Part shown: positions 1-64,000 of the stretch, piece by piece
How positions within the stretch are numbered: the stretch's first letter is position 1
Layout: the number at the start of each line of letters is the position of its first letter
Virus record (IMG/VR): IMGVR_UViG_3300032294_002797
Span: 62,001-126,000 of that record
Origin: a virus
Strand: one strand, 5' to 3'
DNA: 64,000 nt
Position numbers and translations under genes: made by a program
Notes under the pieces: model-generated
The model's database searches: none
Seen by the model: the letters and a program-made list of their open reading frames with translations, nothing else
What the model was told of the DNA's origin: nothing

Positions 1-19
1 ATATTGAAGGATACATGAT

Positions 20-1186
20 ATGCCTACTATCAATGTGATTACTCCAGAAAATAAATTACTCATTATCAATACTACAGAAAGCTCTGAAGATGTTCGTTCA
101 TCCACAGTAAATATAAACGATAATTTTACTAGGACTATTGCTATTGTTGATATAGAAAGAGGTTTACAAGGACCACCAGGATCCGGCCTACCAGGTCCTC
201 AAGGAGATAAGGGAGAGAAGGGAGACAAGGGTGATAGTATAGTTGGGCCTATTGGACCCATGGGACCACCTGGTTCCGGAATATCTGTGTTAAAATTGAC
301 TGATTTTATTAATACAATTTCTTTAAGCGGAATATCTGATACATTACGAATAGCTGGTAATAATGGAACATCTATTGCTCTCGACAGTAATAGTAATACA
401 TTGACTATTTCTTCACCAAATATAGTTGGGATCTATGCTCCTGTGAGTCATCAACACAATGTTGCTCAAATTACAAATTTTAACGAAGGAGTCGATGACA
501 GAGTTTATAATCTTTTAGAAAGCGGAGATTATATATCATTATCTTATCATGATGATGATTTTAATAAACTACTAATAAGTGTTTCCGGATTAGATATTGG
601 CACAGACGTACAAGCCCACTCTTCTGCTCTAGATTCTATATCTAGTTTGTCCATCTATTCCGGCGCTATGTTGTATGGAAATAGTAATACAGGCTTCAGA
701 TTAATTACAGCTACTAGCCAAGCAGTAAAACTATTAAATGATGGTACGGCTCAAGAACAACGCAATACACTCGGCTTAGGCTCGTCCGCGATATATGACC
801 AATCATATTTTGCAAAAATTAATGGCGGCAATAGTTTCACAGGAACTCAGTCTTTGGGCGACGGTGAACTAAATAGATTTTCTGCCAGTATTAATTATCA
901 AACTACTAATAATTATATTGTCGAACAAAACGATAACGGTAAAATTATAGCACTAGACCACAATGATAGTTTTATTAATGTGAGTTTTTCAAATAATATT
1001 ACCAATGGATTTAATTGTCTGGTAGCCCAATTAGGGTCGGGGCAAGTGAGATTTTCCGGCACCATATTAAATAGATATAATCACACCAAACTAGTTGGAC
1101 AATACTCTATAGCTACTATTGTTAAAATTGCTACAGCTAAATTATTATTATCGGGAGATACAACAGCATTAAATAGTGGACCATAA
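20..1186 (+). CDS. Collagen-like tail fibre protein
   Basis: A 388-residue fibre-type virion protein. Residues 48-87 form a collagen-like segment of about twelve G-X-Y triplets (GPP, GDK, GEK, GPI) with two short interruptions, as found in many phage fibres, where it trimerises and gives a stiff rod. Behind it lie typical fibre phrases: 'SHQHNVAQITNFN' near residue 145 and an 'RNTLGLGSSAIYDQ' stretch near 250, both common in tail fibre shafts. The C-terminal part looks beta-rich and carries no enzyme motif. The ATG at 20 follows AAGGAT at 7-12. It is the first of four consecutive adhesion-type genes, and the next starts 3 bases after its stop. The fibre role is inferred from composition and context; receptor and exact position on the virion are unknown. 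Confidence 0.72.
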   Translation: MPTINVITPENKLLIINTTESSEDVRSSTVNINDNFTRTIAIVDIERGLQGPPGSGLPGPQGDKGEKGDKGDSIVGPIGPMGPPGSGISVLKLTDFINTISLSGISDTLRIAGNNGTSIALDSNSNTLTISSPNIVGIYAPVSHQHNVAQITNFNEGVDDRVYNLLESGDYISLSYHDDDFNKLLISVSGLDIGTDVQAHSSALDSISSLSIYSGAMLYGNSNTGFRLITATSQAVKLLNDGTAQEQRNTLGLGSSAIYDQSYFAKINGGNSFTGTQSLGDGELNRFSASINYQTTNNYIVEQNDNGKIIALDHNDSFINVSFSNNITNGFNCLVAQLGSGQVRFSGTILNRYNHTKLVGQYSIATIVKIATAKLLLSGDTTALNSGP

Positions 1187-1188
1187 TT

Positions 1189-2490
1189 ATGATTCTTCCT
1201 CCATTCTTTGGTTTTATCAATAAAAGAGACACCAGCGAGCTTGAACAGATATTGCTTTCGTATCTTTCTATCGATACTGTATCTTATACTATTCCAACAG
1301 AAAAAATTAATTTATCTTATCTTGCGGCTGATGTTATTTCATATAATAAAAAATCACCTATTATAAATTTAACATATGTCTCTAGCGATGTATTATCTTA
1401 TAATACTCTCAAGGAAGAAAATCGAATATCTTATATAGCAGCAGATGTCTTGGTATATAATTTACCCCCTACTCCTCCTGGTCTTATAGAATATATTTTT
1501 GCAAGAGACAAGGATTCATTAGGTATTTTTAAATGGCCAAAACCTTTTGATGGTAAATCACCCATTACAGACTATTTAGTAGAGTATAGTGACGATTCTG
1601 GAGCTTCTTGGAATACCTATTACGATGGCACTAGTACCAATACAGGATTAAATATTTCCATAACAAATAATGTTCCTTATCAAATTAGAGTAGCCGCAAT
1701 TAATAATATAGGAACCGGATTGTTTACTACTAGTGATATTATTATTCCATCTGGCGGAATAGATAATGATAATGATTTATTGTTCTTTGCAAATATGGAT
1801 CAAGCAGATAGAAATCAAATTGTGGATTATTCTTGTTTAATTAATCAAATTGATACAATAGAAAATGTCGAGCCAAATATATCAGATGGAAGCTGGTATT
1901 TTCCTGGAGATGTTTCATATAGTGACGAATCTTTTATTACTCAAACTTATCCTCATATGAGAGCATACGACCCGGATGGTTTATATAATACACTCTGGTC
2001 TCTTAGTGGAAACTTTACCATCTCAGTATGGTTTAAACCAGATTCTATTGTAGACAGTCAGAATAGAACTCTGCTGTCGTCTTGTTCAGAATATGGTGGC
2101 AATGATAATATATGGCAATTATATCACAATAATCAAAATATTTATTTTAATATCAACGGAGTGAATATTTTATCTAGTTCTCCGGTATTAGCTACAAACT
2201 CATATAATAATATTACTATATGTAGATCTAAAAACTATATATCATTATTTTTTGATGGTATCGAACAACAAGAGATTTATTATCCTAATAATATTATCAT
2301 AAATAATCCATATTTAATTATTGGAGCATTACATAGTCAATATTATAATTTTGATAATCTGTATAGCAGAGGTTATGTAACAGAAGGTTTTAGTGGTTAT
2401 ATTGACGATATTATCGTGTCACGATCAGCATTTTATCGTAAAAATTTCACTGTTGTAAAGAAATCTCCGTTCAGCATAGATTGTACATAA
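1189..2490 (+). CDS. Virion adhesion protein with N-terminal repeats, FN3 and LamG-like domains
   Basis: A 433-residue protein with three visible parts. Residues 24-90 contain four copies of a roughly 22-residue repeat built on 'Y(L/V/I)(A/S)(A/S)DVxSYN'. Residues about 95-190 look like a fibronectin type III domain, with a 'PPTPPGL' entry, 'ITDYLVEYSDDSG' and 'PYQIRVAAINNIGTG'. Residues about 195-425 look like a LamG/concanavalin-A-like domain ('FTISVWFKPDS', 'ITICRSKNYISLFFDG'), often carbohydrate-binding in phage proteins. There is no signal peptide or enzyme motif. It lies between two other fibre-like genes and is probably an accessory surface or tail-fibre protein that contacts the cell envelope. 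The domain assignments are by eye and the function is inferred. Confidence 0.68.
   Translation: MILPPFFGFINKRDTSELEQILLSYLSIDTVSYTIPTEKINLSYLAADVISYNKKSPIINLTYVSSDVLSYNTLKEENRISYIAADVLVYNLPPTPPGLIEYIFARDKDSLGIFKWPKPFDGKSPITDYLVEYSDDSGASWNTYYDGTSTNTGLNISITNNVPYQIRVAAINNIGTGLFTTSDIIIPSGGIDNDNDLLFFANMDQADRNQIVDYSCLINQIDTIENVEPNISDGSWYFPGDVSYSDESFITQTYPHMRAYDPDGLYNTLWSLSGNFTISVWFKPDSIVDSQNRTLLSSCSEYGGNDNIWQLYHNNQNIYFNINGVNILSSSPVLATNSYNNITICRSKNYISLFFDGIEQQEIYYPNNIIINNPYLIIGALHSQYYNFDNLYSRGYVTEGFSGYIDDIIVSRSAFYRKNFTVVKKSPFSIDCT
1258..1458 (+). repeat. Four tandem ~22-codon repeats inside the adhesion gene
   Basis: Four imperfect in-frame repeats encode variants of 'SYLAADVISYN' joined by charged linkers of about 10 residues. 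The core D-V-x-S-Y-N is kept in most copies. They precede the FN3 domain and may form a repeated beta element or attachment stalk. Confidence 0.7.
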
Positions 2491-2532
2491 CAAAGGGGTA
2501 TATACTTATATTATATCTTTCTGGAGTATTAA

Positions 2533-5232
2533 ATGGCCACATTATTTTTTGATGGTTTTGACAGAGCCACATTTACTAAACAATTAGACCCAAAATATTG
2601 GTCTACCGAATATTCTAAGCCAGGATATCCACGATATGCTTTTGGAGGATATACCTATAGCAACGAAACGATAGCATCAAATGGAATATTATCGGCAACA
2701 TACTCTACATATTCTGTAAATAATGGAATTGTCCCTAGTGGTCAACATTATAGTACTATTTGTTCAGACAATAACTGCGGTACTTATATACTGAGTAATG
2801 ATTATCCTGGTTTTGGTAGTCCTCCCGGATTTTTAGCTCTTACGAATGTTCCTGTTAATGATCCTAATAATCTTGAATTTATAAGTTATATTCAACTAAG
2901 TGGCTTTCCTTCTATAAGCGGAACAAAATCTTATTTTGGTATCAGAACTTTAGGAATAGAAACCAAACATTTAGATTACCACAATGTAGACTTTCCTGCT
3001 GGAAGATTTGGAAATAAACATCCATTTTTAGCATTTTGTAGTGGAAATGTTACTGGTTTGTTATTGAACATAGTACAGATTAGCGGAGATCATCTTTTAC
3101 CACTTAAGATGTACAACCCCCCACAAAATACAGGGGTGAGACAATCTATCGGTTTACAGGTGGAACAAAATAATGGAATTAGTGGAGTTTTTGATTTAAA
3201 TTTATCAGATACTTTACCTAATTATAGAATTACTCCTTTATATAGTGCGCAGGATACTAATGGAATCCCATCTCTTAGCAATCCTTGTAAAATACTGACA
3301 ATAGCTAATGATGATACGATAAGATCCCAAGGTAAAGGTATCACAAGAGGAAGCGATGTTACGTCTAGATGGACACATTTTGAATTTGAATTTGATCATA
3401 TAGGCGGAGGACTAAAGCTAAAAGTAGAGGGAACAGATGCACTAGTAGAAAATACTGATATTTATACCGATAGAGATCTATGGGATATAGAGATACAAAT
3501 TAGTGGTTTTAAATATGATAATATTAGATTGTTTAATAGAACATATGAGCGAAATGCTCACTACTATGATGAAGGTGTGCTACTCTTTCAGTATCTTTCT
3601 ATGGTTCCGAGACCCCGCAATCCTGTTGACTCGGCATATTATGCTAGAGGACAATTAATATTATTTGATGATATAACTTTGGTTGATAACACAGGTAATG
3701 ACCCTAGATATTTTCTAGGTGCAGATTCTAAGATATTACCACTCACTCCAGGATTAACTTTCGTCATCAATAATAATGATACCCAACAGGCTCTTAATAA
3801 TAATCAAATTATTTCTGATGGACTAACAGAATGGAGTAAGAGTACATCGTCTTCAGATAGAAGACTATTAGCATCTATGGATAAAGACTCTTCATATATT
3901 TTTACAGATAAAAAAGGGGTCATCAACAGCATTATATATGCAGCTAATAGCAGAGGTAGAGATAACTATGGCAACTCCTTATCATTTTCCGATCCTCTGT
4001 CACGTTGGAGACACAATCCTGGTGAAGCTGTCGCAGGATTAAAAGTGTATAATAGTGCTCGTAAAAATTTTCTAGATTCATCTTTTATAAACGTTTTTGA
4101 GACAGGCATCTCCGATCCTCACAGAAATAATGTTATGCTCTTAATACATGGTGAAGAGGATCCTATTCGAGATTATTCTAAATACAATCATCCTATTATA
4201 AAGGATGGTTCAACATATTATACCTCTAATCATAGATTTGGCTCTAGTGGAATTGCTTTTTTGAGTGATAATCAAAAACAATCATCATTAATAGCAAATA
4301 TACAGAAGCATCCCGAGGAAGAAAAATTTACGATTGAGTCTTGGGTAAACTTCACAGGACAAAATGATACTATTGTACTTATGGATACTTTTCCTAGGAC
4401 ATTACCTAACATAATTCCAGCATTTAATTATAATAGCTACTCACAATGGTATAGAATATCCTGTAATCCATCTTCTATAAAAATAGAACATCCTATAAAA
4501 ATAAATCCAAATGAAGACGGTCAGAACACCTGGGAACTCTCTTCTATAACGTCTCAATTAGTTTTACCTTTTCCTGTTATTGCTAATACTGGAGAATGGC
4601 ATCACGTAGCTCTTGTAAGATCCCATCCATTGCCTAATACCGGTCAGTATATTGCGTATTTGAATGGTGTTTCTGGTACAACATATCAGAGACTATCTTT
4701 CCCATCCGGACGTAAAGGTCAAGGATGGCAATTTTTCGATGATAATAACAACTCCATACTAGATCATAACGGTAATTTTGCCATCTGGTATCCCTCTAAG
4801 TTAAAATCAAGTGATATTATTGATGGGCCAGTTCTTTATAGCTTAACTAATTCTTATCCGTATGTATCAACAGATACTTCTGGTTTGCCATTTTTACAGA
4901 ATATTTTATTTGGTGGAAATGGACTTTGGTATGGTTCGTACTGGGGCTCAAGAGACCCTTATCCATATATTTTTATAGGCTATAGTGGCATTATTGATGA
5001 ATATAGATATAGTCAAAATATTGCAAGATATACTAGTAATTTTGATCCACCAACCTCAAAGTTTAAGGCTAATTATGATGATTATATGAGGTTCGGACCA
5101 ATCCATACAACAGATAGAGCATCATATAGGCTATTTCAATTTTACCAAATGACAAATCCAGGTACCAATCAACCCTGGACATCCGGAGAAATTTTCACCT
5201 CCGGAATCAGATTGGGAGTAGAAAAATTATGA
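2533..5232 (+). CDS. Large virion adhesion protein with a LamG-like C-terminal domain
   Basis: An 899-residue protein that starts 'MATLFFDGFDRATF', a form typical of concanavalin-like phage surface proteins. Residues 1-350 look like a first beta-sandwich unit. Residues about 530-850 resemble a LamG domain: 'NNVMLLIHGEEDPIRDYS', 'KFTIESWVNF', 'GEWHHVALVRS' and 'YIAYLNGVSG' follow the family's usual order of strands. No catalytic motif is recognised. A GGAG site at 2523-2526 precedes the ATG. The 42-base gap upstream is one of the few in this block. Its stop overlaps the start of the next gene as ATGA, suggesting coupled translation. Probably a tail-fibre or capsid-decoration adhesin that binds surface glycans; the LamG call is firmer than the role. 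Confidence 0.65.
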   Translation: MATLFFDGFDRATFTKQLDPKYWSTEYSKPGYPRYAFGGYTYSNETIASNGILSATYSTYSVNNGIVPSGQHYSTICSDNNCGTYILSNDYPGFGSPPGFLALTNVPVNDPNNLEFISYIQLSGFPSISGTKSYFGIRTLGIETKHLDYHNVDFPAGRFGNKHPFLAFCSGNVTGLLLNIVQISGDHLLPLKMYNPPQNTGVRQSIGLQVEQNNGISGVFDLNLSDTLPNYRITPLYSAQDTNGIPSLSNPCKILTIANDDTIRSQGKGITRGSDVTSRWTHFEFEFDHIGGGLKLKVEGTDALVENTDIYTDRDLWDIEIQISGFKYDNIRLFNRTYERNAHYYDEGVLLFQYLSMVPRPRNPVDSAYYARGQLILFDDITLVDNTGNDPRYFLGADSKILPLTPGLTFVINNNDTQQALNNNQIISDGLTEWSKSTSSSDRRLLASMDKDSSYIFTDKKGVINSIIYAANSRGRDNYGNSLSFSDPLSRWRHNPGEAVAGLKVYNSARKNFLDSSFINVFETGISDPHRNNVMLLIHGEEDPIRDYSKYNHPIIKDGSTYYTSNHRFGSSGIAFLSDNQKQSSLIANIQKHPEEEKFTIESWVNFTGQNDTIVLMDTFPRTLPNIIPAFNYNSYSQWYRISCNPSSIKIEHPIKINPNEDGQNTWELSSITSQLVLPFPVIANTGEWHHVALVRSHPLPNTGQYIAYLNGVSGTTYQRLSFPSGRKGQGWQFFDDNNNSILDHNGNFAIWYPSKLKSSDIIDGPVLYSLTNSYPYVSTDTSGLPFLQNILFGGNGLWYGSYWGSRDPYPYIFIGYSGIIDEYRYSQNIARYTSNFDPPTSKFKANYDDYMRFGPIHTTDRASYRLFQFYQMTNPGTNQPWTSGEIFTSGIRLGVEKL

Positions 5233-7703
5233 GCTTTAATTTATCTATTCCATTATCTTCTGGTATATTACAGGGTTTTTATATAGAACCAAATAATTCT
5301 CAAATTATAGAGGATATAGACGGAAACTATCAATTAATAGGATATAATCCATCTGGTTATAGAAATAATAAAAATATCATAGAAAGATTTTGTGTCAACA
5401 CAATAGATTTATCTTTACCTATCCATAAAGGAGCACTAGTATCTGCTAATTTAATTTTAAATTTATCTAGTGGGATAGATGACAAGACTCTAACGTCTGC
5501 TCCTCAATTGGGTTCCGACCCCAATATTAATGTAAATATAAGCGTTCCTGCTTTAGAGAGCGATTTCAGAAAAGCACTAGTTTCAGATTTTGGATCATCT
5601 ACAAATATACATATAGCATCGTGCTCTCAATCAGGCGGATATTTGCCAAGCAATAATTTCTCAACTATCCGAGATTATAAAAAAACTAATATATCGATTG
5701 TCACAGTAAGCGCAAACTCACAGGTATCCATACCGGTAACCGAACACTTATTACCTCATAATAACTCTATATCGTGGCAAAAAAATAATAGAATAATTCT
5801 GATACTTAGCGGAGTAAGATCCGGCTTAGGAGCAGGAGGCGTGATTAATATAGGCAACGAGTTTGCTCTTAGTCCATCTCTATTGAATTTGGTATACGAT
5901 CCGGTTCCTCCTTTTGAGCCACAGTCGCTCGTTATATCCGAAACAGCATACAAACAAGTTAGTTTAAACTGGAATTATCCTGCGGATGACGGAGGTGCTA
6001 ATGTAACAGATTACACTATACAATACGGACCCGTGTCTGGTGATGCTATATACTCTACCAACTGGTTAGTTGCTGGTATTACTAGTTCAACATCATTTGC
6101 TGTCGATAATTTAGAGTTAGACAAAACATATATTTTTAGAGTAGGTGGTAGAAATTCTGCTGGTCAAGGACAATATACTACACCCAGCATACCAATTACC
6201 ATATCTCGATCAGGTGCTCCTGTCACTCCGTTATCCTATAACGACAGTAATTATACTAGAATTAGGGTTAGAAGAGACACCCTGTCTCAATGGACAGGTA
6301 TTAATCCTACTTTAGCTATCGGAGAAATAGGATACGAGCTAGACACCCATAGGATGAAAGTAGGAAATGGCACTAATTCCTGGAATAGCTTAGCATACCT
6401 AACAGTAGACGAATCATCTATCGATTTTCCTACCCCACCAGATACTCGTTTGATCATAGCATCTTCACCAAATAATATTTCTAACAATGATAGAATAATT
6501 ATAAACTTAACAGATGGAGACAGACTCAATATAGTAGGAGAAGAAGGAGTTACTATAGACTATAGTAATAGTTATAAAAGACTAAGTATTAAAACAGATA
6601 AATTATATAATCCTGTTAGTTCCGGGACCATATCTAATCCCACTAGCTCTGGCACCCCAGGCTCATTGCTATACGATAGCGACTGGTTTTATTTTTGTGT
6701 ACAAAATAATTATTGGCAAAGATCTCCATTAGACAAAAACTGGTTCGATTTTTCTTTATTAACTATTTCTAATAATAGTGGATCTTATCCGAGTAATACA
6801 TCTATGATTTTTGATGGAAATAAATTTGCAATATCTACAGATGGTGATCCTTATCCGGCTTTAGCAGGGCGCCCTCTTAATAATAATGGTACTTCTGCCA
6901 GAATAGGTTTCAAAAATGGAGCGGTGATTGTTGATCAAAATTATACATTTAGATTGGATTATAGAGGCGGTCAATATACTCATAATCCTATGAGAATCAA
7001 TAATACTGGTATACATGGAATAATGAATAATGGTGTTCCAATTTTATCTATATCAGCTGGCACAGGAACACTACCCGGATTCGTATCGGCACCATCTGGT
7101 TTTACATATAATCTATCTTTTAATAGTCATTTTTTTGGAGCAGATGATTGTGGTGGTTATGTGAATGTGGATGGTTCATATAAGTATACAGACGGTAAAT
7201 TTTTAAAGAGGTGTTGGGAAACAGATAAATTAATAAAATCTAATAGCTATTATAGCGGTAGTCACTATAATCATGACTATTTTAGACACTCTGATGGACA
7301 TTCTAAGATTCTGGGTTTTTGCACAGATGGCTATCCTATATATGGTCCTTATGCTTATTCTGGAAGCATGAATATAGATAGTGCTATTATTAAAATGCGA
7401 CCGAGCTATTCTGGTATTACGGATAGTACCCATAGACCAATAAACTGGAAATATTGGAACACTATGGTTGTTGGAGATACTCCATATTCTTTGCCTATGG
7501 GATTATTTATAGAAGATTATGTATATGTTTCTGGATATGGAGACTTAGATAATTTCAACGGAAGATTCGGAGTCACCCCAGAATATCCATCCGGAACATA
7601 TGCTTATTATTTAACTTTTGAGGATAATAATTTATCAGTACCAGCATTCCCGTATGTATTCGGAACCGGTACTAAAGAACAAAGAATCCCATATAGTGTA
7701 TAA
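5229..7703 (+). CDS. Tail fibre with FN3, Mtd-N-like and YHYH domains
   Basis: An 824-residue mosaic adhesion protein. Residues about 224-327 form an FN3-like domain ('VSLNWNYPADDGG', 'YIFRVGGRNSAGQG'). Residues about 344-391 match the N-terminal module of the major tropism determinant family, seen as 'RIRVRRDTLSQWTG', 'LAIGEIGYELDT' and 'MKVGNGTNSWNSL'; this module often starts phage receptor-binding fibres. Residues about 620-735 carry a YHYH-type domain with 'SHYNHDYF', 'HSKILGFCTDGYPIYGPY' and several Cys, His and Tyr residues. The ATG overlaps the upstream TGA by four bases. The combination suggests a distal receptor-binding fibre; YHYH is known in phage and bacterial surface proteins without a settled activity. 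Confidence 0.72.
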   Translation: MSFNLSIPLSSGILQGFYIEPNNSQIIEDIDGNYQLIGYNPSGYRNNKNIIERFCVNTIDLSLPIHKGALVSANLILNLSSGIDDKTLTSAPQLGSDPNINVNISVPALESDFRKALVSDFGSSTNIHIASCSQSGGYLPSNNFSTIRDYKKTNISIVTVSANSQVSIPVTEHLLPHNNSISWQKNNRIILILSGVRSGLGAGGVINIGNEFALSPSLLNLVYDPVPPFEPQSLVISETAYKQVSLNWNYPADDGGANVTDYTIQYGPVSGDAIYSTNWLVAGITSSTSFAVDNLELDKTYIFRVGGRNSAGQGQYTTPSIPITISRSGAPVTPLSYNDSNYTRIRVRRDTLSQWTGINPTLAIGEIGYELDTHRMKVGNGTNSWNSLAYLTVDESSIDFPTPPDTRLIIASSPNNISNNDRIIINLTDGDRLNIVGEEGVTIDYSNSYKRLSIKTDKLYNPVSSGTISNPTSSGTPGSLLYDSDWFYFCVQNNYWQRSPLDKNWFDFSLLTISNNSGSYPSNTSMIFDGNKFAISTDGDPYPALAGRPLNNNGTSARIGFKNGAVIVDQNYTFRLDYRGGQYTHNPMRINNTGIHGIMNNGVPILSISAGTGTLPGFVSAPSGFTYNLSFNSHFFGADDCGGYVNVDGSYKYTDGKFLKRCWETDKLIKSNSYYSGSHYNHDYFRHSDGHSKILGFCTDGYPIYGPYAYSGSMNIDSAIIKMRPSYSGITDSTHRPINWKYWNTMVVGDTPYSLPMGLFIEDYVYVSGYGDLDNFNGRFGVTPEYPSGTYAYYLTFEDNNLSVPAFPYVFGTGTKEQRIPYSV

Positions 7704-7729
7704 TACTTTATTTACCACATAGGTTTTAT

Positions 7730-8251
7730 ATGATAGACAATATTAATTTCCCAGAATTGAAAAGCATTTATAATAGCGCTATTGATTCGCTGATTGGTAA
7801 GAATGGTTTGTCTGTGCCATGTAAAATTATCTATAGTTCATTGAAACAGGCCATCTGTAGCAATTGTATTTTTGATCCTATTAATCAAAGATCGTCTAAT
7901 ATGTATAATAATACCGGCCCTGCTCCTTTTGCTCCTATGGGCATATGTCCTGTATGTAATAGCTATGGTATTATTGATCTTAGTCCAGAAGAAACTGTTT
8001 ATTTAGCTATGCTGTTCGATAGTAAGTACTGGTTTAATTGGGATTCTAAAAGTGTAAACATTACTAATAATATGGCTCAATCTATATGCAGCATATCGTT
8101 ACTACCTAAATTACAAAATGCAAAAGAAATTATTATAGATAGTACAATATCCGGCTACGGACATCGTAGATATAGTAGAGTTAATGAGCCCGAACCATGT
8201 GGACTAGGACATAATAACTATATTATTACTATGTGGCAAAAAATATTATGA
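7730..8251 (+). CDS. Putative neck or head-closure protein with a Cys4 cluster
   Basis: A 173-residue protein of unproven function. Two CxxC pairs, 'CSNC' near residue 43 and 'CPVC' near 73, are separated by about 30 residues including 'NNTGPAPFAPMG', as expected for a structural zinc site. No enzyme motif is visible. It is the first of three small genes coupled by ATGA overlaps that lie just before the probable tail tube gene, where tailed phages usually carry head-closure, neck and tail-terminator genes. That position and the size are the only basis for the neck suggestion. The start at 7730 lacks a strong Shine-Dalgarno match. Confidence 0.4.
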   Translation: MIDNINFPELKSIYNSAIDSLIGKNGLSVPCKIIYSSLKQAICSNCIFDPINQRSSNMYNNTGPAPFAPMGICPVCNSYGIIDLSPEETVYLAMLFDSKYWFNWDSKSVNITNNMAQSICSISLLPKLQNAKEIIIDSTISGYGHRRYSRVNEPEPCGLGHNNYIITMWQKIL

Positions 8252-8895
8252 ATATTCAATTCAAAATTCTAGATACCGACTCACAAATAAATAGTAAAAT
8301 TTTATCTGCTATTATAGCTTATCTACAACCTATTTTCGATAAAGTAGAGTCATCTACACAAAAAATATTACCTACCTATGTTAAACAAGCACTTTTTGCT
8401 GAGCCAGAATATGTATCTTTATTAAGTGGGCAACTACGATCAGAGTTGGGTGTTCCAGATGCAGATTCTAGAATCAATAGGCTTTTTGATGCATGGTCCT
8501 CTAATGTTAATCTGAGAAAATCTCCCCTATCAGCCAGGGCCGGAAGACTCAGTGGTGGATTTAGTTTGGATATTATTAAGTCAGATTTTTCTGATGTTTT
8601 ATCATTACCTGAATCTATAGTAGTTGATGATACTAGCGGATCAACTATCCCGTGGTTAAGATGGTTATTACTAGATGGTAACAAAATTTTAATTAGAAAT
8701 TATACAGTACAAATGGGTAACAATCCAAGATCCAGAACAGGTTCTGCTATCATGGTATCTTCTCAAAAAATTAATTGGAGAGTTCCCGCTCAATTTGCTG
8801 GTACTGTTAACAATAATTGGGTTACAAGAGCTATAGAAAGATTAGACGACTCCCTATTGCAACAAATAGAAAAAGAATTGGAGAGATATATATGA
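8248..8895 (+). CDS. Putative tail-completion / neck protein
   Basis: A protein of 215 residues when begun at the ATG at 8248, which overlaps the previous TGA as ATGA. The longer reading from a GTG at 8233 is less likely. It looks globular and soluble, with a helical first half ('LLSGQLRSELGVPDAD') and a C-terminal helix ('WVTRAIERLDDSLLQQIEKE') after 'WRVPAQFAGTVNN'. The overall size and the 'P..F.GT....W...A' ending recall HK97 gp10-like tail-completion proteins, but only loosely. Its neighbours, a probable neck gene and a probable tail terminator, agree with this. The family is not identified with confidence. Confidence 0.38.
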   Translation: MNIQFKILDTDSQINSKILSAIIAYLQPIFDKVESSTQKILPTYVKQALFAEPEYVSLLSGQLRSELGVPDADSRINRLFDAWSSNVNLRKSPLSARAGRLSGGFSLDIIKSDFSDVLSLPESIVVDDTSGSTIPWLRWLLLDGNKILIRNYTVQMGNNPRSRTGSAIMVSSQKINWRVPAQFAGTVNNNWVTRAIERLDDSLLQQIEKELERYI

Positions 8896-9848
8896 GTTGT
8901 AATCATTCAAACACATTTAATAATATATCAAATATAGGAGAAAATCAGCTACTTAATCAGCTTGAGGCCAATCTGAAACACTTCTTAGACTGGGGCTTTT
9001 TGAATATCGGGGGTTTTGTAAATATTAATATTCCAACTTCTGGTTTATACGGAGGCTCTTTCAGCTCATTAAAGCCAGTATCCCAACCAGGATATAGTAA
9101 TGGACAAGTATGGCAAACCTTTAAAAAAGACTGGATTTGGGAATCCGGTATTACATACAATAATTATCAACCAATATTATTTTCTGGTTTATATATTGGT
9201 AATACATTTTATCCTGGACCTACTGGAAATAATGCCATCTCATATAGCATCAATTATCCTATGGGACAAGTTATTTTTAATTCTTCCATCCCCATAAATA
9301 GTAATGTACGAGCCAATTATGCTTATAGATGGTGTCAAGTATATAAAAATAGTTCTGATCCACAATGGAAAGAATTACAAGAGTTAACATACAAACCGGT
9401 CCCACAAATTAATCAGGCAAACTCTGGAGAATATGCTATAGGAGCTTCTCATAGGGTTCAAATGCCAGCAATTGTTATAGAGCCTATTTCTAGAAGCTAT
9501 TCTCAACCATGGCAATTAGGATCTTATGATTTTGCTGTAGATCAAGATATTTTATTACATGTATTTACTGAGAATGCGATAGACAACAATAAAATTATAG
9601 ATATTATTCGTCTACAGAAAAATAAGACTATTATTTTATACGATATTAATAAAGTGGTCAATAGTGGAACCTATCCTTTGACCTATAATGGATCTCTCAA
9701 TCCCAACGGATTATGCTATACTGACCTGTTAGAAAATTATCGTTGGAATTTGTGCTATTTCAAAGAAATCAGTGTATTAAATATGGAGAGCGCGAATAAA
9801 AATTTATATTGGTGTACATTAAGATTAACCACGCAAGTTATTATCTGA
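8892..9848 (+). CDS. Putative tail terminator or minor tail protein
   Basis: A 318-residue protein. The start is placed at ATG 8892, which overlaps the upstream TGA (ATGA) and follows a GGAGAG site at 8880-8885; an in-frame upstream ATG at 8817 lies inside the preceding gene and is unlikely. The sequence is mixed alpha/beta with aromatic-rich stretches ('QVWQTFKKDWIWESG', 'VRANYAYRWCQVYK') and a C-terminal half that could be a terminator-like fold ('RVQMPAIVIEP', 'DQDILLHVFTENAIDNNK'). It ends with TGA TAA in frame. It lies directly before the probable tail tube gene, the usual site of tail terminators. No family is recognised, so the role is inference from position. Confidence 0.4.
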   Translation: MSCNHSNTFNNISNIGENQLLNQLEANLKHFLDWGFLNIGGFVNINIPTSGLYGGSFSSLKPVSQPGYSNGQVWQTFKKDWIWESGITYNNYQPILFSGLYIGNTFYPGPTGNNAISYSINYPMGQVIFNSSIPINSNVRANYAYRWCQVYKNSSDPQWKELQELTYKPVPQINQANSGEYAIGASHRVQMPAIVIEPISRSYSQPWQLGSYDFAVDQDILLHVFTENAIDNNKIIDIIRLQKNKTIILYDINKVVNSGTYPLTYNGSLNPNGLCYTDLLENYRWNLCYFKEISVLNMESANKNLYWCTLRLTTQVII

Positions 9849-9885
9849 TAACCAATAACACACAATATTTTCTGGAGATTAAATT

Positions 9886-10944
9886 ATGGCTAATAATAAT
9901 AGAATTTACTACGCTTGTCAATCTGTAGAAGTTAACGGCCCATCGGGCACAGCAAGTGCTCAAAATACATCATATGATATTGTTAGAGGCTTACAGAGCG
10001 TAGGTATGAACACCAATTTTAATCTTGAACCAGTTTATCAGCTTGGACAGCTAGAATTATATGATAACTACGAAGAAATTCCAGAAGTTGAAATTACACT
10101 TAATAAAGTATTAGATAATAACCCTACTTTGTATGCTATGACCATGGGCACGGGTAGTCTTAGCACATTGGCTAATCATCGTTGCGGCGTTAGATTAAAT
10201 TTATTCAAAGATACAGATTCAGCTAATACCGGCACTCCGGTAGCATCGGTTGAATGTGTCCCAGCATACTTATCTAGTGTAACATATACTTTCCCAACGG
10301 AGGGTAATTTTACAGAAGAAGTTACACTAGTTAGTAACGACAAAGTTTGGCTTGCATCCCCATCCGCAACTGCTAATGAGAACAAGCTTGGCAGTGCAGT
10401 CCCAAGCGGCGTTGGTATTTTGCGTCGTGGTTTATGGAGTTCTTCTAGTGTTTTACCAACAGGAGCCGCTAATGCTGCTTCTACCCTATCTTATCTTAGC
10501 GGAGGCATTCCCTCCGGTATGAAAATTCAAAATGTTAGTGTTAGTATGAATTTAGGTAGAGAAAGTATCTATAGACTAGGTCAGCGTACTCCATACTATC
10601 GCTACGTGAATTTCCCTGTTGAAGTAACATGCGAAATTGAGTGTGTTGCTGGTGACGGCGATTTAGTCGGTGTTGCAGGAAATACCGAAGCTGTATGTAA
10701 CAATCCTAAAGCTCTCACTAACAAAGAAATTGTGATTAGGCTTTGTGACGGTACAACAATTGATCTTGGTAAGAAGAATAAATTAACAAGTGTTAACTAT
10801 ACCGGTGGTGATACTGGTGGTGGTAATGCAACAGTAACTTATAGCTATCAAACTTACAATGATTTCACCTATAGCGCACCAACAGGTACTGTAAACTATA
10901 GTACTGATATTTATGAGAGCGATAGCACGTTCCCAATTAGTTGA
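9886..10944 (+). CDS. Probable major tail tube protein
   Basis: A 352-residue protein beginning 'MANNNRIYYACQSVEVNG' with phrases typical of tail tube proteins: 'YELGQL/VYQLGQLELYDNYEEI'-type text, 'EVEITLNKVLDNNPTLYAM', then a chain of strands ('VECVPAYLSSVTYTFPTEG', 'EEVTLVSNDKVW'). The second half appears to repeat the pattern ('SVSMNLGRESIYRLGQ', 'VNFPVEVTCEIECVAGDG'), so it may be a two-lobed tube subunit. Translation signals suggest high output: a GGAG site before the ATG, tandem in-frame stops (TGA TAA), and more CGT/CGC arginine codons than the AGA-dominated neighbours. It lies ahead of the chaperones and tape measure, the usual tail order. Mass spectrometry of virions should show it as one of the most abundant proteins. 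Confidence 0.62.
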   Translation: MANNNRIYYACQSVEVNGPSGTASAQNTSYDIVRGLQSVGMNTNFNLEPVYQLGQLELYDNYEEIPEVEITLNKVLDNNPTLYAMTMGTGSLSTLANHRCGVRLNLFKDTDSANTGTPVASVECVPAYLSSVTYTFPTEGNFTEEVTLVSNDKVWLASPSATANENKLGSAVPSGVGILRRGLWSSSSVLPTGAANAASTLSYLSGGIPSGMKIQNVSVSMNLGRESIYRLGQRTPYYRYVNFPVEVTCEIECVAGDGDLVGVAGNTEAVCNNPKALTNKEIVIRLCDGTTIDLGKKNKLTSVNYTGGDTGGGNATVTYSYQTYNDFTYSAPTGTVNYSTDIYESDSTFPIS

Positions 10945-10978
10945 TAATTAGTTACAGAGATTCAAAAGGAAGGACACG

Positions 10979-11128
10979 ATGGAAGAAATTTTTACTATAA
11001 TAGGTAAAATGTATGTAGATATTGTTCAGTCTCAAAAAGCTATTACAGAATTACAAAAACAACTAGATGATAAAGATAAAGAGATATCTAGTTTACAAAA
11101 TTCTATTATAGCTAAGCAGACAGAATAA
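10979..11128 (+). CDS. Small coiled-coil protein (49 aa)
   Basis: A short open frame beginning ATG at 10979 after an AGGAAGGA site and ending TAA at 11126-11128, one base before the GTG of the next gene. The product is 49 residues: a hydrophobic start ('MEEIFTIIGKMYVDIV') and then a heptad-like 'LQKQLDDKDKEISSLQ' segment that should form a coiled coil. It sits between the tail tube and chaperone genes with tight spacing and a good ribosome site, so it is probably real. Function unknown; a small tail-assembly or tape-measure-associated factor would fit. Confidence 0.55.
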   Translation: MEEIFTIIGKMYVDIVQSQKAITELQKQLDDKDKEISSLQNSIIAKQTE

Positions 11129-11129
11129 T

Positions 11130-12176
11130 GTGAAAACAATAGAACTAGAAAAATTTGTAAATAGAATTTTATCTGGTAAGCAACTTATAGAACACAAAGA
11201 TGTGTTATACGAGTTGAGGTCTGCTAGTATAGATATAAGACTTCAGGCTAATCTATTATACGACAATACATACGAAGACAATTTATATTCTAGTTCATTT
11301 ATTTTAGAAGATAATATAGAAGACTTATTATTTGAATTAGACATAGTATACCCAGCATATAAAAAAGATATGGAAATGCTGGAGAAAAAAATTGAAAATA
11401 TTAAGGTAGATTTATACTATCATTTTTTTGATAATACTAAGAAAACTAAATATAGAAAAGAATTAGCTTCTACTAGAACCAGATATAATGAGTTATTTAA
11501 TCTATCTCATAGTTTAGATTTTTTAACTTTAGAAAATTATTGCGCTAATATTAAAAACGAATTTATTATTAGTAATACATTATATATTTATCAAACTAAT
11601 AATTTAATATTTTATAACAATAATAATTATCAGCTATTTAATCATTTAATTCATAAGATTAGCTCTAATATTATAGATATATCCACGTTAAAAGCTCTTG
11701 CTCGTAGCGACTATTGGCGTAATTATTATGCTATTAATAAAAATCATTTATTTCCATATAGTATTATAGATTTTAATGAAGAACAAAAGGCTATTCTTAG
11801 TATATCATTAATGTATGATAGAGTATATGAACATCCAGAGTGTCCTGAAAAAGAAATTATAGAGGATGACGATGCTCTTGAGGGATGGATGATTCATAAC
11901 CAAAGAGAAAATAAGAAACAAAAACAGGAAAAGAGTGTAAATAATATATTGGGATCTGATCGCATGAAAAAAGCTAACGAAGTTTTTCTCATGGCTGATT
12001 CAGCAGCTCAAAGAGATGATATTTTAAAATTGAATAGTCCGGAAAATCTCTTGAAAAGACAAAATAAAGTTAGTACGGTATTGAATGCAGGAACTATCAA
12101 AGACGCGGATTTACCGGATGTGAAACAAAACATTAGAGATCAGCTCAAAGAATTAAATTTTAATAGGAAAAAATAA
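11130..12176 (+). CDS. Putative tail assembly chaperone
   Basis: A 348-residue protein starting at GTG 11130, immediately after the 49-residue gene. It is helical and charged, with Asn/Tyr-rich central stretches and a Lys/Gln/Asp-rich C-terminal third ('EDDDALEGWMIHNQRENKKQ', then 'LKELNFNRKK'). No family was recognised with certainty. It lies between the tail tube and tape measure genes, where tail assembly chaperones are encoded. The final codons AGG AAA AAA TAA form an A-run directly before the stop, and a -1 slip there would continue in the frame of the next gene. The chaperone role is inferred from position and composition. Confidence 0.42.
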   Translation: MKTIELEKFVNRILSGKQLIEHKDVLYELRSASIDIRLQANLLYDNTYEDNLYSSSFILEDNIEDLLFELDIVYPAYKKDMEMLEKKIENIKVDLYYHFFDNTKKTKYRKELASTRTRYNELFNLSHSLDFLTLENYCANIKNEFIISNTLYIYQTNNLIFYNNNNYQLFNHLIHKISSNIIDISTLKALARSDYWRNYYAINKNHLFPYSIIDFNEEQKAILSISLMYDRVYEHPECPEKEIIEDDDALEGWMIHNQRENKKQKQEKSVNNILGSDRMKKANEVFLMADSAAQRDDILKLNSPENLLKRQNKVSTVLNAGTIKDADLPDVKQNIRDQLKELNFNRKK

Positions 12177-12190
12177 TAAGGAATAATACT

Positions 12191-12499
12191 ATGACAGATA
12201 CTGAACGACTGATATTTCATCTTAAAAAAAGAGTAGAAACAACAATGATAGGAGCATTAAGCAAGTTTGAAAATACTTTTGGATTTTTGTGGGGGCAAGA
12301 TATTGAAAATGAAGATAACCTTACCTCGGAACAAATAGAATTTTCTGATATGTGGGAAAGAACTAGAAATCAGATTCTAAACCAAGGAAATGCTCAGATC
12401 AGAAATCTTGAAGATGATTTTTATAAGTATGGTGGATTTTTTAAGCAAAATTTCAATTATTCTTTTAGAGTACCAAAAGATAATACAAAAAATAATTAA
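12191..12499 (+). CDS. Small putative tail assembly protein
   Basis: A 102-residue soluble protein with a helical N-terminal half and aromatic-rich C-terminal end ('DDFYKYGGFFKQNFNYSFR'). It has its own AAGGAA ribosome site before the ATG and is also in the -1 frame relative to the gene before it, with no stop between the frames. It could therefore be made alone, as an extension of the 348-residue protein, or both, as in the G/G-T chaperone pair of lambda-like phages. No recognised family; the position before the tape measure gene supports a role in tail assembly. Confidence 0.42.
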   Translation: MTDTERLIFHLKKRVETTMIGALSKFENTFGFLWGQDIENEDNLTSEQIEFSDMWERTRNQILNQGNAQIRNLEDDFYKYGGFFKQNFNYSFRVPKDNTKNN

Positions 12500-12522
12500 C
12501 ATAGAAGAAAGGACAGTATAAT

Positions 12523-13410
12523 ATGAAAACTGAGGATTTTAAAGTTGTGGTTGGTGAAGAGACGAAAACATTTATGGTGAGGTCGCCCTCTTTAACGGAT
12601 CAAAGAGAAGCTCAGAAAGTATATAATCATGCTTTTACAGACGCTATTAAAAGCAAGAGTGTTGTAAGAGCCAAAATGGATGATCTACTCGAAGAGCAAG
12701 GCTTATGGAACGAAGATAAGCAAAAAGAATACAATGATTTGCAAAAAGAATTATTAGAAGGCGAAAGAAAACTAGCCAAGGGCGGTTTTGCTCTTAGTGA
12801 AGCTAAAAAAATGGCCATTAAGATGAGAGAAGTACGAGGTAAGATTAGAGAATTAATTAGTGTTAGGACTTCCCTAGACAATCATAGTGCCGAAGGTCAA
12901 GCTGATAATGCTAGATTTAATTATTTGGTGAGTGTTTGTGTGGTGTATAAAGATAGTGATAAAAAGTATTTTGAGAGCCTGGAAGACTATATGGGTCGCA
13001 TAGATGATCCCGTAGCTCTTGCGGGAGCACAGAAATTGGCCAATATGATTTACGGTTTGGATAATGATTTTGAGAAGAATTTGCCCGAGAATAAGTTTTT
13101 ACGTAAATATAAATTTGTTAATGACAATTTAAGATTTATAGATAAGCAAGGTAGAACTGTAGATGGCGAAGGAAGATTAGTAGATGAAAATGGTAGGTAC
13201 ATTAATGACAACGGAGAGTTCATTGATAAAGATGGTAATAGAGTAGATGCAGATGGAGAGTACTTAGTTGATAGTCAGCCATTTTTGGATGACAACGGCA
13301 ATCCAGTAATTTTAGATGAGGAAACTAAAAAAAGTTTAGAAACCAAAGAACCTACCAATGAAGCAACTCCTGCAGCATCAGTATCAGAGGGAAATAAATC
13401 AACTACATAA
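12523..13410 (+). CDS. Putative tail assembly chaperone with C-terminal 7-residue repeats
   Basis: A 295-residue acidic protein. The N-terminal part starts like a substrate-handling tail protein ('KVVVGEETKTFMVRSPSLTD') and continues as a long charged helical region to about residue 200. From residue 206 to about 264 it is built of 7-residue units of the form [IV]-D-x-x-G-x-x (for example 'VDENGRY', 'IDKDGNR', 'VDADGEY'). A low-complexity tail rich in Glu, Thr and Ala ends the protein. The ribosome site GAAAGGAC precedes the ATG. The last gene before the tape measure gene, it is separated from it by a hairpin. The chaperone role comes from gene order only. Confidence 0.45.
   Translation: MKTEDFKVVVGEETKTFMVRSPSLTDQREAQKVYNHAFTDAIKSKSVVRAKMDDLLEEQGLWNEDKQKEYNDLQKELLEGERKLAKGGFALSEAKKMAIKMREVRGKIRELISVRTSLDNHSAEGQADNARFNYLVSVCVVYKDSDKKYFESLEDYMGRIDDPVALAGAQKLANMIYGLDNDFEKNLPENKFLRKYKFVNDNLRFIDKQGRTVDGEGRLVDENGRYINDNGEFIDKDGNRVDADGEYLVDSQPFLDDNGNPVILDEETKKSLETKEPTNEATPAASVSEGNKSTT
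13138..13314 (+). repeat. Seven-residue Asp/Gly repeats in the pre-tape-measure protein
   Basis: About eight consecutive 21-base units encode [IVL]-(D/N)-x-x-G-x-x. The period is exact across most of the region, including 'IDKQGRT', 'VDGEGRL', 'VDENGRY', 'INDNGEF', 'IDKDGNR' and 'VDADGEY', before decaying. The pattern suggests a regular beta-turn solenoid or hairpin stack rather than a disordered tail. Confidence 0.75.
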
Positions 13411-13446
13411 TAGTTTATTGTTTTATTCTAGCTTTGTTTCATTAAC

Positions 13447-13474
13447 CAACGCCATGCTTTTTAGTGTGGCGTTG
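13447..13474 (+). terminator. Hairpin between chaperone block and tape measure gene (terminator or attenuator)
   Basis: CAACGCCA at 13447-13454 pairs perfectly with TGGCGTTG at 13467-13474. With two G-T wobbles the stem can extend to 12 pairs around a TTTT loop. The bases TTATTTTATG follow, a moderately T-rich tail. This fits a rho-independent terminator or partial attenuator that lowers expression of the tape measure gene relative to the tail tube. The ribosome site GGGAG of the tape measure gene lies just beyond it. Confidence 0.6.
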
Positions 13475-13494
13475 TTATTTTATGGGAGTAATTA

Positions 13495-16400
13495 ATGGCT
13501 AGAGGATTTAATCTTACAGCAGAAATCAATCTCAGAGGTCCGTCTAATATTAGGCAAATAACGTCTAATATTCGTAGACAGCTAGGTAATATCAATGCTA
13601 ATATCAATTTAAATATAGATAGAAATGCATCTAGAACAATTACTCAAGTCAATAATAATCTAAGAGTATTAACACAAACTTTAGGAGCTACGACAACAGC
13701 TGCGACAAATGCTACTACAGCATTTAATAATTTGGCGGCTGCGATGAGAGCGGTTGGAAATGTGAATTTGCCCGCAACCATCAGTACTCCTTTGGTTAGA
13801 ACAGCCGGCGCCGCCAATAACGCCAGCAGAGCCATTGCGCAAGCCAGAACAGAATTTGAGGATTTCGGTCGTCAAGCAGGACTAGCCGTACGACGTTTTG
13901 CTGCGTTCGCTTCTGTAACATCTGTTATTTACGGCGTTACAAACGCTCTGGCCAAAGGTGTTCAACAGTATATAGAATTTGATAGACAAATCGTTAGATT
14001 GTCACAAGTTACTAATGAAAGCAGAGAATCATTATCTGCTATGGTACAAGAGATAACAAAATTAGCTACAAATTTTGGCGTCTCATCATCGGATATTTCT
14101 CAGGTTGCTGTAACATTGGCGCAAGCTGGTTTAACAGCTAAAGATACGAGAATCGCGCTAGAAGCATTAGCTAAAAGTGCTTTGGCCCCATCTTTTGATA
14201 GCTTATCAGATACTGTAGAAGGCAGTATCGCGCTTATGAGACAGTTCGGCATTAGCGCTGGACAGCTAGAAAATGCTTTAGGTAGTGTAAATTCTGTTGC
14301 TGCGGCTTTTGCCGTAGAAGCCGGAGATATTATTACTGCTATACAAAGAACTGGTGGTGTATTTGCTGCTGCTAGTAAAGGTGTCAGTGAAGGCACAGAT
14401 GCGTTAAATGAATTTATTGCAGTATTTACTAGTGTTCGTGCGACTACTCGCGAAAGTGCTGAAACTATCGCCACTGGATTAAGAACTATTTTTACTCGTA
14501 TTCAAAGAGGAGATACAGTAGAAGCCTTAAAAGAATTCGGAGTTACTCTCACAGACTTAGAAGGTAAATTCGTTGGGCCCTACGAAGCTGTGCGCAGACT
14601 CAGCGAAGGATTAAGTAGACTAGATCCCAGAGATTTAAAATTTAGTAGCATAGTAGAAGAACTTGGTGGATTCAGACAAATCGGTAAAGTGCTTCCGTTA
14701 ATCCAACAGTTTTCCACCGCTCAAGAAGCTCTGAAAATTGCACAACAAGGTCAAGGCTCTCTTGCGATAGATGCGGCTAAAGGTCAGATGGCACTGGCGG
14801 TTCAAATACAAAAAGTAAGAGAAGAATTTAGTGCTTTAGTTAGATCTCTAGGAGATAGTAAGGGTTTTCAAACTTTAGTGAGACTTGGTTTGGATTTAGC
14901 CAGCGCACTAATTAAAGTAGCTGATGCAACTAAAGGTGTTTTGCCATTAATAGCTATTATGGGTGCTTTTAGAGGAGCTAGTGCCCTCACTCAATTTGCT
15001 GGTGGTTTTGGTGGAGGTTTTAGGGGTAATCGTCAACGAGCCAGAGACGGAGGTGTTATAGGTTTTGCTAGAGGAGGATTGGTTCCCGGCTCAGGAGATT
15101 CTGATAGCGTCAATGCTAGATTAACTCCTGGTGAGTTTGTAATGAGAAAGAGTGCGGTTAGAAGTATCGGTGCTGACAATTTAAGCAGCATGAATCGTGG
15201 AGGAGGTATAAAAAAATTACGAGAAGGAGGATATACTGTTAGAGAGCTTGCTGATAGTCAGAGAACTATCATAAATAACTATTTATATCCACGTAACAAA
15301 AACTCTAACTTAGAATTAAATGATAAAGTTAATGCTCAAATTATTAGAGTTAAAGAGAAACCGCTCACTGATGCAGAGATACGTGAGATCAAAGGTGCAT
15401 ATCCTACGTTAACTGGAAAATTAAAGACAAAAATAAAAGATCCTAAGAATAGAAAATTATTAGTAGAATCTCAGCGACCAACCTATCAAGGACCTGAATC
15501 AGATTCTATAGATGGTCTAGAGTATTCTCGTGCAGAAAAAGCCTGGGCTACTAAGTATGAGGAAATAATCAGGAAAAGACATAATCTTGAAGCAGCTAAT
15601 AAAGACAATCCCAATTATCCTGTAGACACCGTATCATCTCGTAACGTATGGGGGGAAGTAAAATTTAAAACTACCAAAGAACCAAAACGAGCTTTAATAG
15701 CTAAATTGTTGGCTAAAAAATTATTAGATAGATCAGTTAATAGGTTTTTTAAAGAAAATTCTTCGGACCAAGTTGACGGATCCATAGAAACAGACCCGCT
15801 TGGTCGTAATACTGTCAATCTAGGCAATCTTGAATACTATGGAGGAGATACAGGTCCTGGATTAGAATCTCATAAAAAGCAATTTTATAGGAAATTAAGA
15901 TCTGGAGGTATTGTTCAAAAATTTAAAGAAGGGGGTGAAACCCTTACTCTTGAAAAAGCAAGAGGCATGAGTAGAAAAGATATCCTAGATATTTTATCTG
16001 GCAGAAAAGGTGGCATAAGTACAACAGAAAGAGAAGTTGGAGTTAGTTCAGGTGAGATATACACAATACTAGGACAAAGAAATCCAGATGCAAAAACACA
16101 AGGACTTAAAGAAGCTATTCTTCAAAAAGCTGTTACAGCAAACAATAGGCAATTAGGAGCAGCAAAAGCTCAGATAACTAAATTACAGAATAATAATCTA
16201 GAAGTTGCCGCAGCAGGCTTATTTGGATCGAAATTTGCCGATCAAAATATGGATATCGAATCTCCGTCACTTTCTCAGTCCGCAAAGGTTAGAGTTATTA
16301 GCGGAATAATGGATAGTAAAATAGCTTCTTCTTTTAGCTCTATTGTATCAGAAACAACAGATAAATTAACCACGAGATTAGCAGAGGTAGCCACAACAGG

Positions 16401-19400
16401 CGATATACTAGCAAAACTTGGGCTAGGTAAAGAACTTAATACGGATTTTGACCGAACACTAGTTACTGGAGCCGACAAGATATTATCCGATCCAGGCAAA
16501 CCAGTGTTTTCGGAGTTTAGTGACCCAAATAAAGTATCTGCAGCATTACAGGGAGCAGAATTAACTTATCTTGGATCATCTTTAGTAGAGTTGATAAAAC
16601 AAAGAAAAGATTTATTACAATATATACGAGTGGTGACGGCTAGACCAGAATCGACTTTGGGTCTTATACAAGGATTTTTAGCCAGTAAAGATCTACCCAT
16701 ACCACGATCTCAATTTAAAGGCTTTGGTGGCGAAAATATTAGTGCAGATGAAATTGCCGAATTAAAGGCTGCATTTTTGAATCCAGATTCATTATTTGTT
16801 GATGATGATCCGCGTAATATAGCAGCAGCCAAAAAACGATCTAATGAAGGTATCACTAGTTATTTATACGGAACTGGCAAAAGTTTACCAAATTCGCAAG
16901 CACAGGGAGATATAGAGGGGTTATTACTAGAACAGGTTGTACAAAAACTTGGTGGTCCCGGAGCCCTCAAAGGCATGGGATTTGATTTTCCCAATGGGTT
17001 AGGCGATGCTGCTAAATATTTTGGACTACCTGATGATATACCCACAGATGTTAAGAGAACTATTAGTGGGCCATCCACAATCAAAGATAATATCGTTACA
17101 TATTTAAAGAACGTTATGGGCTATGCTGGTGGTGGGACTGTACCTGCTATGGTTAGTAATGGTGAAGCTTATGTTCCTCCAGCTATGGCTAAAAAAATTG
17201 GTTATGGGAAACTCCATAAAATGAATCAGGCTGATCGAAATGGGATGAATAGTTTTGCGAGTGGAGGGATGAGCATATTTAAAGGATCGGGCACTGGAAC
17301 CAGTGATAGTATTGGTCCTATAGGATTGCCTGTTGGCAGCTTTATCTTAAGAGAAAAAGCCACGAAGGCTTTGGGGTTGAATAGCGGAGGCAGGGTACAG
17401 AAATTCTTATTCGGAGGCAGAAGCAGAGGGCCAGCAGCAAGACCCGATGCTATTTCTGTAGATACAATAGGAGCGAGTAATACTGCTGTCAGATCTCTAG
17501 GAGACCTAGCTACAGTACTTAATGATTTAGGAGTTGCATCCTCTAGATCCTCTCAATTATTGAGTCGTGGATATCAGGCCACGGCAGCAGAAGCACAAAG
17601 AGCATATGAGGCCGATCTAGTTATGGCTCGCGCAGCCGGTGCTAGTGCAGATGTATTATACGATCTAGAACAAGCTTTAATTAGAACCAGACAAGAAGCA
17701 GAAGCAGAAGTAGCAGTAATGCAATCTTTAGCAAACATGAGTGGAGTAGAATTGCAAGATACTCTAAGCGACATGGAAGATGAATTAAGAAGATTGACGG
17801 ACGCCGCTAGGAATGCCGCGGCCGCTGCTGGACTAACCGGAGAGGAACTAGAAACAGAAGTTAGAGCAGGAGCTGGAGATCGTCGAAGACAAGCTTTCGA
17901 AACTGTTGCGGCCTCTGGAACTGGTCCACTTCGTGCCCTTGGTGGAGGAACTGGTTTAGATTTAGCTGCTATTGGCGCTACTGGAGATGATCTGGGTAGG
18001 GTTATTAATAATTTGATGAGAGACGCAGAAACTCTAGAACAGATGAATATGCGATATACTCAAAATCGCAGAGAAGAAGTAGCACAAGCCGCTATGGCTG
18101 CCGGTAATATAGCTAGAGCAGCTAGAATACGAGCTGGTAGTGAAAGAGATGTAGAAGAGACTATACAGAGAGAAATAAGAGCTAGAACAACAGCAGTAGA
18201 ACAAAATGCTAGAAGTACTGGAGCTAGGGGTCCAGATGAAGCTAGAGAATTTAATAGGCAAAATAATATGCTAGCTTCTTTTGCCGTTATGACCGTTGGG
18301 AATATTATTGCTGATACTATCAATGCTAAATCTAGCGCCACGGAAGCTGGTGTTGCTGGAGGTATCAGAGGAGGAACTCAGGCTTTTGCATATGCAAATC
18401 AGATTAGTGGAGAATTAACTAATTTTGCAGATGGTCTTAGTCGTACGGGGAATAGATTTGCTGGCCTAGCCAGTAATATTGCTAGATTTGCTGGAAGAGT
18501 TCAAATTTTTGCTGTGCTAGGAGAAGCAGCTATACAAGCATATAATGGGATTAGACAATTTGGTATAGAATTAGAAAAAAATAGAGTTGAGCAAGCTCTT
18601 AGTGGCCTTACCGAACAATTTGATAAGTTAAATAAAGATCTGAATCAGTTAGATCTTAGAAATGCTATTCAGTCAAATATTATAGATGCTAGCAGATCTT
18701 CGGAAAGACTAAGATCACAAACATTAGATACGGCCTCCGCTGGATGGATCAATGGTATAGATGTTTTCATATCATCTCTACAAAATAGTGAAACCAATAA
18801 TACCAATAGGAGGGCTGCTTTAAGATCACAAGTATTGGAAAAAGAAGGTATTATGGAATATATCAACACTAGTTTTGGAGGTGCTGATACTTATGCTGCC
18901 AAAGCAGCAAAATATAGTGGACAGCAAGCTCTAGAATCTAGTCAATCCTTTAAGCCAGTAGCTGATAATATTAATCAATTAATTTCTGCCCGTATTAGAG
19001 GAGGAGAAAATATTGGAGATATTCTTGGCGGACCGGAATTTAAAGATTTTGCTACATCCTTAGTTTATGCTGATAGTGCTTTAAATAAGCATATTCGTGA
19101 GATAGAATTATCTACTAGATATACAGAAGAAGAGAAAAAAGCTCGTATAGATGAGATTATTAGTATACAAGGAGCTAATAAAATTCGTACGCAGGCCGCA
19201 ATTGCCCAGAGAGAAAAAGATCAAAGAGAATTAGGCACAGTAGCTTCTGTATATACAAGATCATTAAAGAGAATGTTTACTAATATGGAACAGGCTATAA
19301 ATGCTGCTGCATATTCATTAAAACAAATGACGGACAATATAGATTTAAATGTTAGCGCCCTACAAGGACAAGCCAAAGTAGGTTCAGTTGATTTACAAAC

Positions 19401-22400
19401 ATCTAATATTATACAAAATCCACGAGCCTATAATCCCGGAGTAAGATCATCTGCTCAGGCATCTGCCTCTTCGTTATTTGGTACAAGAGCACCAGAAATG
19501 GCGCAGCTTATGAATCTTGGAGAAACAGTAGAAAATACTGTTATGTCTACTATCAATAAAACATTAGAAGACAAAGGTCCAGATGCCTCTAATGAAGCTA
19601 TAGCCAGAGCTGTAGATAAAAGCGTACGAGACGAACTCAGTGGATTAGGATTACCTCCGGAGCTAGCGGATAAATTAGCTAAAGAAGTTGGTGATACATT
19701 AGTAGATTTAAGAAAATCTGGCGACGAAAAAGTTGATTTTGCCAAGCTTTCCGAAAAACTAGGATCGTTGTCTAGCGTTATAGATACAGCAAAAGATGCA
19801 CAGCAAGCAGCTATCAAAGCTTTAGAGAATTATCAGAATGTTTTGAATGCTTATGCTAATAATATTAATCGTATTATTGACCTGGAAACCAGTGCTAGAG
19901 ATAAATTTAATAAATCTGTCAATATCGCTGCTGATGGTAGTACCGCTTTATCTAAAGCTCTTGGCAGAACCATCACTGTCGCAGATGCTTTTGCTAAAAG
20001 AGATGCTTCTATTGCTAGACAAACAGGTGGTCTAACTGATCCAACGGATATCTTTAATAAGATCTTAAGTCTGAATAATAATAGAGATATTTTACAATCA
20101 TCTAGTAGAGAAGCGGCTGATAAAGGTCCTGCTGGTATTCAAGATTTTATCAAATTTAATAGCGAACTTAAGAATACTAATATTGCTTTAAGAGAAAATA
20201 GAGCTGCTTTAGAGGATATGGCTACTAATACAGAAAAAGCAAGCTCAGCTATGGATGCTATACAAGAAGCTCAACAAAAAGCAGCTGGTAGAATTGGCTT
20301 CTTAGAAAAAGTAGTTACCAGTACTCCTGATGAATTAGATTCGTTAAATCAATCTTTGTATAGACTGCAAAGAAATATGAATGGTCAACAAAATACTATT
20401 CAGAATAGCATAGGTGCTCAAAAGGCATATAGGGATGCATTAAATCAGGGAGCTTCTGCTGCTGAAGCTATGAGAGCTGCTCAAACAGCTTTTGCCAACG
20501 AAAGAAAGGAAACCCTAGGTACTCTTCAAGATATTATGCCATTTTTAGGAGACAATCAACAAGCAAATAATATTAAAGCAAATGTTCTAGAGACAATGTT
20601 AGCCGAGTCCGGCATGGGAGTTTCTCCGCTATTCCAACAGATACTCAATACTCTACGAAATCCCGAACAAGATCCCGCCACAGCTGCTGCTATACAATAT
20701 TATAATCAGTCAATAGCGGAACAGTCAACAGCTACTAGATTATTAGGACAATTAGATCAACAACTAGCCAATGATATAGCAGTACAAAATAGTAAACTAA
20801 TAGTAGACGGCTTAACTAAAACAGTATTAACTTTCCAGAATAATGAGCTTAGAGATATAGCAGACAAAGTCAATACAATGGTTTCTATTATGCAGAAAGC
20901 TCCTGGCGCTGGAGGTTTAGCTAGCGGAGGCATGGTTTATGCTGCTGGTGGTCAATTTATCAATTTTCAACCAAAAGGTACAGATACTGTTCCTGCAATG
21001 CTAACACCGGGAGAGTTTGTTGTCAATAGAGCCGCTACTCAAGCGAATCTTCCGTTATTAAAATCTATTAATAATGGATATTCCAGAGGAGGTAAAGTAT
21101 CTTATTATGCTGCTGGTGGTTTTGTTACCAATTGGGGCAGTCAAACTAGTATGGATGAATTTGGCATGATGAGTGATAAAGAGATTATTGATCCTAGTGT
21201 AGAAGCTAATAGAGCCATTTGGAGTGCTGGATACAAGCAGAATATTAGATTATTACCTAGTTATTATACTTTAGATTTTTCTGATGATAATACTACGATC
21301 CCATCACCGGGAGCAGACCCCGATAGTCCTAACTTTAACTTAGATCAAATTAAACCAACAAGTGGTAAAGTTAGAGTTGGCTCAGCAGTTGGTATTTCCA
21401 GGGTTGGAGATGATCAGTATGCATATATAGACAACCAAGGTGCTATCGACGCTAGTAGCGATATGCCTATTATCAAGGCTGCTGAGACAAATTTATATTT
21501 GGGTTTAGACAAGTTCAAATCAACAAATTTTGCTCAGTCCAAGGCTACAGAATACAAAGATCGATTTCGATCATTTGAAGCATTAGACTCTACTCTTCAT
21601 AAATCTATAAGTATGGATCCTATTGCTTTTGCTGATGATCTTCCAAAATTAAGTGATTTTACTTCTAATGCTAATGAATGGAATCCTACACTAGCTGGTA
21701 AATCATACGGTATAGCGTTTGATACTTCTACAGAGATTAGACCAACTGATAAAGATGTGTCTGCTGCGCCTTCTTTTAAAATTTGGTACTATAAAAGATC
21801 CCCATTGAATTATGCGGGCTGGGCTCCAGGACTAGCGATGGGAGTTTCTGTAAAGCAGCCAAATTTCGATATTGGCACTCCATATTCCTCAAATGATGGA
21901 TTCGATAGCAAAAGCTGGGTCGTTTTCGGATCTGGTAAGTATAAATCCGCTATGTATCCTGACTTAGAAAAAATGAATGGTGTTATTACCGGCAAAGGAA
22001 TAAAAGACGCTAATACTATTAGTTCAGAGAACTATGAGCTATATAAAAATACAGTAGATTTTTTAAGTGGAGCTTCCACATATAAGGATACCGGCGGCCT
22101 TGGTGCAGCTTTACAACAAAAATTATCTAGTTTATATAATGGTCTAGCACAATTTATAACTCTTGATCAAAATGAAATAGCCCCCTTAGATGAGCTAGTC
22201 AAATTGAATGCTACTAGCGCAATTATTGCACAACAATCTTTAGAGCAACAATTTAAAGATGGCCTTCAGTTTATAGATACTAATGCTGCTAAATATAATA
22301 AAGTAAAAATAGGATTGACTGGTGCCAAACCCGCCATCAAAAATCCAGATTTCTTAGCCTCTAAGCCTTTTGATATAGAAAATACAGCAACAAAAATATC

Positions 22401-25400
22401 CAAGTCTTTTCCGTTCATGATAAATGGAAATATGCGTGAGATTCTAGGTAAAGATTTTGAGGATGTCGCTGCTCAACAAGCTGCTGCTACTAAAGGCAAA
22501 GTACATAGCAGATTACTACCGGTTGACGAATTAAAGGTCAATTTACCAGTGAATATACAGGGTAAACAACCTCAATTATCTATACCAATAGCTTATGAAG
22601 AATATACCGGAGAACTATTTGATCCATCAACTAAGAATTTTGATGGTAAGCCTTTTACCACTTTGTTGCCTAATAATATTTCAGAAACTCTTTTTCAAAA
22701 TTTGGACGAATCACGAAAAAGATTATTTACAACTAAAAAATATACAGTACCAGATATTTTAAAAGCATCGAAACTAGATGATCCTACTAATCCGATTTTT
22801 ACTGATATAATAGACTTATTCAAGTTTCAAACTAATAATGATCCTAATGTAGATGCACAGGCTAAAAAAGTAGCAGCAAATCTTAATTTAGTATTCGATC
22901 ATCCTCAAAATTCTTTAATTAAAAATGTAGGCTTAGCTGGAGACGGCGGGGTAGATGTGTTCTCTGCTATGAGCGATGAGCCCACCACAGTTAATGTAGG
23001 AGAATTTTTACTCAAAAAATTCCAAGAGTTTAGAGGCCAGCTAGCTTCTGGAGCAAATAAAGTAGATCCAATTATGCCGAAAGGCGCTGTATTTTCTGAT
23101 GCTGAACTTCCTCAAGCAACTGCCGCACTGATTCGTGGATCGATGGCATTATTTGGGGGCCTAAAATTACCGGGTGCTCCTTATGGATGGCTTTCTAAAT
23201 CTGGTGGTCCTCAAGCTCTCAGAGCTGCTATATCAGGTAACCCCGTAGCAGCAGCGCAGCATATGGCAGGAGTATTAAATCAAGCAGGAGCTTATGTCTC
23301 GCAATTACAAAATAGGGCTCCTAATGTATCAGCTTATAATGCTCTAGATAATGCTATGACTATGATTAGTGGAGCAGCTAATGCTTTTGGTTCCTTAGCT
23401 GGTGGGGATACTAGTCTGTTAAAGCAGTTTTATGAGAATAAGGTGCCTATCGCCGCAGTATTTCGTAGTTTAGGAGCTGCGTCTAGATTTGGTAAAATAT
23501 CGGGTATGAAATTGAGTCCGGATTGGCAAAATATATTAGGTAATCAGCTTCAGGGATCCAAATTGAAAACTGTTGGACGAGATGGTTCATTATCAGACGC
23601 CACGTTAGTTAGTGCGATACCAGAAAACGCCACTGTTTCTGATTTAGTCAAAGTAATTTTTAATCCATATAATGAATTTGCTGGTAAAGATATACGAAAA
23701 GGTCTTATTCAAAAATTTGGTGATGATATATTCAATCTGAGAGGACCAAATCGCATGCCGTATTTTGATCCTCAAACCTTATCTTTTATTAGAACGGGAC
23801 TTTATCGTTTGATGGATTGGTATGGAGGAAAAGGAAATTGGGTAGGACAAGACTATTTCTTTGATGAGAAAAACGAACCAGATAATGCTCTTCGTATGGC
23901 TAATTTTGCTCAATCTTTAAAAACAGATGGGTCTCAATTCTATAAAGACGCTATGGAAGCCCATACTCTATTTGGTTTGTCTAATGCTTTTGGAGCTTTA
24001 CCAACAGATCAATGGTTTATGTCTCGTGGCGCTGTATTGCCACAAAAGAAGGCGGCTGGCGGAGTTATCTATGCTCAAACGGGTGGAAACTTAGTCAACT
24101 TTAAACCCCAGGGCACTGATACAGTTCCCGCGATGTTAACCCCAGGAGAATTTGTTGTTAATAGACGAGCAACACAAAAAAATCTACCACTACTACGATC
24201 CTTGAATAGTGGTGGATCTACAGGATATAGTCAAGGAGGGGTGGTTTATTTAAGCGGCGGAAGTGCCGACCCTGTTGTAGACGTTACCGGCAATGGTGTT
24301 GGAAACATATCGCCAAAAGTTATTCAACAAGCATTGATTACAGGGATTAGAAATGACCAATTATTAGCCGGTAATGCATCTAGAGAAGATACTTTGGACA
24401 TGACGGTGAGAGATTATACTAGACGAACGGTTTTCAAGGACCATCTTTTAAATCTTGGTGTTACTCCAGAACAGCTTAAAATAGCAGAAGATGATCTACG
24501 AGAAAGATCGGAAACCGGCGTAGACTTACCGGCAGGTGATATGTATGATAGACAAATTGCGGGTACTTTAATTAGACAAGGAATATCACAAGATATTATT
24601 GATAAAGCTAAAAAAGCTAATTATGAAGCACAAAATAAGACATTTCGTATACAAAAAGATTTGTTTGATAAGAAAAAAATGGCATTAGCAAGATCTAATG
24701 TTTTTGGTGTTGAATATTTTATGGGAAACTTAAGCATTTTTGATGCATCTCGTGGGGCACGTAAAGATAAAAAACTATTAGAAGAGCGTTTTAAATTAAC
24801 AGATATGACCAAAGATAATACTGTTAATGTACTAGATTTATTAACATGGTTATCTAGAAATCCAGATGTTCAATCGGCTGCTAATCCATATATCAGCTCA
24901 TCCGATGCCTGGATGCCCAAAGGCTTTTTATCTGGTAGTGGCGGTGTATTTTCTGATACTACTCGTAAACAAGACGAAAGAGCCGAAATAGAACCGCATA
25001 TTCGTACTCTCTCTCCTCAACTTGATACATGGGCGAATGTTCTCAGGTATAGACTAGATTCTGCCCGACAAGCCCAAGATCTAAGAGATGCAGAAGCTAA
25101 ATTAGCACAAAATCAAACAAAGGAAAAACAAGGGGTTGAAGCTTGGGGTAGCGGTGGAGCCGGAGGGATAGATCCATCTGAAATTAATACGCTAAGAGCC
25201 AAACAAAAAGAATGGGGACAGAAAAGATTACAGTATATGGAAAGACTAAATACTTTAGAAGGTCTTATTTCTTTAAGAGCTATCGGCGGTACAGGAGTGG
25301 GGTCTTTGGAGGAACTTGTCGCCAATGAACAAGGTATGTCTACAAGTATTAGAGATAATGAACAATTAGGTTTGAGAGAAGATATTATAGATGAAGGCAA

Positions 25401-28400
25401 TAGAGAAGGTTTGCGTAAAGGAGCGAGAAATTTAGTCATGACAGCAGCAATAGGCGCTGCTTCACCATTTTTATTGCCCGCTGGAATAGCAGCTGCTGGA
25501 GGAGCAGCGGTATTAACTATCGGAGGTTCGCTTGGAGCAATGTATTTGGCTGATGCTGTTGAAGAAAAGAATTATCAAAATCTAAAAAATACCGATCCTA
25601 AAGAATTTGCTCGTCAACAGTTATTAAGAAGTCAAAATTCGTATCAGGAAGCTGCTGCTTCTATGGAAAATATTGTAGACATTGCTGATATGGCTTTGGG
25701 TATTGGCGCCGGCGCTGTAAACACAAAGGGATTATTTAAATATAGATTTTTTCAAGAAGCTGCAGACGGTCAGCCTGTCAAGATAAAAAATACTGCTGTT
25801 AGTCGTTCAGCAGAAGCTAAGGACATAGCAGATAAAAGTAAAGCAGCTCTCAAAGACATGTCCGATGATGCAAAAGCTAAACCAAAAACAGCTGATGATG
25901 TTAAAACTGATACTGAAGCTAAAGCAAAAACGAAAACCGAGCAACCGGCAACACCAGAAAAACCCATTAAATTTAAGAGTCCAAAAGTAGCAGAAGCCTG
26001 GAATAATGCCGTAGCCGAAGCTAGAGCCAAATATAATAAGTCTATAAATGAATTTTCAGACCAACAGATGAAAGATTATTTTGAGACCGGACCAGGCTCA
26101 GCTGCTAAACAACAAGTTAATGCTCAAATAGAACAATTGAAACTTGATGCTGGTGCGACAAAGATGAACGATGCTGATGCTTGGAATACCATAGCAACAC
26201 AGTATCCCGATAGATTTGGACAATTTGCAGATGATCTGAAGAAAAATGGATATATGATAGATGATGATGGAAATATTATATTTGGTCCTAATGCTAGAGG
26301 TATTGTAGATTCTGATCCCAATATGGCCGGGGCTTTTGAAAATGCTCGTACAAAAGCTAGACAACAGGGTATAGACGAGGCCGCTGATAAATTAAAAATT
26401 AAAAAAGGTAGTAAAGATTATGATGATTTAGTAAAAGCATATGATGATGATATTAGTATTAAAGGAAGAACATGGAGAGGATATGTCAAAGATAAATGGG
26501 CTGCTGTCACTAAGTCCAAATGGGCAAGATTAGCAGCGGGTGGTGCCGCATTACTGGCTGCATGGCAGGCTTGGATGATGCTTAATGCAAATAAACAAAA
26601 TCAAAAACCCCCAGGAGGTGCTCCAACAATTCCACCAGCTCCTGGTACTGGAGGTTCTGGTGGTGGTGGCGGCGGCGGTAGCGGTGGAGGTAACACACCA
26701 ACTGTTCCCCCTCTGGAGCCCACTGTTGTCGATCCTGCTGGTAAAACTGTTAAAAAGATAGAAACTCCTAATTATTATGATGAATTAACATATAAAGAAT
26801 ATGTAAGTAGACAACTAGTGGCCGGTCATGCTCCACCAGAGCCGATCAAAAAGTTATTTACTACGGCCGCTGTTTATGGCTATCAGACAGATGCTACAGG
26901 CAAGAGAATTAGAGGTAGTAATAGAAGAACCACAGCATATGATCAAAGAGATACTAGTGGCTTAAATAAAGGTATTGGTTTAGAAGGAGATGAAACCGGC
27001 GGCGCTATGCGCGCTAAAAGTCCTGTTGGAGGCAGAACTGTTTCGTCTCAAACCCACACTACTACCGCTCCATTTGTCCCTAGTTCTACAACATATGATG
27101 GAAAGGGCGGGTTTAATTATAAGCCAGGCGGTGCTCCTCAAGATACTAGAAATTTATCAGAAGAAGATAAAGCTAGAATAAAAAAACAAGGAGGATTCTT
27201 ACCATCCGGCCAGTTCGGTACTGACCAAAATAATAAAGAAGGTAATGCGGGTATACGTCAATCTGCGGGGGCCGCACCAGCAATACCATTTGGTGTTCGA
27301 CCCGTGCCTCCAGAAAAAAAACAGGGAGCCGCAGATGAATTTGTAGAGTCTGCAAGTAGTACAGACGTTGCTAAACAAATGGAAATAGCAAATCGACCAA
27401 TGAGTGTTCGCGGAAAAACAGTTATGTGGGGTAGAACAAGCCCTCTTACTCAATATAAAACAGCTTATGCATTCTGGAGACGTAAACTAGGAGAATATAA
27501 TTATTTTAATAGTATAGCTTATCAAAAGAAAGATAGATGGAAAAAAGGATTTGGTAAATATGATAGTGTCTTAAAACAAGAAAAAGAAGCACAAGGATTG
27601 TCTAGGGGTGGTGTGGTATATGCTCAAAATGGCATGCTTATTCCTTATCAACCTAGGGGTACTGATACTGTTCCGGCTATGTTAACGCCGGGTGAATTTG
27701 TGGTTAATAGAGCCGCCACACAAAAACACTTGCCTTTATTAAAAACTCTCAACCGTAGCAAAGGCGGAACTGTTTCATATTTATCAGCCGGAGGACAATC
27801 TGCTCCCGCGGCTCCTCCTTTGTTTGTATCAGACAAGAATGCTGCAAAACTCAGTAATGTTGGTAAAGATGTAAAAAATGTAGAGATTCTTGGCAAGGAT
27901 ATCAAATCATTATTAATTAATAATCCTGTTCCTAAAAAATTAGATGAATCAACAGGTAAAATTTTAGATTGTTGTAAAGATAGTCAAAATAAAAACCAAA
28001 AAAATGCAGAAAATATTTTAACGCTACAACTACAAAATAGAACTAATATGGGTATTAGTACAAAACTCATTATGGGCGCCATAGAATATACTGGAATGAA
28101 AGCCGAGGCCGCGATAGCCAAAGCTTCAGTTGAAAAACCAGCTTGGGTAGACGAGGAAGTTAATAGCATACAATCAAAAATAATTGTAATGATTAGTCAG
28201 AGCATAGACTCGGCGAAACAATCAGTAACCGACACCATTGGGGCGGCCAAAGATGCTCTTGCGGGTATGCTCGGAGGCGCCGCTGCACCTGCTGGTGCTG
28301 TTCCTGGTCCCGCTGCGGCCGGTGCCGCCGCTGCTCCTGCGGCGGGAGCCGCTGGTTTGTACAACGGAGGTATGGTATATGCTAGTAATGGAACTCTTAT

Positions 28401-29670
28401 AAATTATCAACCAAGAGGCACAGATACCGTACCAGCAATGTTGACTCCTGGAGAATTTGTAGTTAATGCTAGAGCAACAAAAAAACATTTACCTCTATTG
28501 AGTGCTATTAATGATGGAAATTATAAAGCTGATGGTGGTATTATCACACCGAGTTATTATGCGAACGGGGGTCACAACCCAGATCATAAGCAATGGGCTG
28601 AAGCGAGACAAAGACACGAAGAACGTCAAGAACAAACTCAAATATTAAGCGGATATAAAAAATTTGGAAATAGAGCGCCATTATTTTTTGAAATAGATAA
28701 TCAGATAAAGCAAGCTCGTAATCTGTTTGATGCACTTGATGCAAACGCTATTAACGAAGATCTAACTAAAGATCAAGTTATAACTATGGTTGAAGATAAA
28801 ATAGCAAAAGCATCGTCCGATCAAAAGGCTGCTCTCATAAATGCAGAAAGAGCAACGGCTCAACAACGCTTTCAGTATTTATTAGGTGTCGTTCAAAGAT
28901 CTTCTGTAGCTATACAATCTCTAACAGGTAATGCTAGAAATTATGAGTCGGTACAAAATCCTGGATTTACTTACTATGATATTCTAGATGCTCAAATAAA
29001 GCATGGCCAGGCAGAAGGAAAAGCGCTATACGAAGGATGGTTAGAATTAAATAAAGAAGTGGGCTCAGTATCTTTACCGGGCTCAACAGCGGTAGGTTTA
29101 CCAGCACCAGGAGCAGGAGGAGCGAATCCGCCTGTTGGTAAACAGTACGGAGGATTAATTTATGCTAATAATGGCATGTTAATTCCTTATCAGCCCAAAG
29201 GAACTGATACTGTGCCTGCTATGCTCACTCCTGGTGAATTTGTAGTTAATAGAAATGCTACCAGGAATAATCTTGCTTTATTACAAGATATTAATAGTAA
29301 TAGATTTAATAATGGTGGTCCTGTAGTATATAAGCAAGCGGGCGGTCCTATTATGTATAGGCAATATGGCGGAATGACGGATGAATCTGGCGGAGGCACT
29401 AGTGGTGTATCTAATAGTGGCGGACCTGATTTTGATAAATTAGCCCAATTTACCGCCACCTTTGATAGATTTATTGGCCAATTACAAAAACTTAATATTC
29501 CACCACAAATTAATTTAACTCTAACACAACAGAAGCCATTGGAGATTAATGTTAACGGAGCAGAAGCACTACAAAAACTATTGGAAGGTCCATTAGGAGA
29601 TATTGTAAGAGGAAATGTCAATACAGCACTTAATCAAAATCGCGTAGGTAACGAAGAACCACCACAATAA
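13495..29670 (+). CDS. Giant tape measure protein (5391 aa) with embedded HAD-like domain
   Basis: This protein sets tail length during assembly and is ejected with the DNA. Residues about 155-445 match the TP901-type phage tail tape measure domain ('YIEFDRQIVRLSQVTNES', 'GFRQIGKVLPLIQQF'). Long Ala/Gln/Arg-rich helical regions follow, such as around 1360-1500. A HAD-like phosphatase domain spans about 975-1130 with DFDRT at 984-988, VTARPE near 1047 and VDDDPRN at 1102-1108. A spacer containing 'GTDTVPAMLTPGEFVVN' recurs five times between nt 20926 and 29297, with weaker copies near 15067 and 17122. Hydrophobic stretches occur at about 3979-4020 and 4342-4366, and a Gly-rich linker at about 4382-4402. 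The ATG follows GGGAG. The length is exceptional; at about 1.5 angstrom per residue it would span roughly 0.8 micrometre if fully helical. No peptidoglycan hydrolase motif was recognised. The tape measure call is firm; the jobs of the inserted domains are not known. Confidence 0.93.
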   Translation: MARGFNLTAEINLRGPSNIRQITSNIRRQLGNINANINLNIDRNASRTITQVNNNLRVLTQTLGATTTAATNATTAFNNLAAAMRAVGNVNLPATISTPLVRTAGAANNASRAIAQARTEFEDFGRQAGLAVRRFAAFASVTSVIYGVTNALAKGVQQYIEFDRQIVRLSQVTNESRESLSAMVQEITKLATNFGVSSSDISQVAVTLAQAGLTAKDTRIALEALAKSALAPSFDSLSDTVEGSIALMRQFGISAGQLENALGSVNSVAAAFAVEAGDIITAIQRTGGVFAAASKGVSEGTDALNEFIAVFTSVRATTRESAETIATGLRTIFTRIQRGDTVEALKEFGVTLTDLEGKFVGPYEAVRRLSEGLSRLDPRDLKFSSIVEELGGFRQIGKVLPLIQQFSTAQEALKIAQQGQGSLAIDAAKGQMALAVQIQKVREEFSALVRSLGDSKGFQTLVRLGLDLASALIKVADATKGVLPLIAIMGAFRGASALTQFAGGFGGGFRGNRQRARDGGVIGFARGGLVPGSGDSDSVNARLTPGEFVMRKSAVRSIGADNLSSMNRGGGIKKLREGGYTVRELADSQRTIINNYLYPRNKNSNLELNDKVNAQIIRVKEKPLTDAEIREIKGAYPTLTGKLKTKIKDPKNRKLLVESQRPTYQGPESDSIDGLEYSRAEKAWATKYEEIIRKRHNLEAANKDNPNYPVDTVSSRNVWGEVKFKTTKEPKRALIAKLLAKKLLDRSVNRFFKENSSDQVDGSIETDPLGRNTVNLGNLEYYGGDTGPGLESHKKQFYRKLRSGGIVQKFKEGGETLTLEKARGMSRKDILDILSGRKGGISTTEREVGVSSGEIYTILGQRNPDAKTQGLKEAILQKAVTANNRQLGAAKAQITKLQNNNLEVAAAGLFGSKFADQNMDIESPSLSQSAKVRVISGIMDSKIASSFSSIVSETTDKLTTRLAEVATTGDILAKLGLGKELNTDFDRTLVTGADKILSDPGKPVFSEFSDPNKVSAALQGAELTYLGSSLVELIKQRKDLLQYIRVVTARPESTLGLIQGFLASKDLPIPRSQFKGFGGENISADEIAELKAAFLNPDSLFVDDDPRNIAAAKKRSNEGITSYLYGTGKSLPNSQAQGDIEGLLLEQVVQKLGGPGALKGMGFDFPNGLGDAAKYFGLPDDIPTDVKRTISGPSTIKDNIVTYLKNVMGYAGGGTVPAMVSNGEAYVPPAMAKKIGYGKLHKMNQADRNGMNSFASGGMSIFKGSGTGTSDSIGPIGLPVGSFILREKATKALGLNSGGRVQKFLFGGRSRGPAARPDAISVDTIGASNTAVRSLGDLATVLNDLGVASSRSSQLLSRGYQATAAEAQRAYEADLVMARAAGASADVLYDLEQALIRTRQEAEAEVAVMQSLANMSGVELQDTLSDMEDELRRLTDAARNAAAAAGLTGEELETEVRAGAGDRRRQAFETVAASGTGPLRALGGGTGLDLAAIGATGDDLGRVINNLMRDAETLEQMNMRYTQNRREEVAQAAMAAGNIARAARIRAGSERDVEETIQREIRARTTAVEQNARSTGARGPDEAREFNRQNNMLASFAVMTVGNIIADTINAKSSATEAGVAGGIRGGTQAFAYANQISGELTNFADGLSRTGNRFAGLASNIARFAGRVQIFAVLGEAAIQAYNGIRQFGIELEKNRVEQALSGLTEQFDKLNKDLNQLDLRNAIQSNIIDASRSSERLRSQTLDTASAGWINGIDVFISSLQNSETNNTNRRAALRSQVLEKEGIMEYINTSFGGADTYAAKAAKYSGQQALESSQSFKPVADNINQLISARIRGGENIGDILGGPEFKDFATSLVYADSALNKHIREIELSTRYTEEEKKARIDEIISIQGANKIRTQAAIAQREKDQRELGTVASVYTRSLKRMFTNMEQAINAAAYSLKQMTDNIDLNVSALQGQAKVGSVDLQTSNIIQNPRAYNPGVRSSAQASASSLFGTRAPEMAQLMNLGETVENTVMSTINKTLEDKGPDASNEAIARAVDKSVRDELSGLGLPPELADKLAKEVGDTLVDLRKSGDEKVDFAKLSEKLGSLSSVIDTAKDAQQAAIKALENYQNVLNAYANNINRIIDLETSARDKFNKSVNIAADGSTALSKALGRTITVADAFAKRDASIARQTGGLTDPTDIFNKILSLNNNRDILQSSSREAADKGPAGIQDFIKFNSELKNTNIALRENRAALEDMATNTEKASSAMDAIQEAQQKAAGRIGFLEKVVTSTPDELDSLNQSLYRLQRNMNGQQNTIQNSIGAQKAYRDALNQGASAAEAMRAAQTAFANERKETLGTLQDIMPFLGDNQQANNIKANVLETMLAESGMGVSPLFQQILNTLRNPEQDPATAAAIQYYNQSIAEQSTATRLLGQLDQQLANDIAVQNSKLIVDGLTKTVLTFQNNELRDIADKVNTMVSIMQKAPGAGGLASGGMVYAAGGQFINFQPKGTDTVPAMLTPGEFVVNRAATQANLPLLKSINNGYSRGGKVSYYAAGGFVTNWGSQTSMDEFGMMSDKEIIDPSVEANRAIWSAGYKQNIRLLPSYYTLDFSDDNTTIPSPGADPDSPNFNLDQIKPTSGKVRVGSAVGISRVGDDQYAYIDNQGAIDASSDMPIIKAAETNLYLGLDKFKSTNFAQSKATEYKDRFRSFEALDSTLHKSISMDPIAFADDLPKLSDFTSNANEWNPTLAGKSYGIAFDTSTEIRPTDKDVSAAPSFKIWYYKRSPLNYAGWAPGLAMGVSVKQPNFDIGTPYSSNDGFDSKSWVVFGSGKYKSAMYPDLEKMNGVITGKGIKDANTISSENYELYKNTVDFLSGASTYKDTGGLGAALQQKLSSLYNGLAQFITLDQNEIAPLDELVKLNATSAIIAQQSLEQQFKDGLQFIDTNAAKYNKVKIGLTGAKPAIKNPDFLASKPFDIENTATKISKSFPFMINGNMREILGKDFEDVAAQQAAATKGKVHSRLLPVDELKVNLPVNIQGKQPQLSIPIAYEEYTGELFDPSTKNFDGKPFTTLLPNNISETLFQNLDESRKRLFTTKKYTVPDILKASKLDDPTNPIFTDIIDLFKFQTNNDPNVDAQAKKVAANLNLVFDHPQNSLIKNVGLAGDGGVDVFSAMSDEPTTVNVGEFLLKKFQEFRGQLASGANKVDPIMPKGAVFSDAELPQATAALIRGSMALFGGLKLPGAPYGWLSKSGGPQALRAAISGNPVAAAQHMAGVLNQAGAYVSQLQNRAPNVSAYNALDNAMTMISGAANAFGSLAGGDTSLLKQFYENKVPIAAVFRSLGAASRFGKISGMKLSPDWQNILGNQLQGSKLKTVGRDGSLSDATLVSAIPENATVSDLVKVIFNPYNEFAGKDIRKGLIQKFGDDIFNLRGPNRMPYFDPQTLSFIRTGLYRLMDWYGGKGNWVGQDYFFDEKNEPDNALRMANFAQSLKTDGSQFYKDAMEAHTLFGLSNAFGALPTDQWFMSRGAVLPQKKAAGGVIYAQTGGNLVNFKPQGTDTVPAMLTPGEFVVNRRATQKNLPLLRSLNSGGSTGYSQGGVVYLSGGSADPVVDVTGNGVGNISPKVIQQALITGIRNDQLLAGNASREDTLDMTVRDYTRRTVFKDHLLNLGVTPEQLKIAEDDLRERSETGVDLPAGDMYDRQIAGTLIRQGISQDIIDKAKKANYEAQNKTFRIQKDLFDKKKMALARSNVFGVEYFMGNLSIFDASRGARKDKKLLEERFKLTDMTKDNTVNVLDLLTWLSRNPDVQSAANPYISSSDAWMPKGFLSGSGGVFSDTTRKQDERAEIEPHIRTLSPQLDTWANVLRYRLDSARQAQDLRDAEAKLAQNQTKEKQGVEAWGSGGAGGIDPSEINTLRAKQKEWGQKRLQYMERLNTLEGLISLRAIGGTGVGSLEELVANEQGMSTSIRDNEQLGLREDIIDEGNREGLRKGARNLVMTAAIGAASPFLLPAGIAAAGGAAVLTIGGSLGAMYLADAVEEKNYQNLKNTDPKEFARQQLLRSQNSYQEAAASMENIVDIADMALGIGAGAVNTKGLFKYRFFQEAADGQPVKIKNTAVSRSAEAKDIADKSKAALKDMSDDAKAKPKTADDVKTDTEAKAKTKTEQPATPEKPIKFKSPKVAEAWNNAVAEARAKYNKSINEFSDQQMKDYFETGPGSAAKQQVNAQIEQLKLDAGATKMNDADAWNTIATQYPDRFGQFADDLKKNGYMIDDDGNIIFGPNARGIVDSDPNMAGAFENARTKARQQGIDEAADKLKIKKGSKDYDDLVKAYDDDISIKGRTWRGYVKDKWAAVTKSKWARLAAGGAALLAAWQAWMMLNANKQNQKPPGGAPTIPPAPGTGGSGGGGGGGSGGGNTPTVPPLEPTVVDPAGKTVKKIETPNYYDELTYKEYVSRQLVAGHAPPEPIKKLFTTAAVYGYQTDATGKRIRGSNRRTTAYDQRDTSGLNKGIGLEGDETGGAMRAKSPVGGRTVSSQTHTTTAPFVPSSTTYDGKGGFNYKPGGAPQDTRNLSEEDKARIKKQGGFLPSGQFGTDQNNKEGNAGIRQSAGAAPAIPFGVRPVPPEKKQGAADEFVESASSTDVAKQMEIANRPMSVRGKTVMWGRTSPLTQYKTAYAFWRRKLGEYNYFNSIAYQKKDRWKKGFGKYDSVLKQEKEAQGLSRGGVVYAQNGMLIPYQPRGTDTVPAMLTPGEFVVNRAATQKHLPLLKTLNRSKGGTVSYLSAGGQSAPAAPPLFVSDKNAAKLSNVGKDVKNVEILGKDIKSLLINNPVPKKLDESTGKILDCCKDSQNKNQKNAENILTLQLQNRTNMGISTKLIMGAIEYTGMKAEAAIAKASVEKPAWVDEEVNSIQSKIIVMISQSIDSAKQSVTDTIGAAKDALAGMLGGAAAPAGAVPGPAAAGAAAAPAAGAAGLYNGGMVYASNGTLINYQPRGTDTVPAMLTPGEFVVNARATKKHLPLLSAINDGNYKADGGIITPSYYANGGHNPDHKQWAEARQRHEERQEQTQILSGYKKFGNRAPLFFEIDNQIKQARNLFDALDANAINEDLTKDQVITMVEDKIAKASSDQKAALINAERATAQQRFQYLLGVVQRSSVAIQSLTGNARNYESVQNPGFTYYDILDAQIKHGQAEGKALYEGWLELNKEVGSVSLPGSTAVGLPAPGAGGANPPVGKQYGGLIYANNGMLIPYQPKGTDTVPAMLTPGEFVVNRNATRNNLALLQDINSNRFNNGGPVVYKQAGGPIMYRQYGGMTDESGGGTSGVSNSGGPDFDKLAQFTATFDRFIGQLQKLNIPPQINLTLTQQKPLEINVNGAEALQKLLEGPLGDIVRGNVNTALNQNRVGNEEPPQ
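16417..16884 (+). other. HAD-superfamily phosphatase-like domain inside the tape measure gene
   Basis: All four HAD motifs appear in order. Motif I DFDRT (nucleophile D984, second D986) is at 16444; motif II T1048 in 'VVTARPE' is at 16636; a motif III lysine is likely in 'ADEIAELKAAF'; motif IV 'LFVDDDPRN' has aspartates 1103-1105 at 16801. The spacing is normal for a compact acid-phosphatase or polynucleotide-phosphatase-type member, so the site looks intact. Substrate unknown. Confidence 0.75.
20926..29297 (+). repeat. Five dispersed copies of a ~50-codon spacer in the tape measure gene
   Basis: Copies lie at about 20926-21075, 24058-24210, 27607-27759, 28366-28512 and 29149-29297. Each encodes a 'GG(M/V/L)(V/I)YA' entry, 'Q/KP(K/R/Q)GTDTVPAM', 'LTPGEFVVN', 'ATxxxLPLL' and an 'xxxN' ending. 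They separate unrelated segments of about 1040, 1180, 250 and 260 residues. More diverged relatives are at about 15067-15207 ('NARLTPGEFVMRKSAV'), 17122-17233 and 17260-17425. The phrase LTPGEFV is known from other tape measure proteins; its regular use here as a boundary between modules is visible directly. Confidence 0.85.
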
Positions 29671-29682
29671 AGAAAGTTAAAA

Positions 29683-32600
29683 ATGTCAGACAATATAATT
29701 TCCGGAATATTATATCTAGGCTCTGGTACAGGATATGATAATATTATATCAGATACTTCCGGTGTTAATACTGTTTTTAACAGAAACGGACAAAATATAG
29801 ATTTCGCCGTATCTGGCACAAACAGCTTTTTATATTATGATGCTTCGACCGGTCGCTTAGGGTTGGGAGATAAAAATCCCGATGCTGCTTTGCACGTTAT
29901 AGCTCCTTGTGCATATGACGGCCTCAAAATAGAAGGAACCACAAACTGTCCTACTGGTGTAAGACTGCTGCTCTTGCACAATCCCGGTATTTCTCCAGAA
30001 TCCGGCAGCTATCCTTCTACTATAGATTTAGCTGGTCATGATACTAATAGTCAAACTATAAATTATGCTCAGATACGATCAAAAGTTTTAAATCCGACTA
30101 CATCAGCTACTAGCGGCGAAATTATCTTTAATGTTGATCATACTGGTACTTTGAGTACAGTTTTTAGAGCTAATACTGCCAATACTGTTCTTGGTGGATT
30201 AAATATTATTAATGGATACTCATATAATGTTCTGGGGTCAAATAATACTCTATCTGGTTTACTATATATAGATCTAGGTTCTAATAACGCTGGTACTGTT
30301 TATTCTGGTTTATTATTAGGAAATAATATTGATATCAACGCATCTAATGCTATTTGCGTATCTAATACTGCCGGGTTATCTGGGATTAATATCTTGTTGC
30401 TAGGCAATAATACATTTGTAAGTGGATATACCAATGTTGTAGTAGCAAATAATTCAACAGTTTCTGGGTCAGAGAATATATTATTAGGCAATAATAATAC
30501 ATTATCTATAAATACAAATAAAATTATTGGTTTATTTAATAATGCAAATATAGGCGGTTCATCAGGCGTAGGTATGGGATCTGATGTTAGAGCTACTGGC
30601 ATAAATAATGTATTTATTGGTAATAATGTTACTATAACAGGAGCCAATAACTCCGCTATAGGCACCAATACTTCTATTAGTGGAAATAATAATTTAGTTT
30701 ATGGTGGTTCATCTAGCATAAGCGGCTTTAATATAGTATCTATAGGAAATAGTATTAATCCTGTCGGAGTTTCTAGTGGTTTATTCATAGGTAATGATAT
30801 TGATGTATCTGATAGTAGCAGATCCGTTGTTATGGGTCTTGGTAATCAGATTGATAATATCTTAAATAATAGTACTATCATAGGTTTAACTAATGATACG
30901 TCGAGCGGAGAAGCCAATGATTTAGTAATTGTAGGACAAAACAATAAATCATCCACTATCACTAATACTCTGGTGATGGGTAATAATAATAATATAAGCG
31001 GTACTGCTAAAAATAATATTGTATTAGGTCCTAATAATTTTAGTGCTTTAACTAGTAATAATAATATTATTATTGGAGCATTAAATAATAATAGTGGTAT
31101 GAGAGTTACATCTGACGGAAATATCTCGGGCTCTCCTTCTCGTAGTAGTAGCACCGTGACTAATAGTTTGATGTTAGGCATTAATAATATAGGCTATAGT
31201 ACCACTAATACTACTATAGTAGGAAATAAAAATTATCTCAATGGTAGTAATTTTAATTCTATTGGTTCTTTCAACAACATAAAAAATACTAGTAACACAC
31301 AGAATATCGGCAACAACAACTTTATTTTGGGCGACTTTACTAATATATTAGGTGGCAGAGTAACATCGATTGGCTCATCTTCTATTATTAATAATCCCTC
31401 TAAAAGACCAGTATATTCTTTTGGAGATGGCAATATTTTATTTGGAAATAATGAGATTGTAGTTAGTGGCTTATGTATAGGAGACAATAATGATCTATTG
31501 GGTTTAAATAATATTGTTTATGGGAAAAATAATTTTATTGGAAGATCTAGAAATCCTTGTATTGTAGATGCTGCAACTGTCATCATCAACGGAGATGTGA
31601 CAGCTAACTACAAAAATGGAGATAGGGTATTAGTATCTATTGTAAATCCTGCTGCTACCGATAATATCTATATAAGACTAGTAGATTCAGTATCATATCA
31701 GAATGTAGATGGCCTTACTCTTATTAATTTAAGCGAAGGTATTGCTCCAGTAGGTGTTGATTATGGAGTTCAGTCTACTTTCGACGGATCGTTACCATCA
31801 CCGTCTGTTACAGTTAGTGGTTGGGTAATGCCATATCAAAATGGAAATGATTTGACAGATCCTGTTGGAGATCCGTTATATGGCGATAGTAATATTGTTA
31901 TAGGAGATAGTAATAGGTATCCCAATACTAGTGGATTAATATTGGGCAGATCTAATAGTGTGACAGGAGTGAATAATATAGTTATTGGTTATGGTATTAC
32001 TAATTATACTAATAATAGTGTGCAAATTGGTAGTAATAATGCTAATAAAATTTATTTTGATGATGATACTATCGTTTTTAATACTGGTCTTTCTCAAAGC
32101 ACAGTAATACTTAATAGTAGATTAGCTGGCACTACTCTATTAGCAAATCTAGCTCAGAATAGAGTTGGTATTAATACTAGCGTACCACGATCTACCTTGG
32201 ATGTTAGTGGAACATTAACAACCAATACTCTACGAGTAGGCCTAAGCGGTATTCCAGGATATACTCTGACCTCTGATGCTAGTGGAAACGCCACATGGCA
32301 GTTCCCTGTTAATTTATCTGGTATTAATAATGGTATTTTATATCGCATTAATAATAAGGTTGCTAGCGGAATTAGTGAACTAGTATTTAATCCGGTTAGT
32401 AAATTTTTAACATATCTCAAACCGTCTGCTACTAATATTGGCGATTTTGAAGACGCATTCATACTTACTCCATCTGGCTTATTTATTAATGATACGGTCG
32501 ATGATAATAGCTCATACAATATTACAGTGAAGGGGTCCGGTGTCGGACTGATAGAAGGAGTAGAAGGCTATGATCTTCGTGTTAATCTACTCAAAACTCT

Positions 32601-34149
32601 ACCTAAATATAATGCTATTCAGTTCTACAATATAACGGGAGTATCTGGTCATTTCTATAGATATTCTATTACAGACCAAGTATTTTTACCTCTTAATTTA
32701 ACTGGCACATTATTGAATGTTTCTAATACTGATGGAGCATTACAGGTAAGAAATATGCCAGGTAATACCGTGTTATTCTCTAATAGAAATTCGTTAGCTT
32801 CTGGTAGTAATGATATAAAGTTTTTTAGCAATGATAAAGTTCTAACTATCGGTTCTACAGGTGTGCTATCTGATGTTCAAACTTTAAATTTTGCTGGTTT
32901 TACAGATACCACTAGTAATATTATACTAGGCTCTACCTCATCTTTTGGTACAGTTATTAATAATGCTGGCTATGGTCAACCTTTTAGTGTTATGAATTCC
33001 GGAGCCAATTTTCCCAATGCGAGATATGGATTACATTATAATACAGCTAATGGGATACTAGGCGTCAATATAGCTCCTGATGCTACAATTAGACAGACTG
33101 CTGGAGGTGGCGCCACACAATGGCAGAACATCACAGCAAATAAGTTAGTAGTCCCGGGTCGTATATATACGGAAGGGCTTCAAATTATATTAAATGGTAA
33201 TCAATTTCCTCCCATAGGTCAAAGATACCTCAGAGTCAATGATGATGGAGTAGTAAGTTTTTCGGCCTTAGACATATCTCCTCAATTCAGTGGCATATTC
33301 CCGATATATGCTCAACCTAGAACACAAGGTAGTGCGAATATAGATATAGGCATTCTAAATCGCAGACCCGGCAATAATACTAATTTATCAACAGATGATA
33401 ATGGTCTTAACTTGGTTTGGGACGGAGTAAAATGGAATACTGATTTGAGAGGAGCAAGATTTTATCAGCCGGACAGCAGTAGCACTAACGATAATCTTAT
33501 TCCGGGACTATTGATTGGTCCTGGAGGCAGAAAAAATTCATGTAATAATACCCATGTATTTGCTGGGACTCCCTTCTTAGATACTAATATAGATCCACAA
33601 TATAGAGGATCTAGTCAGTTGTCTAGGTTTTATCTCAAAGGTAGAACAAGCAATAACTCAAATACTGAATTAGTTTCTGATTTTACCAAAGATGTATCAC
33701 CTCTTCCGTCTCCCACTAATACTATTAGCACTAGATATCTATATACTCCATCTAGCTCGAACCTTATCGAATGGAATGGTAAGTCAGTTTGGTTATATAA
33801 AGCACAATTTTGTGGTTTAGCATATAGTATTGTTGCCGGCGCTGAACAAGAAAATAATCCACGGGCTGTAGCTGGAACTTTAGAAGGAGCATTCCTTACG
33901 TATCGTGACAATCAGAATACCCGACAGGCTGTTATTTTAGGAACACCAAACATCACAGTATATAAAAGTTCTTTATTAAATTGGGGATCAGAGGATCCTA
34001 TCTATGCTACTGGAGTCACAGATGGGAATGCACAGAGACTAGCGTTCGTAACAAGAGGACTGGCAGATTATCGTATTCTATGGAATACTACAGTAGATAT
34101 TCAACAGCTCAATCACCCCAGCGGAATAAATTTATCGGCATCATTTTAA
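29683..34149 (+). CDS. Tail fibre with YadA/Hep_Hag-like repeats
   Basis: A 1488-residue protein immediately after the tape measure gene. Residues about 178-793 are a long array of short repeats built on 'GNNNxISGxxN(I/V)xIG', the pattern of the left-handed beta-roll head of trimeric autotransporter adhesins (Hep_Hag/YadA). On either side are fibre phrases: 'LGLGDKNPDAALHV' near residue 58 and 'RVGINTSVPRSTLDVSG' near 827, which usually mark the start of shaft or C-terminal domains of trimeric fibres. Residues after 850 form further beta-rich modules ending without an obvious chaperone domain. The gene starts ATG at 29683 after AAGAAAG. It is probably a trimeric central or side fibre at the tail tip; the repeat family is the firmest part of the call. 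Confidence 0.72.
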   Translation: MSDNIISGILYLGSGTGYDNIISDTSGVNTVFNRNGQNIDFAVSGTNSFLYYDASTGRLGLGDKNPDAALHVIAPCAYDGLKIEGTTNCPTGVRLLLLHNPGISPESGSYPSTIDLAGHDTNSQTINYAQIRSKVLNPTTSATSGEIIFNVDHTGTLSTVFRANTANTVLGGLNIINGYSYNVLGSNNTLSGLLYIDLGSNNAGTVYSGLLLGNNIDINASNAICVSNTAGLSGINILLLGNNTFVSGYTNVVVANNSTVSGSENILLGNNNTLSINTNKIIGLFNNANIGGSSGVGMGSDVRATGINNVFIGNNVTITGANNSAIGTNTSISGNNNLVYGGSSSISGFNIVSIGNSINPVGVSSGLFIGNDIDVSDSSRSVVMGLGNQIDNILNNSTIIGLTNDTSSGEANDLVIVGQNNKSSTITNTLVMGNNNNISGTAKNNIVLGPNNFSALTSNNNIIIGALNNNSGMRVTSDGNISGSPSRSSSTVTNSLMLGINNIGYSTTNTTIVGNKNYLNGSNFNSIGSFNNIKNTSNTQNIGNNNFILGDFTNILGGRVTSIGSSSIINNPSKRPVYSFGDGNILFGNNEIVVSGLCIGDNNDLLGLNNIVYGKNNFIGRSRNPCIVDAATVIINGDVTANYKNGDRVLVSIVNPAATDNIYIRLVDSVSYQNVDGLTLINLSEGIAPVGVDYGVQSTFDGSLPSPSVTVSGWVMPYQNGNDLTDPVGDPLYGDSNIVIGDSNRYPNTSGLILGRSNSVTGVNNIVIGYGITNYTNNSVQIGSNNANKIYFDDDTIVFNTGLSQSTVILNSRLAGTTLLANLAQNRVGINTSVPRSTLDVSGTLTTNTLRVGLSGIPGYTLTSDASGNATWQFPVNLSGINNGILYRINNKVASGISELVFNPVSKFLTYLKPSATNIGDFEDAFILTPSGLFINDTVDDNSSYNITVKGSGVGLIEGVEGYDLRVNLLKTLPKYNAIQFYNITGVSGHFYRYSITDQVFLPLNLTGTLLNVSNTDGALQVRNMPGNTVLFSNRNSLASGSNDIKFFSNDKVLTIGSTGVLSDVQTLNFAGFTDTTSNIILGSTSSFGTVINNAGYGQPFSVMNSGANFPNARYGLHYNTANGILGVNIAPDATIRQTAGGGATQWQNITANKLVVPGRIYTEGLQIILNGNQFPPIGQRYLRVNDDGVVSFSALDISPQFSGIFPIYAQPRTQGSANIDIGILNRRPGNNTNLSTDDNGLNLVWDGVKWNTDLRGARFYQPDSSSTNDNLIPGLLIGPGGRKNSCNNTHVFAGTPFLDTNIDPQYRGSSQLSRFYLKGRTSNNSNTELVSDFTKDVSPLPSPTNTISTRYLYTPSSSNLIEWNGKSVWLYKAQFCGLAYSIVAGAEQENNPRAVAGTLEGAFLTYRDNQNTRQAVILGTPNITVYKSSLLNWGSEDPIYATGVTDGNAQRLAFVTRGLADYRILWNTTVDIQQLNHPSGINLSASF

Positions 34150-34158
34150 GGATTAGAT

Positions 34159-35739
34159 ATGAGCATAGCGATTTCATATGGAAGCTTTGCATTTAGTGGT
34201 TTGGGTAATGACCCCTTGGTATCTTTCGATACTCAAATCAACAGATCAGAAGCAGGATATATCATAGGAACTACTGACAAAATTAGATTAAATGGAATTA
34301 TTTTTGGTTCAGGCAGACTCAACGATGCGAAGAATGCTAATGATCCCGCGACTTCTAATGCATGGACAACCCTAGCGAGTGGTATCGGATTTTTATCCAC
34401 AGGACTAAAAGATTATTCTTCCTTAACAATTAAATGTGGTAGTACAGAAATATATAAATCTAATCCTTTATCTACTATTATTGAGAGTGTTAATATTAAT
34501 AATAGTACGGATGATAACTGGAATCAAATAGTAGATTATACTATTAATTTATCTGTAGCCAATAGTGGACACTCTAATTATATTCCAGATACTGGATTTT
34601 ATATATCAGACTTTAGCGATAATTATAGTATCCAAATAGCTCAAGATAATCATTATTATTATCATCCGGTTTCTACTACTACCCCACATTATCCTAACTC
34701 TGTACAGACACAACGACTACCTGTCTATAATATAACACGAGATGTTTCTGCTGTAGGAATATATACCAGTGGAAGCGCCAACTCTGCATTAAACAATGCA
34801 AAAAACTTTGTTTCAGGCATACTAAATACTAATCCTCAAATTAATAACATTATTAATAATCTAACATTATTAGATAGATCTATTGTGATATCCGCTAGCG
34901 AGATAGATGGACAGTATAGCATCAAAGATAGTTTTATAGCCATGAGTGGACTCGGAGCTTCTGGATGGATAGACACATTTACTATCAATAACGAAGTAAA
35001 CGACCAATTATTAAGGACTGTGAGCATCCAAGGCACAGTAAAAGGACTTAACGATCTTACTGTTTCACCAGTTATGTATAATAACGTTTTAAATAATCAA
35101 TATATGTCTAATTTTAGTGGAACTCAGTTCAAGAATGCTAGCGGAGGATACTATGGTCATGTAAAACCCAATATTTTTTCTAGAATTTTAAGTACAATAT
35201 TTCCTACTGGCAGTTTGAGCGGCTTAGCGAATCAATATAGCTTGAATACAGGATTGAATCCAATACCTATATCAGCTAATGTTGATCATAATATTGTAGA
35301 AGGCAGTATTGGTTATTCATACACATATAATTCTAGACCATTATGTTTAGTTACAGGAGCTATCACAGAATCTTTAAACTTTGAAGATAGTTTTTCTACT
35401 CGTACATATAACATGCAAGATGTTTATTATCGCATGCCACTACCTCAAGATATAGGTACCAGGTCAATTCCTTCTCGCACCGTTACTTATGAAGCCACAT
35501 TTATTAAACCTCTCACAGGAGCAGCCATACCTCCTTTGGCTAAATCACAAATTACTGGTATTATAGAACAATTTAATCCTAATAAATTAACTCCGATAAG
35601 TTCCTCTGCTCAGTTTGGACCAGGATATTTTAGTTGGGTAACAGCCAATGAAGAGTCATATGATATTATGAATGGCAAATATAGTATTAAATATGCTTGG
35701 CAGTATCAAAAAGCATATTTTCCTCAAGGATTCTATTAA
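34159..35739 (+). CDS. Tail protein, first of a tandem paralogous pair
   Basis: A 526-residue virion protein. It shares the layout and many phrases of the next gene: an 'xYGxFxF' start, an 'xxxVDYTINL' strand, 'YNITRDVSAVG', 'GWIDTFTI...GTVKGLNDLT', 'GSIGYSYTYNSR...GAITESLNFED' and 'YAWQYQK' near the end. The two look like ancient tandem duplicates. No enzyme motif is visible. It lies between the fibre gene and two very large proteins, where distal tail (Dit-like) or baseplate ring proteins are expected, so a ring with two related subunits is a reasonable guess. The ATG follows AAGGAT, and there is no gap to the paralogue beyond its start codon. Confidence 0.5.
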   Translation: MSIAISYGSFAFSGLGNDPLVSFDTQINRSEAGYIIGTTDKIRLNGIIFGSGRLNDAKNANDPATSNAWTTLASGIGFLSTGLKDYSSLTIKCGSTEIYKSNPLSTIIESVNINNSTDDNWNQIVDYTINLSVANSGHSNYIPDTGFYISDFSDNYSIQIAQDNHYYYHPVSTTTPHYPNSVQTQRLPVYNITRDVSAVGIYTSGSANSALNNAKNFVSGILNTNPQINNIINNLTLLDRSIVISASEIDGQYSIKDSFIAMSGLGASGWIDTFTINNEVNDQLLRTVSIQGTVKGLNDLTVSPVMYNNVLNNQYMSNFSGTQFKNASGGYYGHVKPNIFSRILSTIFPTGSLSGLANQYSLNTGLNPIPISANVDHNIVEGSIGYSYTYNSRPLCLVTGAITESLNFEDSFSTRTYNMQDVYYRMPLPQDIGTRSIPSRTVTYEATFIKPLTGAAIPPLAKSQITGIIEQFNPNKLTPISSSAQFGPGYFSWVTANEESYDIMNGKYSIKYAWQYQKAYFPQGFY

Positions 35740-35740
35740 T

Positions 35741-37252
35741 ATGTTATTAAGCGTAGCTTATGGAAATTTTATTTTTGACTCTATTAGTGGATACCCAACT
35801 CCCAGGGTTACAATAGATAACAAAAATAATAGAACATCCTCCGAACAATATTTATCTTCTACTCAAACCATAAGTTTAGAGGGTATCATTTATTTACATA
35901 AGTTGGGTAGTCATTATGGTTCTTCATTCTCATCTGCTCCATCATCGGGACTATTAAAAAAAGCCATCGATCTAAAAAATACTTTATTATCTCAAAGAGA
36001 GCCATCATTATGTATAATCAAAGCAGGATCTCAACCATTTGTAAGTGGCTCTGGTTATATCAGCAGTATTAATTTTGATACTAATCAGGATAGAGCAGTT
36101 AATAAGATAGATTATACTATAGAAATAGAATTATTTGATGGAATGTCTAGTGGATCTCTGAATTCCAAGCCTCGAAACCTTAGATCCGTACAAGAAAGTG
36201 TCGAGATTGAAACCAATTGGAATGAATTATATATAGAGACCGGTATTATATATCCAACATATAAAATATCTAGAAGATTATCAGCAACGGCTAATAAAGC
36301 AGGACAGAACGGAGCTTTATCGGAAGCAGTAGAGTGGATCAATAGCAGACAATCATATCTGACAGGTCTCATACCGGATACTGGTTCATTATACGACTAT
36401 AATAGATCAATAGACATAGATGAAAGTAGGGGGTCTATAAATTTTAGTGATGATTTTATACACAAAAATGGACAACCATGGATAGACACCTATACAGTAT
36501 CCACTAGTATGAGTGAGGATTTTACTAAAGAGATTAAAATTAATGGCACGATCAAAGGATTGCATAAAATTACTAGTCTAAATTCTATTACTGGTAATTT
36601 ATCTACCATTGCCAGTGGAGGCGGTATTCTTACTCCATTATTAAGTGGAATAGTACACACAGGCAATATGAAATATACTAATGCACTAAGCGGATACCTC
36701 TCCTTGACCGGATTGATGTTTTTTAGAGCTATGGAATATAATGGATCACAGACAAATCCTGTTTCTAATATTCCGGGAATCACACAGAACGCATTCCTAC
36801 ATAATATTCCCATATCTATTACTGAAGGATTTAATCCTACTAATGGAACTATAGAATATACATACGTATTTAATAATCGCTCTTCTGGATCTATTATTAG
36901 TGGCGCATTATCCGAAATGATTAATGTAACCGACAATGGGCCATTACCAAGAATATCTAATATTCCTGTACTTGGTCGTCGTTTGGGTCCGGTGGTGTAT
37001 TTTTATATATCGTCATCCGGCATTGGCGAAAGGACTGCTACTTATGAGGGAGTTTTTAAACCTCCCACTGGACTTAGGAAGTTTAAAGTGGATAATAATA
37101 TATTAAATAGTATTAGTGCCTATATCTCGGGTTTTGCTCCAAAGCCACCATATACAGGCTTGGTAACATCTGATACTAATAATATTAATATGAATGAAAA
37201 TAGAATTAGAAAGTCAGTTACGTGGCAATATACCAAATGTGCTAATGGTTAA
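35741..37252 (+). CDS. Tail protein, second of a tandem paralogous pair
   Basis: A 503-residue protein when started at ATG 35741, which follows the upstream TAA by one base and has AAGGA at 35726-35730; an in-frame ATG at 35672 would run into the preceding gene and is less likely. It matches the preceding protein along its length, for example 'VAYGNFIF', 'VNKIDYTIEIELF', 'YKISRRLSATAN', 'PWIDTYTV...GTIKGLHKIT', 'GTIEYTYVFNNR...GALSEMINV' and 'VTWQYTKCANG'. Conserved Trp/Tyr positions suggest the same fold. It precedes the 1775-residue tail hub candidate by 14 bases. Probably part of the distal tail or baseplate; family not named with confidence. Confidence 0.5.
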   Translation: MLLSVAYGNFIFDSISGYPTPRVTIDNKNNRTSSEQYLSSTQTISLEGIIYLHKLGSHYGSSFSSAPSSGLLKKAIDLKNTLLSQREPSLCIIKAGSQPFVSGSGYISSINFDTNQDRAVNKIDYTIEIELFDGMSSGSLNSKPRNLRSVQESVEIETNWNELYIETGIIYPTYKISRRLSATANKAGQNGALSEAVEWINSRQSYLTGLIPDTGSLYDYNRSIDIDESRGSINFSDDFIHKNGQPWIDTYTVSTSMSEDFTKEIKINGTIKGLHKITSLNSITGNLSTIASGGGILTPLLSGIVHTGNMKYTNALSGYLSLTGLMFFRAMEYNGSQTNPVSNIPGITQNAFLHNIPISITEGFNPTNGTIEYTYVFNNRSSGSIISGALSEMINVTDNGPLPRISNIPVLGRRLGPVVYFYISSSGIGERTATYEGVFKPPTGLRKFKVDNNILNSISAYISGFAPKPPYTGLVTSDTNNINMNENRIRKSVTWQYTKCANG

Positions 37253-37266
37253 TAGGAATAATATTT

Positions 37267-40200
37267 ATGCCCATATGTAATTTTAGCTATAAAGAATGCG
37301 GGCCTTTTGCTCAAACATTATTTTTAGGTTGTAGCGTTGCTAATATAGGTCAAAATCTAGCATGGGGGTCCGAACCATCAACATGCACTATAAAATTGAT
37401 CAAAGACTTATCTTCTCATCCATCCGACCCGGCGTTTTTACCATCGACTACATATGCAGATACTATAACATCTACTGCGGATACAGTGACCAATACATTA
37501 TTTGATCCTACTATTGATGGCGCAGATCTGTCTCATACTTTGCGAAAAAATATTGCTCAACAAGAAAAAAATATAGAAGTTACCAGACTTGTAGATGATA
37601 TTACCAATATTCCTCAAGCTAGTTTAAAAGATCTAGGTAAAAAATGCTGGAATCCACACAACTTAGCTGCAAATCCTATAGATTGGGTTGGTCCCGATCC
37701 CGGTTTTGTAGGAGACAATTCGTTTATGGGGAGAAGACTTTTCGGTGTGGCTGGAGTTCCTTGTTACTTTAGATTTGATACTGTAATGTTTGGAGGACTA
37801 ATTAACAAATGGGCTTATGAAGGCGGAACATACAGTGTAGAATTAATGGGGCCTGGTAGCATGCTGAAGGGCGTTAAATTAATTGTTAATGAATACTATG
37901 GCTCTATATCCACATTAATTAGTAGTACTGCTGGTGCTTTACCAGGAGGTAATAGTCTCGCTATTCCTTATGGCGACACTAGTATCAACTCGTATACTAA
38001 TACGATTATTCAGGGCAACATTCCCAATGTTATTAATATTTTCGGATTCCTACAAAACATAGGATATGGTTCTACTCTAATATCCCAATATGGAGTTAAT
38101 GCTTCTCAAATATATGATACTCTCAACTTATTATTAAATAATAGTAATGGTATTCAAACAAATCAATTTTCTCCATACGGTGCAATAGTAGCTAAAAGCT
38201 TAATAGAATACACAAACAATAATAATGTAGGAATAGTTAATCCCGAAAATGCATCTCTTATGTATGGTGGTAAGACTATTAATTTAACACACCTAGGGCT
38301 AATGAATCATAAAGTGGCTGTAGACCAGGTTTTTAGACCATTGTTTAGATTGGATCTTAGTCAAGTTCCACGACCAGATCCAAATATCTATATGGATCTG
38401 ACTAATGTTATAGAGCTAGATCAATTCATTACTTTTTGTTGCGACGGAGCGGGAATGGACTGGAATACCGAGATTATTCCTGATTTAAGCGGCAGCGATT
38501 TTACTGGTCGTATAGTTATCAATACATATAATAGAAATATTCAGCCTCCACCTAAGGTTTTAAAAAATCTTGTTTCTACATTTGGAGCTGCGGATAGAGT
38601 TATTTCTTTCAATGCGGGCGAAGAATATAGTGATGAGCAAGTAAGAAAAATTGTAATAGGAGGTAAGCAAGAAAGATTATTTCAGGTAATGAACCATACA
38701 TTATCCAGATATCGTAATATTCGGGTCTTTGATATAGCAACCGGGAATTTTATGCCTATCGGAAACGATATGACTGATACGACATTATCTACAGGAGATT
38801 CTCGTAATACTATTCGTTGGCCCAGACCAAGTTCCACTAGGGCATATGATTCTAGTTTTGGCTTACCATATCGAACGTACGGAGGAGCGGCCACTGCACA
38901 AACAGATAATGATTTTCTATCCTCCGAGACATTAGGATTCAGTAATACTACTGTTACAAAAGGTAATTATACAACAACTGCCCCTTCGTTAAAAGACGAA
39001 GAAATTCCGTCTTTCCCATCTCCTGGACGAGCTTGTGAAGGATACTCTGGATATGCTTATCCCATATCCTATGATCTCATCAGCCCTTATTTTGGACGAA
39101 ATACAGATGGTAGTATTAGAAAGGTTTTTTATGATCGAAAACTTAGACAATTACAGGTTAATGTAAGTTTGTCTGACTTGCAGCCATTTTTTCCAGTTCA
39201 GGGCACCGGAGGATGGGGAGGTTTCATCACATTTTATGAAAATGAAATTAGAGCTGCTATCGCAGGATTCGATTCCTGGCTTTCCTACGTCCTTGAACCT
39301 GTTAAATTTGGATTTTCTTTACCTTCAACTTCGTTAATTCAAAAATTTATAGCTGATAAACATGGTCAGCAGATAGCGAATCAAATCATATTGGGTGGAT
39401 TAGGCATACTGAAAGGACAAACCAAAATGAGCGCGCTACCTGTAGCTGGACATACGGGTAACAGAATATCTCCAGGTAATTCTATTCCATATCTAGAAGG
39501 CATATTTGATACACTAAAAAAATTACATCAATTTATAGCATCAAATCTTGGCGAACACTATGGCAAAAATTTCTTGGTGAGACTACCAAATATACAAAGA
39601 AGGATTGGCCCTGATGGTGTTGCATACTATTCGTATCAGGTATGTGACTCGGGCTGGGAAGAACAGGGTAATTTCTTGGATGATACTATGCAAATAGGAA
39701 CAGCTGCCGCTACCGCTTTAGCAACAGAAAATGGTAAATTCCCACCCATTTTAGGATTCAACGCTTCTGCTGAATGGGATAATGCTACTTATTTTGATTT
39801 AGATTCTATGAGCCCTTGGGGCAGAACACTAATGAGTATGAGATCAAAATATGCTGAATTTAGTGGAGATAAATGGTATTTTCCTTTAGTACACGATCTT
39901 GATCCGGATAAGGTTGTTATAATGCCGTATGAAAGCACTCTTTTGAACGGGACCCTACGACCAGGATTTAATACTAACCCTCCTACACTCAATGATTCGT
40001 ATGGTAGATCTATACCAGATGATAAAAAATATAAAATGTATGTAACTGGTAGTATTTTAGAAACCGCCCCAGAGAATAAAGTCAATAAAAATATAATATT
40101 TAGTGAAAATGCTCAATATTGTGTTGTATCTAATACTTCCAAAATTCATCATGCATCTCATAATAGTCTTGTAAAAACTATGTATGAAGATTTGTATACT

Positions 40201-42594
40201 TCGGTTGTAGAGGGTATCGAGCAGGCCATAGAACCCGGTATGATACAATCTAGAATACGCAGGGGTAATTGTATTAATCCAAACACTTTCTTAGTAATTT
40301 TAGGGTTATTAGACCATGTTTTTAATACTAGCGCTTTTCCTCCCTCTATTTCTTTGGGAGGTAGTGAGCAACATCTGCCCATAGCTGCGAAATGTCCTAC
40401 TCCTTGTTTTGCTGCTATTCCGATTAGAGATAATCTATCTATATATGGACCATGGATCAGTCATCCAGGATTAATTTCGAACATTATTTTCCCTGATCTG
40501 AGCCAGGCTGGTGCTAATGCTATGACAAATAATATAGTTGGAGGTGTCGATGTTGATATATCAGATTCTTATGTTCCGTGGGAATATGGCGGCATGGACT
40601 TAATGGATACAGCAATATTAACTAAATTAGCAGATAATAATAAATATCAACAAGTATTAGAGGCCGGAAGTTTAACAGTGGCAGGCATTATGTTGAGAGA
40701 TACGCACATAGGAAGCACATTGATCAATAATTACGGACCAGTATGTAACAGTATACAGGTGGCCATCGGAACAGATGGCTATCAAACAACATACCACTTT
40801 AGAACTTACAGCAGAAAGCTAGGTTATTTTAATAAAAATCAATCAGATTTAATGCAAAAATTTGGTAAACAAGCTTTGACGAATAGAAAAGAATTAGTAG
40901 ACAGCATCCGAAGCCAACTGACTAGAACTATGCAGCTTAGAGATCCAGCCGCAGATAGAGCTGGCAGACTACCAAAAGGCATGGCATATAGTCCTGTGAA
41001 TGTATTAGTTGGCGGATCATATCCAATGATTCATTCTGATAGTTCTCTTACAGATGCTTATACTCAACTTAAATTTAATCCGGATTGGCACTTAAGACCT
41101 ATTATTCCAACAAATTTACCATCTGATCCTAAAAATATGCTGAGACAGCAAACAGTATCTCAGATATATGATCCTCAAGAACTCGATGGGGTGTTGGGTG
41201 GTTCTCCTAGAGACTACGAGTCTCGCGCAATTATGAGTTTAGATGGATTATTTTCTCCAATTTCTTTTTATCCTACTAAATATGGTACTACTTATTCTAT
41301 CTCATATTATCCTAGAAGCAAATGTCCTCATTGTAAAGGACAAGGAACTTATACCTACAAAGAATTTACTCAGGCATCTACATTATTAGATCCTACTAAT
41401 ACTAATAGTTCTGATGCGACTACTACTACTATTAAAAACAGTTTTACTGAAAAAACTAAATCCTGCGACTTTTGTGTTCCGGATGACAAAATCAATAAAA
41501 AGACCAGTGCCCAACCCAATGAAACAACACCTCCTTTCTTATTGGCTAGCGGAACAGATTTACAGATCATCTCAGATAGAGATACTAGCTTTCAATATAA
41601 TTCTTGTATTATTAATAATTATACATTAAATCCTATGATTATGTCTGCTACTGGTAGCGATTATAGTTGTTATATGAACAAACAAAAAACGGATCGTTGC
41701 GGTCATAGCATAGACATTGTTTCTTTCGGTAATACTTTGCCAAAATTCAATGATGGATTAAGAGCCTCTTTATCTCCAACAATTAATAAAAATTACAATG
41801 ATTATGATATTAATTTAATAGAAGCAGATGCATCGTTTCAGACACCTCTACAAAATGTTAGATTTTTTGGATTAAGAGGACCATTAATGTTACACTCTTG
41901 GGGATATGACTTAGAGGGCTATCCTATACCGAATTCTTCCGGAGAATATCAACTTCAAGCCAACGGAGATATCAAAAGAGATAACGAAGGTAATCCCGTA
42001 TTCAAAAATCAAGTACAACAAGCAGATGGAAAATATTCGGCACCATATAAAGACAATACATTTTTTAAAGGATGGGGACAATTACCATCCACATGGCCCG
42101 TAGGACCCATAGATTTACGTTGGGACAGCGGAGCCAATGTATGGACCATTGGAGCCAATTATAAACCAGTGTGGGTTGCTATAGAAAACGATCTACTAGA
42201 TGATAATCCTGTAAGAGGAGCAATCATAGAATCATCATACAGCAATAGTCCTCTACCTTCTGGTTTACGCAAATTAGTATTTGTGAAAGATACGGCGGGT
42301 ATGTTTTCTGCTCCTCGTGGAGCAGCATTATATTGCAGATATGACTCTCAAAATGGGTTTTATGAACCAATATATAATAGGCCGTTACTTACATCCGGAA
42401 CCATCAATGGACCCAATACAGTATCGATATATAAGGCTTACGTTCCTGCAAGTCTACTAGATCTTAATACAGAAGAAGTTTTATCATATAATACCACATA
42501 TAGTAATCCATTAGATTTAGATGCAGATACTAATAGTGTTGGATTATTTACATTTCTAAATGGCCAATGGATACTAATGTCCACAAAGATGTAA
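37267..42594 (+). CDS. Giant tail-hub/baseplate protein (1775 aa) with zinc-finger-like motif
   Basis: A large structural protein. Residues about 175-214 ('FGGLINKWAYEGGTYSV', 'MLKGVKLIVNEYYGSI') recall hub or Tal-like tail proteins, where a short beta domain is followed by a 'G(V/I)xLIxxxYY' stretch. Residues 1353-1403 carry two widely spaced CxxC pairs, CPHC at 1353 and CDFC at 1400, the first followed by KGQG as in DnaJ-type zinc fingers; only two pairs are present, so it is a zinc-binding structural site and not a DnaJ chaperone. No catalytic motif was recognised. It lies after the paralogous tail pair and before the 2772-residue protein, the position of the tail tip in long-tailed phages. 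Hub role inferred. Confidence 0.55.
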   Translation: MPICNFSYKECGPFAQTLFLGCSVANIGQNLAWGSEPSTCTIKLIKDLSSHPSDPAFLPSTTYADTITSTADTVTNTLFDPTIDGADLSHTLRKNIAQQEKNIEVTRLVDDITNIPQASLKDLGKKCWNPHNLAANPIDWVGPDPGFVGDNSFMGRRLFGVAGVPCYFRFDTVMFGGLINKWAYEGGTYSVELMGPGSMLKGVKLIVNEYYGSISTLISSTAGALPGGNSLAIPYGDTSINSYTNTIIQGNIPNVINIFGFLQNIGYGSTLISQYGVNASQIYDTLNLLLNNSNGIQTNQFSPYGAIVAKSLIEYTNNNNVGIVNPENASLMYGGKTINLTHLGLMNHKVAVDQVFRPLFRLDLSQVPRPDPNIYMDLTNVIELDQFITFCCDGAGMDWNTEIIPDLSGSDFTGRIVINTYNRNIQPPPKVLKNLVSTFGAADRVISFNAGEEYSDEQVRKIVIGGKQERLFQVMNHTLSRYRNIRVFDIATGNFMPIGNDMTDTTLSTGDSRNTIRWPRPSSTRAYDSSFGLPYRTYGGAATAQTDNDFLSSETLGFSNTTVTKGNYTTTAPSLKDEEIPSFPSPGRACEGYSGYAYPISYDLISPYFGRNTDGSIRKVFYDRKLRQLQVNVSLSDLQPFFPVQGTGGWGGFITFYENEIRAAIAGFDSWLSYVLEPVKFGFSLPSTSLIQKFIADKHGQQIANQIILGGLGILKGQTKMSALPVAGHTGNRISPGNSIPYLEGIFDTLKKLHQFIASNLGEHYGKNFLVRLPNIQRRIGPDGVAYYSYQVCDSGWEEQGNFLDDTMQIGTAAATALATENGKFPPILGFNASAEWDNATYFDLDSMSPWGRTLMSMRSKYAEFSGDKWYFPLVHDLDPDKVVIMPYESTLLNGTLRPGFNTNPPTLNDSYGRSIPDDKKYKMYVTGSILETAPENKVNKNIIFSENAQYCVVSNTSKIHHASHNSLVKTMYEDLYTSVVEGIEQAIEPGMIQSRIRRGNCINPNTFLVILGLLDHVFNTSAFPPSISLGGSEQHLPIAAKCPTPCFAAIPIRDNLSIYGPWISHPGLISNIIFPDLSQAGANAMTNNIVGGVDVDISDSYVPWEYGGMDLMDTAILTKLADNNKYQQVLEAGSLTVAGIMLRDTHIGSTLINNYGPVCNSIQVAIGTDGYQTTYHFRTYSRKLGYFNKNQSDLMQKFGKQALTNRKELVDSIRSQLTRTMQLRDPAADRAGRLPKGMAYSPVNVLVGGSYPMIHSDSSLTDAYTQLKFNPDWHLRPIIPTNLPSDPKNMLRQQTVSQIYDPQELDGVLGGSPRDYESRAIMSLDGLFSPISFYPTKYGTTYSISYYPRSKCPHCKGQGTYTYKEFTQASTLLDPTNTNSSDATTTTIKNSFTEKTKSCDFCVPDDKINKKTSAQPNETTPPFLLASGTDLQIISDRDTSFQYNSCIINNYTLNPMIMSATGSDYSCYMNKQKTDRCGHSIDIVSFGNTLPKFNDGLRASLSPTINKNYNDYDINLIEADASFQTPLQNVRFFGLRGPLMLHSWGYDLEGYPIPNSSGEYQLQANGDIKRDNEGNPVFKNQVQQADGKYSAPYKDNTFFKGWGQLPSTWPVGPIDLRWDSGANVWTIGANYKPVWVAIENDLLDDNPVRGAIIESSYSNSPLPSGLRKLVFVKDTAGMFSAPRGAALYCRYDSQNGFYEPIYNRPLLTSGTINGPNTVSIYKAYVPASLLDLNTEEVLSYNTTYSNPLDLDADTNSVGLFTFLNGQWILMSTKM

Positions 42595-42608
42595 TATAGG
42601 AAATAAAT

Positions 42609-45600
42609 ATGTCGTGCTCTATTTTTCGCAAATCGTTAATTGCTGATATCAAAGATATAAATATTAAAGATTTTGATATATCTTGGCTATCTTCTATGAT
42701 ACCAGGATATAAACCCGGATTAAGTGGCGTATGGCAACCTATATGGGTTGCTGGTACTAATTCTAGTATAGAATATGTAGAGCCATTAATTAAGCCTCGC
42801 ACCGGCCCATCACCCACATTTAATCCTTGTAATTGTACCGATGGCAGCATAAATCCACAGGACATAGAAGATCAAGTGACGGATTACAACCGCTGCAATT
42901 ATTGTGGAACTTATTCGACATCTTCAAGTCTTATAGATAATAGAAAACAAAGGTCTCCGCGATCATATACTTTTGATTGTTGTAATGGTGCTTGTGATAC
43001 AAGATTTAAAAACGATGATTTTATACAGAAAATACCCGTGCTTAATCAATCTTATATAACAGGATTATTAGACTCTAAATATCATGGTCAATTCCCAGCG
43101 TGTAATAATCAGGGGCTGGGTAAAGAAAGATTTATCAAAATTCCGGCTAGTCGGCGCAATAAAATTTTAGGTCCGGACTTGTGCATAGACTGGAGACTAA
43201 AGGAAACTATTTCAGAAATTCCATATGACTCCCTTTATAGTCAACATGATTCAGAATATTTGCATAATAAGTCATATAAAAAAAGCCAAATGCTAAGTGA
43301 TACTTGTGGTAATTTTATTATGTTGTCTCTCCCAGAAACAGAAGAACCTAGTAAAAACTGGTATCAAGAACAGTATCCGATATTGAGGGGCCTAATAGGA
43401 ACAAAAGTTCTCAATGACACCCCTATTAATATACTTCCGAATCCTGATCAATTTAAAAATATACCCTATGGGATAGATCAAGAATCATATAAAAACATTT
43501 TTATTAAAAATCAAAAAATAGGATCATATTGGAAATGGAATTATAGCTCTGGTATTTTATGTTGGTATAGATACTATAATATAGGAGTAAGTCCAAGCGA
43601 TGATCCGAGACCTGTACCCGGCGTCGATTTATACATCCCTCCCGGTGATGTTTTTTTTGCTACCAACGATGGCCCTGAACCAGCAACCGATCCAGTAAAT
43701 CCATTATCTGTAAATCCTAGGTCTCAAATACAAAGTTGTCCTTCTGGTTTAAAGTTGATAAATAATGGTGAAGTTACTGGCATAGTGCCTAGTGGATCTC
43801 AATTTTGTTATATATCTAATAATCTATATGAAAAATTTTATACTGCATATAATGTTATAAATCAAACTCAAGACGTTACATATATAGATGCCTTCAAAGT
43901 TGCCGCTGTACTAGCCACTTCTCCGCAGTATGATAAAATTACTGTAGATCTTTTAAAAACAAATATCATATTTGATTATCCTCGTAATATTTATAAGCAA
44001 ATAGATATTCTTAATAGAGATATGCAGAGTGGCACATCATATGATTCTGTGTCTCATTTAAACTATATTTCTGATAAAAAAGAATTATTGACCACTTTGA
44101 GCCAAAAATATGGAGCATATCTGTGGGTGCCTCCAAATACAGAATCTACAATTACTTTTGATAAATCAATATCTTCGTCATTTGCTTTAGATATAGATTT
44201 TGATATGGTTATTAAACGAACAGATTCTCTATGGAGATCTAGTACATGTAATCCTATGAAATCGTGTGCGGAAAGATCGGTAACAAAAAATTTCAGTTAT
44301 AGTCAAGAGATAGGCTTTTCCGATGCTATGCTTAAAACAGAAACTAGGGATGATGTGAGGTACGCCCCCACTTGCAACACCGGAGATGGTTCGGTTATTG
44401 GGAAAAATTTTAGCTTATTTTCTAGTGTTTATATTAATAGTTCAAAAATCAAATCAGTTTTTACTTCTAGTGGCTGTATATTTTTTGAAGATATTTATCC
44501 AAGAATCGCTGGCACTGATACTAGTATATTTTGCGATAATTGTGATAAAAACAGCTCCTATTATCTAATAGAAAATGTAGAGAGTGCAGAATGTGGATCT
44601 AAAGCTGGCAACGATAGTTTTTGTTACAAAACACTAGCTAGAAGATTCAATAATTCTCCGCCGCAATTTCCAGGAGATCCTAGTCCTAGCGGCACTCGCA
44701 CAGAAAGAACCGTAGCCGATGGTACTATACGATGGAAAAGAGGATACAAATCTTTATTTTTTAATCCTCATATCGATTTAGTTGCTTTCCATCAAGAAGG
44801 AGGTATATTTTTTAATAGCGTTCCTCTTGGCATAGATAATCAGACATTTTTTGAGAAAACTTCTTCCTTGTCTGAAATTAATATTGATCAAATTCAAATT
44901 AAATTTGCTACTAAAGATGTTGGTATTAAATTATATAAATTAGAAGCCGAATATCTTCAAACATCATCCGATTCCTCTGCCAAATGCAAAAGATTCCCCG
45001 TTAAAACCACTTGCAAATGTATGCCCGTATCAGTTTCTCCCACCCATCCTATATCTTGCGACGATCCAAATCCATCCACATTTTCTAGTTCCAATCTATA
45101 TACGCCGAATGTATCTACCAAATATGCTCCTAAATTAAAAAAATATGGTGGATATAATCAAATATATTTAGACAAAATTTTTAATGCTGGAACTTTAATC
45201 GCAGAAAACACCACTCTGCCCACACTATCAAAAAAAATAGATCCGTTGAATCCCTATGGCTGTGGCTCAAATGCATCGATTACTTTGCGCAACTATACCA
45301 ACACTTTCTGGAATATCGATTTAAATAATTTTTCTACAAATCATGCGGATATTCGCGCGAGGGTTACCGAGAATGTTGATCTTTTTGCTCCGCAATGGAG
45401 CATTCTGATTCGATTTGGAGGACGAGAAGAGGGCTTAGAATATATTCCTAATAAAAATTATCGTAGATTTACTACTAAAGTATCTTTGGAATATGGTGGA
45501 GGATCTACAGATTTATATGCCAATCAGTCGTCTGTTATCCTAAACAAAGATGATAGTGTTCCAAAAACTATCACTGCTCATTTACAGAATCCTTTTTTGG

Positions 45601-48600
45601 AAGCATTGATGACGACCAGGGGTGCAAAAAAAGACACCGTCTTATATCCACCATCTGGTAAGTTGTTACATGATTTTATTTTTAATCCTAATAGTCGCTG
45701 GAGTCCTCCTCTTAGGGGCAACGAAACTTCTATAGTTACATTGTCTATTAATCAAACTCCTAGAAAACAAATTTTAAATTTTGTAGTACCACCCGCTCAG
45801 TCTATGGGGATATTACAAAAGGGTTTTTTCCATCCTAATAGTGGCCTTACCAGTTCTATAACGGATAAAACACCGATCAAAAACAACAAGCTATTTTATG
45901 ATAAGCCCATATCTGATAATGTAGAGTACGATGAAGGTTTCTGTTTATATGGTTCTTTAACACAACAAGTTCTCAATGTAATACGAGACGTTAATAATTT
46001 TGATAAGCACAGAAAACTTAGACTATATTTATCAGTTAATGATCGCTGGTATGAGTTTCAGCATCCCAATAGAGGAGGATATTTATTAAATAATCAACAA
46101 TATATTGGAAGTCCTAATATTTTTGAGTATATTTCTAAGTTAGAATCAAGTAAAGGACTTCCTATTTTGTTACCGGCAGCTCCTAAAAAACATATAAAAT
46201 ATAATTACTTATATAATCACTATAAATATAGTAAACAAGCACTACCAGAATTTCCATTATTGTCTAATGCTTTTTCATATAATAATAGCACCAAAGAGAT
46301 TACCATACTGGGTACTCGTCATTATTTTATGGTTCCAGAAATAGATCCATCTATAGACACCGAATTAGGCTCTATGGATGACATAGCCAACTTTAACCCC
46401 AGTAGTCCCCTAGATTATGCTCAGATGATTAGATTTGCCGATGGTTCTCATTGGCTATGTCTTAAACCAGAAGCTCCATCAGTACGAACATCTTATATTT
46501 GGACAGATTATGATTATCTATATCATGTTTTTAGTGATATGCATATTGATTTTAATAAAATTTCTAAGCAAGGTTATGTATATAATACTAAAAAGCCATG
46601 CGACTTTTCTTTTTCTACATACAATCCATATGATAAAAAATGGGATACCGCTAATAAAATTATAAGTAAAAAAGTTTTGGTTAAATTCGTAAAGAAAGAT
46701 GGAAGCCCTATTAGAAATTTGAGAACAGAAGATGTCTATATGATACCATATACAGTTTTTACTATTACATTACCTATCAGAAATAGTAAATATACTTTTA
46801 TAGATTTATTAGGATCGGCTAATAATCCGGGAGATAATAAAAATTTTCATTCGTTCACCACCACGTCAATTACCGCTCCACTAGCCGAAAATGACTCTAA
46901 ATTATTAAATAAGTATATTCCTAGTAAGTGGGGAGATGTTATTAATTATGATGGCACTATTTTAGATCCTTATACAGACGCTTTTGTAAACCCTGAAGAC
47001 TTTTACCCATCTTCTACATACAATAATGATTTCTATAAAATAATTGTTAATAATCATGATAAATTAAAACATAATTATCAAATAGAAATTAATGGAGAAC
47101 TTATAAATATAAGCCATGAAGACTTAGTCTATTATAATATATTACAACCCTATAATATAGGAGACAATGGAGCATATTCGATACAAACACAAAAATATCA
47201 TAATTATTTACCATTTATAGATATTAATTTATTAAGCTCAGAAGAAGCCTCTAGTATAGATCAAAAGATAAAAGAAGCCGCCGCCGATAGCATAAAGAAT
47301 AACACAGCAATGACCGGAACGATTAGCATGAACGGTCTACTAAAAAACTTATCAAATTTTGATAATAGTTTTATCAATCCCGATACTGCTCCGGATCCAT
47401 ATTTCTGGATCAATTTCACACAAGGAGAGAATTTGGTGAAGTCAGCTTTTGTGCCGACACAAACTATTTATAGTCCTACTCTTAGGTTTGATGATCCACC
47501 ATACTGGTTATCAAGTACTACGGTAAAAAATCGAAATATATCTACTGATTCTAGATATACTTGTAGAGAGAGGTTTGAACCTCAAAGAATCAATTCTTAT
47601 ATAGCTACTACTACTAAATTTGATAATTCTTCATCTTTCAAAAGTACCACGCTAACTAGACAGACACCATATTTTAGATATCCGATACATTGCGATACAG
47701 ATGACGACACATGTGCTAATTCAGGATGTAATACAGATCTTAATGCTGGTATGATGCAGGTGGGCTGGAAAGAACTGATTTCTAATTATAGAGTAGGCGT
47801 TGAAGAAATCAAGAATATAACAACATCATCAATACCATTTATTTTAAGCTATGACGCAGGAATCTATAATACTGTTGGGAATACCAGTCCTATAACTATT
47901 AAAAGATTTGAGTTAGAACCAAATAATGAGATAGAATTTGATTCTTTTTCATGTGATAATGATAAAATTTTTCCTGCTAATTATAAATCTTCTGTTATTA
48001 ATCCTATTTATCAAAAAACTTTGGATAATACGCCCGATATTACACATGATCTTATAGTAACAAATACAGACTTGGTGGCCAACGAAATGCTATTCCGTAT
48101 ATTATATGGAGAAGCACAAATTATTAATAAAAAAATGTTAAGTATAAATAATAAGATACTTTCTAAATATGATTTAATACAATATTCAGACCCAAAAGTA
48201 GAAGCTAAAGATATTTATAACCAAATTTTATATAATTTTGATAAAAATGCTCCAATGGATAATCTTAATATTAATGGCAGCCTTATTGTTAATGGCGTAA
48301 TGAGTGTTAGATCAAATACAACTATAGTTATCAATGATATCACCGCTAACTTACAGATTGTTAAAGAAAATAATAAAATTTATATTAGAGGTACTATCGG
48401 GGACAAAAATATCGATATACTAATTTATGCAGAAGTATTAACGCGTAAAAGATATTTAATTCAGCAATATGGTCCTGGTTTATGGATTGATGGGACAAAT
48501 AGGGGGAATACATGGAGCAAACCAGCTCCGCCAACTTCAGCCGATGAAAATACAACGATTGTTTTCCAAGGACAATGTAATGTTCATGCTAGAAGAGTAT

Positions 48601-50927
48601 TTACGCTATTTACCGCTACAAACGCTTCTTTTTGTAGCGGCCAAGCTAGGTCAGGTGTTATATCTGATACCAGTAGCTATCCATGCAAACGAACACTAGA
48701 TACATCTAACCTTGCTAGTGGAGGAAGTGTGCAAGCAGGATTTACTAATGCGGAAGCTAGATGGAGCAGAGGTTTTCCTGGAGCAATATCCTGCTGGTCT
48801 AATATTACTAATATTCCTATGAATGGAGAATTCCTTCCGTTTAGACAGTGGGTTTGTGGAAAGCCTGTTTGGGGGCCAATAAGTTTTGGAACTATGAGAA
48901 AAGAGGCAATTCCCTATCGTTGTGCATATGGCTATAATACTACAGGAACAGATAATTGTGCTGATTTTGAAGTAGGATATTGTAGAAAGAAACAATGCGA
49001 TTTATGTGATGAGGTTGTTGAGAATGTAGATGAAATTAATGTTAAGTATGAATTTCAATTTTGTCGAACTCGATTTAATTTATATGGGCATGCCTATAGG
49101 GAAAACCTCAGGCCTCTACCTACTCTAAGAAGAGTACCAGAGACATATCCAACATATTCTGTACAAGAATATCAAGACTGGGTTGTTGGGAGCATATGCA
49201 ATTCCTTCTTTAGTCCGGGTCCTGATGCACAGTATTGTAGTTGCGCAAGTTACGGAGTGAGCAGATGCTCAGAACCACCTGAAATGTGTGGCAGGTGTTG
49301 TGCTCCTACTACCTGTTGTATTTGTCCGCCGGACTGCGATCCTGGCTGTGCTTCATGTTTCAGAGGAGATTATATTCAAGCTAGTCCGGAAGATGATGGT
49401 ATAAGTATAGGAGGAGGATATTGGCCACAGCAACCCGGAGAACAATATGATCCTTGTGCAGATAGAGAGGATGTATGCGGAGTGAACTCATACGGGGATA
49501 GAAGTGTTGCATATTATAGAGATATTTATCTCATGACCGAAAAAAAGATAGAGGATCAATATAATCCGTTGTGCGCCACGCCATTAGTTCAAATCAATTA
49601 TACTAGCAAATCTTTAACATTTCGTATTAGAGAAAAAGAATACTGTTTTCCAGTATCTTTGAGTACGTGTCCAACTATTAATATCTCATCATCTATGGAT
49701 CAATTGTATGTAGATGATACTGTAGACAGCAGATGCGAAAACTGTACTCAAGAAATAGGTCAGTTGTCCGTATCTGATCAAAAACAAAATTTTCTTGTCA
49801 GAAAAGAAAAAAGAAAGTGTGTGTTAGGAGTTAAATACTTTGCTAATGTTAATAGTAGAGGCATTGTTGGTGGAGGTCAGATATATTACGAATATAGAGG
49901 AGACTATCCATTGGGTAGTAATAGTTGGAGAACTCAATGTGGCGGTGGTCCTATAGAATATGGTTGTTGGGAATTTGGAAGTACTATGGGAGGGTGGTCG
50001 GATCTATTTATGCCTATGGGAATAGAATGCGATAGGCCAATTACTACGGATTACTGGGGTTCGGGTTCGGCATCCTTGGCTAGTTTAGAAGTAGATGAGT
50101 GGAAATGGGAATTATCTCAATTTTTAAGAAAAAGATACCAATACTTATCCCAAGGAGCAAACCATATTCCTGAAGAGGATATTATTGACGGAATAGTGCC
50201 CGGTAGTGTTAGTGAATTACAGATAGAATCTTATAATGTGGGCGGACAAAAAATAACTCGTGGTGGCGGAATAGTGGATAATGTTGTGACAGCTTATATA
50301 GCATATTATGAATATGACTATATCAGACCGGCTACTCTACAAGATATTTTACGAGATGATAGCTCACTTATATGTGTGGCTGGTAGAGAATATAAAGAAA
50401 ATATTCAACGGTCTTTAGCTACTATAGGCAAAGGCGGGCAAGATGCTTCTATAGCAGCCCAACAATTATATGGTGGTTGTCCTTATGTGGGCTTCCCACC
50501 TAGTTATAGAGATAATCTAGGAGATGCCTCGGGCTTAGGCACAGCCCGTAGATATTTTTACTACAGTGGAGATTCATCTACACCAGGAGCCATAGAAGGA
50601 TCAACTTATACGGTCACATCTCCGTTATATAATCAAAATACTAATTGTAATAATAGTTTATATTGTTCTCATAAATATAATGTTTATATCTGTCCGCAAG
50701 CACAAAACATTTGTTGTCTTGCTGATTTAGAAGTTATAGATAATACTGGAGATCCAAATTGCAGTAGTACTGGAGCACCTCTTTGTGATAAAGGCAGCTC
50801 TGCAACATGCTCTACCTTGAACATATATCCACCATGGATACAATATATAGACGACTGGTATAAAGCACTTGGCTGGGATGGTGCCCCCGTTAGAGGCCCA
50901 CAATTTTGGACGAGTCCTCGATTTTAA
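42609..50927 (+). CDS. Giant cysteine-rich tail-tip protein (2772 aa)
   Basis: The second largest protein in the window. Cysteines cluster near the N-terminus (within about residues 75-140, including CNYC, CC and CNGAC patterns) and strongly at about 2195-2260, where 'CGRCCAPTTCCICPPDC' lies among many further cysteines. Such clusters suggest structural metal sites or disulfide-stabilised knots in an exposed domain. A 'NLNINGSLIVNGVMSV' stretch near residue 1885 is typical of fibre or spike beta-helix entry. No catalytic motif was recognised. The gene starts ATG after AGGAAA and follows the hub gene by 14 bases. Size and position suggest the central tip or baseplate spike that first meets the cell. 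Not assignable to a named family by eye. Confidence 0.5.
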   Translation: MSCSIFRKSLIADIKDINIKDFDISWLSSMIPGYKPGLSGVWQPIWVAGTNSSIEYVEPLIKPRTGPSPTFNPCNCTDGSINPQDIEDQVTDYNRCNYCGTYSTSSSLIDNRKQRSPRSYTFDCCNGACDTRFKNDDFIQKIPVLNQSYITGLLDSKYHGQFPACNNQGLGKERFIKIPASRRNKILGPDLCIDWRLKETISEIPYDSLYSQHDSEYLHNKSYKKSQMLSDTCGNFIMLSLPETEEPSKNWYQEQYPILRGLIGTKVLNDTPINILPNPDQFKNIPYGIDQESYKNIFIKNQKIGSYWKWNYSSGILCWYRYYNIGVSPSDDPRPVPGVDLYIPPGDVFFATNDGPEPATDPVNPLSVNPRSQIQSCPSGLKLINNGEVTGIVPSGSQFCYISNNLYEKFYTAYNVINQTQDVTYIDAFKVAAVLATSPQYDKITVDLLKTNIIFDYPRNIYKQIDILNRDMQSGTSYDSVSHLNYISDKKELLTTLSQKYGAYLWVPPNTESTITFDKSISSSFALDIDFDMVIKRTDSLWRSSTCNPMKSCAERSVTKNFSYSQEIGFSDAMLKTETRDDVRYAPTCNTGDGSVIGKNFSLFSSVYINSSKIKSVFTSSGCIFFEDIYPRIAGTDTSIFCDNCDKNSSYYLIENVESAECGSKAGNDSFCYKTLARRFNNSPPQFPGDPSPSGTRTERTVADGTIRWKRGYKSLFFNPHIDLVAFHQEGGIFFNSVPLGIDNQTFFEKTSSLSEINIDQIQIKFATKDVGIKLYKLEAEYLQTSSDSSAKCKRFPVKTTCKCMPVSVSPTHPISCDDPNPSTFSSSNLYTPNVSTKYAPKLKKYGGYNQIYLDKIFNAGTLIAENTTLPTLSKKIDPLNPYGCGSNASITLRNYTNTFWNIDLNNFSTNHADIRARVTENVDLFAPQWSILIRFGGREEGLEYIPNKNYRRFTTKVSLEYGGGSTDLYANQSSVILNKDDSVPKTITAHLQNPFLEALMTTRGAKKDTVLYPPSGKLLHDFIFNPNSRWSPPLRGNETSIVTLSINQTPRKQILNFVVPPAQSMGILQKGFFHPNSGLTSSITDKTPIKNNKLFYDKPISDNVEYDEGFCLYGSLTQQVLNVIRDVNNFDKHRKLRLYLSVNDRWYEFQHPNRGGYLLNNQQYIGSPNIFEYISKLESSKGLPILLPAAPKKHIKYNYLYNHYKYSKQALPEFPLLSNAFSYNNSTKEITILGTRHYFMVPEIDPSIDTELGSMDDIANFNPSSPLDYAQMIRFADGSHWLCLKPEAPSVRTSYIWTDYDYLYHVFSDMHIDFNKISKQGYVYNTKKPCDFSFSTYNPYDKKWDTANKIISKKVLVKFVKKDGSPIRNLRTEDVYMIPYTVFTITLPIRNSKYTFIDLLGSANNPGDNKNFHSFTTTSITAPLAENDSKLLNKYIPSKWGDVINYDGTILDPYTDAFVNPEDFYPSSTYNNDFYKIIVNNHDKLKHNYQIEINGELINISHEDLVYYNILQPYNIGDNGAYSIQTQKYHNYLPFIDINLLSSEEASSIDQKIKEAAADSIKNNTAMTGTISMNGLLKNLSNFDNSFINPDTAPDPYFWINFTQGENLVKSAFVPTQTIYSPTLRFDDPPYWLSSTTVKNRNISTDSRYTCRERFEPQRINSYIATTTKFDNSSSFKSTTLTRQTPYFRYPIHCDTDDDTCANSGCNTDLNAGMMQVGWKELISNYRVGVEEIKNITTSSIPFILSYDAGIYNTVGNTSPITIKRFELEPNNEIEFDSFSCDNDKIFPANYKSSVINPIYQKTLDNTPDITHDLIVTNTDLVANEMLFRILYGEAQIINKKMLSINNKILSKYDLIQYSDPKVEAKDIYNQILYNFDKNAPMDNLNINGSLIVNGVMSVRSNTTIVINDITANLQIVKENNKIYIRGTIGDKNIDILIYAEVLTRKRYLIQQYGPGLWIDGTNRGNTWSKPAPPTSADENTTIVFQGQCNVHARRVFTLFTATNASFCSGQARSGVISDTSSYPCKRTLDTSNLASGGSVQAGFTNAEARWSRGFPGAISCWSNITNIPMNGEFLPFRQWVCGKPVWGPISFGTMRKEAIPYRCAYGYNTTGTDNCADFEVGYCRKKQCDLCDEVVENVDEINVKYEFQFCRTRFNLYGHAYRENLRPLPTLRRVPETYPTYSVQEYQDWVVGSICNSFFSPGPDAQYCSCASYGVSRCSEPPEMCGRCCAPTTCCICPPDCDPGCASCFRGDYIQASPEDDGISIGGGYWPQQPGEQYDPCADREDVCGVNSYGDRSVAYYRDIYLMTEKKIEDQYNPLCATPLVQINYTSKSLTFRIREKEYCFPVSLSTCPTINISSSMDQLYVDDTVDSRCENCTQEIGQLSVSDQKQNFLVRKEKRKCVLGVKYFANVNSRGIVGGGQIYYEYRGDYPLGSNSWRTQCGGGPIEYGCWEFGSTMGGWSDLFMPMGIECDRPITTDYWGSGSASLASLEVDEWKWELSQFLRKRYQYLSQGANHIPEEDIIDGIVPGSVSELQIESYNVGGQKITRGGGIVDNVVTAYIAYYEYDYIRPATLQDILRDDSSLICVAGREYKENIQRSLATIGKGGQDASIAAQQLYGGCPYVGFPPSYRDNLGDASGLGTARRYFYYSGDSSTPGAIEGSTYTVTSPLYNQNTNCNNSLYCSHKYNVYICPQAQNICCLADLEVIDNTGDPNCSSTGAPLCDKGSSATCSTLNIYPPWIQYIDDWYKALGWDGAPVRGPQFWTSPRF

Positions 50928-50944
50928 AGAAAGGATGATTAGTT

Positions 50945-51439
50945 ATGTTTTTTTGTGAGTTCGAATATATAGATCAGGTATTTAATAATAAAAAAGTATA
51001 TAAGTGTAAATATTGTGGTATGACTTTAGCCTTAGAAGATCCAGAGGCTAATATCATATGTTTTAAACGACATAATGAAATCTTCGATAAAATAGATAAT
51101 CAAAATAGACCAGCAGACCAACAAATTAATAGTCAATTTTTGGATAGCGGAGATGAATTAGCATTACAAGAATTTTTAGCCAAGGATATAAATAAAAAAA
51201 TATCTGAGACCACATCCGAGGATCCTGTTCTAATGCCAGTTGAAGATCATCCTAGTAATTTATGTTCTAAGGAAGATATAGATCAAAGACTAGCTATCTG
51301 TCAAGCTTGCGAGCATTATCAAAATGACGCTTGTATGCTATGCGGCTGTACTATTGTGAGAGAAATGAATTTCAATAATAAATTAGCGCATAAAAATGGC
51401 AGTTGCCCTGTTGGCAAGTGGGGTCCTATTCAGAATTAA
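50945..51439 (+). CDS. Zinc-binding protein, DUF6171-like C-terminal domain
   Basis: A 164-residue protein with two cysteine sets. Near the N-terminus 'CKYCGM' sits at about residues 20-25. The C-terminal 50 residues have R-x-x-x-C-x-x-C near 'RLAICQACEHYQ', then 'CMLCGCTI' and 'CPVGKW', the pattern of the small treble-clef-like zinc domain common in phage genes (DUF6171-like). The middle is acidic and likely disordered. It is the last gene of the + strand block; a ribosome site AAAGGATGA precedes the ATG. Its 3' end overlaps the end of the opposing gene by 14 bases. Role unknown; the zinc site is the supportable part. Confidence 0.6.
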   Translation: MFFCEFEYIDQVFNNKKVYKCKYCGMTLALEDPEANIICFKRHNEIFDKIDNQNRPADQQINSQFLDSGDELALQEFLAKDINKKISETTSEDPVLMPVEDHPSNLCSKEDIDQRLAICQACEHYQNDACMLCGCTIVREMNFNNKLAHKNGSCPVGKWGPIQN

Positions 51440-52370
51440 AGCGATGTACCAGTTGAGGAGAACTGTATAACACAGCTACTATGTTATATGTCATTGTTTG
51501 ATCTCTATTTTTTATACGCACAATAACGGGCACTTTATTATTGCCTGTCCATGTTCTATAGAAGTGAACATAAACTGAAAATGATCCTCTGGGAGATGAT
51601 CCATGTGGCCAGAAAATATTCTCAACAGGATGAGGTTGTAGGAATCCCGAATTGGCGTTCATGTCTATATCTAGCATACCAGTAGATATCTGTCCTATTC
51701 TATTCATCCAATTTATAGTATCGACAAGACCATTACCCGCAGTAAAGCATACATGTAGATCTATATCGTCTGCGGTATTCCATGCCATAGATATTTGAAC
51801 ATCTCCTTCTTTTGCCCCAGCAGCTTTAAGTCTACCAGATATTCCTAGATTTTCACCTAATGCCTGGGACGAGGTCTGGTTAGCAACAATTCCTCCGGAT
51901 ATAGATGATATGATTTCGTTGATGGTATTATCAGTACTATGATTATTTACTATGTCTATATTATTAGGCGCAATTATCTGTGACACATCTTCTATATCAA
52001 TTTCTTGTAACAGAGTAGCCTGTTTGGATAGTTCTGATGTTTCTTCCAAAGAAACTTCTAACGAAACGTCTGTCTCGTCTAAATCAGGAATAGTCTCTGA
52101 CTGTTGCTGCCTATCAGAGACAACTTCTGCAGAACTAATCTCTAGTGCTTCTAGGCCCTGAGATTCATCTTCGTTGATTTCGACCGTAGAAATCTCGTCA
52201 AAACGAAGAGTTAAAGTTATATGCTTAGATGGAGCAGGAATAGAAAATGAGGCGATACATAAAAGTACAATAATATGTATGACCAAACTTACTAAAAAAG
52301 ATTTACAGTCGTTATCGAACTCTAAATCTATGATTGCTTCTTTTTGTCTGTTGCGTCGGAAGGATTCCAT
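51426..52370 (-). CDS. Membrane-anchored protein with DUF2135-like domain
   Basis: Begun at ATG 52370, a 314-residue protein with a short basic N-terminus, one transmembrane segment at about residues 25-46 ('FLVSLVIHIIVLLCIASFSI'), an acidic low-complexity region to about 150, and a C-terminal beta domain from about 190. The latter contains 'WNTADDIDLHV', 'GMLDIDMNANSG', 'VENIFWPHGSSPRGSFSVY' and 'PVIVRIKNRDQ', in the order of DUF2135/YfaP-like domains, with conserved Asp residues. The topology (inside anchor, long linker, outside domain) resembles TonB-type proteins. Similar proteins are, to my recollection, frequent in Planctomycetota. A TTG at 52379 is an alternative start. Its start overlaps the upstream gene by about 43 bases and its end overlaps the convergent gene. 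Role in infection unknown. Confidence 0.55.
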   Translation of the reverse strand: MESFRRNRQKEAIIDLEFDNDCKSFLVSLVIHIIVLLCIASFSIPAPSKHITLTLRFDEISTVEINEDESQGLEALEISSAEVVSDRQQQSETIPDLDETDVSLEVSLEETSELSKQATLLQEIDIEDVSQIIAPNNIDIVNNHSTDNTINEIISSISGGIVANQTSSQALGENLGISGRLKAAGAKEGDVQISMAWNTADDIDLHVCFTAGNGLVDTINWMNRIGQISTGMLDIDMNANSGFLQPHPVENIFWPHGSSPRGSFSVYVHFYRTWTGNNKVPVIVRIKNRDQTMTYNIVAVLYSSPQLVHRFNSE

Positions 52371-52672
52371 TTGTGCCAACCCCCATTAGGTAACCAATTA
52401 TTATTATCATCTTTCCTTTTTGGAAACAAAGTACCACCTTTTTTGTGTTGACCAAATGCTAAAATAGCTCCACAATCAGAGCATCGTAATTCGTAGTAGT
52501 CATTACCATCTACATTACGTACCACAAATCGTAGATTAGCACTACCACATAGGCCACATTTTTCTTCGGCAAAAATTTCTTGAATTGTGGCTAATTCTTT
52601 AAATATCTCTTTTTGACCAGCTCCTTCTAGCTCAAATTCTAACTTATCCCCCACTTTGTATTTTACTTTCAT
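52328..52672 (-). CDS. Zinc ribbon protein next to the annealing protein
   Basis: A 114-residue protein starting at ATG 52672, one base after the stop of the preceding gene; a longer frame from 52702 overlaps that gene and is less likely. It has two CxxC pairs, 'CGLCGS' and 'CSDCGA', separated by about 21 residues, the form of a zinc ribbon, after a charged N-terminal segment 'KYKVGDKLEFELEGAGQ'. The C-terminal end is basic with 'GGWHKW'. Such small zinc ribbons often accompany phage single-strand annealing proteins, so a DNA-binding helper role is plausible. The function is inferred from the neighbour; the zinc motif is seen directly. Confidence 0.55.
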   Translation of the reverse strand: MKVKYKVGDKLEFELEGAGQKEIFKELATIQEIFAEEKCGLCGSANLRFVVRNVDGNDYYELRCSDCGAILAFGQHKKGGTLFPKRKDDNNNWLPNGGWHKWNPSDATDKKKQS

Positions 52673-52673
52673 A

Positions 52674-53387
52674 TTATTTCCAGTTACTGTTATAACCAGC
52701 AATCTTACTCGGTATAGAAGCTAAATTTTGTTGATACTGGTTTAAAGCTCTAATAGATGATACGGCATCATCATGACTCATATTATATATTGTGTCATAC
52801 GATATGTCAAGAGAAGAAAATAAGCCTACTACATCAATATTGAGCCTCTTAGCTAATACATCAATAAAATTGATTTGATTGATACTAATCTTTGAAGCGG
52901 TTAATCCATCTACATTATCTTCTATATTCTCGGCTATTTCTTCTGCCGCAACCACTTTTCGTAGCTTTAAGGCCCTTCTTAGGGCTCGTCCCTCTGCTCT
53001 GGTTTCGGCTACGGCCACCGGATGATTTCTAAAGATCTTGTCACAATTACCCCAGTAAACGTCCGCAGAGCCGCTGACAGACCTGTATTTAAAGTCTTCC
53101 TGTGTCTTTGGAAGATTTTTTATAACGTACGCTATGGTGTGTACGACAGTGGCTCTTTTTTCATTAGATGGGTCAGGAGTTTGAACCACATCACTTTCAG
53201 CACTAATTACCACACAATCCAAAGCTATTTCAAAAATTCGACGCAAACCATCTGTTGTCGGATTACCGTTAATTTTTTCATCATCGGACAATAATCCGAG
53301 AACATAGTCTGTCCATCCGGGATCATTGGATGATACAGTTGTCTGCTTTTCTGTTTCGGTGTCCTGAGAGCTGGTAACTTTGGCCAT
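52674..53387 (-). CDS. Putative single-strand DNA annealing protein
   Basis: A 237-residue protein with the phrase 'AVAETRAEGRALRRALKLRK' at about residues 124-142, a motif characteristic of Rad52/Erf-like phage annealing proteins. The preceding 'YRSVSGSADVYW' and a helical C-terminus fit such a protein. These proteins bind single-stranded DNA and pair homologous strands during phage recombination or replication. It lies between a PD-(D/E)XK nuclease and a zinc ribbon protein, and in the same operon as ssb and DNA polymerase, which supports a role in DNA recombination. The start at 53387 follows the upstream stop by two bases. The specific family (Rad52-, Erf- or Sak-like) cannot be fixed by eye. 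Confidence 0.62.
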   Translation of the reverse strand: MAKVTSSQDTETEKQTTVSSNDPGWTDYVLGLLSDDEKINGNPTTDGLRRIFEIALDCVVISAESDVVQTPDPSNEKRATVVHTIAYVIKNLPKTQEDFKYRSVSGSADVYWGNCDKIFRNHPVAVAETRAEGRALRRALKLRKVVAAEEIAENIEDNVDGLTASKISINQINFIDVLAKRLNIDVVGLFSSLDISYDTIYNMSHDDAVSSIRALNQYQQNLASIPSKIAGYNSNWK

Positions 53388-53389
53388 AT

Positions 53390-54175
53390 TTAATCCTCTA
53401 TAGTTATAATTTTTGTATTATCAAAACTAGTTTTATCTTTAATAATTTGTTGTAGCTTTTCGTATAATAGATTTGCTCTGGTTTTTGAGAAATCATGGGT
53501 TTGTCTGAGCCTGATCAACTTCAGCCCTTTTCCTATAATAAGGCCCGATTTTTTCTTATCAGATTTTTTATTTTTTTGCAAAGAATCATCGCCCCAAACT
53601 GGCTCAAAATGAGAAGGACCATCAACCTCGATTGCTATACTCATAGTAGGTAGATACAGGTCAATCTGCAACTTTGTATTTGATAAGTTTTGTTCTTTAT
53701 GAAATTCTACTTTGTATCCGTCTTGAGTAAGATTTTCTAATAGGAAGTGTTCTAATTTTGATCCTACTTTGCTTGTTTTTCGAACTGCTATATTTGCAGC
53801 TTTGAGCCTGGCTTCTTTTTCATCATCGCTTAGATTTTCCCATAATTGCTTAGATACAATTTTTCTTTTTTGTTTTTCTTTTTCCGATAGATTCTCCCAA
53901 TTTTCCATTACTCCTTTGCCGATTTTTGTTTTTGTGTCATTTGGTCTTTGTTTACCTTTTGTAGGATGACTATGCTTGCCTGTTGTCAAAGCATTTTTTT
54001 GGGCTGAACTCTTATCTCTAATAGGTATATTAAATTTTTTAGCATCTCTTCTTATTCTATTGGCATATGTGCCTAATTCATTGGCTATATCATAAAAGCT
54101 CATACGCTTAACAACATACATCTCGTGTATAATACTTGCCTTCTCTTTGTCGTTATTATAGTTGTCGTATAACAT
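53390..54175 (-). CDS. PD-(D/E)XK endonuclease with NUMOD-like repeats (homing-type)
   Basis: A 261-residue protein with three parts. Residues about 15-50 form a helix-turn-helix-like start ('MSFYDIANELGTYANRIRRD'). Residues about 85-130 contain repeated helical units resembling NUMOD3 ('GVMENWENLSEKEKQKR', then 'QLWENLSDDEKEAR'). Residues about 140-235 form a restriction-type nuclease: 'LQIDLYL' with Asp, 'IAIEVDGPSHF' with the E-x-D site, and 'GLKLIRLR'. This combination is typical of Vsr/DUF559-like free-standing homing endonucleases of phages. It could instead act in phage recombination, since it lies next to the annealing protein. Overlaps of 20 bases with the preceding gene suggest operon integration. 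Confidence 0.66.
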   Translation of the reverse strand: MLYDNYNNDKEKASIIHEMYVVKRMSFYDIANELGTYANRIRRDAKKFNIPIRDKSSAQKNALTTGKHSHPTKGKQRPNDTKTKIGKGVMENWENLSEKEKQKRKIVSKQLWENLSDDEKEARLKAANIAVRKTSKVGSKLEHFLLENLTQDGYKVEFHKEQNLSNTKLQIDLYLPTMSIAIEVDGPSHFEPVWGDDSLQKNKKSDKKKSGLIIGKGLKLIRLRQTHDFSKTRANLLYEKLQQIIKDKTSFDNTKIITIED

Positions 54176-54623
54176 TGTCTATATTTTCTGCAGTAAGGTT
54201 AAATGATTTATTAAATGGTTTTTTCCAGCATGTATCAACCAAGTCATATAAATATTCAGAATCAACCAGTAATTCGAATTTGTGATCCATATACACAGAA
54301 TACCATACGCTAAACGGAATATTAGTATTCTCTGCCCATGTTGGTTTGTCCATGCAAATAAACTGTTTATCCGGCCCTGGAAAAGTTTTGGTTAACAACG
54401 CATGTTCTGTATCAAATAAAAATAAAAGTCCTCTAAAATATTTTGCATGATTAATTGGTAATAGGTAATATTTTTGATTACTATCTATAGTATTAAAATT
54501 GTTATTAAATAACACGATATTATCATATGGTCTTAGTGAGCACAAATTATTGATAGTTTTTAATATTTCTTGATGCCGAATATTATTTTGCTCAATATCG
54601 AGTAAATAAAATGCAATATTCAT
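54156..54623 (-). CDS. Hypothetical protein of glycosyltransferase cassette
   Basis: A 155-residue protein beginning 'MNIAFYLLDIEQNN', a beta-strand-like start typical of nucleotide-sugar enzymes but without a recognised motif. The central part is Phe/Leu-rich ('FRGLLFLFDTEHALL') and soluble-looking. It is coupled by a four-base overlap with the gene before it and overlaps the nuclease gene by 20 bases. It may be a partial glycosyltransferase or an accessory subunit; no firm assignment is possible. Confidence 0.5.
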   Translation of the reverse strand: MNIAFYLLDIEQNNIRHQEILKTINNLCSLRPYDNIVLFNNNFNTIDSNQKYYLLPINHAKYFRGLLFLFDTEHALLTKTFPGPDKQFICMDKPTWAENTNIPFSVWYSVYMDHKFELLVDSEYLYDLVDTCWKKPFNKSFNLTAENIDNVIRQL

Positions 54624-55399
54624 AGGGATGAGCCTTCTAAAAATGGAACCATTTGATTTTTGACAAACGTCTCACAGTCTGTCATATTATCTATAACAGG
54701 AATAAATTTCATTTGATCTATGCTGTCTTGAATAGAGAACGAGATATCAACTGTAGGCATACTACAAATTTGTGCCTCGATTAAGAATTCTTTATCTAGA
54801 TCAACCAAATAACTGTACTTATTGAGTATGAAATTCAGATCTATTTCATTACACACCCCAATATTTTGATCGTGTTTAAAATTAGGATTGTTTAATAATA
54901 CTATAGGATATTTATTTTTATTGGGTAATAACTGACCAGCCAAATACCTATGATTTTTATCATCGTCACTAGACAGCAATACCACTACTTTATTATTTCT
55001 GGATTCTATTGGATCTAACTTAGAATAAATATGATTATCATAAATATGCTGATGTATTATAGATTTATCTGGTGTAAAATTGTAGCTAAAATTATTAGAT
55101 GAAATATATTTTGTCGTCGTATTCTTTGTTAAAAAATCTAATAGCTCTTTTTGTTCTACCTCTCTGTCTATATAGAGTACAAAGGACACGTTTTTATGAT
55201 CCCGATCTGTAATATAATTATGTGCTTCTTGGGTATATTCACTTATAGGATATATAACAATATTTGCTTTTGTCGTATATATAGTATCATATAAATGATC
55301 ATGCATCTGAGCTACTAGGCAATCTGTTTGTTTTTTGAGATGGCGAATAATAGATCTATACAATCTAGATCCCCCCATATGTGCTATAATTTTAGTCAT
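54620..55399 (-). CDS. Hypothetical protein, possible GT-B fold
   Basis: A 259-residue protein that starts 'MTKIIAHMGGSRLYR', a short strand and glycine-rich turn like the start of a Rossmann half. It continues with alternating strands and helices ('ANIVIYPISEY', 'VSFVLYIDRE', 'KVVVLLSSDDDKNHRYLAG'). There is no E-x7-E or DxD motif, so it is not proven to be catalytic. It lies within a run of sugar-transfer genes, one base after the stop of the gene before it, and overlaps the next by four bases. A divergent or inactive glycosyltransferase is plausible. Confidence 0.45.
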   Translation of the reverse strand: MTKIIAHMGGSRLYRSIIRHLKKQTDCLVAQMHDHLYDTIYTTKANIVIYPISEYTQEAHNYITDRDHKNVSFVLYIDREVEQKELLDFLTKNTTTKYISSNNFSYNFTPDKSIIHQHIYDNHIYSKLDPIESRNNKVVVLLSSDDDKNHRYLAGQLLPNKNKYPIVLLNNPNFKHDQNIGVCNEIDLNFILNKYSYLVDLDKEFLIEAQICSMPTVDISFSIQDSIDQMKFIPVIDNMTDCETFVKNQMVPFLEGSSL

Positions 55400-55400
55400 A

Positions 55401-56087
55401 TTATTTTAATTTAGCCTTATCCTTTATACCGTTAATGGTGATGATATCTTTATGATCGCAATGAATAATGTCAAATGATATATTTTGTTTTTCTATAGCG
55501 GTGTTTATAATTTCAAAATCAAACATATTATCGTAATATAAATCTTTATTATTATAAATTGTTCTTAGATCCTGTGAAGTCAAAAAAAATATTCCTGTCC
55601 ATTCATTATCTCCAATATCATAAAATAGATATTCCAAACAATTGTTGCCTCTGCAACCAGTATATGATTTGTTTTTTTTGTGTCGTACCTTTTGTGTCAT
55701 AATCCAAGATGTATTAGTAGGATATTTTGGTAAATTTTTTATTAACAAATTATTATTTACAAACAATACCCCGTCAATATTGTCTATATCTTTTATTATA
55801 CTATCTAATGTTATTTTAAATGCATATCCATTAGCAAAAATATCATACTTATTGTTAGATAAATAATCGCACCGGATACTATTCTCTATAAATCTTTTTT
55901 TAATTTTATCTTCATCAAATCCCAAAACAACATATAAATTTCTATGCTTAGTTTTATGCTGTAAAGCACCTATCAGCTGTAATATGAGTTCTTTGCCGTT
56001 ATTGTGTTTTAGTAGGCTCAAAGAACCGTAAGATTTCATTCCTTTAGTAATTTGATATGAAAAAATACAATAAGATATTTGTTTCAT
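55401..56087 (-). CDS. Probable nucleotidyltransferase / GT-A-like protein
   Basis: A 228-residue protein with signs of a sugar-nucleotidyltransferase-like GT-A fold: 'NGKELILQLIGALQH' near residue 30 resembles the 'GKPLI' helix of such enzymes, followed by 'NLYVVLGFDEDKIKKRF', and a later 'IDGVLFVNNNLLI' in place of the usual GD-x-x segment. The classical glycine-rich N-terminal loop is not evident. It may make or transfer an activated sugar for the neighbouring glycosyltransferases. It overlaps the upstream gene by four bases. The fold call is moderate, the substrate unknown. Confidence 0.45.
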   Translation of the reverse strand: MKQISYCIFSYQITKGMKSYGSLSLLKHNNGKELILQLIGALQHKTKHRNLYVVLGFDEDKIKKRFIENSIRCDYLSNNKYDIFANGYAFKITLDSIIKDIDNIDGVLFVNNNLLIKNLPKYPTNTSWIMTQKVRHKKNKSYTGCRGNNCLEYLFYDIGDNEWTGIFFLTSQDLRTIYNNKDLYYDNMFDFEIINTAIEKQNISFDIIHCDHKDIITINGIKDKAKLK

Positions 56088-56497
56088 ATTTTTTTAGTAA
56101 TTGTAATAACAGAATAAATATTATCTATATAGGTCTTTTTTACTATAATATTTGGAATACTATTAAAAATTTCTAGAATATAGTATTCTGTCCATATCGA
56201 AACTATATTAGATATGATTGATGAGACCTTGATACAATCTAATTCGTTTTTTATAATCCGTTCCGCTAATACAGTGGCATTTAAAAACTTAAATATGGCT
56301 TCTCCGTCAAAAGCCAGTTTATTTGTTATTTGTTGCAATGCCATATTTCTAGCTTGTATTGGTATTCTATCGAGACATTCACATAGAATATTTTTTGTGG
56401 AACCATTAACTACAGAAGATAGTCCTGTATTAATATCTATATTCGTATATCCTGAAATAGTTTCGCTGTCGCCCATAGTAAAATTAATAGCATTCAT
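56084..56497 (-). CDS. Degenerate SAM-methyltransferase-like protein
   Basis: A 137-residue protein that reads like a shortened class I methyltransferase: 'INFTMGDSETISGYTNIDI' stands where 'LxLGCGxxxxxGYxNVD' is usual, 'ILCECLDRIP' where the 'DVLEHIP' acidic motif is expected, and 'ITNKLAFDGEAIFKFLN' where the 'RVLKPGGxLxI' segment is. The Gly-x-Gly pocket residues are lost, so SAM binding is doubtful. It starts on TAATG overlap with the preceding gene. It may be a remnant or a repurposed structural relative within the sugar-modification cassette. Read as homologous by pattern only. Confidence 0.5.
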   Translation of the reverse strand: MNAINFTMGDSETISGYTNIDINTGLSSVVNGSTKNILCECLDRIPIQARNMALQQITNKLAFDGEAIFKFLNATVLAERIIKNELDCIKVSSIISNIVSIWTEYYILEIFNSIPNIIVKKTYIDNIYSVITITKKI

Positions 56498-57387
56498 TAT
56501 TTGATATATACCTCTCTTTTAACATTACATACAATTTCATTGATTGATTTAGCAAATTTACTATAATTATGATTTATAGCTAAGTATTCATTAATATTCG
56601 TAGTATTCAGAGTTGTATCGGATGCAGTGTTGATAATAGTAATTATTTCTTCCGGAGTATTCACATGATATATATAAGATGTAAAAGCTGGATTTTGTTT
56701 CAGTGTTATCGGTATACATCCAGCAGATAATGCATACAATAAATTGTATCTATAGTTACTAGAAATATCTATACAAAATTTGTAGTTTTTAACAATATCA
56801 ATGTCGTTTATCTCTATCAGATCACAAGCTAATCCAGCGGTGGATGACACAATATGATGAATTTGTTGCGCTATGATACTACTATTTATAATAGCTATAT
56901 TTTTTGTTTTTATGTATGGTTGGTCTGTCTGCACTAGGGGCATTCCTATATCTATCACAAAAGATTTATCTGGCCTACCTAATGCATCATAGGAGTGCTC
57001 TGATAGGAAAATTTTTGTAATATCTTTAGTTTTTTCGTTTATTAGATACCTGTCTTCTTTCTTGTATTCATATACCTTATCTATAAATACCACAGATGGA
57101 ATATGATATATAAACGGGACATAACTTGTATTAATATATTTCTCTAATGAAAAATTCATGAATAAGCTATAATTATACATAGTGGCGCATCTAGCAGGAA
57201 TCTGAAAAAGACGATCATATAATTTTAATTTTGCGGCATCTTCTACAACATAGAATTGATCTTCAACAGAAGACATTAGGATATTATCTAAAATACTATT
57301 ATGTGGCTCATATAGGATACGACAAGACTTTGATTGTGCATCAAGGGTGTTGACAATAAGATTTTCTGCTATATAGCTTAGATGCAT
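56497..57387 (-). CDS. Probable GT-B glycosyltransferase, divergent
   Basis: A 296-residue protein. The C-terminal half resembles a GT4-type domain: 'SSTAGLACDLIEI', then 'NYRYNLLYALSAGCIPITLK' (the 'E..A.G.P.I' segment of GT4, with the glutamate replaced), and 'YHVNTPEEIITII' near the end. The E-x7-E catalytic pair is not conserved. It overlaps the upstream gene by ten bases and the next by one. It could be a glycosyltransferase with altered active site or a non-catalytic partner. Substrate unknown. Confidence 0.5.
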   Translation of the reverse strand: MHLSYIAENLIVNTLDAQSKSCRILYEPHNSILDNILMSSVEDQFYVVEDAAKLKLYDRLFQIPARCATMYNYSLFMNFSLEKYINTSYVPFIYHIPSVVFIDKVYEYKKEDRYLINEKTKDITKIFLSEHSYDALGRPDKSFVIDIGMPLVQTDQPYIKTKNIAIINSSIIAQQIHHIVSSTAGLACDLIEINDIDIVKNYKFCIDISSNYRYNLLYALSAGCIPITLKQNPAFTSYIYHVNTPEEIITIINTASDTTLNTTNINEYLAINHNYSKFAKSINEIVCNVKREVYIK

Positions 57388-58511
57388 AATTTTTTACCTA
57401 TCTTAGCGTACGAATAATTATGAAGTACTTGTTCTGCGTTTAAACTTTTATTTGTATAATTCTTATGATTATTTTTATACATATCGAAAGCTTTTTTCAT
57501 TGTTTCTACTAAACTATAAATTTTTGGAGTATACCAAAATCTGTCAGCAGAAAAAATTTCATATTCTGATGGCAATGGTTTTTTAGTCATGATGACTGGT
57601 ACTTTCTCGGATTTGATCACAAATCCTGATGTATTATCTACGAAATCACAGAGACCGGTATTATCCATCACTATAGGAGTTTTACCAAGCGATCTTGCAA
57701 TTAATGTTTGTTTACAAAAATTATTACCAGATGCTATACTGATAAAACAATCCGCAGCGTTATGCAATCCTATCATATTTTTTTCATCAAAATATTCTGT
57801 AATAATTAGCTCATTTTTATAGGTTTTATTGATTTCTAATTGCTCTTTAATTTTGGATATATCATTTTGTATGCGATTTCTAAGATCTGATGGGCCTTTA
57901 TCTGTATTAGATGTTTTAATAATTAGGCTGACCCTATCTGTTTCTGTAAAAGCTATATTAAAAGCCCTAATGATAATATCTAGGTGAGGCCTATCAGAAT
58001 AATCCGCATAACAATAAAATTTAAATGTATGATCTATACAAGACGGTAATTGTATTTTATTTGTACTATTTGCTATTATAAAATCCACATCTACAGGTCT
58101 AGGTACTACATATACTGAAGTAGTAACTCCGGATTGTTCCAGCCATTTTTTTTCATATGTTGTGGTGACAAAAATACCATCTAGTTTATTTAAGATAATA
58201 ACAGCTCTTGTATTTATCCATCCTCCTGTCTCTACATTAATAATACCATAATTTCTAGGAGACGATCCTTTATTTGATGTATATAAAGAATGAGGCAATA
58301 ATTTCTGTATAATTATATCATATTCATTATATGCTGTATTTTCGCACTCTAATATATTTGGAGATATACTAGTATTGACATTATTAATATAATAATAAGG
58401 TCTAGTTGTTAATTTAATATCAGGATTACTAAGTAGTGCTCGTATATAATCTATCGATGCAAAGCCCCAGTCATCATTTTGCCGATATGGGCCTATAAAT
58501 AGTGCATTCAT
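57378..58511 (-). CDS. Putative glycosyltransferase family 4 protein with altered E-x7-E
   Basis: A 377-residue two-domain protein with a GT-B layout. The start 'MNALFIGPYRQNDDWGFASIDYIR' is the strand and Gly-rich loop of the acceptor domain. The second domain has 'TFKFYCYADYSDRPHLDIII', 'ELIITEYFDEKNMIGLHNAA' and 'CFISIASGNNFCKQTLIA', the last being the place of the E-x7-E motif but lacking its glutamates. It ends 'VEQVLHNYSYAKIGKKL'-like. Its start overlaps the stop of the 559-residue glycosyltransferase by four bases. The fold is clear; activity is uncertain because of the replaced catalytic pair. Confidence 0.6.
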   Translation of the reverse strand: MNALFIGPYRQNDDWGFASIDYIRALLSNPDIKLTTRPYYYINNVNTSISPNILECENTAYNEYDIIIQKLLPHSLYTSNKGSSPRNYGIINVETGGWINTRAVIILNKLDGIFVTTTYEKKWLEQSGVTTSVYVVPRPVDVDFIIANSTNKIQLPSCIDHTFKFYCYADYSDRPHLDIIIRAFNIAFTETDRVSLIIKTSNTDKGPSDLRNRIQNDISKIKEQLEINKTYKNELIITEYFDEKNMIGLHNAADCFISIASGNNFCKQTLIARSLGKTPIVMDNTGLCDFVDNTSGFVIKSEKVPVIMTKKPLPSEYEIFSADRFWYTPKIYSLVETMKKAFDMYKNNHKNYTNKSLNAEQVLHNYSYAKIGKKLCI

Positions 58512-60187
58512 TTCACAGAGTCCTTCATTATGGCATAGTCTATAAAATCTTCTCGTCCCAACCTATCTTTGTTAGCTAGTGCTTCCATAGCCATATTATG
58601 ATTAGATATAAGATTATTTATTGTAGATACTGATTGATCAATATTATAGGGTTGGGTTTGAAGTCCATTTATAATAAAGCCGTATGTTAAGTCACTGATC
58701 ATATTTAATAAGATCATAGAAGAGGTGATTTGGTGGTTCGATAGTTTTTGAGATACTATTTTCATAATGGCATTGTGTGGGGTGTCATTGGACACAATAT
58801 CTTTCGATTCTATATTAGGAATTTTAGGTAATACTATATCCCATTTTCCTTGTAGTCCTGTTAGGTTCAAATTATCTAAGTATTTTTCCCATTTTTTAGC
58901 AATAATATCCCAACAATAATATTTTTCTGTAAGTTTTCTGGTTTCGAAACGCTTTTGTTCTCTGATAAGACTGGGCATATTAATGTGTTCATATAATATA
59001 TTGATCAAAGATTGATTATCAGGATATACTCTTACGGCCTTGGTTTCTAGTTCTTTAAAATATTGATTCACTTTTACAGGATATGCCTTTAACTTTTGTA
59101 TAACGTCGTTCATTGCGCTATAGTCTACTGATGCTATCGGAACTCCCGCTGCTCCTGCTTCAACCTGGGGCATTCCGAATCCTTCACAAATAGCATATTG
59201 TACATAAATATCAAATATATTATATATAGTATTTAGATCTTGCTGAGATATGCCATTACTAACATTAGGCATGGAAAAAGCTTTTTGTCCACACCTAGGA
59301 CAATGTGCAGATGGGTGCTGATATAGAGATGGCTTGTAAAAGCCACAATTTTTACAGGAATAGGTGAATAGCACCCTATTTCCTATTGCATATTCTTTTA
59401 ATAAGCGAGGAAGGTCCCATCCAGCATCAGGGTAACTGGTATGCAGATATAAATATACTTTTTCAGCTGCCGGGTTGTTATCTGTTTTGAGTTTGTCTAT
59501 AAAGTTTCTAACAGCTGAAAATAATTCTGGTATCAATTTTCTCTTTTGATTTCTCATCACCGAACCGATAATGAAAGCATCCGGATCGAGACCAAACGCT
59601 TGTTTTAATTGGCTTCTTTGATTGTCCGAATAATATTGAAATACGTCTAGATTGACACCCGGAGATGTGGTGTCTACATATTTTATGGCTCCATTACTCT
59701 GTTCCTTTAGAGTATCTCTGCCGAAATCTGAGTACGTAAATACCGCATCTGCATGACAGAACGTATCTATCCAATCATCTTGTTGTGGAGCGGAGTCTAC
59801 GGTTGGCATTAAGATCCAGTGAAAATAAGGTCTATATGGAGTAAATTGCTGATAAGAATTCATCCAATAGTCTCTTACATCTACGACCACATCCGGCTGA
59901 AAATCTAACAAAACGCGTTCAAATCTCCATCTTCCGAATTGATTCTCCATAGAGCTATTATATTCTTGGCTTCTTGGATCTCCACCGTCTACAGCATTGG
60001 CATAATACTTCCATTTGATTTCCGAATCTTTGGGATCATTGACTTTTCCATAGCAGGCAAATTCTGCAATTTCATATTTTTGAGAGGCATGTAGACGAGA
60101 TAATATTTCTTTGGCATATGTACCAAAACCAGAACTAAGAAAGCTAGCCTCTGATACCATCAGAACTTTGAGTTTTTTATTTGACAT
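58508..60187 (-). CDS. GT4 glycosyltransferase with inserted zinc ribbon
   Basis: A 559-residue enzyme and the most canonical member of the cassette. The start 'KVLMVSEASFLSSGFGTYAK' is the GT-B acceptor-domain loop. Residues near 335 carry 'AICEGFGMPQVEAGAAGVP', an intact E-x7-E motif of retaining GT4 enzymes. Between the two, at about residues 277-301, is a Cys4 zinc ribbon ('CKNCGFYKP', 'HCPRCGQ'), which is not usual in GT4 proteins. The C-terminal 120 residues form an extra helical region. It transfers a sugar from a nucleotide donor; the acceptor could be phage DNA, a virion protein or a host glycan. It follows ssb after a strong hairpin. Confidence 0.75.
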   Translation of the reverse strand: MSNKKLKVLMVSEASFLSSGFGTYAKEILSRLHASQKYEIAEFACYGKVNDPKDSEIKWKYYANAVDGGDPRSQEYNSSMENQFGRWRFERVLLDFQPDVVVDVRDYWMNSYQQFTPYRPYFHWILMPTVDSAPQQDDWIDTFCHADAVFTYSDFGRDTLKEQSNGAIKYVDTTSPGVNLDVFQYYSDNQRSQLKQAFGLDPDAFIIGSVMRNQKRKLIPELFSAVRNFIDKLKTDNNPAAEKVYLYLHTSYPDAGWDLPRLLKEYAIGNRVLFTYSCKNCGFYKPSLYQHPSAHCPRCGQKAFSMPNVSNGISQQDLNTIYNIFDIYVQYAICEGFGMPQVEAGAAGVPIASVDYSAMNDVIQKLKAYPVKVNQYFKELETKAVRVYPDNQSLINILYEHINMPSLIREQKRFETRKLTEKYYCWDIIAKKWEKYLDNLNLTGLQGKWDIVLPKIPNIESKDIVSNDTPHNAIMKIVSQKLSNHQITSSMILLNMISDLTYGFIINGLQTQPYNIDQSVSTINNLISNHNMAMEALANKDRLGREDFIDYAIMKDSVK

Positions 60188-60226
60188 TTATATCTTATCT
60201 AGTAAAATAGAGTAATAAGGTAATGC

Positions 60227-60252
60227 ATAAGATTCTCCGAAGAGAATCTTAT
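60227..60252 (-). terminator. UUCG-capped hairpin after ssb
   Basis: ATAAGATTCTC at 60227-60237 and GAGAATCTTAT at 60242-60252 form an 11-pair perfect stem. On the transcribed (-) strand the loop is UUCG closed by C-G, the highly stable tetraloop. The bases after it (GCATTACCTTATT) are only moderately T-rich, so it may be a weak terminator or a 3' stabiliser that sets the ssb level relative to the glycosyltransferase genes. Confidence 0.7.
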
Positions 60253-60283
60253 ACATTCCTAAGGTTAGCCACCGAAATCTTAC

Positions 60284-60652
60284 TTAGAAGGCTACAGGTT
60301 GAGCTTCTTCTGTCTTGGCGCTAGATAGTCTAGCAATCTTCGAAAAATTATTTACTCTTACCTTGAGTGAATTATGCTTCACTCCATCCTTCTCCCAAGA
60401 ATCATTTCTAAGTGATCCTTCAATCATTACGAGATCCCCCTTCTTGAAGGACTTCCCTATAATTTCTGCCCCAGAATCCCACGCCTCACAAGGAACAAAT
60501 GTGGTAATCTTATCCTTGTCTCCGTTAGACTTTGTGTATTCACGAGACACAGCAATAGTAAAATTTACAACCGATGTTGTTTTACCATTGGTTGATACAC
60601 TCCTTAACTCTGGATCTCTTGCTAAATTACCTCGTAACATATTGATATTCAT
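60284..60652 (-). CDS. ssb: Single-stranded DNA-binding protein
   Basis: A 122-residue SSB with the complete bacterial-type OB fold: 'MNINMLRGNLARDPELR' at the start, 'VNFTIAVSREYTKSNGDKDK', 'FVPCEAWDSGAEIIGKSFKK', 'GDLVMIEGSLRNDSWEKDG', and a short tail. It coats single-stranded DNA at the phage replication fork. Its tail is short and ends 'EEAQPVAF' in place of the acidic DDDIPF-type tip that recruits partner proteins in bacteria, though it keeps a hydrophobic Phe at the end. The ATG has a near-perfect AAGGAGAT site at 60657-60664. It has its own sigma70-like promoter just upstream, and a stable hairpin follows, so it is probably made in excess of its neighbours. Confidence 0.95.
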   Translation of the reverse strand: MNINMLRGNLARDPELRSVSTNGKTTSVVNFTIAVSREYTKSNGDKDKITTFVPCEAWDSGAEIIGKSFKKGDLVMIEGSLRNDSWEKDGVKHNSLKVRVNNFSKIARLSSAKTEEAQPVAF

Positions 60653-60694
60653 AAATATCTCCTTGAAAATTAAATAAAACCAAAACCAACGTTT

Positions 60695-60722
60695 ATTATA
60701 GAAATGGCCGACTCACGGTCAA
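60695..60722 (-). promoter_or_regulatory. Sigma70-like promoter for ssb
   Basis: On the - strand TTGACC at 60722-60717 and a perfect TATAAT at 60700-60695 are separated by 16 bases, close to the sigma70 consensus. Transcription would start near 60688, about 35 bases before the ssb ATG. The -35 box overlaps the stop codon of the polymerase gene. Recognition by host RNA polymerase is inferred. Confidence 0.75.
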
Positions 60723-62344
60723 GTTTTTGGAATATAAGCCTTCTCCACTATGAAACTATCTCCAGTATTATTTTTTTTACCCTTAATAATAATTACATTA
60801 TTTTCGAATAATATATTTCTATACTGTTTATAAGTATCAGGGAAAAAAATGACACTATCTATTGATCCATAACTATCGGATAGGGTTACGAAAGCCATTT
60901 CTGAGCCTGGGGTCTTTCCTGTTTTTGTTTTTGTAATTCCTATGTTATCTATTTCTCCACATAGAATGATATTTTCTTTCATTAGCAATGTTTTGAATTC
61001 TTTACAATTGCAATTAGTCATACTGATATCATACATGTCTACTTTTGAACAGGTGACACTACAACCTAGCACCTCCTCCTCTATATCCGATATCCATTCA
61101 GCGTTATCATCCATAGAATATGGAGGACGATTTAAATTGTCTATTAAACTATAAATAATTTGTTTTCTTTTTTCTGTAAGCTTATATTGGGAGGTCATGC
61201 TTTTCATAGAACTCAAGAAAGACTCTCCTATATCAACTTTGCTGATTATAAATTCTATTTCTTTTTTTGTTAGTTCACAAGCTATACTATATTCGAATAG
61301 CATACTAGTTCGAGTTTTTTTGTCATAATTTAAAGCTCCACTTTTTATTAATGCTTTAGCAGACGTAGAATTAATATTTATTAATATTTGAAGTAGTATT
61401 TGATCCCATTTCATGGATTTGATATCTAAATGTTTATTAGTGATAAGACCACCTAGTTTATTAAATACTGATTCTCCAAAGCCTTTAATGTCCGTTAAAC
61501 CAAAATAGATACAACTATCTTTCAGTATGAATAATTTATTCAGATTTCTTAGATCAGGTATACAGACCTGAATATCCATTTCGGTGGCATTCTGCACAAG
61601 CTCTTTAATTTCTGCTTTTGGATCTATTTTATCTTTGGCGAACCTTAAATAAGAAGCAAAAAAAATCTTAGGGAAATGAGCTTTTGTATATGCAGATAAA
61701 TAAGCATTGATAGCATAAGATATAGCATGACTTTTATTAAAAGAATATCTTTGGCTCTTTTCTATCCATCCGAATATTTCTTCTGCTTGCGAGGCGCTAA
61801 CTAAACCCAGTTTTTCGGACCCTTGTAAAAATTTACTTTTAAGTTTGGACATTTCTTCTGGCTTTTTTTTACCAATAGCCTTTCTCAAATTATCTGCTTC
61901 CTGTAAATCAAATCCTGCTATATATTTAGCAATTTCCATTGCTTGTTCTTGATAAATCATCTCTCCGTATGTGGTCTTAAGAATATTTTCTAGACACGGA
62001 TGATAATAGTCGATAGACTCTTGCCCATTTTTTTTATCTATATAGTGGTTAGATACTGTTTTTCCATCTCTAATTGCCTCCAAGCACCCAGGCCTTAATA
62101 TGCTGATCAAAGCAGATAGATGTTCTATATTTCGAGGCTTTAGTTTTTTAGCCATAGACCGTCCAAGCCTAGACTCCAATTGAAAGCATCCTTTAGTATT
62201 GCCGTCAGATATTAGGTCCCAGGTTTTAGAACAGTCTAGATTTAAACTATGTCTAATTGGATCAAACTCCACCAATAACTGGTTGTTTTCTGATGGAATA
62301 ATATCGAATGAGCATCCACAATCGTAATTAAAAGTTTTAGGCAT
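60719..62344 (-). CDS. dnaE: DNA polymerase III alpha subunit, C-terminal half (fingers to OB fold)
   Basis: A 541-residue protein when begun at ATG 62344 (eight-base overlap with the exonuclease gene). It corresponds to the C-terminal half of bacterial DnaE: 'NTKGCFQLESRLGRSMAK' at the fingers entry, 'LISILRPGCLEAIRDG', 'TTYGEMIYQEQAMEIAKY', 'ADNLRKAIGKKKPEEM' and 'RYSFNKSHAISYAINAY', all diagnostic. The end has an OB fold ('IILCGEIDNIGITKTKTG', 'AFVTLSDSYGSIDSVIFF'). The catalytic Asp residues of the palm are absent; they are in the separate gene at 63228 and beyond. The first about 35 residues ('MPKTFNYDCGCSFDII') have extra cysteines not usual in DnaE. Together the two proteins should make one polymerase. 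A longer start at 62398 is possible. Confidence 0.88.
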   Translation of the reverse strand: MPKTFNYDCGCSFDIIPSENNQLLVEFDPIRHSLNLDCSKTWDLISDGNTKGCFQLESRLGRSMAKKLKPRNIEHLSALISILRPGCLEAIRDGKTVSNHYIDKKNGQESIDYYHPCLENILKTTYGEMIYQEQAMEIAKYIAGFDLQEADNLRKAIGKKKPEEMSKLKSKFLQGSEKLGLVSASQAEEIFGWIEKSQRYSFNKSHAISYAINAYLSAYTKAHFPKIFFASYLRFAKDKIDPKAEIKELVQNATEMDIQVCIPDLRNLNKLFILKDSCIYFGLTDIKGFGESVFNKLGGLITNKHLDIKSMKWDQILLQILININSTSAKALIKSGALNYDKKTRTSMLFEYSIACELTKKEIEFIISKVDIGESFLSSMKSMTSQYKLTEKRKQIIYSLIDNLNRPPYSMDDNAEWISDIEEEVLGCSVTCSKVDMYDISMTNCNCKEFKTLLMKENIILCGEIDNIGITKTKTGKTPGSEMAFVTLSDSYGSIDSVIFFPDTYKQYRNILFENNVIIIKGKKNNTGDSFIVEKAYIPKT

Positions 62345-63044
62345 GTTTATTTGACGACGATACAAATGAATCTTTGAACTTAACCTTTTGAGATACATTA
62401 CGATGAAGTTTTAGAAATCTCATCAGTATCTCTGCACAGTCCTTAACATCTTTAAGAGCATCATGAGCACCTTTTTTATCTATGCCTAGATAATCTCTAA
62501 GATTATCCATAGAATAGCTTTTAAGATCGTTATTTTGTTCAAACCAATAAAATACTAAGTTCATAATATCTATAACATCTCTTTGAAAGAAAATATTGCT
62601 ATTACCTTCTTTATTGGTATCCCCATATTTCTGACTTAATCTATCAATAATTTTTAGATCAAAGCGATTAATATTGTATCCAGCTGGTAGCGGCGCAGAA
62701 AATTGATTTTTCTTAGAACTTCTACTATGGTATTTTGTTAAATATTCTGTAAACATTTTCCAGGATTGTTCTTGAGGAGGATACTTGAGCCATTCGTCCA
62801 GTACTTCTTTTTTGGAAGAACCCTTAACTTTGGCATGAAAATCCAAGATATCAGTTTCATATACATACTCAGGATTTTTTTCCAAAACTTCGGGCTTGAA
62901 GTAAATATTAAATTCTGAATCTGGAATAATCTCTAGAGATATTGGATCAATTATCACCGAGGCTATCTGAACAGGACTACATTGAGTAGGATCGGAGCCG
63001 TCCGTCTCAAAATCAAAGACACATATTTTATTGTAGTTTATCAT
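62337..63044 (-). CDS. DnaQ-like 3'-5' exonuclease (DEDDh)
   Basis: A 235-residue exonuclease of the DnaQ family, which proofreads in DNA polymerase III. Motif ExoI is 'VFDFETDG' near residue 9, ExoII is 'NINRFDLKIIDR' near residue 125, and ExoIIIepsilon is 'GAHDALKDVKDCAEIL' near residue 192, giving the DEDDh set with His before the last Asp. A central insertion with 'SKKNQFSAPLPAGY' is somewhat long for the family. The gene lies between the two halves of the polymerase gene and overlaps both neighbours by a few bases, so co-production with the polymerase as its proofreading subunit is very likely. Confidence 0.88.
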   Translation of the reverse strand: MINYNKICVFDFETDGSDPTQCSPVQIASVIIDPISLEIIPDSEFNIYFKPEVLEKNPEYVYETDILDFHAKVKGSSKKEVLDEWLKYPPQEQSWKMFTEYLTKYHSRSSKKNQFSAPLPAGYNINRFDLKIIDRLSQKYGDTNKEGNSNIFFQRDVIDIMNLVFYWFEQNNDLKSYSMDNLRDYLGIDKKGAHDALKDVKDCAEILMRFLKLHRNVSQKVKFKDSFVSSSNKHA

Positions 63045-63226
63045 GAGTTATTAGATTGAATTACTTCCACCTCTGTAATGGGCACAACTTGTATCTTTTC
63101 TCCCGTAGCAACAGACTGAGCATTAAATACTTTGCAGCAACTCAATCTTTCGTCTGGTATTCTCAGGTATTCTTGTTGATTGTATAAAAATTTATCACCA
63201 TTTTTTAAATCTGCCATTCTTGTCAT
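63041..63226 (-). CDS. Small conserved-looking phage protein (61 aa)
   Basis: A 61-residue protein with 'LKNGDKFLYNQQEYLRIPDE' and 'LSCCKVFNAQSVATGEKIQV', like small phage proteins of unknown function with a GDxF/EYxRIPD pattern. Its ribosome site GGGAGA precedes the ATG, one base after the stop of the polymerase N-terminal half, and it overlaps the exonuclease start by four bases. A role at the fork is suggested by the neighbours only. Confidence 0.6.
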   Translation of the reverse strand: MTRMADLKNGDKFLYNQQEYLRIPDERLSCCKVFNAQSVATGEKIQVVPITEVEVIQSNNS

Positions 63227-63227
63227 T

Positions 63228-64000
63228 TTATTCTCCCTTTTTTAAAATATCTTGTATAGTCATAATTTTATCTAACATAGCAACTCCCAATATGTCAAAC
63301 TTTATTATACCCAAAGATTCTAAATCTTGCATCTCCATACCGGCTATCGTTTGCTCATTTTTTACATCGTACACCATAGGACATATATCTTTTAAAGCAT
63401 GGGAGCTGATGGCTATGCCGGCGGCATGCTTGGATTGATTAGATTTCGTGCCCTCTAATCTTATAGCCTGTTCGAACCTTTTGGCAAGTGGTCCTTGTAA
63501 TTGTTGATTCTCATCTAAATAGCACCAATCTTTTAATTTATCTCCATTATTTTCTAATGCCCAGCGTATAATAGACGCTTCTCCCGTTTCTTCTTTCATT
63601 TCTTGTAGATCGTCAGCTATTTTAGCTTCATCTGGTATGTGCTTGGTGATATTGTTCATTTCATCGAAAGAAATATTACCATAAACACGCAATACATCTT
63701 TCAAGGCTCCTCTTCCTTTGATTGTATTAAACGTAATCATCTGAGAAACTTTATCATGTCCATATTTCTTTTTAATATATTCGATAATATTTTCTCTTTG
63801 ATTGATAGGAACATCAACATCTATATCTGGCATAGAGATATGTTCTGCAGTATTTCTACCAGCATTATAAAATCTATCAAACATTAGATTATACTTAATT
63901 GGATCTATATTGGTAATACCTATTAAATAGGAGACCAAACAACCAGCAGCACTTCCTCTGCCCGGCCCGGGAAGCCAGTTATTGCTTCTTACATAGTTCA
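63228..64000 (-). CDS. dnaE: DNA polymerase III alpha subunit, N-terminal half (palm), 5' end outside window
   Basis: The visible about 256 residues are the palm of a bacterial-type DnaE. In frame from the window edge it has 'PGRGSAAGCLVSYLIGIT' at 63945-63968 and beyond, then the catalytic 'PDIDVD' at 63813-63830 (two metal-binding Asp), 'TKSNQSKHAAGIAIS' (the DnaE palm lysine/His region), and 'IIKFDILGVAML' near 63290 with the third Asp. The protein stops at TAA 63228-63230 just after 'MTIQDILKKGE', exactly where a normal DnaE has the linker to the fingers. The fingers are encoded separately at 60719-62344. The PHP domain, if present, lies beyond position 64000. No intein motif is seen at the break. 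Confidence 0.9.
   Translation of the reverse strand, partial: NYVRSNNWLPGPGRGSAAGCLVSYLIGITNIDPIKYNLMFDRFYNAGRNTAEHISMPDIDVDVPINQRENIIEYIKKKYGHDKVSQMITFNTIKGRGALKDVLRVYGNISFDEMNNITKHIPDEAKIADDLQEMKEETGEASIIRWALENNGDKLKDWCYLDENQQLQGPLAKRFEQAIRLEGTKSNQSKHAAGIAISSHALKDICPMVYDVKNEQTIAGMEMQDLESLGIIKFDILGVAMLDKIMTIQDILKKGE

Follow-up and report, generated by a model that had tools for sequence, protein, structure and literature searches.

Palm and fingers of a phage Pol III alpha homologue are encoded as separate genes in one operon with a DnaQ-like exonuclease

How could a virus that encodes the palm and the fingers of a C-family DNA polymerase in separate genes obtain a working enzyme? We addressed this question at a locus within bases 62001-126000 of a 223,302-base virus record (this stretch of 64,000 nucleotides is called the window). 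Here, a DnaE homologue is divided into two genes, with a small open reading frame (ORF61) and an exonuclease gene between them (Table 1). The first-pass annotation had placed all four genes correctly. The palm gene extends beyond the window; in full, it occupies genome positions 125228-127102, encodes 624 aa, and starts 1102 bases past the window edge. ORF61 overlaps the start of the exonuclease gene by 4 nt, and the fingers ATG, from which the 541 aa are counted, overlaps the exonuclease stop by 8 nt. Genes for a PDDEXK nuclease, a deoxynucleotide monophosphate kinase, a Toprim primase, and a DnaB helicase lie upstream on the same strand, indicating that the locus is a replication operon.

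Table 1. Features of the split polymerase locus (positions in the window)
Feature	Position	Strand	Remarks
Palm half of DnaE (PHP + palm)	63228..64000, cut by window edge	(-)	PHP 4.6e-36, DNA_pol3_alpha 5.6e-73
ORF61, small protein	63041..63226	(-)	SCC..NA motif kept; predicted small SH3/EF-P-domain-I-like barrel (pLDDT 95)
DnaQ-like DEDDh exonuclease, 235 aa	62337..63044	(-)	RNase_T 2.9e-13; phrog_192 1.3e-23
Fingers half of DnaE (fingers, HhH, OB), 541 aa	60719..62344	(-)	DNA_pol3_finger 2e-45
N-terminal extension of fingers half (F.Y.CGCSF...I.FDP)	62240..62344	(-)	without counterpart in unsplit DnaE
SSB gene directly downstream of fingers half	60284..60652	(-)	also adjoins fingers gene in distant relative L292

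The palm half matches a PHP domain and the full DNA_pol3_alpha model (1-260) in Pfam, and profile alignment to solved structures places it over Taq alpha 6-632 and Mtb DnaE1 10-595. It carries the PDxDxD, KxD, and GRGSAAG motifs of a C-family palm (PF07733, 5.6e-73). The catalytic Asp residues D426, D428, and D603, as well as G383-S384-A385 of the GRGSAAG motif, are invariant in 37 relatives. The gene does not stop right after the third catalytic Asp, as had been described, but 21 residues past D603. All nine expected metal ligands of the PHP domain (H8, H10, D17, H42, E67, H87, H139, D216, and H218) are present and invariant. We take the roles of the active-site residues in palm, PHP domain, and exonuclease to be those known from their families. 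Since the PHP site looks intact, the enzyme perhaps contains two nucleases, and the PHP domain may be the second one beside the exonuclease.

The fingers half qualifies as a C-family fingers domain, the kind marked by FQLE, YQEQ, and FNKSH motifs: Pfam assigns to it DNA_pol3_finger (24-164/166; PF17657, 2e-45), followed by HHH_6 and OB domains. Profile alignments place it over E. coli alpha 585-1055, Taq 644-951, and Mtb 610-926. Its AlphaFold2 model (pLDDT 87) is matched by Foldseek to Taq alpha 4iqj with an E value of 2.3e-22 over 524 columns, and the match to Pol III alpha spans the whole length. The first-pass annotation had this gene begin at the fingers; the fingers domain is indeed present, but it is preceded by an extension of 30-35 aa with a CGC motif, which is not found in DnaE. 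Phage tblastn matches to the fingers half mostly start at residue ~28 or later. The extension is missing from one subclade (L088, L221-L226), its presence switching once on the tree, and may play a role in a two-chain enzyme. At the other end, matches stop at about residue 1055 of the 1160 of E. coli alpha, so that the C-terminal tau-binding domain of bacterial DnaE is absent, and a regular-expression search of the fingers half found no canonical QxxLF-type clamp motif. By these comparisons, the protein does not show the tau-binding domain and internal clamp motif that mark a replicative alpha of the DnaE1 type.

The halves do not overlap, and structure alignment leaves a linker of ~12-15 residues between them. 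Profile alignments to Taq, Mtb, and E. coli agree that the break falls in the natural palm-fingers linker, as had been proposed. The accompanying claim that no DnaE segment is lost holds for the break, where only a linker separates the halves, but not for the C-terminus, which lacks the tau-binding domain. Reading the two ends directly, we found neither an intein-N tail on the palm half nor a junction of HN followed by C or S on the fingers half, the pair of ends that a split-intein DnaE carries, and the break has no Rfam match that would indicate an intron. We thus rejected an intron or intein at the break.

To see how widely this arrangement occurs, we scanned IMG/VR with the fingers half, which returned 398 stretches encoding relatives, and ran further scans seeded from distant members. 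The order palm-ORF61-exonuclease-fingers on one strand is kept in 186/186 complete loci, representing 86 distinct polymerases. As a test for fusion, we looked for an open frame that continues from palm into fingers; it is absent from all 228 fingers-bearing loci (107 distinct proteins), and hence none encodes both halves as a single polypeptide. Junctions between genes overlap or nearly abut, with modes of +2, -8/-4, and -8/-4 nt, and the small middle gene encodes ~60 aa in the relatives. In close pairs, dN/dS is ~0.01-0.06 for palm, exonuclease, and fingers, and 0-0.19 for the faster-evolving ORF61. The same split in related phages had been suggested as a check of the two-part reading, and it recurs with identical frames and stops in the 86 distinct polymerases; we therefore rejected sequencing error or chance as its source. 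Nor are the genes remnants beside a full-length DnaE, as no other DnaE, PolA, or PolB was detected in the 223-kb record.

The exonuclease has the complete DEDDh set, with D11, E13, D129, H194, and D199 invariant in 40 relatives, and a conserved tail, K(I/V)KFKDSF. It matches phrog_192 in PHROG, 'DNA polymerase exonuclease subunit' (1.3e-23). In ORF61, C30, C31, F13, and V53 are invariant among relatives, and the predicted structure is a confident small beta-barrel (pLDDT 95). Its fold resembles domain I of EF-P weakly (E 0.012) and also matches unnamed phage proteins (E 2e-4 at best). ORF61 has no match in Pfam or NCBIfam, one insignificant match in PHROG (0.066), and no tblastn protein match in phages below E ~2. 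We rejected its membership in a known family on the basis of these missing family matches and weak fold matches; that it is an assembly or adaptor protein is our guess.

A few loci show INDEPENDENCE of the halves. Exonuclease and fingers are separated by extra genes (up to ~3.5 kb) in L057, L059, and L060; in L059/L060 these include DUF1559/pilin-like genes. L162/L163 have extra DNA between palm and exonuclease. In a distant relative on a Phycisphaerales-binned contig (L292), the first segment is 49% identical, and the fingers gene has its own normal start and a short CKC-type extension; it is followed by SSB and glycosyltransferase genes as in the window. The flanks of this fingers gene, 4.3 kb upstream and 4.2 kb downstream, contain no palm gene. 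The extra genes and DNA between the halves, together with this lone fingers gene, argue that palm and fingers are made as ordinary, distinct proteins. When viral contigs were searched with L292 as the starting point, only unsplit distant DnaEs were returned. As an aside on the host, the DUF1559/pilin-like genes and the Phycisphaerales bin hint at Planctomycetota, but the other bins in the clade (Flavobacteriales, Chitinophagia, and Alphaproteobacteria) conflict with this.

Taken as a whole, the locus very likely encodes a C-family polymerase of two non-covalently associated chains with its own proofreader, the heterodimer being predicted from the genes and their conservation. One chain would consist of the PHP domain and the palm with its three catalytic Asp, the other of fingers, helix-hairpin-helix, and OB. 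Both would come from a single operon (palm, ORF61, exonuclease, fingers, and then SSB) whose genes appear to be translationally coupled, and they would associate non-covalently where palm and fingers are naturally linked. The DEDDh exonuclease would serve as a dedicated proofreading subunit, probably docked on the PHP domain as epsilon is in E. coli, and would be part of the same enzyme as the two halves. We detected no second DnaE, PolA, or PolB, and no beta clamp, in the 223-kb record, which is possibly incomplete and in which diverged versions of any of these could escape Pfam. On this basis, the two-chain enzyme is probably the phage replicase, and its clamp would probably be supplied by the host.

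Three other readings were weighed against this one. The halves could act apart, for example with the palm or the fingers chain pairing with host DnaE and redirecting the host replisome. Host parts are needed in any case, as neither a phage clamp nor a tau-binding domain was detected, and the palm and fingers genes are non-adjacent in L292. However, the halves complement each other exactly, without overlap and with only a linker missing, and within the main clade every complete locus keeps them in a single operon, so we regard independent action as very improbable. We put the joining of the halves into one DnaE after transcription or translation, by a trans-splicing split intein, an intron, or frameshifting, at a similarly slight chance. 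Mobile elements do occur in these genes: intein-like or HEG-bearing inserts lie inside the palm gene of L049/L161/L069, the L292 fingers gene carries an intein at the classical cyanobacterial split site, and an HNH gene breaks the DnaE of phage KLEB27-3 further on in the fingers. At the break studied here, however, the palm half ends ~20 aa past the palm without an intein-N, the fingers extension lacks an intein-C ending, and there is no Rfam match. Moreover, the interval in every complete relative is taken up by ORF61 and exonuclease genes that are intact and have invariant or conserved residues. Every fingers gene also begins at a start codon of its own, and the extension, where present, lacks a counterpart to splice to. 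Finally, although a gene in two pieces is commonly first suspected to be a pseudogene and the tau-binding domain is missing, the view that these are two remnants of a dead DnaE, with another polymerase replicating the virus, is in practice refuted by the low dN/dS (~0.01-0.06), the invariant catalytic residues, the same break in more than 80 distinct relatives, and the lack of any other detected polymerase; strong purifying selection and invariant active sites instead bear out the initial description of an organised two-part enzyme rather than a decayed gene.

We compared the two-chain polymerase with known systems. In cyanobacteria, DnaE is encoded by two genes broken between Y and CFNKSHS inside the fingers, and a split intein mends the break; here the break lies ~150 residues earlier and has no intein. 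The closest sequences are unsplit phage DnaEs (PHROG 405; gut, Bacillus, Streptomyces, and Mycobacterium phages), which have the same domains and up to 34% identity, but in those examined palm and fingers are contiguous and the CGC extension is absent. Among cultured phages, DnaE is likewise annotated in two genes in KLEB27-3, Jayan, JDawG, and AM11. Their breaks fall elsewhere (at GLFQIE, between MKMP and DIDTD, after the PHP region, and late in the fingers), neither ORF61 nor an exonuclease lies between their halves, and some of the breaks look like intron/HNH interruptions. The E. coli Pol III core (alpha, epsilon) shares the separate DEDDh proofreader, but its alpha is one chain with a tau-binding domain. 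Jumbo phages of group 2.2 carry a minimal Pol III alpha, without other Pol III domains, as two standalone proteins that have been proposed to form the enzyme together; the two genes lie far apart, and a family B polymerase is also present (Iyer et al. 2021, PMC7824862). Common to both systems is a Pol III alpha homologue of large phages in two proteins. The enzyme studied here instead has PHP, fingers, HhH, and OB; its genes share an operon with an exonuclease, and a search for PolB found none, so the locus does not show the minimal type's combination of absent domains, distant genes, and PolB. The split had rightly been called uncommon, although a divided Pol III alpha was already on record from these other jumbo phages (PMC7824862). 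Our search of the open-access literature, with subscription journals outside its range, found no report of a palm/fingers operon of this kind. The operon would thus extend the known cases of split Pol III alpha, a conclusion well supported by comparison of relatives, with assembly of the chains predicted from sequence. This suggests that the fold of the bacterial replicative polymerase functions in two chains, palm and fingers, divided at its natural linker, and that this state is stable across a large and varied group of phages. It would also give mechanistic and engineering studies a split polymerase ready for use, and a way to test how palm, fingers, and proofreader assemble.

A separate observation concerns the palm gene of relatives. 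In 23/87 of them, though not in the window, a stop codon and a gap of 8-12 nt follow HVHS and interrupt the gene. It begins M(D/G)(M/V)...Y.PLHVHS, runs straight into a TAA or TAG stop, and picks up again, after a few further bases, at (H/M)(Y/F)SLLDGL. Among 42 distinct sequences, the stop and following bases amount to 8, 9, 10, 11, and 12 nt in 3, 8, 14, 16, and 1 cases, covering all frames, and the last triplet is always (A/G/T)C(A/C/T). An IMG/VR pattern scan for the gap returned 71 stretches, most of them the gap site. In the leader, the P, L, and first H codons vary synonymously only, while GTC CAT TCY is invariant; the pattern scan demanded GTCCATTCY, but loci reached independently via the fingers half carry it too. 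On the fingers tree, the trait is scattered (23/87 representatives) and needs 16 changes, of which at least 12 are forced by well-supported branches; four representatives scored undetermined are continuous.

We infer that translation proceeds across the gap. A single frameshift was rejected, since the gap lengths cover all three frames and the +1 frame of L049 hits TGA, and re-initiation after the gap was judged unlikely, as most resume codons are CAT/CAC. In gap-bearing loci, an endonuclease VII/HNH-type gene (PHROG 2e-20 and better) often adjoins the site, ending 17-30 nt upstream of it. This gene is complete in the L049, L116, L119, L108, L136, and L088 types and a remnant in L118, L134, L161, L092, and L289; L162/L163 are the exception: they have an endonuclease remnant immediately upstream but lack the gap. 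The T4 gene 60 bypass likewise sits next to its homing endonuclease (PMC5009743), a cassette with the same layout but a gap much longer than the 8-12 nt seen here. The fuller reading, an obligate palm/fingers heterodimer with exonuclease and ORF61 whose palm is decoded in about a quarter of lineages by bypass of a mobile gap spread by a homing gene, strikes us as evenly poised. Specialists in recoding have expected short bypass elements (PMC5009743); if ribosomes do bypass them, the 8-12-nt gaps would form a family of such elements, a question that is directly testable.

In relatives of the window's phage, a stop codon and short gap can break the palm gene of the split DnaE directly after the PHP motif HVHS, with the palm reading frame restarting at (H/M)(Y/F)SLLDGL. 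The gaps measure 8-12 nt, stop codon included, and these lengths allow any frame between HVHS and the resumed palm frame. Among 42 distinct gap-site sequences, GTC CAT TCY is invariant, and the gap trait is dispersed over the tree with at least 12 changes. These gaps may represent a family of short elements for translational bypassing. An endonuclease VII/HNH-type gene often lies directly upstream, ending 17-30 nt ahead of the gap site, an arrangement similar to the T4 cassette in which a mobile endonuclease accompanies a bypass element. Whole or as a remnant, this gene is found only near gap-bearing palm genes, except in the related loci L162 and L163, where a remnant precedes an uninterrupted palm start that reads HCHS.

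The palm active-site motifs of some relatives also hold inserts of ~1.2 kb. The insert in L049 is split-intein-like, with the terminus VHN↓S and a nuclease gene within, while that in L069 contains a LAGLIDADG gene. In L292, a distant relative from a Phycisphaerales MAG, the fingers gene is free-standing, bears a short CKC extension, and carries an intein where cyanobacterial DnaE classically has one (FNR↓C...CN↓SHAVSY). SSB and then glycosyltransferases follow downstream, matching the window. DnaE is also annotated as two pieces in four cultured phages, with a different break site in each; in KLEB27-3, an HNH gene separates the pieces.

Features of the palm, fingers and neighboring genes (coordinates local to each locus; residues of the window's palm half)
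Feature	Locus	Coordinates	Position
Two-piece DnaE	L283 (Bacillus phage KLEB27-3)	4914-9284	
Two-piece DnaE	L284 (Jayan)		
Two-piece DnaE	L285 (Microbacterium phage JDawG)		
Two-piece DnaE	L287 (Lactococcus phage AM11)		
Fingers gene	L292	4293-6584	
Palm insert	L039, L049, L161, L167, L171		between residues 383 and 384 (GRG↓SAAG)
Palm insert	L069, L207, L290		near residue 429
Gap-bearing palm gene	L009, L011, L049, L064, L069, L113, L116, L161 and others		palm gene start
Gap site, example	L011	around 5249-5290	palm gene start
Endonuclease VII/HNH-type gene	L049	3316-4035	directly upstream of gap
Endonuclease VII/HNH-type gene	L116	1316-2053	directly upstream of gap
Endonuclease VII/HNH-type gene	L119	~1624-2334	directly upstream of gap
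Endonuclease VII/HNH-type gene	L108, L136, L088		directly upstream of gap
DUF1559 gene	L059	5806-6879	between exonuclease and fingers
DUF1559 gene	L060	5593-6576	between exonuclease and fingers

Full conservation is seen for the PHP nuclease ligands of the palm half as well as for the DEDDh exonuclease (window 62337-64000); therefore, the polymerase may possess two proofreading nucleases. The DUF1559 genes of two relatives carry an N-methylation (pilin-like) motif, and since DUF1559 is frequent in Planctomycetota, they are a possible hint at a host from this phylum.
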